Source: an uncultured Rubritalea sp. (GTDB taxonomy: Bacteria; Verrucomicrobiota; Verrucomicrobiia; Verrucomicrobiales; Akkermansiaceae). Taken from it: a stretch of 39,977 nucleotides of DNA. Within the stretch, counting starts at the first letter, position 1. Every line of letters starts with the position of its first letter. A program made the position numbers and the translations under genes. The notes beneath the pieces are model-generated. The model saw only the letters and a program-made list of their open reading frames with translations, was not told where the DNA came from and made no database searches. The stretch covers positions 1 to 39,977 of the forward strand of contig CAKZNV010000103.1 of assembly GCA_937132085.1 (NCBI GenBank), in the 5' to 3' direction. Shown one piece after another: positions 1 through 39,977 of this stretch.

Positions 1-706
1 CAGGTGCGTGATACTTTACCTTGTTCGTCTGTGACAGGAACACAGCCCCATAGAGAGGCTACGATGCGTCCTTTGTTTGGTCCTTTTCTGAGCTGGACCA
101 TTGCTCCAGGGGTGTTGGCATTGAGCCAATGTGCTGGTTTTACTGAGCGAGAAATGTCTGTTGGTTTCGACCAAGTAAGCCCATCATCGCTGCTGTAGGT
201 GACGAAGGTCAAAATATTCAGCTTAGGGGCATCATAGCCAGGTTCAGCCATTTTAATCCAGCCTGAGGCTCTCGCGTGGCGGCCATAGGGGAAGCGAGCA
301 TACATCATCATGATTCTACCGTCAGCGAGCTGGGCGGTGAGAGGGTCATTGATGGAATTCATGCCATCTTCGATAGCGACGATTTCTGGTCCCCAAGTTT
401 TACCTCCATCTGTGCTGCGCTTCAGGACAATGTCATTCTGAGCATGATCATGAAGGCCGAGTCTGCGCTCAGTAAACGCGATCACTGTCTTTTTAGATGT
501 GGTGAGTAGTGAGGGAATTCGGTAACCGTATTTCTTAGCATTTTTGCCATGGCCTTCTTTAGGCACTCCTTCAGGGATATCCTGCACGGCAAATACCAAG
601 GTGCCGTCTTGAGCCGGAGTTGAAGGAGTCTCTGTGACTGTTTGCTGGGCTAAAATGCTAGGAGCAGATAAAATAAGTGAAGCTGTGATGGATGTGAATA
701 GTTTCA
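1..706 (-). CDS. Sialidase-like (BNR/Asp-box) secreted protein, C-terminus outside window
   Basis: The reading frame is open from an ATG at 706 to the window edge (about 235 residues), so only the N-terminal part is seen. It begins with a signal peptide (MKLFTSITASLILS... ending near ILAQ). Near residue 65 it has YRIPSLL, the RIP motif whose arginine binds the sialic-acid carboxylate in GH33 sialidases, followed by AFTERR. Two Asp-boxes follow, STDGGKTW and SSDDGLTW, diagnostic of the six-bladed BNR propeller. An Asp in the LHDHAQND stretch before the first Asp-box lies where the acid/base Asp usually sits. Family knowledge suggests an exported exo-sialidase acting on host or algal glycans. 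The catalytic Tyr/Glu and later arginines are beyond the edge, so activity is not confirmed. A non-sialidase BNR glycosidase is the main alternative. Confidence 0.8.
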
Positions 707-804
707 TAATATATGTATTTTTTATACCTCGGGTGCTAGAAGATTTTATCATATAGAAGCTGGTTTCACTATCATACCAGATGTCAATGAAGGGTGTAAA
801 TAAA

Positions 805-835
805 AAGCCCGCTCTTTATGATGAAGAGCGGGCTT
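805..835 (-). terminator. Rho-independent terminator of the 864-1592 gene
   Basis: Perfect 12-bp stem (AAGCCCGCTCTT, 805-816, pairing with 824-835) with a 7-nt loop. Read on the minus strand it is followed by TTTTTA. It lies 28 nt past the stop of the PEP-CTERM gene. A sister copy of this stem ends the paralogue at 2989. Confidence 0.9.
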
Positions 836-863
836 GAAAATTGTTAGATTAAACGAGGTGTAA

Positions 864-940
864 TTACTTACGACGACGTAGGATGAGAGCGAGTCCACCA
901 AGGCCAAGAAGGGCTGTTGATGATGGCTCTGGAACAGGAG
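864..940 (-). repeat. Near-identical 3' coding repeat, copy A (partner 2989-3065)
   Basis: 77 nt that match 2989-3065 with three differences (A/G at the third codon, G/A in the eighth, A/G in the fifteenth, counting from the stop). The repeat covers the whole PEP-CTERM tag of the two paralogues and is followed in both by a similar terminator. Confidence 0.9.
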
Positions 941-1592
941 CAAATCCGCCTGTTGTGTCATAGCTGATGTTATGGATGTCGATAGTGTCAAATGTTACAC
1001 CTCCAGTGCCACTACAGCAATCACCGATGATTAGACGTGGTCCGCCACCAGGGTTTGATGTCGCCGCTATATCTGTTACGAGAGCACCGTCACGCCAGAT
1101 ATTTATAGTTGAGGTCGCAGTATCGAAAGCTAGACGGAAAGTATGGATACCGACGTTGGATACAGCACTAATTGACTGGTTAGTTTCGCTTCCGTCTCCA
1201 CCTGTGCCAATACCATTAGCTCCAACGTAGATTAGAGCTCCGTTTGCGCCGTTCGAACCGTCTTGCCATAAAGCTAGACCGTCTGTTCCGTCTAGTCCTA
1301 AGGTGACTTCAAGTGTCCATCCATCAGAGGCGCCTAAGCCGAGGATCGGGTCTCCAGTATTGTGCTCAACCCAGCCGTTTGTTCCATCTGTAATTGTTAG
1401 AACAGATCCTGTAGTTGATTCTGCTGTGAGACCACCAGCGGCTGCCCAGCCATTGACATAGGAAGTGCCGTCGTAGATTTCGTTGCCATCGTAGTTTTGA
1501 GCGAAGGCGGAGGCATCCTTAGTAACTATGATCGCCGCATTTGCTGCCAGTGTTGTTGCAGCGAGTGCTGCGAGTGTGTGTGTTAGTTTCAT
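864..1592 (-). CDS. PEP-CTERM secreted protein, LamG/concanavalin-like, copy A
   Basis: 242 residues: an N-terminal signal peptide (MKLTHTLAALAATTLAANA), a Gly/Thr/Asp-rich body, and a C-terminal sorting tag of VPEPSS, a hydrophobic helix and a terminal RRRK. The PEP-CTERM tag is recognised by exosortase, so the protein is expected on the surface or in extracellular matrix. No exosortase is in the window. The segment HTFRLAFD...INIWRDGALV (about residues 150-172) resembles the strand pattern of LamG/concanavalin-A-like carbohydrate-binding folds; this is inference. The only cysteines are an adjacent pair in GDCCSG. It is a close paralogue of 2989-3708, with near-identical 3' DNA. A perfect palindrome lies 25 nt upstream of the start. 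No Shine-Dalgarno is seen. Confidence 0.88.
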   Translation of the reverse strand: MKLTHTLAALAATTLAANAAIIVTKDASAFAQNYDGNEIYDGTSYVNGWAAAGGLTAESTTGSVLTITDGTNGWVEHNTGDPILGLGASDGWTLEVTLGLDGTDGLALWQDGSNGANGALIYVGANGIGTGGDGSETNQSISAVSNVGIHTFRLAFDTATSTINIWRDGALVTDIAATSNPGGGPRLIIGDCCSGTGGVTFDTIDIHNISYDTTGGFAPVPEPSSTALLGLGGLALILRRRK

Positions 1593-1617
1593 AATTTTGG
1601 GTAATATGTTTGTGGCC

Positions 1618-1640
1618 TATGACTCTTTCAAAGAGTCATA
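1618..1640. promoter_or_regulatory. Perfect 23-bp palindrome upstream of PEP-CTERM copy A
   Basis: Arms TATGACTCTTT (1618-1628) and AAAGAGTCATA (1630-1640) around a single central base. It sits 25 nt upstream of the ATG at 1592. The one-base centre makes a DNA operator more natural than an RNA hairpin, though a transcript could fold with a small loop. It has no U-tract, so it is a poor terminator for the VKOR gene upstream. Binding factor unknown. Confidence 0.5.
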
Positions 1641-1703
1641 CAAATCATTTAACCAGAGACTACACAGGTTTGCCGAGCTTTTTTTTTGCACCTTCAGGAT
1701 AGT

Positions 1704-2885
1704 TTATTGTGCTAAGTGTAGATTTTTTTCCAGCTCGCGGATGAACGTTTCTTCGTTAGTGCTAGCGCCCTGTAATACTTGTGAGCCACCTAACAGCAGC
1801 TTTGGCATGACTGGGGTGCGCTTGATGAATTGTTTGTAATCATCACAGTTTTGTTTGATTATCTGATTTGCCCATTGGTCGGAAAGAGCCTTATTAAAGG
1901 CACTTTCTCCAACTCTCTTTATAGCTTCGGCTTCTGCTACTTCTGGTAACACAGTGTTGTTTTTAAATAGCCAATGATGGTAAGCAGTAAATTGCTCTGG
2001 ATCGGCTCTCCACACTGCCAATGCGTATTTTGCAAACTCACAGGCTTTAGCATGATCATGGACTTCTGCAGGCAGGTGTTTGTTGCAAGAACGGTTTAGT
2101 GGAGATGGTAGGACGATCACGGCTAAGTCATCAGGGTATTGGCTCATTGCGGACTCAAGGTAAGTGTCCATTTTTCCACAGGACTCACAGGTGTAGTCGA
2201 AATATTTTACGAGGACATGCTTGGCGTCTGGATTTCCTAGATGTGGTAGGGATTCGACTCGATATGATTTATGTCCTCCGAGAAATTCTACTAAGCGTCC
2301 TTCTCCTTTCATATGGATACCTTTGCCGTCTCCTGATCCTGCTAGCTGATCGACACGGTGTGTTGCTGGAATAGGTCCTAAAATCTGGATCAATGCCAGG
2401 ATTCCAACTGCAGCGGCTCCAATAGGTGCTGCCAGCATGTATTTGCGCTTAGCTCTCGCTGCATGTATCCGGAATAGTCCGAGAGCGACAAGAATTCCAA
2501 TGGTGTGAGTAGCCATACAATACTTACAGAATCCAGAAAACTTAAAGGTCTGTAGTCCAATGAACCAAACAGCAGCTCCGACTAACGTCCATGCTATGAT
2601 CAGGTGCACCATTCTAACAAGAGGCGATCTGCGGCTTAGCGATAAAGCCAATGTTAGATAGACAAAAAATGAAGGGAGACTAACAGGAATACTACCAAAA
2701 ATCACTGACCACCTGCTGCCCAAGATATTGGAGCAGCTGCTACCTTTACCACAGCCTGCTAGTGAATCGATCTTGCCAGTGAGCTTCTGATAGGTAAGCC
2801 AGGCGCTGAGTAACATCGCAAGAATACAGAGGATGAGTATGGCTAATCGTAATATTGATTTTTTGTTATGATGTATTTTGGTCAT
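1704..2885 (-). CDS. Vitamin K epoxide reductase (VKOR)–thioredoxin-like fusion, disulfide bond formation
   Basis: 393 residues. The N-terminal half (about 1-170) is a multi-helix membrane domain of the VKOR family: a loop cysteine pair C45/C51 in GCGKGSSC, the SIPVSLPS loop motif, and the quinone-side CXXC C120-KY-C123. After a last helix (about 151-170) comes a periplasmic thioredoxin/DsbA-like domain with VLVKYFDYTCESC, i.e. CXXC at C233/C236, and two more cysteines (RSCNKH, KACEFA). Such fusions join oxidant (DsbB-like) and donor (DsbA-like) in one protein: electrons pass from substrate thiols through both CXXC pairs to quinone. It lies between two PEP-CTERM genes, 103-111 nt away on each side, same strand. 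Those proteins each carry one CC pair, which makes them possible substrates (inference). Confidence 0.88.
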   Translation of the reverse strand: MTKIHHNKKSILRLAILILCILAMLLSAWLTYQKLTGKIDSLAGCGKGSSCSNILGSRWSVIFGSIPVSLPSFFVYLTLALSLSRRSPLVRMVHLIIAWTLVGAAVWFIGLQTFKFSGFCKYCMATHTIGILVALGLFRIHAARAKRKYMLAAPIGAAAVGILALIQILGPIPATHRVDQLAGSGDGKGIHMKGEGRLVEFLGGHKSYRVESLPHLGNPDAKHVLVKYFDYTCESCGKMDTYLESAMSQYPDDLAVIVLPSPLNRSCNKHLPAEVHDHAKACEFAKYALAVWRADPEQFTAYHHWLFKNNTVLPEVAEAEAIKRVGESAFNKALSDQWANQIIKQNCDDYKQFIKRTPVMPKLLLGGSQVLQGASTNEETFIRELEKNLHLAQ

Positions 2886-2923
2886 GATTTGAGTAAGTAG
2901 ACAGGTATCAGAAAATAAAGAAA

Positions 2924-2953
2924 AAGCCCGCTCTCTTTTCAGGAAGCGGGCTT
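2924..2953 (-). terminator. Rho-independent terminator of the 2989-3708 gene
   Basis: Stem AAGCCCGCT (2924-2932) pairs with AGCGGGCTT (2945-2953). On the minus strand the stem is followed by a T-run. It is nearly the same stem as at 805-835, consistent with duplication of the gene together with its terminator. It separates the PEP-CTERM gene from the VKOR gene downstream. Confidence 0.85.
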
Positions 2954-2988
2954 GAAAATTGTTAAATCGCTAGATCAAACGAAGGCAA

Positions 2989-3065
2989 TTACTTGCGACG
3001 ACGTAGGATAAGAGCGAGTCCACCAAGGCCGAGAAGGGCTGTTGATGATGGCTCTGGAACAGGAG
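2989..3065 (-). repeat. Near-identical 3' coding repeat, copy B (partner 864-940)
   Basis: Partner of 864-940; see that entry. With the VKOR gene between the two direct copies, recombination between them could delete or duplicate the disulfide-enzyme gene (inference). Confidence 0.9.
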
Positions 3066-3708
3066 CGAATGCGCCGCCTGTGTCGTAAGATAGAGCTTCA
3101 ATTGTGAAGTTGTTACCACCACCGAGTGAACTACAGCAGTCACCTACGATGAGACGAGGGCCACCACCTGGGTTAGCTGGAGTAAATGAGTCCGTAACTA
3201 ATACTCCATCACGCCATATTGAGATAGCTGATGCAGCCTGGTCGTAGGCCATGCGGAATGTGTGTGTTCCAACATTGGAAGTAGTGTCTAGGTTACCATT
3301 TGAACCGTTTGTAACTGCGCCAGTGCCGAGACCAGTAGTAGAACCGATGTAGAGGATTCCACCTGCAGCAGCAGTAGAAGGGTCTGCCCACATAGCAACA
3401 CCAGTTGTTCCTGTAAGAGTGAGAGTTAGCTCCATGGTCCAGTCATTATTACCAATGCTTTCAAAAGCAGATGTGCCATTGTCGATTTGAACCCAACCGT
3501 TAGCAGCTGGTGTGATAGCCAATGAATCTCCAGTCAGAACGCCAGTAGCAGTAGCGCTACTGAAATCACCTGTGAATGAAGTTCCATCATGAACTGCGCT
3601 ACCTAGAGCGTAGTTTGTGAATGCTGTTACATCCTTCGTCAGGGTAATAGCCGCGTTTGATGCGAGTGTTGTTGCAGCGAGTGCTGCTAGTGTGTATTTT
3701 AATTTCAT
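2989..3708 (-). CDS. PEP-CTERM secreted protein, LamG/concanavalin-like, copy B
   Basis: 239 residues: signal peptide (MKLKYTLAALAATTLASNA), body, and PEP-CTERM tag (VPEPSS, helix, RRRK). The segment HTFRMAYDQAASAISIWRDG, followed by NPGGGPRLIVGDCC, matches copy A closely. As in copy A, the only cysteines are the adjacent CC. The last 77 nt of the gene (2989-3065) differ from copy A at three positions, all transitions, so this is a recent duplication or a gene conversion tract. The upstream 288 bp (3709-3996) to cca is divergent intergenic DNA. It does not contain the TTAATTAG element of the other PEP-CTERM family. Expected to be exported and anchored by exosortase. Ligand unknown. Confidence 0.87.
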   Translation of the reverse strand: MKLKYTLAALAATTLASNAAITLTKDVTAFTNYALGSAVHDGTSFTGDFSSATATGVLTGDSLAITPAANGWVQIDNGTSAFESIGNNDWTMELTLTLTGTTGVAMWADPSTAAAGGILYIGSTTGLGTGAVTNGSNGNLDTTSNVGTHTFRMAYDQAASAISIWRDGVLVTDSFTPANPGGGPRLIVGDCCSSLGGGNNFTIEALSYDTGGAFAPVPEPSSTALLGLGGLALILRRRK

Positions 3709-3996
3709 GAATTTAGTTTTATTTAATTTCGTTAAATCGGCTCCTTTTGAGAACCATTGAATACAATTTGTCAGAGATTTAAAAAAATATTAAACCTATT
3801 TGAGTGGTTTTTATGTCAAACCAGTCTTCCCTTATGCTGAAATAGTCATTTGACGGGGCTCTAATAGGAGCAATTTCAACTGTATGGGGGAGGTTTTCAT
3901 AGTTTTACATATTTGGCCTTATTCAGAATTGGGCTTTGAAGTTCCTTTTAATAACGAACTAATAAATTGCTCCTGTGGGGCGTTTGGAATATGTAG

Positions 3997-5325
3997 ATGG
4001 CGATGAGTAATGAGAAGAGAGTGGCGATGTTGGTGGCGGAGAAGCTGAGAGATGCTGGGTATGTGGCGTATTTTGCTGGTGGCTGTGTGCGGGATGAACT
4101 GTTGGGCAAGGTGCCTAAGGATTTTGATATTGCTACGAGTGCTACTCCTAAGCAGGTGTTGGGATTGTTTCCTAAGGCGGACTCTATTGGGGCGCATTTT
4201 GGGGTGATCTTGGTGAAGCTAGAGGGGATGCATTTTGAGATCGCTACATTCCGGACTGATGGTAGCTATGCTGATGGGCGTAGGCCTGAGACGGTGACGT
4301 ATTCTACACCTGAGGAAGATGCGCAGAGGAGAGATTTCACGGTGAATGGCTTGTTCGCTGATCCTGTGAGTGGGGAGATTATTGATTTTGTGGGGGGGCA
4401 GGAGGACTTGAAAAATGGAGTGCTGAGAGCGATCGGTGATCCTAAGGAGAGATTTCAAGAAGATGCTCTGAGGTTGATGAGGGCAGTGAGGTTTGCTACT
4501 ACGCTGGAGTTTGAAATAGAGGCGGCTACTTGGCAGGCTATTTGTGAGCATGCTCAGATGTTAGAGAAAATCGCGGTGGAGCGGGTTCAGACAGAGTTCT
4601 CTAAGCTGATCATGGCTCCGGCTAGAAGACGCGGTTTGGAGATGTTGGTGGATAGTGGGCTGATAAAAATTTTCATGCCAGAGGTGCTAGATCTGATAGG
4701 CTGTGAGCAGCCTCCGCAGTGGCATCCAGAGGGCGATGTCTATGTGCATACTTGTATGATGTTAGAAATGTTAGAGAAGGAGAGTCCATCACTGGAGCTG
4801 TGTCTAGCAGTGCTGCTGCATGACATCGGTAAGCCGGCGACTTATACGTATGATGAGGAGGATGATAGAATCCGTTTCAATGGCCACGATGGTGTGGGTG
4901 CTGAGATGAGTGAGGTGATTCTACGCAGAATGAAATACTCTAACAGCGTCATAGAAGATGTGGAGGTGATGGTGGCGAACCACATGAATTTCATGAACGT
5001 GATGAAGATGAAGGTTTCGAAGCTGAAGCGGTTTATGTCACGTGAGACCTTTGATGATGAGATAGAGCTACATAGGGTGGACTGTGCTAGTAGTAATGGA
5101 TTTACTGAGAACTATGACTTTGTGTTAGAGAAGCAGGTGGAGTTCGCTAATGAACCGCTGATTCCTGATCCGCTGGTAATGGGAAGAGATCTAATAGAGA
5201 TGGGCATGAAGCCAGGACCAGAATTTAAGAAAATACTCCAAGAGGTGCAGACTGAGCAGCTGGAGGGGAGGCTGAATGAGAGAGAGGCTGCGCTAGAGTG
5301 GGTGAAGAAGGAGTTCGTGCAATAA
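3997..5325 (+). CDS. cca: CCA tRNA nucleotidyltransferase / poly(A) polymerase family
   Basis: 442 residues. The class II nucleotidyltransferase head is clear: FAGGCVRDELLG (about 26-37) and the metal-binding DFD (42-44), then the RRDFTVNGLF motif and the Arg-rich DALRLMRAVRFA neck. A C-terminal HD domain follows with LLHDIGKPAT near residue 275. The enzyme adds or repairs the 3' CCA of tRNA from CTP and ATP; some paralogues polyadenylate RNA, and the sequence alone does not separate these. The start is taken as ATG 3997; ATG 4003 is equally possible and neither has a clear Shine-Dalgarno. The stop TAA shares its last A with the start of the next gene, so the two are translationally coupled. 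Confidence 0.93.
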   Translation: MAMSNEKRVAMLVAEKLRDAGYVAYFAGGCVRDELLGKVPKDFDIATSATPKQVLGLFPKADSIGAHFGVILVKLEGMHFEIATFRTDGSYADGRRPETVTYSTPEEDAQRRDFTVNGLFADPVSGEIIDFVGGQEDLKNGVLRAIGDPKERFQEDALRLMRAVRFATTLEFEIEAATWQAICEHAQMLEKIAVERVQTEFSKLIMAPARRRGLEMLVDSGLIKIFMPEVLDLIGCEQPPQWHPEGDVYVHTCMMLEMLEKESPSLELCLAVLLHDIGKPATYTYDEEDDRIRFNGHDGVGAEMSEVILRRMKYSNSVIEDVEVMVANHMNFMNVMKMKVSKLKRFMSRETFDDEIELHRVDCASSNGFTENYDFVLEKQVEFANEPLIPDPLVMGRDLIEMGMKPGPEFKKILQEVQTEQLEGRLNEREAALEWVKKEFVQ

Positions 5326-5930
5326 TGGAAGAGATTGAACAGATAGTTTCACCCTATGACAGCCCTGCTGCTGAGACACTGCAGAAGGTGGAGGATTTAG
5401 CGCCAATAGATCTGAGGGTGAGATTTCACCGAGAAGAAATGGCGGTGCTGGCAGTGGGATGGTTTTACTACTTTATGGGGAGCTTAGTGGCTAGTCTGGC
5501 AGTTGTGTTGATTATAAATTACGCTGACTTAGGAATTGCGAATGTGTATTCCGTTTTCTTCATCGCTGGGGCTGGAGTGATACTGGCTGCGATGTATCTG
5601 ATCACAGGCTTTGGTCTGCGACGTTTCGATGGCTGGGCAAGATTGCCATCTATCTGTGTGGCTGTTGTTTCTATCGTGATTATCCCAGTGGGAATCGTAG
5701 CTAGCGCAGCGTGTATCTATCTACTGTGTAAGAACGCAGTGAAGGAGATTTTCACCCCACAGTATCAAACAGCTGTGGTGGCTGAGGGGGAAATAATAGG
5801 TCACTACGGATGGTTAGCGGTGTTGGGAGGAATGCTCACCGCATTGATCCTGAGTGCCTTTATGTATTTGATTTCCCTAGAGCAATTTTTGCAGCAGATA
5901 AGTCATAGACTGGGCCTTCCTTGGGGATAG
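5325..5930 (+). CDS. Small multi-pass membrane protein of unknown function
   Basis: 201 residues from an ATG that overlaps the cca stop (TAATG), the reason for choosing it over a GTG 27 nt upstream. A polar N-terminus of about 40 residues (IEQIVSPYDSPAAETLQ...) is followed by four predicted membrane helices, roughly WFYYFMGSLVASLAVVLII, YSVFFIAGAGVILAAMYLI, LPSICVAVVSIVIIPVGIV and WLAVLGGMLTALILSAFMY. I recognise no family. The body and coupling to cca look genuine. The last 71 nt overlap the 3' end of rseP on the other strand, so the two C-termini are encoded by the same DNA. Confidence 0.72.
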   Translation: MEEIEQIVSPYDSPAAETLQKVEDLAPIDLRVRFHREEMAVLAVGWFYYFMGSLVASLAVVLIINYADLGIANVYSVFFIAGAGVILAAMYLITGFGLRRFDGWARLPSICVAVVSIVIIPVGIVASAACIYLLCKNAVKEIFTPQYQTAVVAEGEIIGHYGWLAVLGGMLTALILSAFMYLISLEQFLQQISHRLGLPWG

Positions 5931-7344
5931 TCTTGGTAGTGTATTCTTCATCTTTATGGAAGCTGTCTTTGATAGTTACGTAAACAAACATACTGAGAAG
6001 TAATAGAACACAGACTGTCTGCACAGCTTCTAGCATTCTTGTGTTAAGAGGCTTTTTGCGAATCATTTCTGCCACAGCCATGGTGATGTGTCCGCCGTCT
6101 AATACTGGGAATGGGAGTAGGTTAAAGATAGCTAGGTTTACATTGAAGATTACCCAGAAGTAGAAGATGTAGTTGATTGGAAACTCACTATTGAGCATCT
6201 GATACTGCACTTTACCAATCCCTACAGGGCCTGAAAGCTGATCAGGTCCAATGCTAGAAGAAGAAGAAACTAGTCTGCTAACAGTCGTCCACATCATCAT
6301 TCCGCTTTCCTTGAGTTGTTTGCCAGGAGTAGGGTAAACAAGTTTTCTCTCTTCTTGTTGGAATTTTTCAATGCCTAACATAGGGAGTAGTTCGGCTTTA
6401 TCATGCGTTTTCCATTTATTAGAGGGAATCAATGGCATGGTTTTGACATCTATAGATTCGCCATCACGGATGACTGTCACAGTGATTACTTTATCTGTGT
6501 TTTCTTTGAGAATATCCATATACTGACCAAGGCTATAGATTTTGATGCCATTAATCGCTTTGATGAGGTCGTCCTTTTTGAAGTCAGAAATGGAGGCTGG
6601 GGATCCAGGTTGGATGACATTTATAATGAGTGTGTCAGCAGCTCCGATACCTATTTTTCTAGTGCCACGACGTTGGGTGAATGTGCCCTTCTCCATGTTG
6701 AACTCACTGGTGAGAGTTAGTTGTTCAGTTTCTTTAGTCTGCTGATTCTCACGTTCTACTAAGAAGTCAATTTTATCGCCTTCACTGAAAATGATGCTTT
6801 CACTAATAGCGTTGAGATTACCTCTAAATCCATTGACTTCTTCGCCTTGAATTTTGATGATCTTATCACCTACTTTAAATCCAGCCTGTTCTGCTTTATC
6901 TCCTTTTACAACGTAACCTACTGTCTGTGTTGCTGTGACTTTGTCAGGGACTCCGATGTTTGAAATGATGACAGCTGCTACGACAGCTAGGAGGAATGAG
7001 AAGAGTGGACCGGCGAAGGCTACGATGATTTTATCCATCGGTGTGATGGGAGGGAGTGGCTCGGAGCGTTCGTCGTTGTTGCCTTCGATCGCTTCCATAG
7101 GCGCCATCTGAGGGAGTGATACGAAGCCACCAGCTGGGATGGAACCGAGTCCGTATTGGACACCTTTGATGGTCTTTTTCCAGATAGGCTTTCCGAACCA
7201 GATCTGGAATTTCTCTACATGTAGGCCTCTCCATTTAGCAGCTAAGAAGTGACCTAGCTCGTGAACGAAGATGATGATGTTGAAGCTGAGAAGCACGAGC
7301 AGGATGAGCCCGATGACTTTGAGAATGTGTAGGAAAGTGTCCAT
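5860..7344 (-). CDS. rseP: RseP-like site-2 protease (membrane zinc metalloprotease)
   Basis: 494 residues. The zinc motif HELGH lies at 28-32 in the first membrane helix and the third zinc ligand in LPFPVLDGGH near residue 416, as in family M50. Two PDZ domains sit between them (about 125-210 with AEQAGFKVGDKI, and about 225-305 with GSPASISDFKKDDLI). Site-2 proteases cut transmembrane substrates after a first periplasmic cut, typically anti-sigma factors or leftover signal peptides. The protein is somewhat longer than E. coli RseP because of an extended C-terminal tail (KDEEYTTKTIPKEG...), which overlaps the opposite gene. It lies 222 nt downstream of thiL on the same strand. No dxr, cdsA or bamA neighbour is present, unlike the usual context. 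Confidence 0.92.
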   Translation of the reverse strand: MDTFLHILKVIGLILLVLLSFNIIIFVHELGHFLAAKWRGLHVEKFQIWFGKPIWKKTIKGVQYGLGSIPAGGFVSLPQMAPMEAIEGNNDERSEPLPPITPMDKIIVAFAGPLFSFLLAVVAAVIISNIGVPDKVTATQTVGYVVKGDKAEQAGFKVGDKIIKIQGEEVNGFRGNLNAISESIIFSEGDKIDFLVERENQQTKETEQLTLTSEFNMEKGTFTQRRGTRKIGIGAADTLIINVIQPGSPASISDFKKDDLIKAINGIKIYSLGQYMDILKENTDKVITVTVIRDGESIDVKTMPLIPSNKWKTHDKAELLPMLGIEKFQQEERKLVYPTPGKQLKESGMMMWTTVSRLVSSSSSIGPDQLSGPVGIGKVQYQMLNSEFPINYIFYFWVIFNVNLAIFNLLPFPVLDGGHITMAVAEMIRKKPLNTRMLEAVQTVCVLLLLSMFVYVTIKDSFHKDEEYTTKTIPKEGPVYDLSAAKIALGKSNT

Positions 7345-7566
7345 AAGTGATTGGGTTAAAAGCTAAGCACTAATCATGAAATGACAAGTGGTAATCGTGA
7401 AATTAGTGAAAGCGTTGCTTTGGGAGTGGGGCTTCGCCCTTGGGAGCGGGAAGGGGGGAGCCGCAAGCGTCGTTTCTATCATGAATGGTGGAGACGGTGC
7501 TTCCCAAGCCGAAGGCCGCTTCGTGCTTCCGTGCGTAGCACAACGCTCCCCGTGCAACATACAGAG
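7345..7566. other. GC-rich intergenic segment with imperfect inverted repeats between thiL and rseP
   Basis: About 7420-7560 is distinctly G+C-rich against its surroundings and carries related words on both strands, such as TTGGGAGCGGG, CTTCGCCC, GCTTCCCAAGCCGAAGG and GCCGCTTCGTGCTTCC. They could pair into a long imperfect hairpin. Short open frames cross it on both strands, but none has recognisable protein content. It may be a structured leader, a palindromic repeat relic or a small RNA; I cannot tell which. Confidence 0.35.
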
Positions 7567-8469
7567 TTACTTCTGGAAATGATCCCAGCCACCAGAGTGT
7601 GTGGGTTCTGTGGCATCTGGAGATTTCTCGATGAGGTGGCCAATGTGGCTGAGCTTGAGGTGAGGGAATTGTTTAGCCCAGCGGGTTTCTAGTTCGTGCT
7701 GGCTCGCTGCTGGGATGGTGAAGAGTAGTTCGTAGTCTTCGCCGTCTCGGAGGGCTTGTTTGGTGGTGCAGTTTGGGTTGAGTGGTATTTTAGAGGCAAA
7801 GATTTCGAATCCGCACTGGGATTGACTAGTGATTCTAGGTAGGTCTTTGGCGATGCCGTCTGAGAGATCGAGCATGGCGGTGGGTTTGATGTGTTTGGCC
7901 AGCCACATGCCTTCTTTGACACGTGGGGTGAAGTCGAGATGCTTGCCTCGGATAGAGCCTCCGAGGCTGCCAGTGACGTAGATGAGATCAGTTGGCTTAC
8001 CACCACTTCTGAGGATAAGGTTGTGTGCTTTGACTTTTCCTGTGCCTGAAACGGAGATGACTTTAGGTGATCCAGCAGGGGCTGAGGATGTCTCTCCACC
8101 TACGATAGAACAGCGGAAATTTCGGCATGCTGCTTTGAGTCCGTTGTAGACTTTGTGAATCCAGTCTAGCTCAGTTTCCGGAGGTAGGATGATGGTGATG
8201 AGGAGGGCTTCTGGCTCACCACCCATGGATGCAAAGTCGCTGATGACTCTTGCGGCAGCTTTCCAGCCGACACGTTCTGGATCTTCTTTTGATTCAAAGT
8301 GGACTCCTTCTACGACGGTGTCAGTTTTGAGGAGAGTGTGGAAGGTCTCGTCCTTCTCGATTACTGCACAGTCGTCGCCCACACCTACGAGGACCTCAGG
8401 CATAGTGACGAGGTCCTTGGTGAGTGATGCGATGAGTTCGTTCTCGCTAGTATGGGAGATCTGCTTCAT
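7567..8469 (-). CDS. thiL: Thiamine-monophosphate kinase
   Basis: 300 residues, about the normal length. Diagnostic motifs in order: VGDDCAVI (30-37) for Mg/ATP binding, KTDTVVEGVHF (48-58), a central GGETSSA, and LDLSDGIAKDLPRI, ending in the characteristic GWDHF near the C-terminus. The enzyme phosphorylates thiamine monophosphate to the active cofactor thiamine diphosphate in the cytoplasm. The start overlaps the end of the upstream CPBP gene by 23 nt, so translation is likely coupled. No other thiamine gene or TPP riboswitch is seen nearby. Confidence 0.95.
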   Translation of the reverse strand: MKQISHTSENELIASLTKDLVTMPEVLVGVGDDCAVIEKDETFHTLLKTDTVVEGVHFESKEDPERVGWKAAARVISDFASMGGEPEALLITIILPPETELDWIHKVYNGLKAACRNFRCSIVGGETSSAPAGSPKVISVSGTGKVKAHNLILRSGGKPTDLIYVTGSLGGSIRGKHLDFTPRVKEGMWLAKHIKPTAMLDLSDGIAKDLPRITSQSQCGFEIFASKIPLNPNCTTKQALRDGEDYELLFTIPAASQHELETRWAKQFPHLKLSHIGHLIEKSPDATEPTHSGGWDHFQK

Positions 8470-9310
8470 TGACGAAGAATATCATGGCCATGACGTTGAC
8501 CGTATTAAAGATAGAGTGCGTGATGATGGGGGCCCAGAGTGATCCTGAAAATTCATAGATAATAGCGAGGATGATACCTACTACGACTAGTGGAGCAAGT
8601 GAGGTGAGGCTGGCATGGATGAGGCCAAAGATGAGCCCTGAAATGAGTGCTGCAAAAAATCTGCATGAATAGCGTTTTAGCAGACCGTATAGGTAACCAC
8701 GGAAGAGGATTTCTTCACAGATGGGCGCTACTACACAAGCCATGATAGCTAGACCTACTAGTAGCGTTGGGTTGTTTTTCTTGGCATCTAAGATCATCTG
8801 CACTGCTACTTGCGGTTGTGTTCCTTCACCTATTTTCTCTAAGAGCAGTCCTGCGAAATACCCAACGATAGGAGCAACTACATAGATACAAGCTAGTCCA
8901 CCAGCGATGGCGATAGCAATGCGTTTCCAATTAGCGTGTCTAAGGCCAAATACATCTAGAATGTTAGCTCTGAAGACGATGAATAGAACTACGACACCTG
9001 CAAAAAAGAACTGGCTGATGACATTAGCAATAATGGTAGATAGACCTGGTTCCGATGCTGCTTTCTCCATCAGCTCTCTAGGCATAAATGGAGCTAGGAT
9101 GATATTAAGCATCGGGAGGATCAGGGCGACCGATACTCCTAATATATCTAATGGTCCGAGGTGAGTAGTGGGGACATTGCCGTGATAATTCCAGCCGAGT
9201 TCTGGTGAACTCTTGCGCACAAAGTGGTAGAGCGGCATGGCGATGGCGACGGCGATTAGACAATAAACGAGAAAGTCTAACAGCAAGAAGGATGCGGTTT
9301 GAGAAGGCAT
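8447..9310 (-). CDS. CPBP-family intramembrane glutamic protease
   Basis: 287 residues with about eight hydrophobic segments. The three signature motifs of the CPBP (Abi/CAAX protease) family are present: EEILFRGYLYGLL near residue 199, FGLIHASL, and HSIFNTVN near residue 264. The paired glutamates and two histidines form the active site in the Rce1-type fold. Bacterial members have varied roles, including self-immunity and protein processing; no substrate can be read from the context. It overlaps thiL by 23 nt and follows ispG after a 27-nt gap on the same strand, so ispG–CPBP–thiL is probably one transcript. Confidence 0.9.
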   Translation of the reverse strand: MPSQTASFLLLDFLVYCLIAVAIAMPLYHFVRKSSPELGWNYHGNVPTTHLGPLDILGVSVALILPMLNIILAPFMPRELMEKAASEPGLSTIIANVISQFFFAGVVVLFIVFRANILDVFGLRHANWKRIAIAIAGGLACIYVVAPIVGYFAGLLLEKIGEGTQPQVAVQMILDAKKNNPTLLVGLAIMACVVAPICEEILFRGYLYGLLKRYSCRFFAALISGLIFGLIHASLTSLAPLVVVGIILAIIYEFSGSLWAPIITHSIFNTVNVMAMIFFVNEADLPY

Positions 9311-9337
9311 GATATTAGTTTAAAAGGTGGGGCGGTG

Positions 9338-11155
9338 TTAGATTTCTACAGTTTCTTTAGGTGGGTCGATCCATTTGTCATTTTCCTTGATGAGCTCGAT
9401 GAGTTTCTCGACGGCATCGGCTTCAGGGATGTTGAATTTCACTGGAGTCTTGTTGATGTAGAGATTGATCTTGTTAGGTGCTCCTCCGACGTAGCCGAAG
9501 TCTGCGTCAGCCATTTCACCAGGTCCATTGACGATGCAGCCCATGACTGCGATGCGGACGCCCTTGAGGTGACCAGTCGCTGCACGGATTTTCTGGGTGG
9601 TGTCTTGGAGGTTAAAGAGTGTTCGTCCACATGATGGGCAGGCTACATAGTCTGTTTTGAATATACGTGTGCCTGCTGCTTGGAGGATGTTGTAGGCTAG
9701 GCGGAGGCTTTGTCCTGGTGCGTGTTCGCCCTGGATGATGATAGCGTCGCCGATGCCGTCGCAGAGTAGTGTGCCTAGATTTCTCGCTGCGGTGAGGAGT
9801 GTGTCTTGGAAATCTTTCTCTGGATCAGTGGACGGAGTGAATGTGTCTTTGAGAAGGATAGGGTGGTGAGCGTCTAGCTTGCAGGCTAGTAGTCTGAATG
9901 CGTGGATGACTGCCATGCCGATGTCATCAGGAATGGTGACGAGGGTCGGAGTCGGGTTAGCATTGATCTCACGGATGGCATCACGGTCGAGTGGGTTGAT
10001 CTCTACAGCACCAGATGTCTCAAGGACGATTTCTGGTTTGAAATCACCCATCTTTTCGATTTTATGAGCGACTGCGTTCCACTTCTCTTGTGAGGTGAAG
10101 ACTCTAACAGTATTCGCTCCGCCGAGTTTGTAGCCGTTGATTTCGATCGCTTGAGATTTACGGCGGTTGTAGGAGAAAGGATCGTAGCTTAGTGGGCCAC
10201 GTTGCAAGGTGTTTTGTTCCCAGAGCTCGTGAGTGCAGGCGCTGTCGTCGATGTTTTTGACGAGTGCTTTTGCTACGGGGATTTCACGGATGGCGTCTTC
10301 TGTTAGAGAGACGCGGATGGTGTCGCCGATGCCGTCTGAGAGGAGTGAACCAATACCGATGGCGGATTTGATGCGACCGTCTTCGCCATCACCAGCTTCG
10401 GTTACGCCGAGGTGGATAGGGTAGTTCCAGCCATCATCCTCACCTAGAGCAGAGAGTCTGGCTACGAGGAGACGATAAGCTTCTACCATGACTTTCGGGT
10501 TACTTGCCTTCATGGAGAAGACGAAATTATGGTAATCATTTTCTCTGGCGATACGTGCGAACTCAAGAGCTGACTCTACCATGCCGAGTGGTGTGTCACC
10601 GTAGCGGTTCATGATGCGGTCAGAGAGTGAGCCGTGGTTAGTGCCGATGCGCATTGCACGGCCGAGTTCTTTGCAGAGGTGGACGAGTGGTGTGAATTCC
10701 TCACGGATACGCTCTAGTTCGTCAGAGTATTGATCATCTGTGTATTCACGAGTTTCAAATTTTTTCTTATCTGCGTAGTTACCTGGGTTGACGCGGATTT
10801 TCTCGACCCATTTAGCGGCTTCTAGAGCTGCATCTGGTTTAAAGTGGATATCTGCTACGAGAGGGACATCACATCCAGCAGCACGGACAGCGTCACGGAT
10901 GTTTTCTAGGTTTTGAGCGTATTTGGTAGTCTGGGCAGTGACACGGACGATTTCACATCCAGCTTCAGCGAGTTCTAGGATCTCTTTCACACAGGCATCA
11001 GTGTCTCTCGTGTCAGAAGTGATCATGGACTGGATGCGAATAGGGTTGTCTCCACCTACACCTACATTTCCGACCATTACTTCTCGCGATCTTCTGCGTT
11101 GGTATTCAAATAAGTCTGGGCAATAGGAGAGTGCGGTCTTTTCTGCGTCTGTCAT
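9338..11155 (-). CDS. ispG: 4-hydroxy-3-methylbut-2-en-1-yl diphosphate synthase, long form
   Basis: 605 residues, well above the roughly 370 of E. coli IspG, matching the long form with an inserted domain between the TIM barrel and the iron-sulfur domain (known from plants, Chlamydia and Bacteroidetes). The N-terminal barrel has IQSMITSDTRDTDACV and VADIHF. The C-terminal cluster domain has YVACPSCGRT (two Cys near 504-507) and VMGCIVNGPGE, giving the three ligands of the 4Fe-4S cluster. It catalyses the penultimate step of the MEP isoprenoid pathway in the cytoplasm. No SD is seen before the ATG at 11155. First gene of a probable ispG–CPBP–thiL operon. Confidence 0.95.
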   Translation of the reverse strand: MTDAEKTALSYCPDLFEYQRRRSREVMVGNVGVGGDNPIRIQSMITSDTRDTDACVKEILELAEAGCEIVRVTAQTTKYAQNLENIRDAVRAAGCDVPLVADIHFKPDAALEAAKWVEKIRVNPGNYADKKKFETREYTDDQYSDELERIREEFTPLVHLCKELGRAMRIGTNHGSLSDRIMNRYGDTPLGMVESALEFARIARENDYHNFVFSMKASNPKVMVEAYRLLVARLSALGEDDGWNYPIHLGVTEAGDGEDGRIKSAIGIGSLLSDGIGDTIRVSLTEDAIREIPVAKALVKNIDDSACTHELWEQNTLQRGPLSYDPFSYNRRKSQAIEINGYKLGGANTVRVFTSQEKWNAVAHKIEKMGDFKPEIVLETSGAVEINPLDRDAIREINANPTPTLVTIPDDIGMAVIHAFRLLACKLDAHHPILLKDTFTPSTDPEKDFQDTLLTAARNLGTLLCDGIGDAIIIQGEHAPGQSLRLAYNILQAAGTRIFKTDYVACPSCGRTLFNLQDTTQKIRAATGHLKGVRIAVMGCIVNGPGEMADADFGYVGGAPNKINLYINKTPVKFNIPEADAVEKLIELIKENDKWIDPPKETVEI

Positions 11156-11237
11156 GTTGTGAAGATCTATAGCCTAGAAAAGGTGAGACGTAAACATAGG
11201 AACGTTTTATTTATGAGGAAACATTCGATCAAAGAAA

Positions 11238-11266
11238 AAGCCTTACCCTGGAAAAGGGTAAGGCTT
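11238..11266 (-). terminator. Rho-independent terminator of the 11298-12032 gene
   Basis: Perfect 12-bp stem AAGCCTTACCCT (11238-11249) with 11255-11266 and loop GGAAA. On the minus strand it is followed by TTTTTC. It insulates ispG from the PEP-CTERM gene upstream. Confidence 0.92.
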
Positions 11267-11297
11267 CTAAAATACTAAACTAAATTGTTACATGAAC

Positions 11298-12032
11298 TTA
11301 TCTCTTTCTGCGCAGGAGGCATAAGCTTCCTAGGCCAAGAAGTAGAGTAGATGAAGGCTCTGGGACTGACTCTGCAGGAGATCCTGTTGCATTCCAAGCT
11401 ATCGGTCCAGCCTTAGCGCTAGTGAAAATGACTCCATCTGAGCTGAAGCTAGGGATTGATTGGGCGCCATCAGAGTCGCCTCCTTCACCTAGATTAGGGT
11501 TGCTCCCAGATACTGTGAACTGAGCGGAAAAGGTATTAAATACGCTATGAGCTTGATCCACATCGTAATTGTTTAGAGTGGCAATAAAGTCAGTTGTCTG
11601 ATCATTGATGGATCTATTGACTTTGAAGGCGGGATCTTCATCCCAAGTAACACCACTTTCAGGTCCTGTAGCGCCGATATCTGTGTAATCGATATTGAGA
11701 GTGATGATATCACCTGCTGTAGCGTTAGGGCTGACGATGTTGTAAATATAAGAATCGTGTGAGCCAACTCCAGTTCCCGTCCCTGTTATTTGTGTCGTGA
11801 CGAGTGAGTAACTAGATTCACTGTTATAAGCTAAGGAAACGATCGCTGTGAAATCCATAGGATCGAGGCCGACTGGGCTCCATGTTCCTGTGGCAGTGGC
11901 TTGATTACCATTTTGCGATAATGTTGGGGCATTATAAACAGGGTTAGCTGTATAAGTAGGAGCAGCTTCTTGAGCATGAACGAGAGCTGTTGAGGCTAGC
12001 GCTCCTAGGGTAATTATGTGGGGGATTTTCAT
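11298..12032 (-). CDS. PEP-CTERM secreted protein, YNAP/GTWSP family, paralogue 1
   Basis: 244 residues: signal peptide (MKIPHIITLGALASTALVHA), body, and C-terminal PEP-CTERM tag (VPEPSS, helix, RRKR). The body shares ordered blocks with the two genes at 12252 and 13924: NPVYNAP, ATGTWSPVGLDPMDF, VSLAYNSES, TGTGTGVGSHDSYIY, DPAFKVNRSI, SVFNTFSAQFTV and SSDGVIFTSAKAGP. The likely fold is an all-beta secreted domain (inference). I do not recognise the family beyond the tag. The only cysteine is in the tag helix. Expression probably starts from the shared promoter element at 12065-12106. A C-rich leader, not a Shine-Dalgarno, precedes the ATG. Confidence 0.87.
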   Translation of the reverse strand: MKIPHIITLGALASTALVHAQEAAPTYTANPVYNAPTLSQNGNQATATGTWSPVGLDPMDFTAIVSLAYNSESSYSLVTTQITGTGTGVGSHDSYIYNIVSPNATAGDIITLNIDYTDIGATGPESGVTWDEDPAFKVNRSINDQTTDFIATLNNYDVDQAHSVFNTFSAQFTVSGSNPNLGEGGDSDGAQSIPSFSSDGVIFTSAKAGPIAWNATGSPAESVPEPSSTLLLGLGSLCLLRRKR

Positions 12033-12064
12033 AATATTATTAGTTGGGGGTGAATGAATTTTCT

Positions 12065-12106
12065 CTAATTAAGGTTAACTTACTCTATTTCTTGTTGTCT
12101 TGTAAA
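12065..12106 (-). promoter_or_regulatory. Shared promoter/leader element of PEP-CTERM paralogue 1
   Basis: On the minus strand: TTTACA (12101-12106), 13 nt, TAGAGT (12082-12087), 9 nt, TTAATTAG (12065-12072), then 32 nt to the ATG. The same order and spacings occur before 12968 and 14628. The -10-like hexamer is the weakest of the three copies. Confidence 0.55.
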
Positions 12107-12193
12107 TGATTATTTTTAATAAAAGCTAAATTATTTTATAAAACATAGGCTCAAGGGGACTTTTTTTTGTGGAAATGAGTAATTTTTATGCAA

Positions 12194-12228
12194 AAAAGAT
12201 CTCAACCTTATTCAGGATGAGATCTTTT
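12194..12228 (-). terminator. Rho-independent terminator of the 12252-12968 gene
   Basis: Stem AAAAGATCTCA (12194-12204) with TGAGATCTTTT (12218-12228), continued by CC/GG around the loop. On the minus strand it runs into TTTTTT. A G8 run (12243-12250) lies between the stop codon and this hairpin. It is related in sequence to the terminator at 13866-13896. Confidence 0.88.
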
Positions 12229-12251
12229 ATTGCTTTGGTTCTGGGGGGGGA

Positions 12252-12968
12252 TTATCTTTTTCTACGGAGGAGGAACAAGCTTCCTAATCCTAGGAGGAGA
12301 GTAGATGAAGGTTCTGGGACTGATGTAGTTTCGGTTGCGCTCCAGGCTACTGGACCAGCTTTAGCACTAGTGAAGATGACTCCATCTGAGCTGAACTGAG
12401 CAATTTTCTCTCCGTCTTCAGATTTTTCAACGTCATTTTGTTTCACTGTGAACTCCGCTGAGAATTGTTTGAAAACACTGAGTTCTTCGCTGACCTCATA
12501 TTCAGTAAGGTAGGCAGTGAGAGCGGTGTTGTCGCTTGAGATTGATCTATTGACTTTGAATCCAGGATCTCTGTCCCAGAAGATATTTGCTTCAGGTCCG
12601 TTTTTGTCGATGCCTGTGTAGTCGACATTTAGTCTAACGACGTCGCCAGCAATCGCATTATCACTGTATAGAGTGTAGATATAAGAATCATTGGCTCCAA
12701 CTCCTGTGCCTGTTCCAGTGATTTGTTCAGCTTTGAGGCTATAGGTAGTCTCGCTGTCGTAAGCTAGGGAGACTACGACTCCGAAGTCCATAGGATCAAG
12801 ACCGATAGGGCTCCAAGTGCCTGTTATGTTAGCGGTCTGGCCTTTGCCTTCAATTTCAGGAGCATTGTAGACAGGGTTAGCTTTGTAGTTGGTTGACTCT
12901 TCTTTAGCTTGGGCGCTGACGACAGTAGCAAGCGCCACTAATGTAGCAGTTGTAATAGGATATTTCAT
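12252..12968 (-). CDS. PEP-CTERM secreted protein, YNAP/GTWSP family, paralogue 2
   Basis: 238 residues: signal peptide (MKYPITTATLVALATVVSAQA), family blocks NPVYNAP, ITGTWSPIGLDPMDFG, VSLAYDSE, TGTGTGVGANDSYIY, DPGFKVNRSI, SVFKQFSAEFTV and SSDGVIFTSAKAGPVAW, then the PEP-CTERM tag (SVPEPSS, helix, RRKR). No cysteine. More charged (Lys/Glu) than its paralogues. The mRNA leader is very C-rich (C5, C4 and C6 tracts directly before AAAAAATG), with no Shine-Dalgarno. Promoter element at 13001-13042, with the best -10 (TATAAT) of the three copies. It stands back-to-back with the dehydrogenase gene at 13182. Confidence 0.87.
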   Translation of the reverse strand: MKYPITTATLVALATVVSAQAKEESTNYKANPVYNAPEIEGKGQTANITGTWSPIGLDPMDFGVVVSLAYDSETTYSLKAEQITGTGTGVGANDSYIYTLYSDNAIAGDVVRLNVDYTGIDKNGPEANIFWDRDPGFKVNRSISSDNTALTAYLTEYEVSEELSVFKQFSAEFTVKQNDVEKSEDGEKIAQFSSDGVIFTSAKAGPVAWSATETTSVPEPSSTLLLGLGSLFLLRRKR

Positions 12969-13000
12969 TTTTTGGGGGGTGGGGTTGGGGGTGATTATTA

Positions 13001-13042
13001 CTAATTAAGATGAGCGTATTATAAAAGATCAGAGATTGTAAA
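13001..13042 (-). promoter_or_regulatory. Shared promoter/leader element of PEP-CTERM paralogue 2
   Basis: On the minus strand: TTTACA (13037-13042), 13 nt, TATAAT (13018-13023), 9 nt, TTAATTAG (13001-13008), then 32 nt to the ATG. TATAAT is a consensus sigma-70 -10 box, but TTTACA is 4 nt too close for a standard -35. TTAATTAG would fall at the 5' end of the transcript. Confidence 0.6.
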
Positions 13043-13181
13043 GTTGTTTTTTTGTAAAACACGGATGGTTAAGTTTTCTTAATAAAGTCGAGTTTAAAAT
13101 TAAGGGCTTAATATGGATTGTTTTGATTGATTTCTTAGGATTCTGCTAGACGGAGTAGTTGGTAACTCCTATTTAAAAACG

Positions 13182-13841
13182 GTGATCAACAATAAGGGAC
13201 ATGTGATTATCACTGGAGGAGGTGGTGATTTAGCTAAAGAGATCAAATCGACTTTGAGTTGTGCTGGTATGGCTGTTTCTAATCCTAAAAAATCAGAACT
13301 AAATGTAAGCTGTTCGGATAGCGTTAAAGGATACTTTGATCGCTTGGAGGGTATAGATTTGTTGATCTGTAATGCTGGAGTGACTGATGATGTGTTACTC
13401 CTGAAGATGGGGGAGTCCAGCTGGGACAAGGTGATGGATGTGAATCTAAAAGGAGCCTACTTAGTGGCGAAATCAGCGGCCAAGATGATGGTGAAGCATC
13501 GGCAAGGCCATATTGTTTTTATTTCTAGTCACTCAGCCTATCATCCACCATTGGGGCAGGCTAATTATGCTGCAGCTAAGGCTGGCTTAGAAGGTTTAGC
13601 GAAGTCAATGGCTGCTGAGCTGGGTAGTAGAAACGTGCGAGTGAATGTCATCGTTCCTGGATTTATGGAAACTAAGATGACTGAGGGCTTAACTGACGAA
13701 GTAAAGTCTGCTGCTATGAGCAAGCACTGCTTAGGTAGATTTAACGAAGCTAAATCGGTGGCAAAGTTTATCGAGAATTTACACCTTGAGATGGGGCATA
13801 CTTCGGGTCAGGTATTTCATCTAGATAGCAGAATCGTATGA
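13182..13841 (+). CDS. Short-chain dehydrogenase/reductase (FabG-like)
   Basis: 219 residues from a GTG; the frame stays open 51 nt further upstream without ATG, GTG or TTG. The N-terminal dinucleotide motif reads ITGGGGDLAKEI, in which an Asp sits where classical SDRs have the second Gly of TGxxxGxG. LICNAGV (NAG motif), VNLKGAYL, an active-site Ser in FISSHSAY, and NYAAAKAG (YxxxK) follow. So it is a complete classical-type SDR, slightly short for FabG (about 245). Substrate unknown: 3-oxoacyl-ACP reductase is the usual annotation, but there is no fab context. It sits alone on the plus strand between PEP-CTERM paralogues 2 and 3 and shares a terminator region with the latter. Confidence 0.85.
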   Translation: MINNKGHVIITGGGGDLAKEIKSTLSCAGMAVSNPKKSELNVSCSDSVKGYFDRLEGIDLLICNAGVTDDVLLLKMGESSWDKVMDVNLKGAYLVAKSAAKMMVKHRQGHIVFISSHSAYHPPLGQANYAAAKAGLEGLAKSMAAELGSRNVRVNVIVPGFMETKMTEGLTDEVKSAAMSKHCLGRFNEAKSVAKFIENLHLEMGHTSGQVFHLDSRIV

Positions 13842-13865
13842 TCTGCTAGATCTCTTATATACAAA

Positions 13866-13896
13866 AAGATCTCACCCTAAGTAAGGATGAGATCTT
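13866..13896. terminator. Terminator between converging dehydrogenase and PEP-CTERM paralogue 3
   Basis: Stem AAGATCTCA (13866-13874) with TGAGATCTT (13888-13896). On the minus strand it is followed by a T5 run (good terminator for 13924-14628). On the plus strand only a weak CTATT follows, so termination of the dehydrogenase may be partial. Confidence 0.8.
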
Positions 13897-13923
13897 CTAT
13901 TGTATTGTTAGTTCTTCGGGGGT

Positions 13924-14628
13924 TTATCGTCTTCTTCGAAGAGCGATTAAACTACCTAAGCCAAGTAAGAGCGCTGATGATGGCTCTGGGACTGCTTCTG
14001 TAGCACTCCATTCTACTGGACCTTCTTTCGCATTAATGAAGATGACTCCATCGGAGCTCATACTAGTAGGGTCGCTACCAGTATATTCATCATTTGTTAC
14101 GATAGTGAATGTTGATGAAAATCCATCAAACACACTATGTTCTAGAAGCGGATCATACGTGGTCAGAACGGCGTAAAGTGCTTCATCATCATTTGTGATA
14201 GCTCTATTCACTTTAAATCCAGGATCGTTGTCCCAGATAATGCCGGCTTCAGGACCTGTTTGGTCGATGCCTGTGTAGTTAATATTGACGTTAATTACAT
14301 CTCCAGGAGTGGGATTAGCACTATAGAGGGAGTAAACGTAGGAATCATGAGCTCCGACACCAGTTCCGGTGCCAGTGACTTGAGTCGCTACTAGGTCATA
14401 ATTTGATTCACTATTGTAAGCTAGTGAAACGATTGCGTTGAAGCCCATTGGGTCTAAACCTACTGGGCTCCAAGTTCCGGTTGCAGTCGATGTGTTACCA
14501 TCGCCTGATATGCTTGGTGCATTGTATGCGGGGTTAGCCGCGTATGTTTGCGAGTCACCCAAGCCTTGAGCGCCCGCAAAAGATGCGAGCGTCAGCAGTG
14601 CTGCTGTTGCTATTATTGGGGATTTCAT
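13924..14628 (-). CDS. PEP-CTERM secreted protein, YNAP/GTWSP family, paralogue 3
   Basis: 234 residues: signal peptide (MKSPIIATAALLTLASFAGAQ), family blocks NPAYNAP, ATGTWSPVGLDPMGF, VSLAYNSES, TGTGTGVGAHDSYVY, DPGFKVNRAI, SVFDGFSSTFTI and SSDGVIFINAKEGPVEW, then the PEP-CTERM tag (VPEPSS, helix, RRRR). No cysteine. Slightly more divergent than the other two (MGF for MDF, INAKEGP for TSAKAGP). Promoter element at 14663-14704. No Shine-Dalgarno; the leader holds ACAACCCTAA in place of the stronger C-runs of its sisters. Expected to be exported and processed by exosortase encoded elsewhere. Confidence 0.87.
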   Translation of the reverse strand: MKSPIIATAALLTLASFAGAQGLGDSQTYAANPAYNAPSISGDGNTSTATGTWSPVGLDPMGFNAIVSLAYNSESNYDLVATQVTGTGTGVGAHDSYVYSLYSANPTPGDVINVNINYTGIDQTGPEAGIIWDNDPGFKVNRAITNDDEALYAVLTTYDPLLEHSVFDGFSSTFTIVTNDEYTGSDPTSMSSDGVIFINAKEGPVEWSATEAVPEPSSALLLGLGSLIALRRRR

Positions 14629-14662
14629 AATATTAGTATTTTAGGGTTGTATAGCTTTATTA

Positions 14663-14704
14663 CTAATTAACAATACCTTATAATAATCGTTTGCTTGCAG
14701 TAAA
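14663..14704 (-). promoter_or_regulatory. Shared promoter/leader element of PEP-CTERM paralogue 3
   Basis: On the minus strand: TTTACT (14699-14704), 13 nt, TATTAT (14680-14685), 9 nt, TTAATTAG (14663-14670), then 34 nt to the ATG. It matches the two sister elements in order and inner spacing. Confidence 0.55.
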
Positions 14705-14846
14705 GAGTTTTTTGTAAATAGCGCTAATTTTACAGGTGTCGCAAAGCGTTATTTTAAAAAAATAGTGAGACTGCTAGGTGAAGAGTTGAAGTTGATGAGG
14801 TGGAGATTAAGATTGATTTCGGATGGATCCTTTTTAGGATGCGCAC

Positions 14847-15113
14847 ATGCAGAGGCAGCAACGACATGAATGGAAAGAAGAGACGGAAGAAGGTTTGCGT
14901 ATCTATAAGGCAGTGTATCACTCTAAGGAGTGGAGGTTTGCAACTAGCATGAAGGCGAGGCGTGCTGCTCCTGCTGAGTGGGAAGACGTAGATAAGCCTA
15001 CTGTTGCAAATTGGGAAGGTCTCAGAGACGTGCTTTTCCGTAAGTATCAGAGAAAACGTTGCCCATGGAAACTTATCGAAGATATCGATAAAATGCTAGA
15101 GAAGGGCATTTAG
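14847..15113 (+). CDS. Small charged protein of unknown function
   Basis: 88 residues, rich in Arg, Lys, Glu and Trp (HEWKEETEEG, HSKEWRFAT, PAEWEDVDKP, KYQRKRCPWK), with no signal peptide or membrane helix. A weak AGGA lies 7 nt before the ATG. It ends exactly where the opposite gene's stop begins (15113/15114). The ordered mix of hydrophobic and charged residues looks like a real cytoplasmic protein, possibly nucleic-acid or protein binding, but no family is recognised. Confidence 0.6.
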   Translation: MQRQQRHEWKEETEEGLRIYKAVYHSKEWRFATSMKARRAAPAEWEDVDKPTVANWEGLRDVLFRKYQRKRCPWKLIEDIDKMLEKGI

Positions 15114-15503
15114 TTACTTCGTAACTTGGCTATTTTTAGTGAAATAAGCGACTAAGAATGTCCAGGCTGTTACGATGAGTAGTCCGCCAGTTTCGTTGCC
15201 GGCTGGATTCTGATAAGCAGGATCATCAGGGGAGAGGACGCAAAAGAGAGGGAGATCCCAGTTGATCTGACTTCCTCGGAATAGGGTTAGAGCTAATGTG
15301 ATGACGCCTAACACGTAAAATGTTTTTGCGGGGACGTGTTTGAAAGCATTGTATAAAAATAGCAGAGCTAGCACAGCATAGCCGAGTAGCCAAGTCTGCT
15401 GAAGCCAGCTAGCAGTATGATATTGTGTGACATCATTAGTCTGTAGTGAGGCGAATGCAACAAAGAGTGCGGCGCCGAGTATGCTGATAATTTTCTTAGC
15501 CAT
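15114..15503 (-). CDS. TMEM220-like four-helix membrane protein
   Basis: 129 residues: four hydrophobic segments (IISILGAALFVAFASLQ, LLGYAVLALLFLYNA, FYVLGVITLALTL, GLLIVTAWTFLVAYF). The ASLQTNDVTQYHTASWL stretch after helix 1 and the NPAGNETGGL stretch before the last helix recall the conserved polar loops of the TMEM220 family, small membrane proteins of unknown function in eukaryotes and bacteria. The family assignment is by memory of the pattern and is moderate. It converges on the 88-residue protein gene with no gap and has no visible terminator. Confidence 0.65.
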   Translation of the reverse strand: MAKKIISILGAALFVAFASLQTNDVTQYHTASWLQQTWLLGYAVLALLFLYNAFKHVPAKTFYVLGVITLALTLFRGSQINWDLPLFCVLSPDDPAYQNPAGNETGGLLIVTAWTFLVAYFTKNSQVTK

Positions 15504-15608
15504 GGTGGGAAGTTAATCCTAGCCGATGATTTGGCAACCAAAAATCTAGATTCTGTATTGCAGGTGAGTGTGGCGTGCTATTAAATGATGCCGTAAGAGA
15601 GATAAAGT

Positions 15609-16415
15609 ATGGAAAATATAGGAATCATAGCGGGAAATGGAATTTACCCAGAGACCTTTGTCGAGGCGGCAAGGAGAAATGCTCAGGGCTGTAAGCTCGT
15701 GGCGGCAGCGTTCAATGGTGAGACGAAGGAGTGTCTGGGTGAGAAGGTAGATGCGATAGAGTGGTTCCGTGTGGGGCAACTTAGTAAGCTGATTAAATTT
15801 TTTAAACGTGAAGGTGTGACGAAAGCGATCATGGTGGGGCAGATAGCTCCTAAAAACCTTTTCGATCTGAGGCCTGATATGCGCATTCTTTTGATGCTAG
15901 CCAGGGTGAAGAAGCGTAATGCCGAAACCTTGTTTGGAGCGATAGCTGATGAGTTAGCAAAAGATGGTATTGAGCTGATCGATGCGACGACTTATCTAGA
16001 CGATTTATTACCAGAGCCAGGACATGTCTGTGGCCCTAAACTGAAGAAACGTCAGCAAGAAGATGCTGAGTATGGATTTGAAATAGCGAAGGAGAGTAGC
16101 AGGCTAGATATTGGTCAGAGCGTCGTCGTTCGACACGGCACAGTGTTGGCTGTGGAGGCGTTTGAAGGAACCAATGCCTGTATCAAGCGTGGTGGTGAGC
16201 TAGGTAGAGGCAAGAGCTGCACCTTGGCTAAGGTGAGTAAACCAGATCAAGATTTTAGATTTGATGTGCCAGTGCTAGGTGCTCTAACAGTAGAAGCGTG
16301 TAGTGAAGCGGGAGTGGGAGTGATTGCCTGTGAGGCGAAGCGCACTTTGATACTAGGTAAAGAAGAAGTGGAGAGGCTTTGTAAAGAAAAGGGTGTGACT
16401 ATTGTGGCTCTGTAA
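15609..16415 (+). CDS. lpxI: UDP-2,3-diacylglucosamine pyrophosphatase LpxI
   Basis: 268 residues, the normal LpxI (DUF1009) size. It starts with IGIIAGNGIYPETF, has VGQLSKLIKFFKREGVTKAIMVGQI in the N-terminal domain, and a C-terminal catalytic domain with ESSRLDIGQSVVV and FRFDVPVLG, whose Asp near residue 219 corresponds to the catalytic Asp known from Caulobacter LpxI. It hydrolyses UDP-2,3-diacylglucosamine to lipid X and UMP in lipid A synthesis, replacing LpxH. Its presence implies a lipid A outer membrane. It stands alone, without other lpx genes, 58 nt before the MOSC-domain gene on the same strand. Confidence 0.93.
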   Translation: MENIGIIAGNGIYPETFVEAARRNAQGCKLVAAAFNGETKECLGEKVDAIEWFRVGQLSKLIKFFKREGVTKAIMVGQIAPKNLFDLRPDMRILLMLARVKKRNAETLFGAIADELAKDGIELIDATTYLDDLLPEPGHVCGPKLKKRQQEDAEYGFEIAKESSRLDIGQSVVVRHGTVLAVEAFEGTNACIKRGGELGRGKSCTLAKVSKPDQDFRFDVPVLGALTVEACSEAGVGVIACEAKRTLILGKEEVERLCKEKGVTIVAL

Positions 16416-16469
16416 GTCTTAGTAGGCTTTGATTCTCTTATGTCAGGGTGAGTCAAATTGGTTTTAAGT

Positions 16470-17159
16470 ATGATGCAATTATTAAGTATTCAGGTGGGAA
16501 TGCCTAAGGCCATTGTGGCCGATGTAGGCGCTGAAGGAAAGCAATGGCAGACCGCCTTATTTAAGGAAGCTGTTAGGGGTTCTGTATGCGTAAGATTCTT
16601 AGGGTTGGATGGTGATGGGCAGGCTGACCTAGAAAGCCATGGTGGGCTGGATAAAGCGATCAATGCGTATCCTAGTGAGCATTATCAGTATTGGCTGGAT
16701 GAGCTAGGGCTAGCTTGTGAGCCTGGAGCTTTCGGTGAAAATTTTAGCAGTGATGGTATGATTGAAGCTGAGGTTTGTGTGGGAGATATCTACAGAGTAG
16801 GAGAATTAGTCGTTCAAGTGAGTCAACCTCGTCAGCCTTGCTGGAAAATTGCCAGACGTTGGGGTGTGAAAAAACTTGCTCTGTTCGTTCAACAAACTGG
16901 TAAGACGGGGTGGTATTATAGAGTGTTAAAAGAAGCTCAAGTTTCTGCTCCTGACGTAGTTGAACTGATCGATAGACCCTATCCTCAATGGACCATCGAT
17001 AGAGTGAATCAGATCATGTATAGGGATAAGAGAGATTGGCAGGCGGCTTATGATCTAAGCCAGTGCTCAGCTTTGTCAGAAAGCTGGAAGGTGACGTTAA
17101 GTTCACGTGCTGCAAAGCAACAGTGCCACTCAGAGCTGCCACGTTTATATGGGGTATAG
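16470..17159 (+). CDS. MOSC-domain protein (YiiM-like)
   Basis: 229 residues from ATG 16470 (a TTG 12 nt upstream and an adjacent ATG at 16473 are alternatives). The motifs fit the YiiM-type MOSC family: SHGGLDKAINAYPSEHYQYW, FGENFSSDG, VGDIYRVGELVVQVSQPRQPCWK with the conserved Cys of MOSC domains, and TGKTGWYYRVL. MOSC proteins bind molybdenum cofactor or related sulfur carriers; YiiM takes part in reduction of N-hydroxylated base analogues in E. coli. A beta-strand-rich domain spans about 20-160 with a short helical 3-alpha tail. No molybdopterin genes lie nearby, so its partner is unknown. Confidence 0.88.
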   Translation: MMQLLSIQVGMPKAIVADVGAEGKQWQTALFKEAVRGSVCVRFLGLDGDGQADLESHGGLDKAINAYPSEHYQYWLDELGLACEPGAFGENFSSDGMIEAEVCVGDIYRVGELVVQVSQPRQPCWKIARRWGVKKLALFVQQTGKTGWYYRVLKEAQVSAPDVVELIDRPYPQWTIDRVNQIMYRDKRDWQAAYDLSQCSALSESWKVTLSSRAAKQQCHSELPRLYGV

Positions 17160-17246
17160 TGAGTGAATCTAATAGTTAGATTGAATATTAGTGCTCTGTG
17201 GAAGAGGGGGGCTTTCTTTACTTTACTTGACCACTAAGGATAATGG

Positions 17247-17885
17247 GTGCAGGTTGTGGGTGTGGATAAAGTAGATATACCAAGAAAGACAATTTACCGT
17301 TTGTCTATTTATAGCCGTTGTCTGAAGCGTCTTCATGAAAATGGCATGAAGACGGTCAGCTCGAATTCTCTAGCTCAGGTAGCTAATGTGAAGTCGGCTC
17401 AGCTGAGGAAGGATTTAGGTTATTTTGGGCAACTAGGAACACGTGGCTTAGGCTATCCTGTAGAGCTTTTGTTAGATACGATTCGTGATGTGCTAGGTGG
17501 AGCTACTTTGCAGCCAGTAGTTCTCGTTGGAGTGGGTAACCTAGGAAGAGCGCTACTCCATTATGACGGTTTTAGAAAAGAAGGGTTCGAGGTGTTAGCT
17601 GCTTTCGATGTGAAGCCTGATGTGATTGATCAGGAGGGGTTGCCTGTTCCTGTCTTGCATGATGATCTGATGATAGACTTCATCGCTGCGAAAGGCGTGC
17701 GAATGGCGATACTCTGTGTTCCTGCAAAGTATGGCCAAGAGGTGGCCAATGTTTTGGTGAATGCTGGTGTTGTGGGTATCTTAAATTTCTCTCCAACTAT
17801 CCTTCAAGTGCCTGACCAAGTCGTGGTGACACGAGTAGATTTGGCGATGGAATTAGAGAGCCTTAGTTACTTCATAGACCAGTAG
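17247..17885 (+). CDS. rex: Redox-sensing transcriptional repressor Rex
   Basis: 212 residues. The N-terminal winged helix (about 1-75) has IPRKTIYRLSIYSRCLKRL and SAQLRKDLGYFGQLGTRGLGY, the near-invariant Rex recognition segment. A Rossmann domain follows with LVGVGNLGRALL for NADH/NAD binding, and a C-terminal helix for domain swapping. Rex represses fermentation and respiration genes when NAD+/NADH is high and releases DNA on NADH. The GTG start has an AAGGA 6 nt upstream, one of the few good Shine-Dalgarno sites here. A perfect DnaA box overlaps codons 5-8. I found no full TTGTGAA-N4-TTCACAA Rex site, though the palindromes downstream could serve another factor. Confidence 0.93.
   Translation: MQVVGVDKVDIPRKTIYRLSIYSRCLKRLHENGMKTVSSNSLAQVANVKSAQLRKDLGYFGQLGTRGLGYPVELLLDTIRDVLGGATLQPVVLVGVGNLGRALLHYDGFRKEGFEVLAAFDVKPDVIDQEGLPVPVLHDDLMIDFIAAKGVRMAILCVPAKYGQEVANVLVNAGVVGILNFSPTILQVPDQVVVTRVDLAMELESLSYFIDQ
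17261..17269 (-). promoter_or_regulatory. Consensus DnaA box inside rex
   Basis: TGTGGATAA on plus equals TTATCCACA on minus, the strongest E. coli-type DnaA box. A near match, TGTGGAAGA, lies at 17197-17205. Both are about 1 kb upstream of dnaA. One perfect box can occur by chance. Confidence 0.4.
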
Positions 17886-17904
17886 GGACTTACGTTAGTA
17901 GCCG

Positions 17905-17919
17905 AAGTTTTTAAAACTT
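17905..17919. repeat. 15-bp palindrome AAGTTTTTAAAACTT, copy 1
   Basis: Perfect palindrome with one central base, 19 nt after the rex stop; partner at 18043-18057. Its sequence AAGTTTT-T-AAAACTT has the form of a dimeric regulator site. Confidence 0.7.
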
Positions 17920-18042
17920 TAACGGGGTTCATAAAAGTTATTAGAAGGTGCGTTTTTGGTTGTTTTGTTCATTGTGAGTCAGTTGTGAATGTGCTGTAAA
18001 ATTTACTTCAGACAAGTTAACTAAATGCGGGGTCAAGCGTTA

Positions 18043-18057
18043 AAGTTTTTAAAACTT
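18043..18057. repeat. 15-bp palindrome AAGTTTTTAAAACTT, copy 2
   Basis: Identical to 17905-17919 and 159 nt before the dnaA start. Flanking bases (GCGTTA before it) match the reverse complement of the flank of copy 1. Confidence 0.7.
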
Positions 18058-18216
18058 AGAAGGTCTTGATAAAGCGTAGTTTGAGCGATCTAATTTATTT
18101 CTTAAACAAAAACCTGTGTCCAAATATTTAAGTTGGGGGTATCACTATCAGCCGCTCGGAGGAGGTAGATTATCAATCCCTTTTCTGGCTCAGCCACACA
18201 ATAAATAACGAACTAT

Positions 18217-19608
18217 ATGGACCGACAAAATAACGAGACTCAGCTAAACACAATTGAATCAGAACCGGTCAATACGAAGTCTATTGTATGGAAGAATGTT
18301 CAAGACTCGTTAATGAAGTTGGTGAGCGCAGACGCTTTCAATCGTTGGTTTAAGGGAGCTTGTTGTGTGGCTATTTCTGAGACAGAAATGAAGCTTTCTG
18401 TTCCTAATGATATTCACCAGGTTTGGATTGAAACTAACTTTATGCCTGAGCTGCAATCCGCGGTATCATCAGTAATCGACGCGAATATTCATGTGAAGGT
18501 AGTAGTAGCAGGCGAAGAGGAAGAAGATGACGATTTTGAACCAACAGAAGTTATTTCTGAGAAGTCTGAGCAGCGTATTAAGTCGGCTGGCTTGAATCCT
18601 CAATATTGTTTCAGTAAATTCGTAGTAGGTCATAATAGTGAGTTTGCTCATGCTGCCTGTAGCGCAGTGGCTAGTGGTTCAGGATTTGCTTACAACCCGT
18701 TATTTATTCATGGTGGATCTGGATTAGGAAAGACGCACTTGATGCAAGCGATCGGTCATGAAGTTCTCCGTAAGAATCCTAATGCTAAAGTAGTATATTT
18801 GACTTCTGAGAAGTTCACTAATGAATTCATCGACGCGGTTAAAAAAGGTAGCTTAGATAAATTTAGAAAAAAGTATCGTAGAGCAGATTTCTTGCTGATT
18901 GATGATATTCAGTTTGTGGCAGGAAAAGAGAGAACTGAGGAAGAATTTTTCCATACATTTAATACTCTGTTAGATTTACAAAGCCAGATTGTGTTAACGA
19001 GTGATCGCCCAGCTTGCGAGATCAAGAGCTTCGACGCTAGAATGATTTCTAGATTCGAAAGTGGTCTCACTGTAGAGCTTCAGATTCCTTTAATGGAGAC
19101 ACGATTGGCAATTCTTAAGAGAAAGATGGATGATTGGGATACCACTCTTCCGGATGAAGTGGTGCGCTATTTAGCCGATAAGATTCGTAGTAATGTTAGA
19201 CGCCTTGAAGGTGCTTTAGTGCGAGTGGCTACGTTTTCTTCACTTGGTGGAGGCAAGATCACTATTGAAAGAGTGGAGCATCTACTCAGAGATATTTTAC
19301 GAGAAGAAGGATCTAGAAAAGTTACTATTGATGCTATTCAGAAAGCAGTTTCTGATCACTTTGATATCAGACTCGCGGATATGAGTAGTAGAAGAAGGCC
19401 TTCGAATATTGCATTTGCTAGACAGGTTGCGATGTTTCTCAGCCGTAAGTTGACTCAGTCATCATTGATGGAGATTGGTGATGCGTTTGGTGGACGAGAT
19501 CATGGGACTGTGATTCATGCTGTTAAGAAAGTAGAGCAGCGTATTAAAGGAGAAAGCTCAGTGAGAGACACTGTAGATCTTCTGGATGCGATGTTGCAAA
19601 GAAGGTAA
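18217..19608 (+). CDS. dnaA: Chromosomal replication initiator DnaA
   Basis: 463 residues with the four DnaA domains. Domain I (about 22-95) contains FNRWF. A short acidic linker follows (EEEEDDD near 100). The AAA+ domain III has Walker A GGSGLGKTH (166-174), Walker B LLIDDIQF near 230, and the arginine-rich MISRFESGL. Domain IV has the signature FGGRDHGTVIHAVKK for DnaA-box binding. It opens the origin and loads the helicase. Only the ATG 18217 context fits the family N-terminus, and it has no Shine-Dalgarno. dnaN follows after 183 nt; recF and gyrB do not follow, unlike the common order. Confidence 0.97.
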   Translation: MDRQNNETQLNTIESEPVNTKSIVWKNVQDSLMKLVSADAFNRWFKGACCVAISETEMKLSVPNDIHQVWIETNFMPELQSAVSSVIDANIHVKVVVAGEEEEDDDFEPTEVISEKSEQRIKSAGLNPQYCFSKFVVGHNSEFAHAACSAVASGSGFAYNPLFIHGGSGLGKTHLMQAIGHEVLRKNPNAKVVYLTSEKFTNEFIDAVKKGSLDKFRKKYRRADFLLIDDIQFVAGKERTEEEFFHTFNTLLDLQSQIVLTSDRPACEIKSFDARMISRFESGLTVELQIPLMETRLAILKRKMDDWDTTLPDEVVRYLADKIRSNVRRLEGALVRVATFSSLGGGKITIERVEHLLRDILREEGSRKVTIDAIQKAVSDHFDIRLADMSSRRRPSNIAFARQVAMFLSRKLTQSSLMEIGDAFGGRDHGTVIHAVKKVEQRIKGESSVRDTVDLLDAMLQRR

Positions 19609-19749
19609 GTCTACATTTTTGGCGCATATCGCGAGGGCTACATATTGTATGTCATTTGGTCGGGTTGCGCTATATGGTGTTTTTTCTCATAAAACATTAA
19701 AGAATGCTTGATATAAGGAGTAGAAAGTTCACTTTGAGTTCAGAAATTA

Positions 19750-19772
19750 GTATCTTTTCACCTCTAAGATAC
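19750..19772 (+). promoter_or_regulatory. Short hairpin in the dnaN leader
   Basis: GTATCTT (19750-19756) pairs with AAGATAC (19766-19772) around a 9-nt loop, ending 19 nt before the dnaN start. It has no U-tract, so it is not a classical terminator. It could affect translation or mRNA stability. Confidence 0.3.
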
Positions 19773-19791
19773 GCAACTCCGAGCATCACTC

Positions 19792-20889
19792 ATGAAATTC
19801 ACTATCACCAAACAATCATTCATCGACGCACTTTCTCAAGTGCAACATGTTGTAACTAACAGAACTACGCTTCCTATCTTATCCAATGTGCTCATTGAGG
19901 CGGTAGGGAATCAACTTAGGTTAACTACTACGGATCTCGATGTTGGAGTGATGGGTAGTGTGGAAGCAAATGTAGAAAAAGAAGGAGCTACGACACTTCC
20001 TGTGAAGCGCCTGGCTAGCATTGTTAGAGAGCTTCCAGCTGAAACAATCGAAGTATCTGTAGATGCTAAGAACCACGCAAGTATCAAGTGTGGTCCATCA
20101 TTCTTCAAAATTATTGGTCTTGGTGATGACGAGTTCCCGCCACTCCCTACATTTGACGAATCTAAAGAATTCAAGATTCCTCAGCAGACTCTGTTAGATG
20201 CTTTGAAAAAGACATCTTATGCGATTTCTACTGATGAGACGCGTTACGTTCTTAACGGTATCTTCGTTCAATTCAAAGAAGGCAAGATGAGCCTTGTTGC
20301 TACTGACGGCCGTAGGCTAGCAATGGTCGAGCATGATCTAGAATTCCCAGCTAGCAATGAGTGTGATGTGATCATCCCATCAAAAGCAGTGAACGAACTT
20401 CAGCGTCTACTTAATAACGAAGGTGATGTTATTATGCACCTCACTGACAGCCAAGTATCTTTTGAAATCAACGGCAGCCTACTTGTCTCAAAGCTAATCG
20501 AAGGTAACTACCCGAACTATCGCCAAGTCATCCCTAGTAACACAACTGAGCGTGTGCAGATCAGCCGTGAAGCATTCCTTGAGACCGTTCGTCGTGTTTC
20601 TATTCTAGCTACTGATAAGTCAAACTCAGTTAAGCTTGCATTTGGTCAAAACTCAGTAGACGTGATGGCTAACACACAAGATGTGGGTGAAGCTACAGAG
20701 AGAATCGATGTGAACTATGACGGCAAAGAATTTGCGATTGCATTCAATCCAGAGTTCCTCATGGCGCCACTTAAGAATCTCAATGAAGCTGAGATCTATC
20801 TTGATATGATCGATGAAATGAGCCCGGGGGTAGTCCGTATCGACGGTTCATTCCTCTACGTGATCATGCCAATGAGAGTTTCTGGTTAA
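19792..20889 (+). CDS. dnaN: DNA polymerase III beta subunit (sliding clamp)
   Basis: 365 residues, the normal clamp length. Family landmarks: MKFTITKQSFIDALSQVQHVVTNRTTLPILSNVLIEA at the N-terminus, VSVDAKNHASIKCG, DEFPPLP, ATDGRRLAM, the domain-3 start NYPNYRQVIP, and the C-terminal YVIMPMRV, whose last residues line the cleft for partner binding. It forms the ring that tethers polymerase III. It lies 183 nt after dnaA in the same direction and is closed by a strong terminator at 20919-20952. Confidence 0.97.
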   Translation: MKFTITKQSFIDALSQVQHVVTNRTTLPILSNVLIEAVGNQLRLTTTDLDVGVMGSVEANVEKEGATTLPVKRLASIVRELPAETIEVSVDAKNHASIKCGPSFFKIIGLGDDEFPPLPTFDESKEFKIPQQTLLDALKKTSYAISTDETRYVLNGIFVQFKEGKMSLVATDGRRLAMVEHDLEFPASNECDVIIPSKAVNELQRLLNNEGDVIMHLTDSQVSFEINGSLLVSKLIEGNYPNYRQVIPSNTTERVQISREAFLETVRRVSILATDKSNSVKLAFGQNSVDVMANTQDVGEATERIDVNYDGKEFAIAFNPEFLMAPLKNLNEAEIYLDMIDEMSPGVVRIDGSFLYVIMPMRVSG

Positions 20890-20918
20890 TTCTAGGAAAT
20901 CACCAATTTTTCCCATTA

Positions 20919-20952
20919 ATGCTAAGCTCCTAGTGAGCTTAGCATTTTTTTT
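20919..20952 (+). terminator. Rho-independent terminator of dnaN
   Basis: Perfect 11-bp stem ATGCTAAGCTC (20919-20929) with 20935-20945, loop CTAGT, then a run of eight T. It marks the end of the dnaA–dnaN unit. Confidence 0.95.
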
Positions 20953-21041
20953 AGCTCCGACTGCAGAATGAGTCGAAACCGGTTAGAGATTTGAAGATAC
21001 TGATAGAAATACAAATTTTATCAGTATAGAATTACTAGAAT

Positions 21042-22649
21042 ATGAATAAGAACGATCATACAACTTCTGAAAATAGCGATATCGCTCAGACATTCATGGA
21101 GAAATACTATCTTCCGGTAGTTATACTTGGAATGATAGTAGCGGCTCTCGTGGCTGCGATGCCTTGGATGGGGGAAGTTGGTGTTGCTAACCCGAAGACT
21201 GCTGAGACTGGTGGGCTGTGGATGAACTTTTTGGGTAGATTTCACCCATTGATTCTCCACCTTCCCATTGGTGCTGTGATGTTGGTTTTGTGCATGGAGG
21301 GGCTTAGCCTCGTTACTAAAGGGAAGTATAAGTCGCAGACAACATTGGCTGTAGCCTTTGCTGCTGTTACAGCTGTTGTCGCTGTGGTGCTCGGTTACTT
21401 TTGGTATCTTACTGGTAATTATGTGGAAGATGAGATTTCAGAGCATAAGCGTGATGGAGTGATCTTTTCTGTGCTCATGATTATTACTTTCTTAGTGAAA
21501 TTCACCTATGATGCGAAAGATATCAAAGCTCTTAAGCCTGGATACTATGTGTTACTTGCTCTATCCGCAGTAACGATGATGAGCGCAGGTCACCACGGCG
21601 GTGAGATGATTCACGGTGATCCTCTTAATAGTTTTCCTAGTAAGGTGGCAGCGGAACGTGAGTCAAAGTTGAATGCTCCAGTCGCTGTTGATCCTGTGAT
21701 TTACACAAATATCGTTCACAACATTTTAGAGAACAAGTGCATCAGTTGCCATGGTCCTGATAAGGAAAAAGGCGGACTACGTCTTGATAGCTTGGCTGCG
21801 ATGTTAGATGGTGGTGAGGAAGAGGACTGTCTGGTAAAAGGTGATGTAGAATCTAGCTTCATGATCACATCGTTCGACCTACCAGAAGATGAAGACATGC
21901 ACATGCCTCCCAAGGAGAAACCTCAGATTACACCTGAGGAGAAAGCTATTCTCATCTGGTGGATCGAAATGGGCGCACCAGAAGACAAGAAGTTGAGTGA
22001 AGTGGAGGTGCCAAAAAACATTGCTACAGCATTACTAACCTTAAAAACTCCTGAGCAGCTTGCTGCCGAAGAAAAAGCAAAGAGAGATGCAGAAATTGCT
22101 GTGAAAAAAGCATTGGCCGACAAGCGTGAAAACCTCAGAGGAGCGTGGACGAAAATTAATGCAAAGTTCCCAGGTTCACTACGCTATCGCTCACAGCAAG
22201 AGCCCGTGTTGAGCTTTACAGCAGTTAGTTATCGCAAGGATTTCGTAGATGCTAATTTAGCTATTCTGGATGATGTTGCTGCAGACGTTGTAGAGATGGA
22301 TCTTTCTGAGACAAGGCTCACTGATGCTGGTGTGGCGAAGCTCGCTCACTATAGCAGCCTAGAAAAGTTAAAACTCAATGGGACGGGGATTACCAACGAA
22401 TCACTCAAAGTGCTAGCGAAGCTACCTAATCTAAAATCTCTAAACGTCTACGGAACTACTGTAGATGATGCAGGTATAGAATATTTCTCCGATCATGTTG
22501 CGCTTAGTAACCTCTATCTGTGGAACACGAACGTGACGGAAGCGGGTGCGAAAAAGCTCCAAGATACTCTCATCAAACGATCAAAAGAATCTGGTGAATC
22601 ACCTAAAGTAAAACCCTCTGTAAACCTAGGTAGTCCGATTACTAAGTAA
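21042..22649 (+). CDS. DUF2231–planctomycete cytochrome c–leucine-rich-repeat membrane protein
   Basis: 535 residues. An N-terminal cytoplasmic piece leads into about five helices; the segment FHPLILHLPIGAVMLVL is typical of DUF2231. GHHGGEMIHGDPL follows the last helix. A PSCyt1-type heme domain follows with CISCH (C233-H237) and GGLRLDS. After a charged linker (about 325-375) come leucine-rich repeats of the planctomycete type (LTDAGVAKLAHYSSLEKLKL and similar, about 400-510). The heme should be periplasmic. It is the first gene of a three-gene operon; its stop overlaps the next start (TAATG). Exact role unknown; perhaps the membrane electron link for the two secreted partners (inference). 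Confidence 0.85.
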   Translation: MNKNDHTTSENSDIAQTFMEKYYLPVVILGMIVAALVAAMPWMGEVGVANPKTAETGGLWMNFLGRFHPLILHLPIGAVMLVLCMEGLSLVTKGKYKSQTTLAVAFAAVTAVVAVVLGYFWYLTGNYVEDEISEHKRDGVIFSVLMIITFLVKFTYDAKDIKALKPGYYVLLALSAVTMMSAGHHGGEMIHGDPLNSFPSKVAAERESKLNAPVAVDPVIYTNIVHNILENKCISCHGPDKEKGGLRLDSLAAMLDGGEEEDCLVKGDVESSFMITSFDLPEDEDMHMPPKEKPQITPEEKAILIWWIEMGAPEDKKLSEVEVPKNIATALLTLKTPEQLAAEEKAKRDAEIAVKKALADKRENLRGAWTKINAKFPGSLRYRSQQEPVLSFTAVSYRKDFVDANLAILDDVAADVVEMDLSETRLTDAGVAKLAHYSSLEKLKLNGTGITNESLKVLAKLPNLKSLNVYGTTVDDAGIEYFSDHVALSNLYLWNTNVTEAGAKKLQDTLIKRSKESGESPKVKPSVNLGSPITK

Positions 22650-25516
22650 TGATAAAAAGAACGTCTTCACTCTTAATTGCAGGCATTACAGCCTCTAGTC
22701 TCTTTGCGTTAAGCTCAGCTCAACTTAGAGCTGAAGAGAAGATTTCATTTAATGAGAAAATCCGTCCTCTACTGAACCGCTCATGCGTGGGTTGTCACGG
22801 AGGTGTCAAAAAAGCGGGAGAAGTTTCATTCATTTACCGAGAGGAAGCTCTAGGAAAAGGTGAGAGCGGTAGATCAGTCATCGTTCCTGGGAAACCAGAG
22901 GAATCTGAACTCTACAAGCGAATCATCTCAAAAGACCCAGACATCATGATGCCTATTCCAGGTGATCATGGTAAGCCGTTGGCAAAAGCAGAAATAGCTC
23001 TTCTTAAAAAGTGGATAGAGCAAGGCGCATCATGGGAAGAACATTGGTCCTACATCAAGCCTAAGAAGCATGAAGCTAAAGTCAAAGATACTAAGTGGGC
23101 AAGGCAACCAGTAGATAATTTCATTCTACAAAAAATAGAATCATTAGGTCTGAAACCGAGTCCAGAGGCGGATAAAGCGCAATGGCAGAGACGTGCATCA
23201 TTTGATATTACTGGATTACCACCTTCTCCTGCAGAGCTTGAAGCATTTCAGTCCAATACGGCTAAAGATGCTTATGAGAAGGAAGTCGATAGAATGCTAG
23301 CTTCTCCCCGATATGGTGAAAGATGGGCTTCGCTATGGATGGATCTTGCTCGATACGCGGATACTCAAGGCTATGAGAAGGACCCACATAGAGACATCTG
23401 GTTATACAGAGAATGGCTGATTAAATCCTTTAATAAAGATATGTCCTACGATGAGTTTCTTAGGGATCAGCTAGCGGGGGACTTAGTGCAAAACCCTACT
23501 ACAGATCAGCTCATAGCAACTGCGTTCCAACGCAATACTCAGACTAATACTGAGGGAGGAACTGATGATGAGGAATTCCGTGTGACTTCAGTGATTGATC
23601 GTGTGAATACTACATGGGCATCATTACAAGGCATCACATTTGGCTGCACTCAATGTCACTCGCACCCTTATGAACCGATCGAGCATGAGGAATATTATAA
23701 GTTTAGCAGCTTCTATAATAACTCAGAGGATGCTGATCTAGACAACGATTTCCCAAAGCTTCTGATTGCTCATGATCCTAAACTTAGAGACAAAGCAAGC
23801 ACGCTCCAGCTACAGCAAATCGAGCTGAAGAATAAGAAGAATGAAATAGGTCGTAAGCTCATGTATGACGATAAGTCATGGGGGAAGCTGGATTATATAG
23901 AAATTAAATCTAGTGCAGGAAAGATCTTTGAGAAAGATGGAGTGATACAGACTTCAGGGACGCATCCTGTGCGTTTGAATCATCAGCTTAACGCTAAAGT
24001 TAGAAGTTTCACTGCCCTTAAATTTAGTATCATTCCAGAAGAATCAGATCCAGCTAAGTTACCTGAACGTGGACAAGTCCTGTCTCACTACATCATGGAG
24101 AAAATCTCTGCTGATGGAAGCAAGCAGAATATCCCATTCAATATGGTGTTTGCTGACAGTCTGGTAGGTCCTTATTCACCGAGCCAATCACTCCAAGGAG
24201 GGGCTGCAGGTTTTGGTGGTTATCCTAAGCTCTTTAAGCAACGTGATGTGGTTTATGTGCCCAATTCACCTGTCACAGTAGAAGAAGGAGATAGTTTCCA
24301 GATCGCTATTCATTGTGCAGCGAGCACTACTGGTAATCAAGCCGCCACAGTTAGAAAATTTCAGATCTACACGAGTAATGATCCAGCTTGGACCAAACTC
24401 CGTATTGATCCTGCTTACGTAAAAGTATCTCAGGAGTTAGCTAGAAGTCAGGTAGAGTTAAAGTCAATCAAAGGTAGTCACATTCCAGTTATGCGTGAAC
24501 GCACCGATGAAAATGTTAGAGAGACTAGGATGTTCATCGGTGGTCTCTGGCTCAACAAGGGAGAGGTGCAGCAGCCAGGAGTTCCTAAGGTGCTTAATAG
24601 CTACAAAGCGAAAGCAGGTAATAGACTAGAAATGGCAAACTGGATGACTAGCGCAGAGAACCCTCTAACCTCTAGAGTCATGGCGAATCGGGTTTTCTCT
24701 GAGCTGTTTGGTCGTGGTATTGTAGAGACTCTTGGAGACTTTGGTTCATCAGGGATCAAACCGACTAATTTGCCTCTGTTAGATAACTTAGCACTATCAC
24801 TACAGAACGATCACCAATGGAAGTTAAAAGGCTTCATCAAAGAGCTTATCCTATCAGCGGCTTATCGACAGGACAACCGAGCAACAGCAAAGCTGGCTCA
24901 TGATGATCCTAAGAATATCTGGTTAGCCAGAGGTCCTAAGACTAGACTCACTGCGGAAATGGTGAGAGATAACGCTCTAGCTGTGTCAGGACTCGTCCAG
25001 CATAAGCTCGGTGGAAAATCAGTAATGCCGCCTCAGCCAGACGGTGTGTGGCAGTCAGTCTACAGTGGAGCAAGCTGGAAAAATGCAACAGGGCCAGATC
25101 GTTATCGTCGTTCTATATACACCTACTGGAAACGAACTAGTCCTTATCCGAGCATGATGACTTTCGATGCGCCTTCTCGAGATATTTGTGTGACTCAGAG
25201 AATCGCTACTAATACTCCACTACAAGCCCTAGTTACTCTTAACGATCCTGTATTTCTAGAGTGTTCACAGAAATTTGCAGAAGTCATTTCTAATACACCT
25301 GGAACTCTAGAAGGGAAGCTGGCTTATGCTTATAAACTATCGACTCAGCAAGAATCTAACAAGCTCATCACTAAGACGCTCGCAGAGCTCTATCAGAAGC
25401 TTTCAGTAGACTATAAGACCCAAGATCACAGTAAGATAGCGGTCACTGCGGAACAGGCTGCCATGGTCATTGTTGCTAATGCTCTGCTTAACCTAGATTC
25501 CGCCATTACTAAGTAA
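22649..25516 (+). CDS. PSCyt1–DUF1549 (PSCyt2)–DUF1553 (PSD1) secreted protein
   Basis: 955 residues with a signal peptide (MIKRTSSLLIAGITASSLFA...). Order: heme domain PSCyt1 with CVGCH at 46-50, DUF1549 with RRASFDITGLPPSPAEL and a second CTQCH at 333-337, a middle beta-rich region (about 400-600) of carbohydrate-binding-like character, and DUF1553 with NPLTSRVMANRVFSELFGRGIVE, RYRRSIYTYWKR and TPLQALVTLNDPVF. These large proteins are widely amplified in Planctomycetes and Verrucomicrobia, usually beside a DUF1501 gene, as here. The reaction is not settled; a role in oxidative polysaccharide or carbon-source breakdown has been proposed from context. The start overlaps the previous stop; DUF1501 begins one base after this stop. 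Confidence 0.92.
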   Translation: MIKRTSSLLIAGITASSLFALSSAQLRAEEKISFNEKIRPLLNRSCVGCHGGVKKAGEVSFIYREEALGKGESGRSVIVPGKPEESELYKRIISKDPDIMMPIPGDHGKPLAKAEIALLKKWIEQGASWEEHWSYIKPKKHEAKVKDTKWARQPVDNFILQKIESLGLKPSPEADKAQWQRRASFDITGLPPSPAELEAFQSNTAKDAYEKEVDRMLASPRYGERWASLWMDLARYADTQGYEKDPHRDIWLYREWLIKSFNKDMSYDEFLRDQLAGDLVQNPTTDQLIATAFQRNTQTNTEGGTDDEEFRVTSVIDRVNTTWASLQGITFGCTQCHSHPYEPIEHEEYYKFSSFYNNSEDADLDNDFPKLLIAHDPKLRDKASTLQLQQIELKNKKNEIGRKLMYDDKSWGKLDYIEIKSSAGKIFEKDGVIQTSGTHPVRLNHQLNAKVRSFTALKFSIIPEESDPAKLPERGQVLSHYIMEKISADGSKQNIPFNMVFADSLVGPYSPSQSLQGGAAGFGGYPKLFKQRDVVYVPNSPVTVEEGDSFQIAIHCAASTTGNQAATVRKFQIYTSNDPAWTKLRIDPAYVKVSQELARSQVELKSIKGSHIPVMRERTDENVRETRMFIGGLWLNKGEVQQPGVPKVLNSYKAKAGNRLEMANWMTSAENPLTSRVMANRVFSELFGRGIVETLGDFGSSGIKPTNLPLLDNLALSLQNDHQWKLKGFIKELILSAAYRQDNRATAKLAHDDPKNIWLARGPKTRLTAEMVRDNALAVSGLVQHKLGGKSVMPPQPDGVWQSVYSGASWKNATGPDRYRRSIYTYWKRTSPYPSMMTFDAPSRDICVTQRIATNTPLQALVTLNDPVFLECSQKFAEVISNTPGTLEGKLAYAYKLSTQQESNKLITKTLAELYQKLSVDYKTQDHSKIAVTAEQAAMVIVANALLNLDSAITK

Positions 25517-25517
25517 T

Positions 25518-26975
25518 ATGAATATCTTTCAACAACTTCAGCACGATACTGCACTACTTGATACTAGGCGTCAGTTTCTAAAAAAATGCGTAGCGGGTGT
25601 CGGCACTACATGGCTTTCGAGTCTGGGTTTAGATGCCTTTTCTCCTGAGAAGACTATCGAAGAAAATGGTCTCAGTCATTTTGCTCCTAAGGCCAAACGT
25701 GTGATCTTCCTGCACATGGCTGGAGCTCCGAGTCAGCTAGAACTTTTTGATTACAAACCTGAGCTAGCAAAGCTCGACGGCAAAGACTGTCCAAGTGAAT
25801 TTCTAGAAGGCCAGCGCTTCGCTTTCATTCAAGGTGTGCCTAAAATGTTAGGCTCTATTTACCCATTCCATAAAGCTGGTCAGACTGGTCAGTGGATCTC
25901 AGATAGAATGCCGTATACCGAAAAAGTGATCGATGATCTCTGTATCATTAAATCGATGCATACCGATCAGTTTAATCACGCACCAGCACAGCTACTGATG
26001 CACACTGGTAATGTGAATCTCGGTAATCCATCAACCGGGTCTTGGGTGACCTACGGGCTAGGAAACGAAAACCAAAATCTACCTGGCTACATCGTGTTAG
26101 CATCCGGTGGTAGAACTCCATCCGCAGGTAAATCTGTCTGGGGAAGTGGATTCTTGCCATCAGTTTATCAAGGTGTGCAGTGTCGTTCTAAAGGTGATCC
26201 TGTCATGTATCTCTCTAGCCCCAGTGGTGTCTCTACAGACATCCGTCGCAAGACCATGGATGCAATCAATAAGGTGAACCAACAGGCTTACGAGGAATCA
26301 CATGATCCTGAGACTCTGACTCGTATTGCTCAGTATGAAATGGCATTCAGAATGCAAATTCACGCGAATGAAGCTTTCGATATAAAGCAGGAGCCACAAT
26401 ACATTCATGACCTATATGGCACTAGTCCTGGTGAAGAATCATTCGCTAACAATTGTCTACTAGCACGAAGGCTAGCTGAGCAGGGGACTCGTTATATTCA
26501 GTTATTTCACTGGGGCTGGGATTCACACGGAGCTGGTAAATCTGAAGCTCTCAATAGTGGATTTAAAAAGAGATGTGAGGAGGTGGATAAACCTATCTAC
26601 GCGCTCATCACAGATCTCAAACAGCGAGGTCTTTTAGAAGACACTCTGATCGTCTGGGGTGGGGAATTCGGTAGAACGCCTATGCGTGAAAATCGTGGTG
26701 GTGCAGAAATGGCATTTGTGGGCCGAGATCATAATCCCGGCGCATTTACTATGTGGATGGCTGGTGCTGGTGTGAAGCCTGGTTCTTATGGTGAGACTGA
26801 TGCCATCGGCTATCAAGCTTCCAAAGATAAAGTTAGTGTGCAAGATTTACAGGCTACGATTCTCAACCGACTAGGGCTCAACCACAAGAGCCTCACCTAC
26901 CCGTTCCAAGGTCTAGATCAAACTCTAACAGGTGTGGTGAAACCATCTCGAGTAGTCAAAGAGCTGTTCATGTAG
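25518..26975 (+). CDS. DUF1501 (sulfatase-like fold) Tat-exported protein
   Basis: 485 residues. The N-terminus TRRQFLKKCVAGVGTTWLSSLG is a twin-arginine signal. The body has RVIFLHMAGAPSQLELFDYKP, SWVTYGLG, FHWGWDSHG and VWGGEFGRTPM, the landmark motifs of DUF1501, a metal-binding alkaline-phosphatase/sulfatase-like superfamily whose activity is largely undefined. It is the standard partner of PSD1 proteins. It begins one nucleotide after the upstream stop, so the three genes are one operon. The stop codon lies in a 12-bp palindrome (26971-26982), and no clear terminator follows before the converging lipoprotein gene 32 nt away. Confidence 0.92.
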   Translation: MNIFQQLQHDTALLDTRRQFLKKCVAGVGTTWLSSLGLDAFSPEKTIEENGLSHFAPKAKRVIFLHMAGAPSQLELFDYKPELAKLDGKDCPSEFLEGQRFAFIQGVPKMLGSIYPFHKAGQTGQWISDRMPYTEKVIDDLCIIKSMHTDQFNHAPAQLLMHTGNVNLGNPSTGSWVTYGLGNENQNLPGYIVLASGGRTPSAGKSVWGSGFLPSVYQGVQCRSKGDPVMYLSSPSGVSTDIRRKTMDAINKVNQQAYEESHDPETLTRIAQYEMAFRMQIHANEAFDIKQEPQYIHDLYGTSPGEESFANNCLLARRLAEQGTRYIQLFHWGWDSHGAGKSEALNSGFKKRCEEVDKPIYALITDLKQRGLLEDTLIVWGGEFGRTPMRENRGGAEMAFVGRDHNPGAFTMWMAGAGVKPGSYGETDAIGYQASKDKVSVQDLQATILNRLGLNHKSLTYPFQGLDQTLTGVVKPSRVVKELFM

Positions 26976-27007
26976 CGCTACATAAACAGATTTCTGTTAG
27001 GTGTGAA

Positions 27008-27754
27008 TTAGCGGCTATAAACACTAGGCCAGAATGCAGGTATTTTACGCACGAGCTTATCAAATGCCCTAGCGTCTGCTCGGTGCTTGATGCTGCCTTT
27101 GGTGCTATCGTTACCCCAGCTTGATGATAGGCCTCTAGCTGTTGCTTTCTCTTCCATCACTCCGTAGATGTAGCCAGTCTTAGCATCGATAAATGTGAGT
27201 GAAACAGTTGAGACTGCTTTGTGTCCATTAGTAGGAGCTGCTCCGAGGGTGGCTACGCTGAGAATGGTAGAGCCGTTTGTCGATCTAGCAGTGGTTCTGA
27301 ATTCATAGACAGCTAGCATGTTACAGCCCATTTTCTGAGCTGCATAGCCTAGCTCCTTGTAGCTAGTGTTAGAGCTAGAGAGAAATGATGGATTGATGTT
27401 TACTGCACCAGCCAAATTTGGCAGAGAGCCTACTATTTTCTCGTGTTCCTCGGTCTCTAGGTCTCTGTTGTTTACAACGCGTAAGTTGTTATTGTAGCCA
27501 GAAGTGACTTGGATAAACCCGATCCTAGCTGGAAACTTTACCGTAGGTTTTAGTGTTCTGTTAGAAGTGTATCGTTGGCTGGTCTTCTTATTTTTAGAAA
27601 GGGATTCATGGTGCACTACTGGAGCGTCATAGCTGCTTGACGTAGAATAATCACAGCTATTGAGGCTGAGTAAGGCGCCAGACAAGGCGACTAATGAAAG
27701 AGGTTTTAAATAAGGATGGAAGCGGTTTTGTTTAGAAGTATAGTTCGTTTTCAT
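27008..27754 (-). CDS. Putative lipoprotein of unknown function
   Basis: 248 residues. A basic N-terminus and hydrophobic helix (LKPLSLVALSGALLSLNSC) end in the lipobox LNSC, so Cys is probably lipidated. The mature part starts with a Ser/Thr-rich spacer. It then has FPARIGFIQVTSGYNNN, GYAAQKMGCNMLAVYEF, STILSVATLGAAPTNGHKAVSTVSLTFIDAKTGYIYG and a terminal DKLVRKIPAFW. This order resembles the CsgG/TolB-type and DUF799-like periplasmic lipoproteins that share a three-layer fold, but I cannot assign a family. It is the last of a minus-strand run dnaB–VWA–SHD1–lipoprotein with gaps of 64-80 nt. Confidence 0.7.
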   Translation of the reverse strand: MKTNYTSKQNRFHPYLKPLSLVALSGALLSLNSCDYSTSSSYDAPVVHHESLSKNKKTSQRYTSNRTLKPTVKFPARIGFIQVTSGYNNNLRVVNNRDLETEEHEKIVGSLPNLAGAVNINPSFLSSSNTSYKELGYAAQKMGCNMLAVYEFRTTARSTNGSTILSVATLGAAPTNGHKAVSTVSLTFIDAKTGYIYGVMEEKATARGLSSSWGNDSTKGSIKHRADARAFDKLVRKIPAFWPSVYSR

Positions 27755-27834
27755 AGTGACGAAACCATAAGCTCAAACAGCTGAGTTTGAGAAATTGATT
27801 GTTCTTAGGTGATCATCATTTGAATCGATGAAGC

Positions 27835-29175
27835 CTAATCCGTTGCAAGCTGAAGCGCTTCTAAAACCTCAGTGATGTAAGGTATGTTGTCGTATTTCTT
27901 GGCGAGCTTCTTGCAAGCTGAAGCTAGTTTGGCGTCAGTGTAGCCTTTCTTGTAAGTTTTACCTTCACCTCGGAGGTATCTCTTTGCGATTTTAGCAAAC
28001 TCAGCTCTGCCTTGTATGTAGAGTTTGTTGTCTTTGTCTTCTTCTAGTTTCTTGATGATAGGCTCTAGCTTTTTCATCGCTTCGCCGCCTAGTGCATAGT
28101 TGTCACGGAGCATGAGGGCGTAGAGATAGGCTCTTTGGTTGTCACTATCTACGTTTTCTTCGATGCGTTCCATTACCTCTGTTTCAAATCTCTCAGCCTC
28201 TTCTTTGAGTCGTGTTTTGGCTGGTCCTAGGTAGTTCATCTGCATCCAGAGCAGGGCGTCGAAAAGGTAGTCTTCGTCCGGAATCTTGCTGGTGCCTTCA
28301 TAGAGAATATACGGAGTCTTTCTTGAGAATTTCTTATGTGATGCAGCAGTGGCGTAGCGCATGTGACTTCTGGCTCCACTAAGGAAGTAGTAGTGATCAG
28401 CATTCGGTGACCATTCATCGTCAGTGTAGCCATTGATAGCGAGAACCCCATGGGCCTTGATACGCTCCGAAAACATAATGGCTAGAGCTGCTCCGTCACG
28501 ATCGCCAGCGAGGTAGGTGCGTCTTTTATCGATAGGTAGTGTTCTCTGAATGTGTCGGGTGCAGTCTTCAGCGATGCTTAAGTTTTCAAGGTTCTTGAGG
28601 CCTTTTTTGTTATTGATCGAGACCGCTAAGATCCAGCCGAATGACTCAGCAAAGTCAATGTAGTCATCCAAGTCTTTATCTTTGCCTCCGCCACCATTGA
28701 TGTAGAGTAGCATGGGGACATTCTTAGTGTCTGGAGTCAGTAAGTCTGGGATGTAGAGATAATATTTGGCTGCTGGTGATGCCTCTATAGCGTCGCTCAC
28801 TCCACCCTGTTCTACGGGGAATTTCTTTTTTCCTTTGTCTTCGTCTTTCTCTTCTACCGCTTCTTTTTTGTCTTTCTTAGCCGCGTCGGGTTTATCCGCT
28901 GGTTTTACAGCGTCTTTTTTAGGCTTATCGCCTTTAGCGAAGTGTTCATTAATGAACTCTTGGTTTTCTTTGCTAAATTTTTCGAGAGGAATGGAAACTT
29001 TGCTGCCATTGCGTTTCTGGAAGGTGACAACTCCATTGGTGAGGAAGAGAGCTCTAGCCGAGAAGGTCTGTCCAGATTCGGCCGATGTCCAAGATCTATA
29101 TTTAGTAGGTCCAGCAGCTAATAGAGTTAGGCCACTGAGGTTAAAAATGAGTAAGGTGATTACGAAAATACGCAT
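27835..29175 (-). CDS. SHD1-domain protein fused to a degenerate alpha/beta-hydrolase
   Basis: 446 residues. The signal peptide (MRIFVITLLIFNLSGLTLLA) is followed by an SHD1 domain (about 27-80: YRSWTSAESGQTFSARALFL...VTFQKRNGSKVSIPLEKFS), a small beta domain common in planctomycete and verrucomicrobial secreted proteins. A Lys/Asp/Glu-rich linker (81-118) leads to an esterase/PHB-depolymerase-like alpha/beta-hydrolase (about 135-330: YYLYIPDLL, VPMLLYINGGGG, RTYLAGDRDGAALA). The nucleophile elbow reads G224-D-R-D-G228, so Arg226 replaces the Ser of GxSxG: the esterase activity is probably lost. The last 100 residues are helical and charged. It may have become a binding or scaffold protein (inference). 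Confidence 0.75.
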   Translation of the reverse strand: MRIFVITLLIFNLSGLTLLAAGPTKYRSWTSAESGQTFSARALFLTNGVVTFQKRNGSKVSIPLEKFSKENQEFINEHFAKGDKPKKDAVKPADKPDAAKKDKKEAVEEKDEDKGKKKFPVEQGGVSDAIEASPAAKYYLYIPDLLTPDTKNVPMLLYINGGGGKDKDLDDYIDFAESFGWILAVSINNKKGLKNLENLSIAEDCTRHIQRTLPIDKRRTYLAGDRDGAALAIMFSERIKAHGVLAINGYTDDEWSPNADHYYFLSGARSHMRYATAASHKKFSRKTPYILYEGTSKIPDEDYLFDALLWMQMNYLGPAKTRLKEEAERFETEVMERIEENVDSDNQRAYLYALMLRDNYALGGEAMKKLEPIIKKLEEDKDNKLYIQGRAEFAKIAKRYLRGEGKTYKKGYTDAKLASACKKLAKKYDNIPYITEVLEALQLATD

Positions 29176-29246
29176 GGTTCCTTATAGGCATTTTTGGGTG
29201 CTTAGTCAGTGAAAAAAGTGAATTTTCAAGCGAATCTATTTTGAGA

Positions 29247-30269
29247 CTACTTGTTCTTTCTTTTGGCCTTCTTCTTATTGCGCTTGGTTTTTTTGCCATT
29301 GGCGTCGTGATCATGATCTAGCTCAGGAGTTTTGACACTGCCTGCTTCGTGTAACTCACATTCACCCTCTTTCGTGACTATTACGAAATCTCCACCTGTA
29401 ACAGCTGCCATGTATTGCATCGGCTTTTCAGCTTTCGGGTGCATCATCGCAATGGTGTTAATGCGGACGCCTTTTTCTTTAGCTAACTCAGAAATTTTCT
29501 TCGCAGAAGCATTCGCTGTAGAGCATGACCCATCAGTCATGAAGTAAATGACTTTAGGTAGAGGTGATTGATTTAACGCAGCTTCTAATGGGCTAGACCA
29601 ATCAGTTCCCCACACGAGTTCTTGCTTGCTGATTTTCTTTGCTATGGCTTCTTTGTTAGCCACAGATGCTAGTGTCCAAGGTGCAGGAGCTGTGTCTAGA
29701 TTAGATGTCCAGCGGTGTGCTCCCTTGCCCTTCCATTCTACTAGATCGCCGTTGTTGATGACGACAACATGCTCTTTATTGCCATCGACTTTTCTCACAT
29801 CATCACCAGCTTGCCAGACTGGACCCGCAAAGAAGAAGGTGCTGAATTGGCTGTCTTCAGGAAGTGAATTGATAGAGTGGGTGAGTTCCTTACGAAGCAG
29901 TGCGACTCGCTTACCTTTCATTGATGCTGAGAAATCGATCACGTAGCAAACATCGGTCTCATCTGATGTGCAAGTTGACTTGAAGAACTCGATAGCTCGC
30001 TTCTTAAATGGTTTCGCCTTACGGTCTTTTAGTTGAGCTTTCTTGGCATTGAAAGCTGTCCAATTGTAATCTGGATTAGAATCAGCCTCACGTTTCATGA
30101 TTGCGAGCTCTTCATAGATCTCAGCATTGTGAGAGTCTTCATTGAGCAGAGCTTTCTCCGACAGCTCCATGTATTCTGAGAATGTAGTAGCATCTGCCTT
30201 AGCTAGGCAAGGAGAGATCGAAAGTGCTGATACAGCTCCCAAAGCGAAAAGTCGATTTATAGTCTTCAT
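29247..30269 (-). CDS. Secreted von Willebrand factor A-domain protein
   Basis: 340 residues. Signal peptide (MKTINRLFALGAVSALSISPCLAKA), a helical charged region (about 30-95), then a VWA domain from about 105: VCYVIDFSASMKGKRV holds the MIDAS motif DxSxS (112-116), a candidate Thr is in WGTDWSS (near 222), and the second Asp is in YFMTDGS (245-247). A complete MIDAS predicts divalent-metal-dependent binding to a protein ligand. The C-terminus (about 315-340) is strongly basic (KKTKRNKKKAKRKNK), unusual for a secreted protein and perhaps for binding acidic polymers or membranes. It lies 64 nt downstream of dnaB. Confidence 0.83.
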   Translation of the reverse strand: MKTINRLFALGAVSALSISPCLAKADATTFSEYMELSEKALLNEDSHNAEIYEELAIMKREADSNPDYNWTAFNAKKAQLKDRKAKPFKKRAIEFFKSTCTSDETDVCYVIDFSASMKGKRVALLRKELTHSINSLPEDSQFSTFFFAGPVWQAGDDVRKVDGNKEHVVVINNGDLVEWKGKGAHRWTSNLDTAPAPWTLASVANKEAIAKKISKQELVWGTDWSSPLEAALNQSPLPKVIYFMTDGSCSTANASAKKISELAKEKGVRINTIAMMHPKAEKPMQYMAAVTGGDFVIVTKEGECELHEAGSVKTPELDHDHDANGKKTKRNKKKAKRKNK

Positions 30270-30333
30270 GTAACTATAAACCGATGGCTTTCTGAAAAGT
30301 TGCAGCTTTTGGCTGAACTAGCAGAAATGATGT

Positions 30334-31764
30334 TTAATTCGGCTCAGAATCGAAGGCTCTGGTCTCGAAGCGCATAAGTTCTTTGATGAAGGTGAGTGGG
30401 ATACTGCCAGTTGGTCCGTTACGGTTTTTAGCGACGTTGAGCTCAGCTTCGCCGTCTTTTTCATCACGCTCTTCCTGATCGTCTGCGTAATATGCTGATC
30501 GGAATAGTAGTCCGATCATATCCGCGTCCTGCTCTATCGATCCAGATTCACGAAGGTCAGACATACGTGGAGAGCCACCAGTTCTGCTTTCCGGTCCACG
30601 GTTAAGCTGCGCTAGGACGATGACTGGGATGGAGAGTTCTTTGGCTAGACCTTTGAGTCCAGCAGAGATTTCAGCGATCTCACGTTCTCGAGAGTTTTGC
30701 GCCTGCTTCGATGTCGAACGCATCAGCTGGAGGTAGTCAATCGCGATGACTTGGATGTCTTCTTCCTTCTTCTTTCTTCGAGCCTTAGCACGGAGTTCTG
30801 AGATGGAGATACCAGCGGTGTCATCGATGAAGAGTTTAGATTGTGCAATTTCTGCCGCAGCACGTTTGATCTCTTGGAGATCTTTTTTGTTCGGCTTGAT
30901 TCCGTTGCGCAGGTTGGTGATGGCGTATTTAGCTCTGGCGAAAAGTAGTCTCTGGACGATCTGTGCAGAGGTCATCTCACAGGAGAATACCATGGAAGGT
31001 TTTTTACAATCGAGGCAGATATGCTCGATCAGGTTCATCACGAATGAGGTCTTACCCATAGATGGACGAGCTGCGATAATGAACATTTCACCCGGTTTGA
31101 GTCCGTTGGACATTTCATCGAGTTGCTTGTATCCAGTAGTAATGCCCATGGGAGCTCCTCCTCCAGCTAAAAACTCTTCGAATTCTGCAATAACCTTCTT
31201 GATGTCCTGCTTTACAGTTGGAGCTTCTTCGATTTCTGCACCTTCACGGATTGCGAAAATTTTCTGTTCAACTTCATCTAGCAGGGCAGCGACTTCTTCC
31301 TGATCTTCGAACGATCTGGTGATGGCGTCTGTGCAGGATGAGATGATGCTACGGAGGGTGAACTTATCCTTAATGATCTCAAGGTGATGGTCAAAGTGCG
31401 CAGCAGTAGGTGAGTAGGTGTAAATCTCTGTAATGGCAGCGGCTCCACCGATCTTGTCTAGTAGCTCACGGTCAACGAGTGTCTGTGTGAATGAAACTAG
31501 CTCGATTTCTACGCCGCTCTCTGAGACTTCACTCATGATCTGATACATGGTGCGATGACTCGGGTGGTAGAAGTGATCGTAGGTGAGGCCTTTTTCCTGA
31601 GAACGCATAATGTATTCTGCAGGGTCTTGGAGCATGGAACTAAGGATGCTTTTCTCAGCGCCTAGAGCATGAGGAAGCGCTCTCTGGGCGATCTCTTCCT
31701 CACTTTTAACCGTGCGGTTTCTCTGTAGTTCCGGACCGTCGTTCTTATATTCTTTAGCTTCCAT
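30334..31764 (-). CDS. dnaB: Replicative DNA helicase DnaB
   Basis: 476 residues from ATG 31764; a TTG 42 nt further upstream gives an N-terminus (TSTYFQCYSPRLP) that does not look like the family. The N-terminal domain has LPHALGAEKSILSSMLQDP and DHFYHPSHRTMYQIM. The RecA-like domain has GEMFIIAARPSMGKTSFVMN (Walker A), IQVIAIDYLQLM (Walker B), VIVLAQLNRGPE and MSDLRESGSIEQDADMIGLLFR. The ring helicase unwinds DNA ahead of the fork. It is divergent from the secretin gene across 214 nt and heads a run of three secreted-protein genes on the same strand. Confidence 0.96.
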   Translation of the reverse strand: MEAKEYKNDGPELQRNRTVKSEEEIAQRALPHALGAEKSILSSMLQDPAEYIMRSQEKGLTYDHFYHPSHRTMYQIMSEVSESGVEIELVSFTQTLVDRELLDKIGGAAAITEIYTYSPTAAHFDHHLEIIKDKFTLRSIISSCTDAITRSFEDQEEVAALLDEVEQKIFAIREGAEIEEAPTVKQDIKKVIAEFEEFLAGGGAPMGITTGYKQLDEMSNGLKPGEMFIIAARPSMGKTSFVMNLIEHICLDCKKPSMVFSCEMTSAQIVQRLLFARAKYAITNLRNGIKPNKKDLQEIKRAAAEIAQSKLFIDDTAGISISELRAKARRKKKEEDIQVIAIDYLQLMRSTSKQAQNSREREIAEISAGLKGLAKELSIPVIVLAQLNRGPESRTGGSPRMSDLRESGSIEQDADMIGLLFRSAYYADDQEERDEKDGEAELNVAKNRNGPTGSIPLTFIKELMRFETRAFDSEPN

Positions 31765-31978
31765 AGGTAGTCTTGGAGAGTAGCACTGGAAATAAGTGCT
31801 AGTCAATTTCCGTTAGATAGAAAATTGATTTCATTGTTAATGGTCTAATATATAGTGTGTTGCATGTTTTGTTTGTGCCTTTTTACATGGCGGTTTTACA
31901 TAATCGCTAGATTTGCTGATATTTCGTAATTTTGAGCTTAGCTTAGCGTAGATTTTATGTATAAATGTCCGAGTTCGT

Positions 31979-34432
31979 ATGATGACTCGTATACAAAAAG
32001 AAAAAAAATCTCAGAAATTGGCATGTGATGTGCCGGTTTATTCTGTGCTCAAGTCTAACTATTTAGGCTCTAAGAAGATGATGACGCAGGGGTTAGGCTT
32101 ATGCTCAGCACTGCTTATTACTCTAAACTCAGCTAATGCTCAGCAAGAAGAGACTTCGTTGATTGAACGAGAAATTCAAAAGCGCTCAGAATCTGTGATT
32201 CTAGCCCAAGAGCTATTGAAGCAAGGAGATGTCTCCTACAATAATGGCAAATTCGGTGAAGCCGTAGATGCGTATCAAAAAGCATTCGAGCTGATACCTC
32301 AAGGTGGGCTTACTGCTGAAATTAAGGCAGCAGCTGCCCAACGTTATGCTCAGGCTGCAGTAGAAAATGCGAAGGTCCTCTCTAGATCTGGCCAATATGA
32401 TGTGGCTAGAAATCAACTTAACAATGTCCTTAAGCCTGGAGTCTCACCTAAGAATCCAGCAGTGATCAAGATGCTAGGGAGACTGGATGATCCTATCCGA
32501 ACAAGCCCAACGCTGACTCCGGAACATGTAACCGATATCGAAAATGTATCGCATTGGCTGCGTAAAGGAGAGTCGTTTTTCAATCAAGCTCAGTATGATG
32601 AGGCTATTATAGCTTATGAAGAAGCTATAAAAATTGACCCTTATAATAAGGCGGCTAGAAGAGGGATGGCGAGAATTTCTGTAGAAGCGACTGGCTATGC
32701 AAGAGCGAGCTCAGACGAACGCCGCACAGCTGCACTGGCTCAAGTGAGTGAACTATGGGAGCTCAAGGTGAAGCCGGAAGTAGAGCTTCCAATAGCTGAT
32801 TTTGCTCCCGGAGATGGTGAGCTAGTAGGTCTAGCGCAGAATTACAAAAAGAATAAGCTGAACAGCATCATTGTTCCGTCAGTGAATTTTAAAGAAATGA
32901 GTTTTGATCAAGCGCTTCGCATGGTCAGAATCTGGGCACGCGAGCTAGATACTACCGAGCTAGATCCTAGTAAGAAGGGGCTTAACTTTGTCACAAGATT
33001 TGGTGATGAAGAGTCTGGGTTCTTGCCTAAGATCCAGAAGGTGAGATTTAACCTAGAGCTAAGTAATGTTCCTCTATCGACAGTGCTAGACTATGTAACT
33101 CAGGCTACTGGAACATACTGGAGAGTGGAGCAATACGCTATCGTTATTCGTCCAGTGGGCGCTTACACTGCTGAGCTTAGCACACGCACATTTAGAGTTC
33201 CTCCTGGGTTTATGAGTGATGCTGGTAAAGAGAAGGTGGACGATGATGTCTTCGGGAGTCCTCAGAATAATATCCAGACAGCGATTACACCTATCGATTA
33301 CTTTAAGTCATTAGGTATCGATTTCCCAAAGGGAGCTTCAGCATTTTACACGAAGACGAACAATACGCTCAAAGTTACGAACACTCCTCAAGCTCTGGAC
33401 TCGATAGAAGCATTTGTAAGAAGCCAAAGTTTGAAAGAGAATGTGCAAGTCGTGATCAAAACGACGATCATCGATATCAGTCAAGAAAACCTAGAGGAGT
33501 TAGGTTTTGATTGGCTGCTTGATCCGGTCGAATTTAGTAATAGAACCTCATTAGGTGGAGGCACCAGAGGTAATGGAGATCTTGTGGCTCCCATCGCTGA
33601 TAACGGTTCAGCTGTAACATTTAACGGACAGCCTGTGACCTCAGGTAACAGAAGTGGAAATAGTATGTTCGGGATAGATTCTATCGATGATAGGATCGCT
33701 GGAATAAATCTATTTGATCCTAATGCAAGGCCTTCGGAACAAAGAGCTCCTGGCATACTTCAGGTTACTGGTGTGGCTGATGGTTCCGTGATTCAGGCGA
33801 TTCTAAGAGGTTTGGATAACAAGAAGGATAGCACGGATCTTTATCTTCCTTCTATTGTTACCGCTCCTGGACACAGAGCTAGTGTCTACTCTGGAGTTAT
33901 TATGCCTTACCCGACTGAGTATGAGCAAGGTGAGTTAGCAAACGGGGGGCTGGTTCCACCAACGCCTTCATCTCCAACATCTTTCGATACTCGTGAGTTA
34001 GGTGCACAGATTTCATATGAGCCTACCGTGAGTGATGATAGACTTTATATCGACCTCAATGTGGCTCCAGAAATAGTTGATTTTGAAGGATTCGTAAACT
34101 ACGGAACACCGCTTACACAGGCAGTTATTGATCCAGTGACAGGCCTGATTGTTCCTATTGTTACTAGCCCTAACCAGATTTTACAGCCTATCTTTAGGAT
34201 TATAAGAACCGACACAAACGTGACGATCCAAGATGGACATACGGTTGTAATTGGTGGCTTAGTTCAGCAAAGAATCGAAACAGTGAATGATAAAGTTCCT
34301 ATATTAGGCGATCTTCCATTGTTGGGCAGACTTTTCCAGTCTAATGGTGTTAGATCATCTAAGAGGGTGGTGCTTATCTTTGTGAAGGCCGAGCTTGTTG
34401 ATCCTACTGGTCGTCCTTGGAGAAATCGTTAA
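31979..34432 (+). CDS. Type IV pilus/type II-like secretin, Amuc_1098-like, with N-terminal TPRs
   Basis: 817 residues. ATG 31979 gives a 33-residue basic extension before a signal peptide (MMTQGLGLCSALLITLNSANAQ); ATG 32078 would start at that signal and is a serious alternative. TPR-like repeats are at about 75-130 and 190-235 (FFNQAQYDEAIIAYEEAIKIDPYNKAA). An STN/N0-like domain follows (FNLELSNVPLSTVLDYV...YAIVIRP, about 360-395), then an N1-like unit (NNTLKVTNTPQALDSIEAFV), and the secretin barrel (about 490-805) with VPILGDLPLLGRLF. It forms an outer-membrane channel. Length and TPR head suggest the Amuc_1098 family of Akkermansia. No pilM, pilin or ATPase gene is adjacent. Confidence 0.88.
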   Translation: MMTRIQKEKKSQKLACDVPVYSVLKSNYLGSKKMMTQGLGLCSALLITLNSANAQQEETSLIEREIQKRSESVILAQELLKQGDVSYNNGKFGEAVDAYQKAFELIPQGGLTAEIKAAAAQRYAQAAVENAKVLSRSGQYDVARNQLNNVLKPGVSPKNPAVIKMLGRLDDPIRTSPTLTPEHVTDIENVSHWLRKGESFFNQAQYDEAIIAYEEAIKIDPYNKAARRGMARISVEATGYARASSDERRTAALAQVSELWELKVKPEVELPIADFAPGDGELVGLAQNYKKNKLNSIIVPSVNFKEMSFDQALRMVRIWARELDTTELDPSKKGLNFVTRFGDEESGFLPKIQKVRFNLELSNVPLSTVLDYVTQATGTYWRVEQYAIVIRPVGAYTAELSTRTFRVPPGFMSDAGKEKVDDDVFGSPQNNIQTAITPIDYFKSLGIDFPKGASAFYTKTNNTLKVTNTPQALDSIEAFVRSQSLKENVQVVIKTTIIDISQENLEELGFDWLLDPVEFSNRTSLGGGTRGNGDLVAPIADNGSAVTFNGQPVTSGNRSGNSMFGIDSIDDRIAGINLFDPNARPSEQRAPGILQVTGVADGSVIQAILRGLDNKKDSTDLYLPSIVTAPGHRASVYSGVIMPYPTEYEQGELANGGLVPPTPSSPTSFDTRELGAQISYEPTVSDDRLYIDLNVAPEIVDFEGFVNYGTPLTQAVIDPVTGLIVPIVTSPNQILQPIFRIIRTDTNVTIQDGHTVVIGGLVQQRIETVNDKVPILGDLPLLGRLFQSNGVRSSKRVVLIFVKAELVDPTGRPWRNR

Positions 34433-34505
34433 TTTTTACTGGTGTCGTGCGGGGTGTGACTCCGCAGATTACTGTTTGATACTATAAAATAGAAAGAATA
34501 ATATT

Positions 34506-35978
34506 TTGTCAGAACATAATAATAGCTTGTCGGTAGATGACATGATGAAAAACCTCAAAAGGAAAAGCCAAGAGGTAAGAGAAGGTGAGAAAAACGACGG
34601 GGAGTTAGTAACTAGAGCAGACGGTTCGACTGCTTTCAAGGTGAAGACACGTAAGCGTCGATCTGCTCAGGAAAAGACTGCGGCTAAGGAAAAAAGCCAA
34701 CGTAAGAAAATCGTCATTCTTAGCTCAGTAGTCATAGCGTTGCTGCTTTTAGGTATCGGCTATGGATTTGTAGTGGGTTATTATAATAGTGGTGGATTTG
34801 AGAAGAAGTTCGTTGCTTCTATACAAAGTAGCACAGGTGCTGACGTAGAGGTTAGCTCTGTAGGAGTTGGGCTTAGTGAGTCCAGTGTGAAAAGTTTGAG
34901 TCTTTCTTGGGGTGGCAATAATTCAGTCGTTAAGAAGTTGAGCGCTCAAGGGCTCTCTGCTGATACGGGGTCTCTAGGCTTATTAACAAGTGGCTGGAGT
35001 GGCTCAGAAGTAAATGTCTCAAAAGTTGATCTTGAGTTGGGCTATACGGAGTCAAATTCTAGTGGTAGCACAGAAGAACGAGCATTCAATTACGATATAT
35101 TTTTGTCTAACTCTACTAATATTAAAATTGGAGAATCAGGCGAGTGGTTACTTACTAACACTTCGGCCAGCTACAAGCTGAATGAATCTGGAGAAAGTCA
35201 GATAGACCTTTATGGAGGTGAGTTTGTTACCCCTATAGATCTTGATTACAAGTTGTCCACTGGTGTGGTAACGTTGAAAGATAGCTATATGGATCTGTCC
35301 ATGAAGTTGGCGTCTAACAAAACACAAGGCAGTGTTCTTCTAGAGGGGAAGGTCGGGTATGGAACTGGAGATAAGATTAGTCTCAAATCTACTTATCAAG
35401 AAGCTCCTCTCAAAGACTGGCTGAATATAAAGATGCAGAGATTTATCGCTGGAGAAATTACCGCTGCTACGGGGTCACTGCGCATGAACCTAGGAGAGGA
35501 AGAATCTATCGAGCTTGTTATTAATGCAGAGTCTGAAGAGATGTCACTAGGTAGATTTCCATTTGTGAGAACGTTATCACTTGAGCTTAAAGATGATTAC
35601 TTCGTGATTCCTAAGTTTGAAGATGGATCTAGCTTTAAGCTTCAACAGTCTAACAAGATGACTAAAGTTTCCGAGATTAGTTTGCTTCAAGAAGCGCATT
35701 TGAAGGTGACTGGTGAATTCAGTCTAGCGGCAGACGGTAAGCTCTCTGGTCAACTCAAGCTAGGAATACCAGTCATGAACATGGGCTTGCTAGATAAGAA
35801 GGTCATCCAGTCCGTTTTCAGTGAAGATGATGGTCTGTTCTTCTGGGCTACAGTGAATATTTCAGGCACAGCATCCATTCCTGAAGATGATCTCGGGGCT
35901 CAGATTATACGCGCTCGTAAAGCGTCTATCCTGGAGCAAGGCTCTGATGCAGAAAAATTTAAAATGCTCACAGAGTAA
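34506..35978 (+). CDS. Single-pass membrane protein with large AsmA-like periplasmic domain
   Basis: 490 residues from a TTG start (34506), the only start near the frame's N-terminus before the conserved-looking NSLSVDDMMKNLKRK. A basic, charged cytoplasmic part (1-68) precedes one helix (69-92, IVILSSVVIALLLLGIGYGFV). The periplasmic part begins FEKKFVASIQSSTGADVEVSSVGVGLSESSVKSLSL, the opening pattern of AsmA/TamB-type beta proteins, and continues as Ser/Gly-rich beta sequence without further helices. AsmA-like proteins bridge inner and outer membranes or move lipids; the assignment is by pattern only. It follows the secretin by 73 nt on the same strand, so it may work with it. Confidence 0.7.
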   Translation: MSEHNNSLSVDDMMKNLKRKSQEVREGEKNDGELVTRADGSTAFKVKTRKRRSAQEKTAAKEKSQRKKIVILSSVVIALLLLGIGYGFVVGYYNSGGFEKKFVASIQSSTGADVEVSSVGVGLSESSVKSLSLSWGGNNSVVKKLSAQGLSADTGSLGLLTSGWSGSEVNVSKVDLELGYTESNSSGSTEERAFNYDIFLSNSTNIKIGESGEWLLTNTSASYKLNESGESQIDLYGGEFVTPIDLDYKLSTGVVTLKDSYMDLSMKLASNKTQGSVLLEGKVGYGTGDKISLKSTYQEAPLKDWLNIKMQRFIAGEITAATGSLRMNLGEEESIELVINAESEEMSLGRFPFVRTLSLELKDDYFVIPKFEDGSSFKLQQSNKMTKVSEISLLQEAHLKVTGEFSLAADGKLSGQLKLGIPVMNMGLLDKKVIQSVFSEDDGLFFWATVNISGTASIPEDDLGAQIIRARKASILEQGSDAEKFKMLTE

Positions 35979-35991
35979 CTAAATACATAGA

Positions 35992-37059
35992 ATGCCAATC
36001 ATCGATAAAGATTTTTTATTCCAGCTGTTAGAGACGCCTAGTCCTGTTGGTTATGAGTTAGAAGGCCAGAAGGTTTGGTCTGATTTTTTAAGAGATTCGG
36101 CGACTAAGATAGAGTGTGATGCCTATGGCTCAGTCACAGCTTCTCTAACTGGTGAGGGTGAAAAGTCAGTCATGCTCGCAGCCCATGCGGACGAGATAGG
36201 CTTCATGGTGAAATATATTTCGGATGACGGGTTTCTCTCTCTCGATAAATTAGGTGGTAGTGATACAGCAACAGCGAGAGGTAGACGACTTCGTATTCTA
36301 ACCGATGAAGGTGAAGTGATGGGTGTTATTGGTAATACCGCTATTCATCTCCGGAAGGACGCAAGCGAAGAGAAGCCTCCAAAGGCTCATGATCTTTGGG
36401 TCGATGTCGGAGCTTCTAGCAAAAAAGGAGTTTCTAAACTAGGAGTCCGTGTTGGTAACGTAGCTGTCTATGAAGATAGCCCTATGCTTTTAGGTAAAGA
36501 TAAAATAGTTAGTCGAGCTCTGGATAATAGAATCGGAGGTTATATCATTGCTCAGGTGCTGAAGGTTCTTGCTGATCGACAGCTTAGTCATTCTTTGATT
36601 TGTCTCAATGCAGTGCAAGAGGAAATAGGTGGAGCTGGAGCCGCTATGGCTGGCTATAGGCATTTTCCAAATATCGCTATCTGCATCGATGTTACTCATG
36701 CTACAGATACGCCTGGAATCGATCAGAAAGAAGCAGGAGAAGTTAAGCTGGGCAAAGGTCCGACTATTGCTCACGGCTCTGCAAATCACCCACTAGTCGT
36801 GAAGCGGTTGTTAGAGGTGGCGAAGGAAAATAAAATTTCAATACAGCATGAAGCCACTAGTAATTTTACAGGCACAGATGCTGACTCTCTATACGTAACG
36901 AAGCAGGGGATACCGAGTGCGCTAGTTTCGTTGCCCATTAGATGTATGCACTCAGTGGTGGAGACTGCGCAGACTGATGATATTGAGAATACTATCTTGC
37001 TCCTTGCTGCATTCGTGGCTAGTCTAACAGATCAAGACGACTTCCATCATAAAATTTAA
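35992..37059 (+). CDS. M42-family metallopeptidase (aminopeptidase/FrvX-like)
   Basis: 355 residues, normal for M42. Metal and catalytic motifs are in order: MLAAHADEIGFMV (His and Asp), RALDNRIGG (bridging Asp), VQEEIGGAG (catalytic Glu and metal Glu), CIDVTHATDTPG (Asp), and near the end PIRCMHSVVE (His). SNFTGTDADSLYVTKQGIPSALV is also typical. A co-catalytic two-metal aminopeptidase, usually a dodecameric cytoplasmic tetrahedral particle that trims peptides. It starts 13 nt after the AsmA-like gene and precedes moxR by 22 nt, so it is in an operon with both. Confidence 0.93.
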   Translation: MPIIDKDFLFQLLETPSPVGYELEGQKVWSDFLRDSATKIECDAYGSVTASLTGEGEKSVMLAAHADEIGFMVKYISDDGFLSLDKLGGSDTATARGRRLRILTDEGEVMGVIGNTAIHLRKDASEEKPPKAHDLWVDVGASSKKGVSKLGVRVGNVAVYEDSPMLLGKDKIVSRALDNRIGGYIIAQVLKVLADRQLSHSLICLNAVQEEIGGAGAAMAGYRHFPNIAICIDVTHATDTPGIDQKEAGEVKLGKGPTIAHGSANHPLVVKRLLEVAKENKISIQHEATSNFTGTDADSLYVTKQGIPSALVSLPIRCMHSVVETAQTDDIENTILLLAAFVASLTDQDDFHHKI

Positions 37060-37081
37060 GAATCTAGCGTAAATACCTCGA

Positions 37082-38011
37082 ATGAATACTCAGCAAAAAC
37101 TAGAACAATCTATCTGCTCAGTTATTCGTGGTCAGGATGAGTTGATCCGTAAAGCTCTCTGTTGTCTAGCTGCTGGTGGACATCTTTTGTTAGAGGACTA
37201 TCCAGGCACTGGTAAGACGACTTTAGCTAAGGCTCTTGCTCAGTCCATTTCTGGAGCTGAGTTTCAGCGTATTCAGTTTACTCCTGATCTACTACCATCT
37301 GACATATTAGGTGTCTCTATTCTAGATGCTCGCACATCAGAATTTAATTTTCGTAAAGGGCCTATATTTTCTAACATTTTACTGGCTGACGAGATTAACC
37401 GAGCCTCACCAAGAACGCAAAGCGCACTTCTTGAGGTCATGGCGGAGGAGCAGGCTACTGTAGAAGGGGAGACCTATCAGTTTGATGATTTGTTTTTTGT
37501 TATAGCGACACAGAACCCAGTAGAGTTCCGAGGCACTTATCCACTTCCTGAGGCGCAGATGGACAGGTTTGCCATGCAGTGTTCACTTGGGTATATTTCT
37601 AATGCTGAAGAAGTGAGTGTTCTAACAGATCAGCAGCTCGGAGTGCACCCTATTAAACAACTTACCTCTAAGGTTTCTCTTGAAGAAATTATGCTTTGGC
37701 GAAAAGAGGTGGCGGAAGTCGCCGTGTCTGATGAGTTGAAGGACTATATTGTTAGACTTGTTTCTGCGACCAGGGGGCTTCCTGAAGTAAAGTTGGCCGC
37801 TAGCCCAAGAGCGTCACTGGCGCTTATGAAAATTTCGCAAGCCATGAGTTACATGCTTGGATCTGACTTCGTTACGCCAGACGTGATTCAGTCGTGTGCC
37901 GTAGATGTAATCGCTCACAGACTGGTCCTCGATGCTGATGCTAAGTATGCTGGTAAGACGGCGCGCAACCTAGTAGCTAAGATTCTAACAGAAGTGGAAG
38001 TCCCAGCATAA
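37082..38011 (+). CDS. MoxR-family AAA+ ATPase
   Basis: 309 residues. Walker A PGTGKTT (41-47), DLLPSDILGVSI, Walker B LLADEINRASPRTQSALLEVMAE (near 100), sensor 1 in VIATQNPVEFRGTYPLPEAQMDRF, and the helical lid with ASPRASLALMKI. MoxR ATPases act as chaperones for VWA or metal-protein partners and are usually paired with a DUF58 gene, as here (14 nt downstream). The expected VWA/BatA-type partners do not follow. The nearest VWA gene in the window is at 29247 on the other strand. Confidence 0.93.
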   Translation: MNTQQKLEQSICSVIRGQDELIRKALCCLAAGGHLLLEDYPGTGKTTLAKALAQSISGAEFQRIQFTPDLLPSDILGVSILDARTSEFNFRKGPIFSNILLADEINRASPRTQSALLEVMAEEQATVEGETYQFDDLFFVIATQNPVEFRGTYPLPEAQMDRFAMQCSLGYISNAEEVSVLTDQQLGVHPIKQLTSKVSLEEIMLWRKEVAEVAVSDELKDYIVRLVSATRGLPEVKLAASPRASLALMKISQAMSYMLGSDFVTPDVIQSCAVDVIAHRLVLDADAKYAGKTARNLVAKILTEVEVPA

Positions 38012-38025
38012 TTAACCGTATTGAA

Positions 38026-39375
38026 ATGTCTAATAGTATAACTACGCTGCTCTACTTTTTCTATAAATGTGCAGCTAAGTTTAGGTCGATCTTTTCTTCA
38101 AGAATTACTACGTTTGGATACTATGCGCTGTTCTCGTTGCCTGTGCTCTTATTGCTTTCAGTTGTCTATCTTACTATTTCTACGTTCTATTTGATTGGAG
38201 TATTGGTTGCAGCAGTAGTGGTGTCTTTAATTTTATCATTCTTCAGGAGGGGGGAGGTCAAGGTGGAGCGAGTGTTACCATCCTACGCTGTAGTCAATGA
38301 AGCTCTCGAGTATAAAGTGACCTGCACTAATATTTCATCAGTTAGCCTTAGCTCAGCAATTTTATTAGATTCAGGTCCTGAGGTTTTGCCGACACGTGAT
38401 GAATTTGTCTCTGGTGTTGAACCGGGGGAAAAGCTTAGAAACGGGTTTGATAGGTTTTTCAAATACTATCGCTGGATGTGGCATGTAAAACGTAAAACGA
38501 AGTTTACCTCGAAACCCATAGCCTTGCCTTATTTAAAAAAAGGGGAGAGAAGTGATAATTTTATCCTCTGTAAGCCTACGCGGCGTGGTAAATTATATTT
38601 CAATAACGCAACCCTCCTTTTGCCAGATCCTATAGGCCTTTTTCAGAAGGTAAAAAAAATTTCGACGTATGAAGAGTCAATTATTGTATTGCCTAGGCGT
38701 TATAGGCTCTCTCATCTCTTGTTGGATGGTCTGTCTAGGTTTCAGTTAGGCGGTGAATCTGCCTCTAGAGCCAATGGACAATCCGAGGAAATGATTGGTC
38801 TGAGAGAATATAGGCCAGGGGATCCAGTGAAGCATATTCACTGGCGAAGCTGGGCTAAAACAGCAAAGCCTATCGTCAAAGAATATGAAGATGTCTTTTT
38901 TCCTAGGTATGGGCTAGTCTTAGACACCGCCTGTAGTTATTCACGAGCTGATGTATTCGAAGAGGCGGTCTCTATTGCATCTTCCTTTGCTAGTTCAATT
39001 GATACTAAGGAATGTCTGCTAGATTTAATTTTTCTTAATCAAGGGGCTAAAGTGCAAACAGTAGGTAAAGGTATAGCTAGGCCAGATGTGATTCTTGAGT
39101 TTTTAGCGTCCGTAGATATAGATACTAGTCCAGATTGGGAGGGTCTGCGTCAAAAAGTAGCCCAGCACACTGACTCTCTGACCGCATGCATCGTGATCCT
39201 CGTTGAGTTAGACCAAGAAAGAATTTCTCTTATAGAGCAACTAAAGTCCTCAGGGATGACAATAATGGTAATCGTTTTGTTCTCTGATTCGGCTCAGGAA
39301 GGAACAATTATTGCTCACGGAGCGATTCCTATATCAATGAAATCAGTTCAGAGGGATCTTTTGGGTCGAGTGTAA
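38026..39375 (+). CDS. DUF58 domain-containing membrane protein
   Basis: 449 residues. Two adjoining hydrophobic segments (about 28-75: FGYYALFSLPVLLLLSVVYL and YLIGVLVAAVVVSLILSFF), then a beta-rich extracytoplasmic region, KPTRRGKLYFNNATLLLPDPIGLF, and the DUF58 signature GLREYRPGDPVKHIHWRSWAKTAKPIVKEYED near 260-290. A VWA-like C-terminal part begins at LVLDTACSY; its MIDAS is degenerate. It is the regular partner of MoxR ATPases, possibly in envelope maintenance. It is the last gene before the rRNA operon; no terminator is visible after it. Confidence 0.9.
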   Translation: MSNSITTLLYFFYKCAAKFRSIFSSRITTFGYYALFSLPVLLLLSVVYLTISTFYLIGVLVAAVVVSLILSFFRRGEVKVERVLPSYAVVNEALEYKVTCTNISSVSLSSAILLDSGPEVLPTRDEFVSGVEPGEKLRNGFDRFFKYYRWMWHVKRKTKFTSKPIALPYLKKGERSDNFILCKPTRRGKLYFNNATLLLPDPIGLFQKVKKISTYEESIIVLPRRYRLSHLLLDGLSRFQLGGESASRANGQSEEMIGLREYRPGDPVKHIHWRSWAKTAKPIVKEYEDVFFPRYGLVLDTACSYSRADVFEEAVSIASSFASSIDTKECLLDLIFLNQGAKVQTVGKGIARPDVILEFLASVDIDTSPDWEGLRQKVAQHTDSLTACIVILVELDQERISLIEQLKSSGMTIMVIVLFSDSAQEGTIIAHGAIPISMKSVQRDLLGRV

Positions 39376-39482
39376 GAAAAACCATGAACTAAGATGATTT
39401 GTGTAAGTCGCTAAAATAAAGAGCTATTTTTGTATTTCTCTGAGTGGTCTGAAAAGAAATTCAAAAAAAGGGCAGAGAGATG

Positions 39483-39520
39483 TTGACAATTTCGATTTTT
39501 TTTGTAGATTGCGCCCCGCC
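39483..39520 (+). promoter_or_regulatory. Consensus -35/-10 rRNA promoter with GC-rich discriminator
   Basis: Perfect -35 TTGACA, 16-nt T-rich spacer, -10 TAGATT, then GCGCCCC around the start site. It is the best sigma-70 promoter in the window. Confidence 0.75.
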
Positions 39521-39830
39521 TCACCGGCCAACGGGAGGACGAGAGAAACAGAAAGCCAGCCGCGAGAGATTCGCAGAGCGGTTTTTGCCTTTCCTCGTAA
39601 TAGATCTTTTTACATCACATGACTTGGACGATACGGAGTCAGTTTTACTAAATCACTCGAAATGATTTATATAGTTATTAGGTTAACAGGGAGCTGGTCT
39701 TGAGGGATTGATCTAAGTGGAAGAGGAAAATTGAATTGTGCGCTGCGATTGTGGAAACATGATATGCAGGCAGGTAGAACGGGGTTTTTAACGGCTTTTT
39801 CTACCAATTGTCAATTTAAGTAAATTACGC

Positions 39831-39848
39831 CCACTTAGCAATAAGTGG
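39831..39848 (+). other. GNRA-loop hairpin in the 16S leader
   Basis: CCACTTA (39831-39837) and TAAGTGG (39842-39848) close a GCAA tetraloop, about 50 nt before the mature 16S end. It may take part in leader RNA processing or folding. Confidence 0.45.
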
Positions 39849-39900
39849 AAATAAAATACGCCAACCGTTTTAAAAAAGAAGTCCTATGTAAATAGGCAAA

Positions 39901-39977
39901 TATACGGAGAGTTTGATTCTGGCTCAGAATGAACGCTGGCGGCGTGGATAAGACATGCAAGTCGAACGGAAACATGA
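39901..39977 (+). rRNA. 16S ribosomal RNA, 5' end only
   Basis: AGAGTTTGATTCTGGCTCAG begins at 39908, the universal 5' region, followed by AATGAACGCTGGCGGCGTGG and CATGCAAGTCGAACGG. By alignment with E. coli the mature end is near 39901. The ATGAACGCTGGCGGCGTGGATAAG form fits Verrucomicrobia. The gene runs off the window. Confidence 0.97.

Follow-up and report, generated by a model that had tools for sequence, protein, structure and literature searches.

The only promoter system described for PEP-CTERM genes is proteobacterial and is inapplicable to the locus analyzed here. In that system, a PrsR box ending in TTTACA is followed by a sigma-54 promoter (Haft et al. 2006, PMC1569441); motif 1 is 17 nt long, ends in TTTACA and precedes motif 2 by 63 nt on average, and the motif was found in Proteobacteria only (PMC1569441). 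The pepA gene is RpoN-dependent (PMC9850573). Mapped transcript starts of Akkermansia muciniphila are associated with -35 and TATAAT-like -10 elements (PMC4782308), and Akkermansia belongs to the organisms poor in Shine-Dalgarno sequences (PMC10783764). Our literature searches found nothing joining Rubritalea with PEP-CTERM, no description of PEP-CTERM gene leaders in Verrucomicrobiota, and no description of how the large exosortase-substrate sets of Verrucomicrobiota are controlled. In the present genome, such a set comprises about 126 PEP-CTERM genes above the Pfam cut-off.

We analyzed a 39,977-nt stretch of DNA (hereafter, the window) from an uncultured Rubritalea sp., and searched the genome of 4.46 Mb in 254 contigs to which it belongs. 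Two exosortases are encoded in the whole genome (G000:C203:29381 and G000:C49:37744), each within a separate polysaccharide gene cluster. The window encodes a family of three PEP-CTERM paralogues:

11298..12032, minus strand: gene 12032, PEP-CTERM paralogue, 244 aa
12252..12968, minus strand: gene 12968, PEP-CTERM paralogue, 238 aa
13182..13841, plus strand: short-chain dehydrogenase (SDR) gene; two of the paralogues lie between it and ispG
13924..14628, minus strand: gene 14628, PEP-CTERM paralogue, 234 aa; this copy occupies the location shared with the relative G058

All three proteins contain a C-terminal match to Pfam PF07589 above the cut-off and are 56-61% identical to each other. A homologue search in genome_contigs yielded no match, and the structure model of the family is mostly beta, with a mean pLDDT of 56.5, a quality too low for a fold search. 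The nearby ispG protein (window 9338-11155) is 88% identical to its counterpart in an uncultured Rubritalea sp., which points to a Rubritalea-like verrucomicrobial genome as the source of the window.

The pattern TTTAC-N14-TANNNT-N9-TTAATTAG is present upstream of all three paralogues with no mismatches. Its elements, along with a second -10 candidate, are located as follows:

12065-12106, minus strand: exact pattern match, gene 12032
12101..12106, minus strand: TTTACA, -35-like element
12082..12087, minus strand: TAGAGT, the -10 candidate of the first-pass annotation (13-nt spacing)
12077..12082, minus strand: TAAGTT, second -10 candidate (TAnGnT, 18-nt spacing)
12065..12072, minus strand: TTAATTAG, located close to or at the predicted start of transcription
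13001-13042, minus strand: exact pattern match, gene 12968
13037..13042, minus strand: TTTACA, -35-like element
13018..13023, minus strand: TATAAT, the -10 candidate of the first-pass annotation
13013..13018, minus strand: TACGCT, second -10 candidate (18-nt spacing)
13001..13008, minus strand: TTAATTAG
14663-14704, minus strand: exact pattern match, gene 14628
14699..14704, minus strand: TTTACT, -35-like element
14680..14685, minus strand: TATTAT, the -10 candidate of the first-pass annotation
14675..14680, minus strand: TAAGGT, second -10 candidate (18-nt spacing)
14663..14670, minus strand: TTAATTAG

The order of the elements, the 13- and 9-nt spacings, and the distances from the ATG (32, 32 and 34 nt), which the first-pass annotation had reported, were all reproduced at the three sites. 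The accompanying statement that the intervening DNA is unlike holds for the most part, but not for TAnGnT and several leader positions, which are invariant as well. TAnGnT (invariant columns T25, A26, G28 and T30 of the three-site alignment) overlaps TANNNT by one base; at all three sites, exactly 18 nt separate it from TTTAC[A/T] upstream, and 4 nt from TTAATTAG downstream. Extra copies of TTTACA are found 16 nt (12968) and 14 nt (14628) upstream of the main element. Window 14663-14800 also contains an inverted repeat, TGTAAA-N10-TTTACA, upstream of 14628, which was not found before 12032 or 12968.

The pattern marks a single family, as had been suggested: apart from those preceding the three paralogues, the 4.46-Mb genome contains no exact copy, and the window's other PEP-CTERM genes, 1592 and 3708, whose proteins are just 24-25% identical to the first paralogue, lack it. 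Allowing up to 3 mismatches added one match in the window (0.51 expected). The genome-wide motif scan that the first-pass annotation had proposed as a check singled out the family through exact matches, but not through relaxed ones: with up to 2 mismatches, there were 8 matches compared to 9 with the reversed control, that is, no excess. A profile model of the 50-nt site recovered the three paralogues with E-values of 2e-8 to 2e-7, the next match in the genome having an E-value of 0.06; the same profile, applied to 11 further genomes from the genus, produced a single match (E-value 0.97) and no credible one.

TTTACA, the 3' end of motif 1 in the PrsR/sigma-54 system, is also found before PEP-CTERM genes here (the main site of 14628 reads TTTACT), whereas motif 2 is absent at the three genes. 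There is no GG-N10-GC, the sigma-54 -24 GG / -12 GC motif, within 220 nt upstream of any of the three, and sigma-54-like sites were detected in 1 of the 114 PEP-CTERM upstream regions and in 5 of the 362 others. No PrsR was found above the curated cut-off, the best protein in the genome scoring 408.8 bits compared to the required 502.6. A promoter of the sigma-54/PrsR type is not supported, given the lack of GG-N10-GC and the below-cut-off score of the best PrsR-like protein.

The three sites are, in our assessment, probably the core promoter and the first transcribed stretch of a single small family of paralogues. Under this interpretation, TTTAC[A/T] would be the -35-like box, and there would be two overlapping candidates for the -10 box, TAnGnT (18-nt spacing) and TANNNT (13-nt spacing); with either candidate, transcription is predicted to start at or just before TTAATTAG, which could be the initial transcribed sequence or an operator. 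The resemblance of TTTAC[A/T] to TTGACA, the TA...T hexamers and a predicted start 25-45 nt before the ATG are points of likeness to housekeeping sigma-70-type promoters, from which the sites differ in that one component is off consensus on each reading, the 13-nt spacing on the one and the TAnGnT -10 box on the other, and in the presence at the start of TTAATTAG, which is not a general element of such promoters. The 13-nt spacing was correctly measured and called non-standard in the first-pass annotation, but it is not the only reading, given that TTTAC[A/T] is also found 18 nt before TAnGnT. Because this near-standard sigma-70 spacing is available, an unusual sigma factor is not needed, and the earlier proposal that TTTAC may be an alternative sigma-factor contact finds no support. 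The TAnGnT candidates match the -10 consensus TATAAT at 3 of the 6 positions, and the 13-nt candidates at 4 to 6, so that, with either the 13-nt spacing or the weak TAnGnT, neither reading makes a good textbook promoter. A consensus promoter scan with 16-18 nt spacing listed none of the three sites, and histograms of the spacing between -35-like and -10-like elements, drawn from 481 upstream regions, did not clearly favor either 13 or 18 nt.

Downstream of the predicted starts are short leaders, and each of the three genes has its own terminator-like hairpin:

12033..12064, minus strand: 32-nt leader of gene 12032; G-poor, unstructured, with CACCCCC (CCCCC at 12046-12050) and no Shine-Dalgarno-like sequence
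11236..11268, minus strand: terminator-like hairpin of gene 12032
12969..13000, minus strand: 32-nt leader of gene 12968, with three C-runs (12974-12991)
12194..12228, minus strand: terminator hairpin of gene 12968, AGATCTCATCCT...TGAGATCTTTTTT, with a stem nearly identical to that of 14628
14629..14662, minus strand: 34-nt leader of gene 14628, with CCC only
13864..13898, minus strand: terminator hairpin of gene 14628

None of the three leaders has a Shine-Dalgarno sequence; all are poor in G and predicted to be almost unstructured. The mRNA would begin with such a short leader, followed by the ATG. The terminator stem AGATCTCATCCT / TGAGATCTTTTT is common to 12968 and 14628, and no other such hairpin was detected in the roughly 1 Mb of sampled sequence. 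The three monocistronic genes would probably be jointly expressed by the housekeeping RNA polymerase. Given that the architecture is retained beyond the neutral expectation (see below) and is restricted to one family, co-regulation of the three is a fair inference, and they are probably switched on together. This much of the dedicated regulon proposed in the first-pass annotation is supported. A regulon extending across the surface proteins is not supported: there is no fourth exact copy of the pattern, and no regulon is seen across the approximately 126 PEP-CTERM genes. The 111 further PEP-CTERM upstream regions that were scored behave collectively like shuffled sequence at every score threshold, apart from one weak outlier, upstream of the PEP-CTERM gene C164:67970, which scores 13.8 compared to 32.6-35.0 for the three paralogues.

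A possible, albeit rather unlikely, alternative is that TTTAC, TTAATTAG or both are sites for a dedicated transcription factor with a tiny regulon, consisting of the three genes and possibly an exosortase/exopolysaccharide (EPS) cluster. Of the invariant blocks, TTAATTAG is the longest; it is close to a palindrome and ranks among the top 6 of 280 8-mers of the same composition by abundance in the sampled intergenic DNA (23 copies compared to a mean of 9.9), but the majority of these intergenic copies are not upstream of PEP-CTERM genes. As a general PEP-CTERM element, TTAATTAG was rejected: exact copies occur in 4 of the 114 PEP-CTERM and 4 of the 362 other upstream regions (p = 0.10), and 3 of the former 4 belong to this family. 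The extra TTTACA copies before 12968 and 14628 and the weak match at C164:67897, before another PEP-CTERM gene, are also compatible with such a factor; the spacing of the extra copies, however, is not fixed. The best core match outside the family, TATAATATGCTTATATTGATTAGAGAAAA, has 16 of the 17 invariant positions (C203:16568-16596; 0.067 such matches expected per genome under a third-order Markov model) and is situated between two genes of an exosortase/EPS cluster, in a 203-nt gap in which CTAATTAA is also found. The cluster encodes glycosyltransferases and a sugar transferase, with the exosortase 13 kb downstream of the match. This match is suggestive of a link between the family promoter and the exosortase/EPS cluster, but it has no TTTAC at the corresponding place, its ATG is about 90 nt away, and the aptness of its location was judged post hoc. 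The same region (G000:C203:16500-16690) contains an inverted repeat, TTTTACG...CGTAAAA, around CTAATTAA, in addition to the promoter-core-like site. A transposase-like gene with HTH_38 and rve domains (G000:C203, L330 18409-19365) is also present inside this cluster.

Returning to the core-promoter interpretation, we compared the conservation of the sites to the divergence of the coding sequences. At four-fold-degenerate sites, the paralogues are 30-43% identical, with 30% expected by chance, so these sites are saturated or nearly so, and most of the similarity should be gone from DNA that is free of constraint. By comparison, 20 of the 42 promoter columns at fixed distance from the ATG are invariant, whereas 500 random triples of upstream regions from other PEP-CTERM genes yielded at most 15; when the distance constraint was dropped, there were 21 invariant columns compared to at most 19 in the controls. 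Judging from the sequences, the promoter likeness is more than a residue of duplication and has been selectively kept. In the relative G058, the single orthologue occupies the position of 14628, on the far side of the SDR gene, and ispG adjoins the SDR gene; these two genes are also adjacent in L041 and L042. Because 12032 and 12968 lie here between genes that are adjacent in relatives, they are most simply interpreted as duplicates that moved together with their promoter and terminator. One copy would have stayed next to the SDR gene, in the ancestral position, two would have come to lie between ispG and the SDR gene, and the promoter, carried along with the gene at duplication, would have been retained by selection afterwards. 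The upstream region of the G058 orthologue contains no credible site of the pattern, so the evidence for conservation comes solely from three copies within a single genome, among which gene conversion may have occurred. That the likeness is a leftover of recent duplication or a product of gene conversion, in either case functionless, is very unlikely: the paralogues do occupy neighboring places, and 12968 and 14628 do share a terminator stem, but the degenerate sites are at or near saturation, and the conserved DNA is limited to short blocks at promoter positions, with the distance to the ATG differing by no more than 2 nt. The footprint retained in three saturated paralogues provides a testable promoter.

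A dedicated sigma factor for the three genes is unlikely, and an alternative sigma factor recognizing TTTAC-N13-TANNNT is highly improbable: TATAAT and TATTAT are closer to a -10 box than TAnGnT, and the 13-nt spacing is exact in all three copies, but the same TTTAC is spaced exactly 18 nt from TAnGnT, the full arrangement precedes no other gene in the genome, and -10 boxes of the TANNNT type belong to the housekeeping sigma factor.

The C-runs present in the leaders of 12032 and 12968, but not of 14628, are not confined to this family: sense-strand C-run leaders are found in about one fifth of the PEP-CTERM genes (e.g., in L124, L156, L165 and L190), across unrelated protein families. The general form of the leader, short, G-poor and without a Shine-Dalgarno sequence, resembles that of the Shine-Dalgarno-poor leaders of Bacteroidota and Akkermansia (PMC10783764), from which the present set differs in that a subset contains C-runs and the signal is concentrated in PEP-CTERM genes. 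Within the 60 nt preceding the ATG, a run of at least 5 C was detected in 18 of the 114 PEP-CTERM genes compared to 6 of the 362 others (one of the 6 itself being PEP-CTERM). This background is rough, because the genes were called with a simple script and the sampled DNA, about 1 Mb, came mostly from the vicinity of PEP-CTERM genes. G-runs showed no excess in the same upstream sets. Motif discovery on the C-run leaders returned the C-run itself and nothing else, and no coupling of TTAATTAG to the C-run class was found.

Several features were tried before the following associations of the C-run class were noted. Genes with a run of at least 4 C often start with Met-Asn (16 of 26, compared to 10 of the 88 without), and the LGLGG...RRRK tail is rare among them. 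Both associations persist with each protein family counted once: Met-Asn starts are found in 11 of 18 C-run families compared to 8 of 67 (p = 5e-5), and LGxGG tails in 2 of 18 compared to 32 of 67 (p = 0.006). The C-run leader class offers a testable division of the remaining PEP-CTERM genes. It is a doubtful but conceivable extension of these observations that TTAATTAG and the overlapping -10 form the operator-promoter of a small regulon joining the three surface proteins to the C203 exosortase/exopolysaccharide cluster, and that, in addition, the PEP-CTERM leader classes of the genus (C-run, Met-Asn and RRKR-type tail versus A-rich, Met-Lys and LGLGG...RRRK tail) may be handled or regulated apart, perhaps via the two exosortases. 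The C-run trend, in a weaker form, is also seen in two relatives, with p = 0.015 and 0.097 for the C-run excess, and p = 0.036 and 0.020 for the link to Met-Asn.
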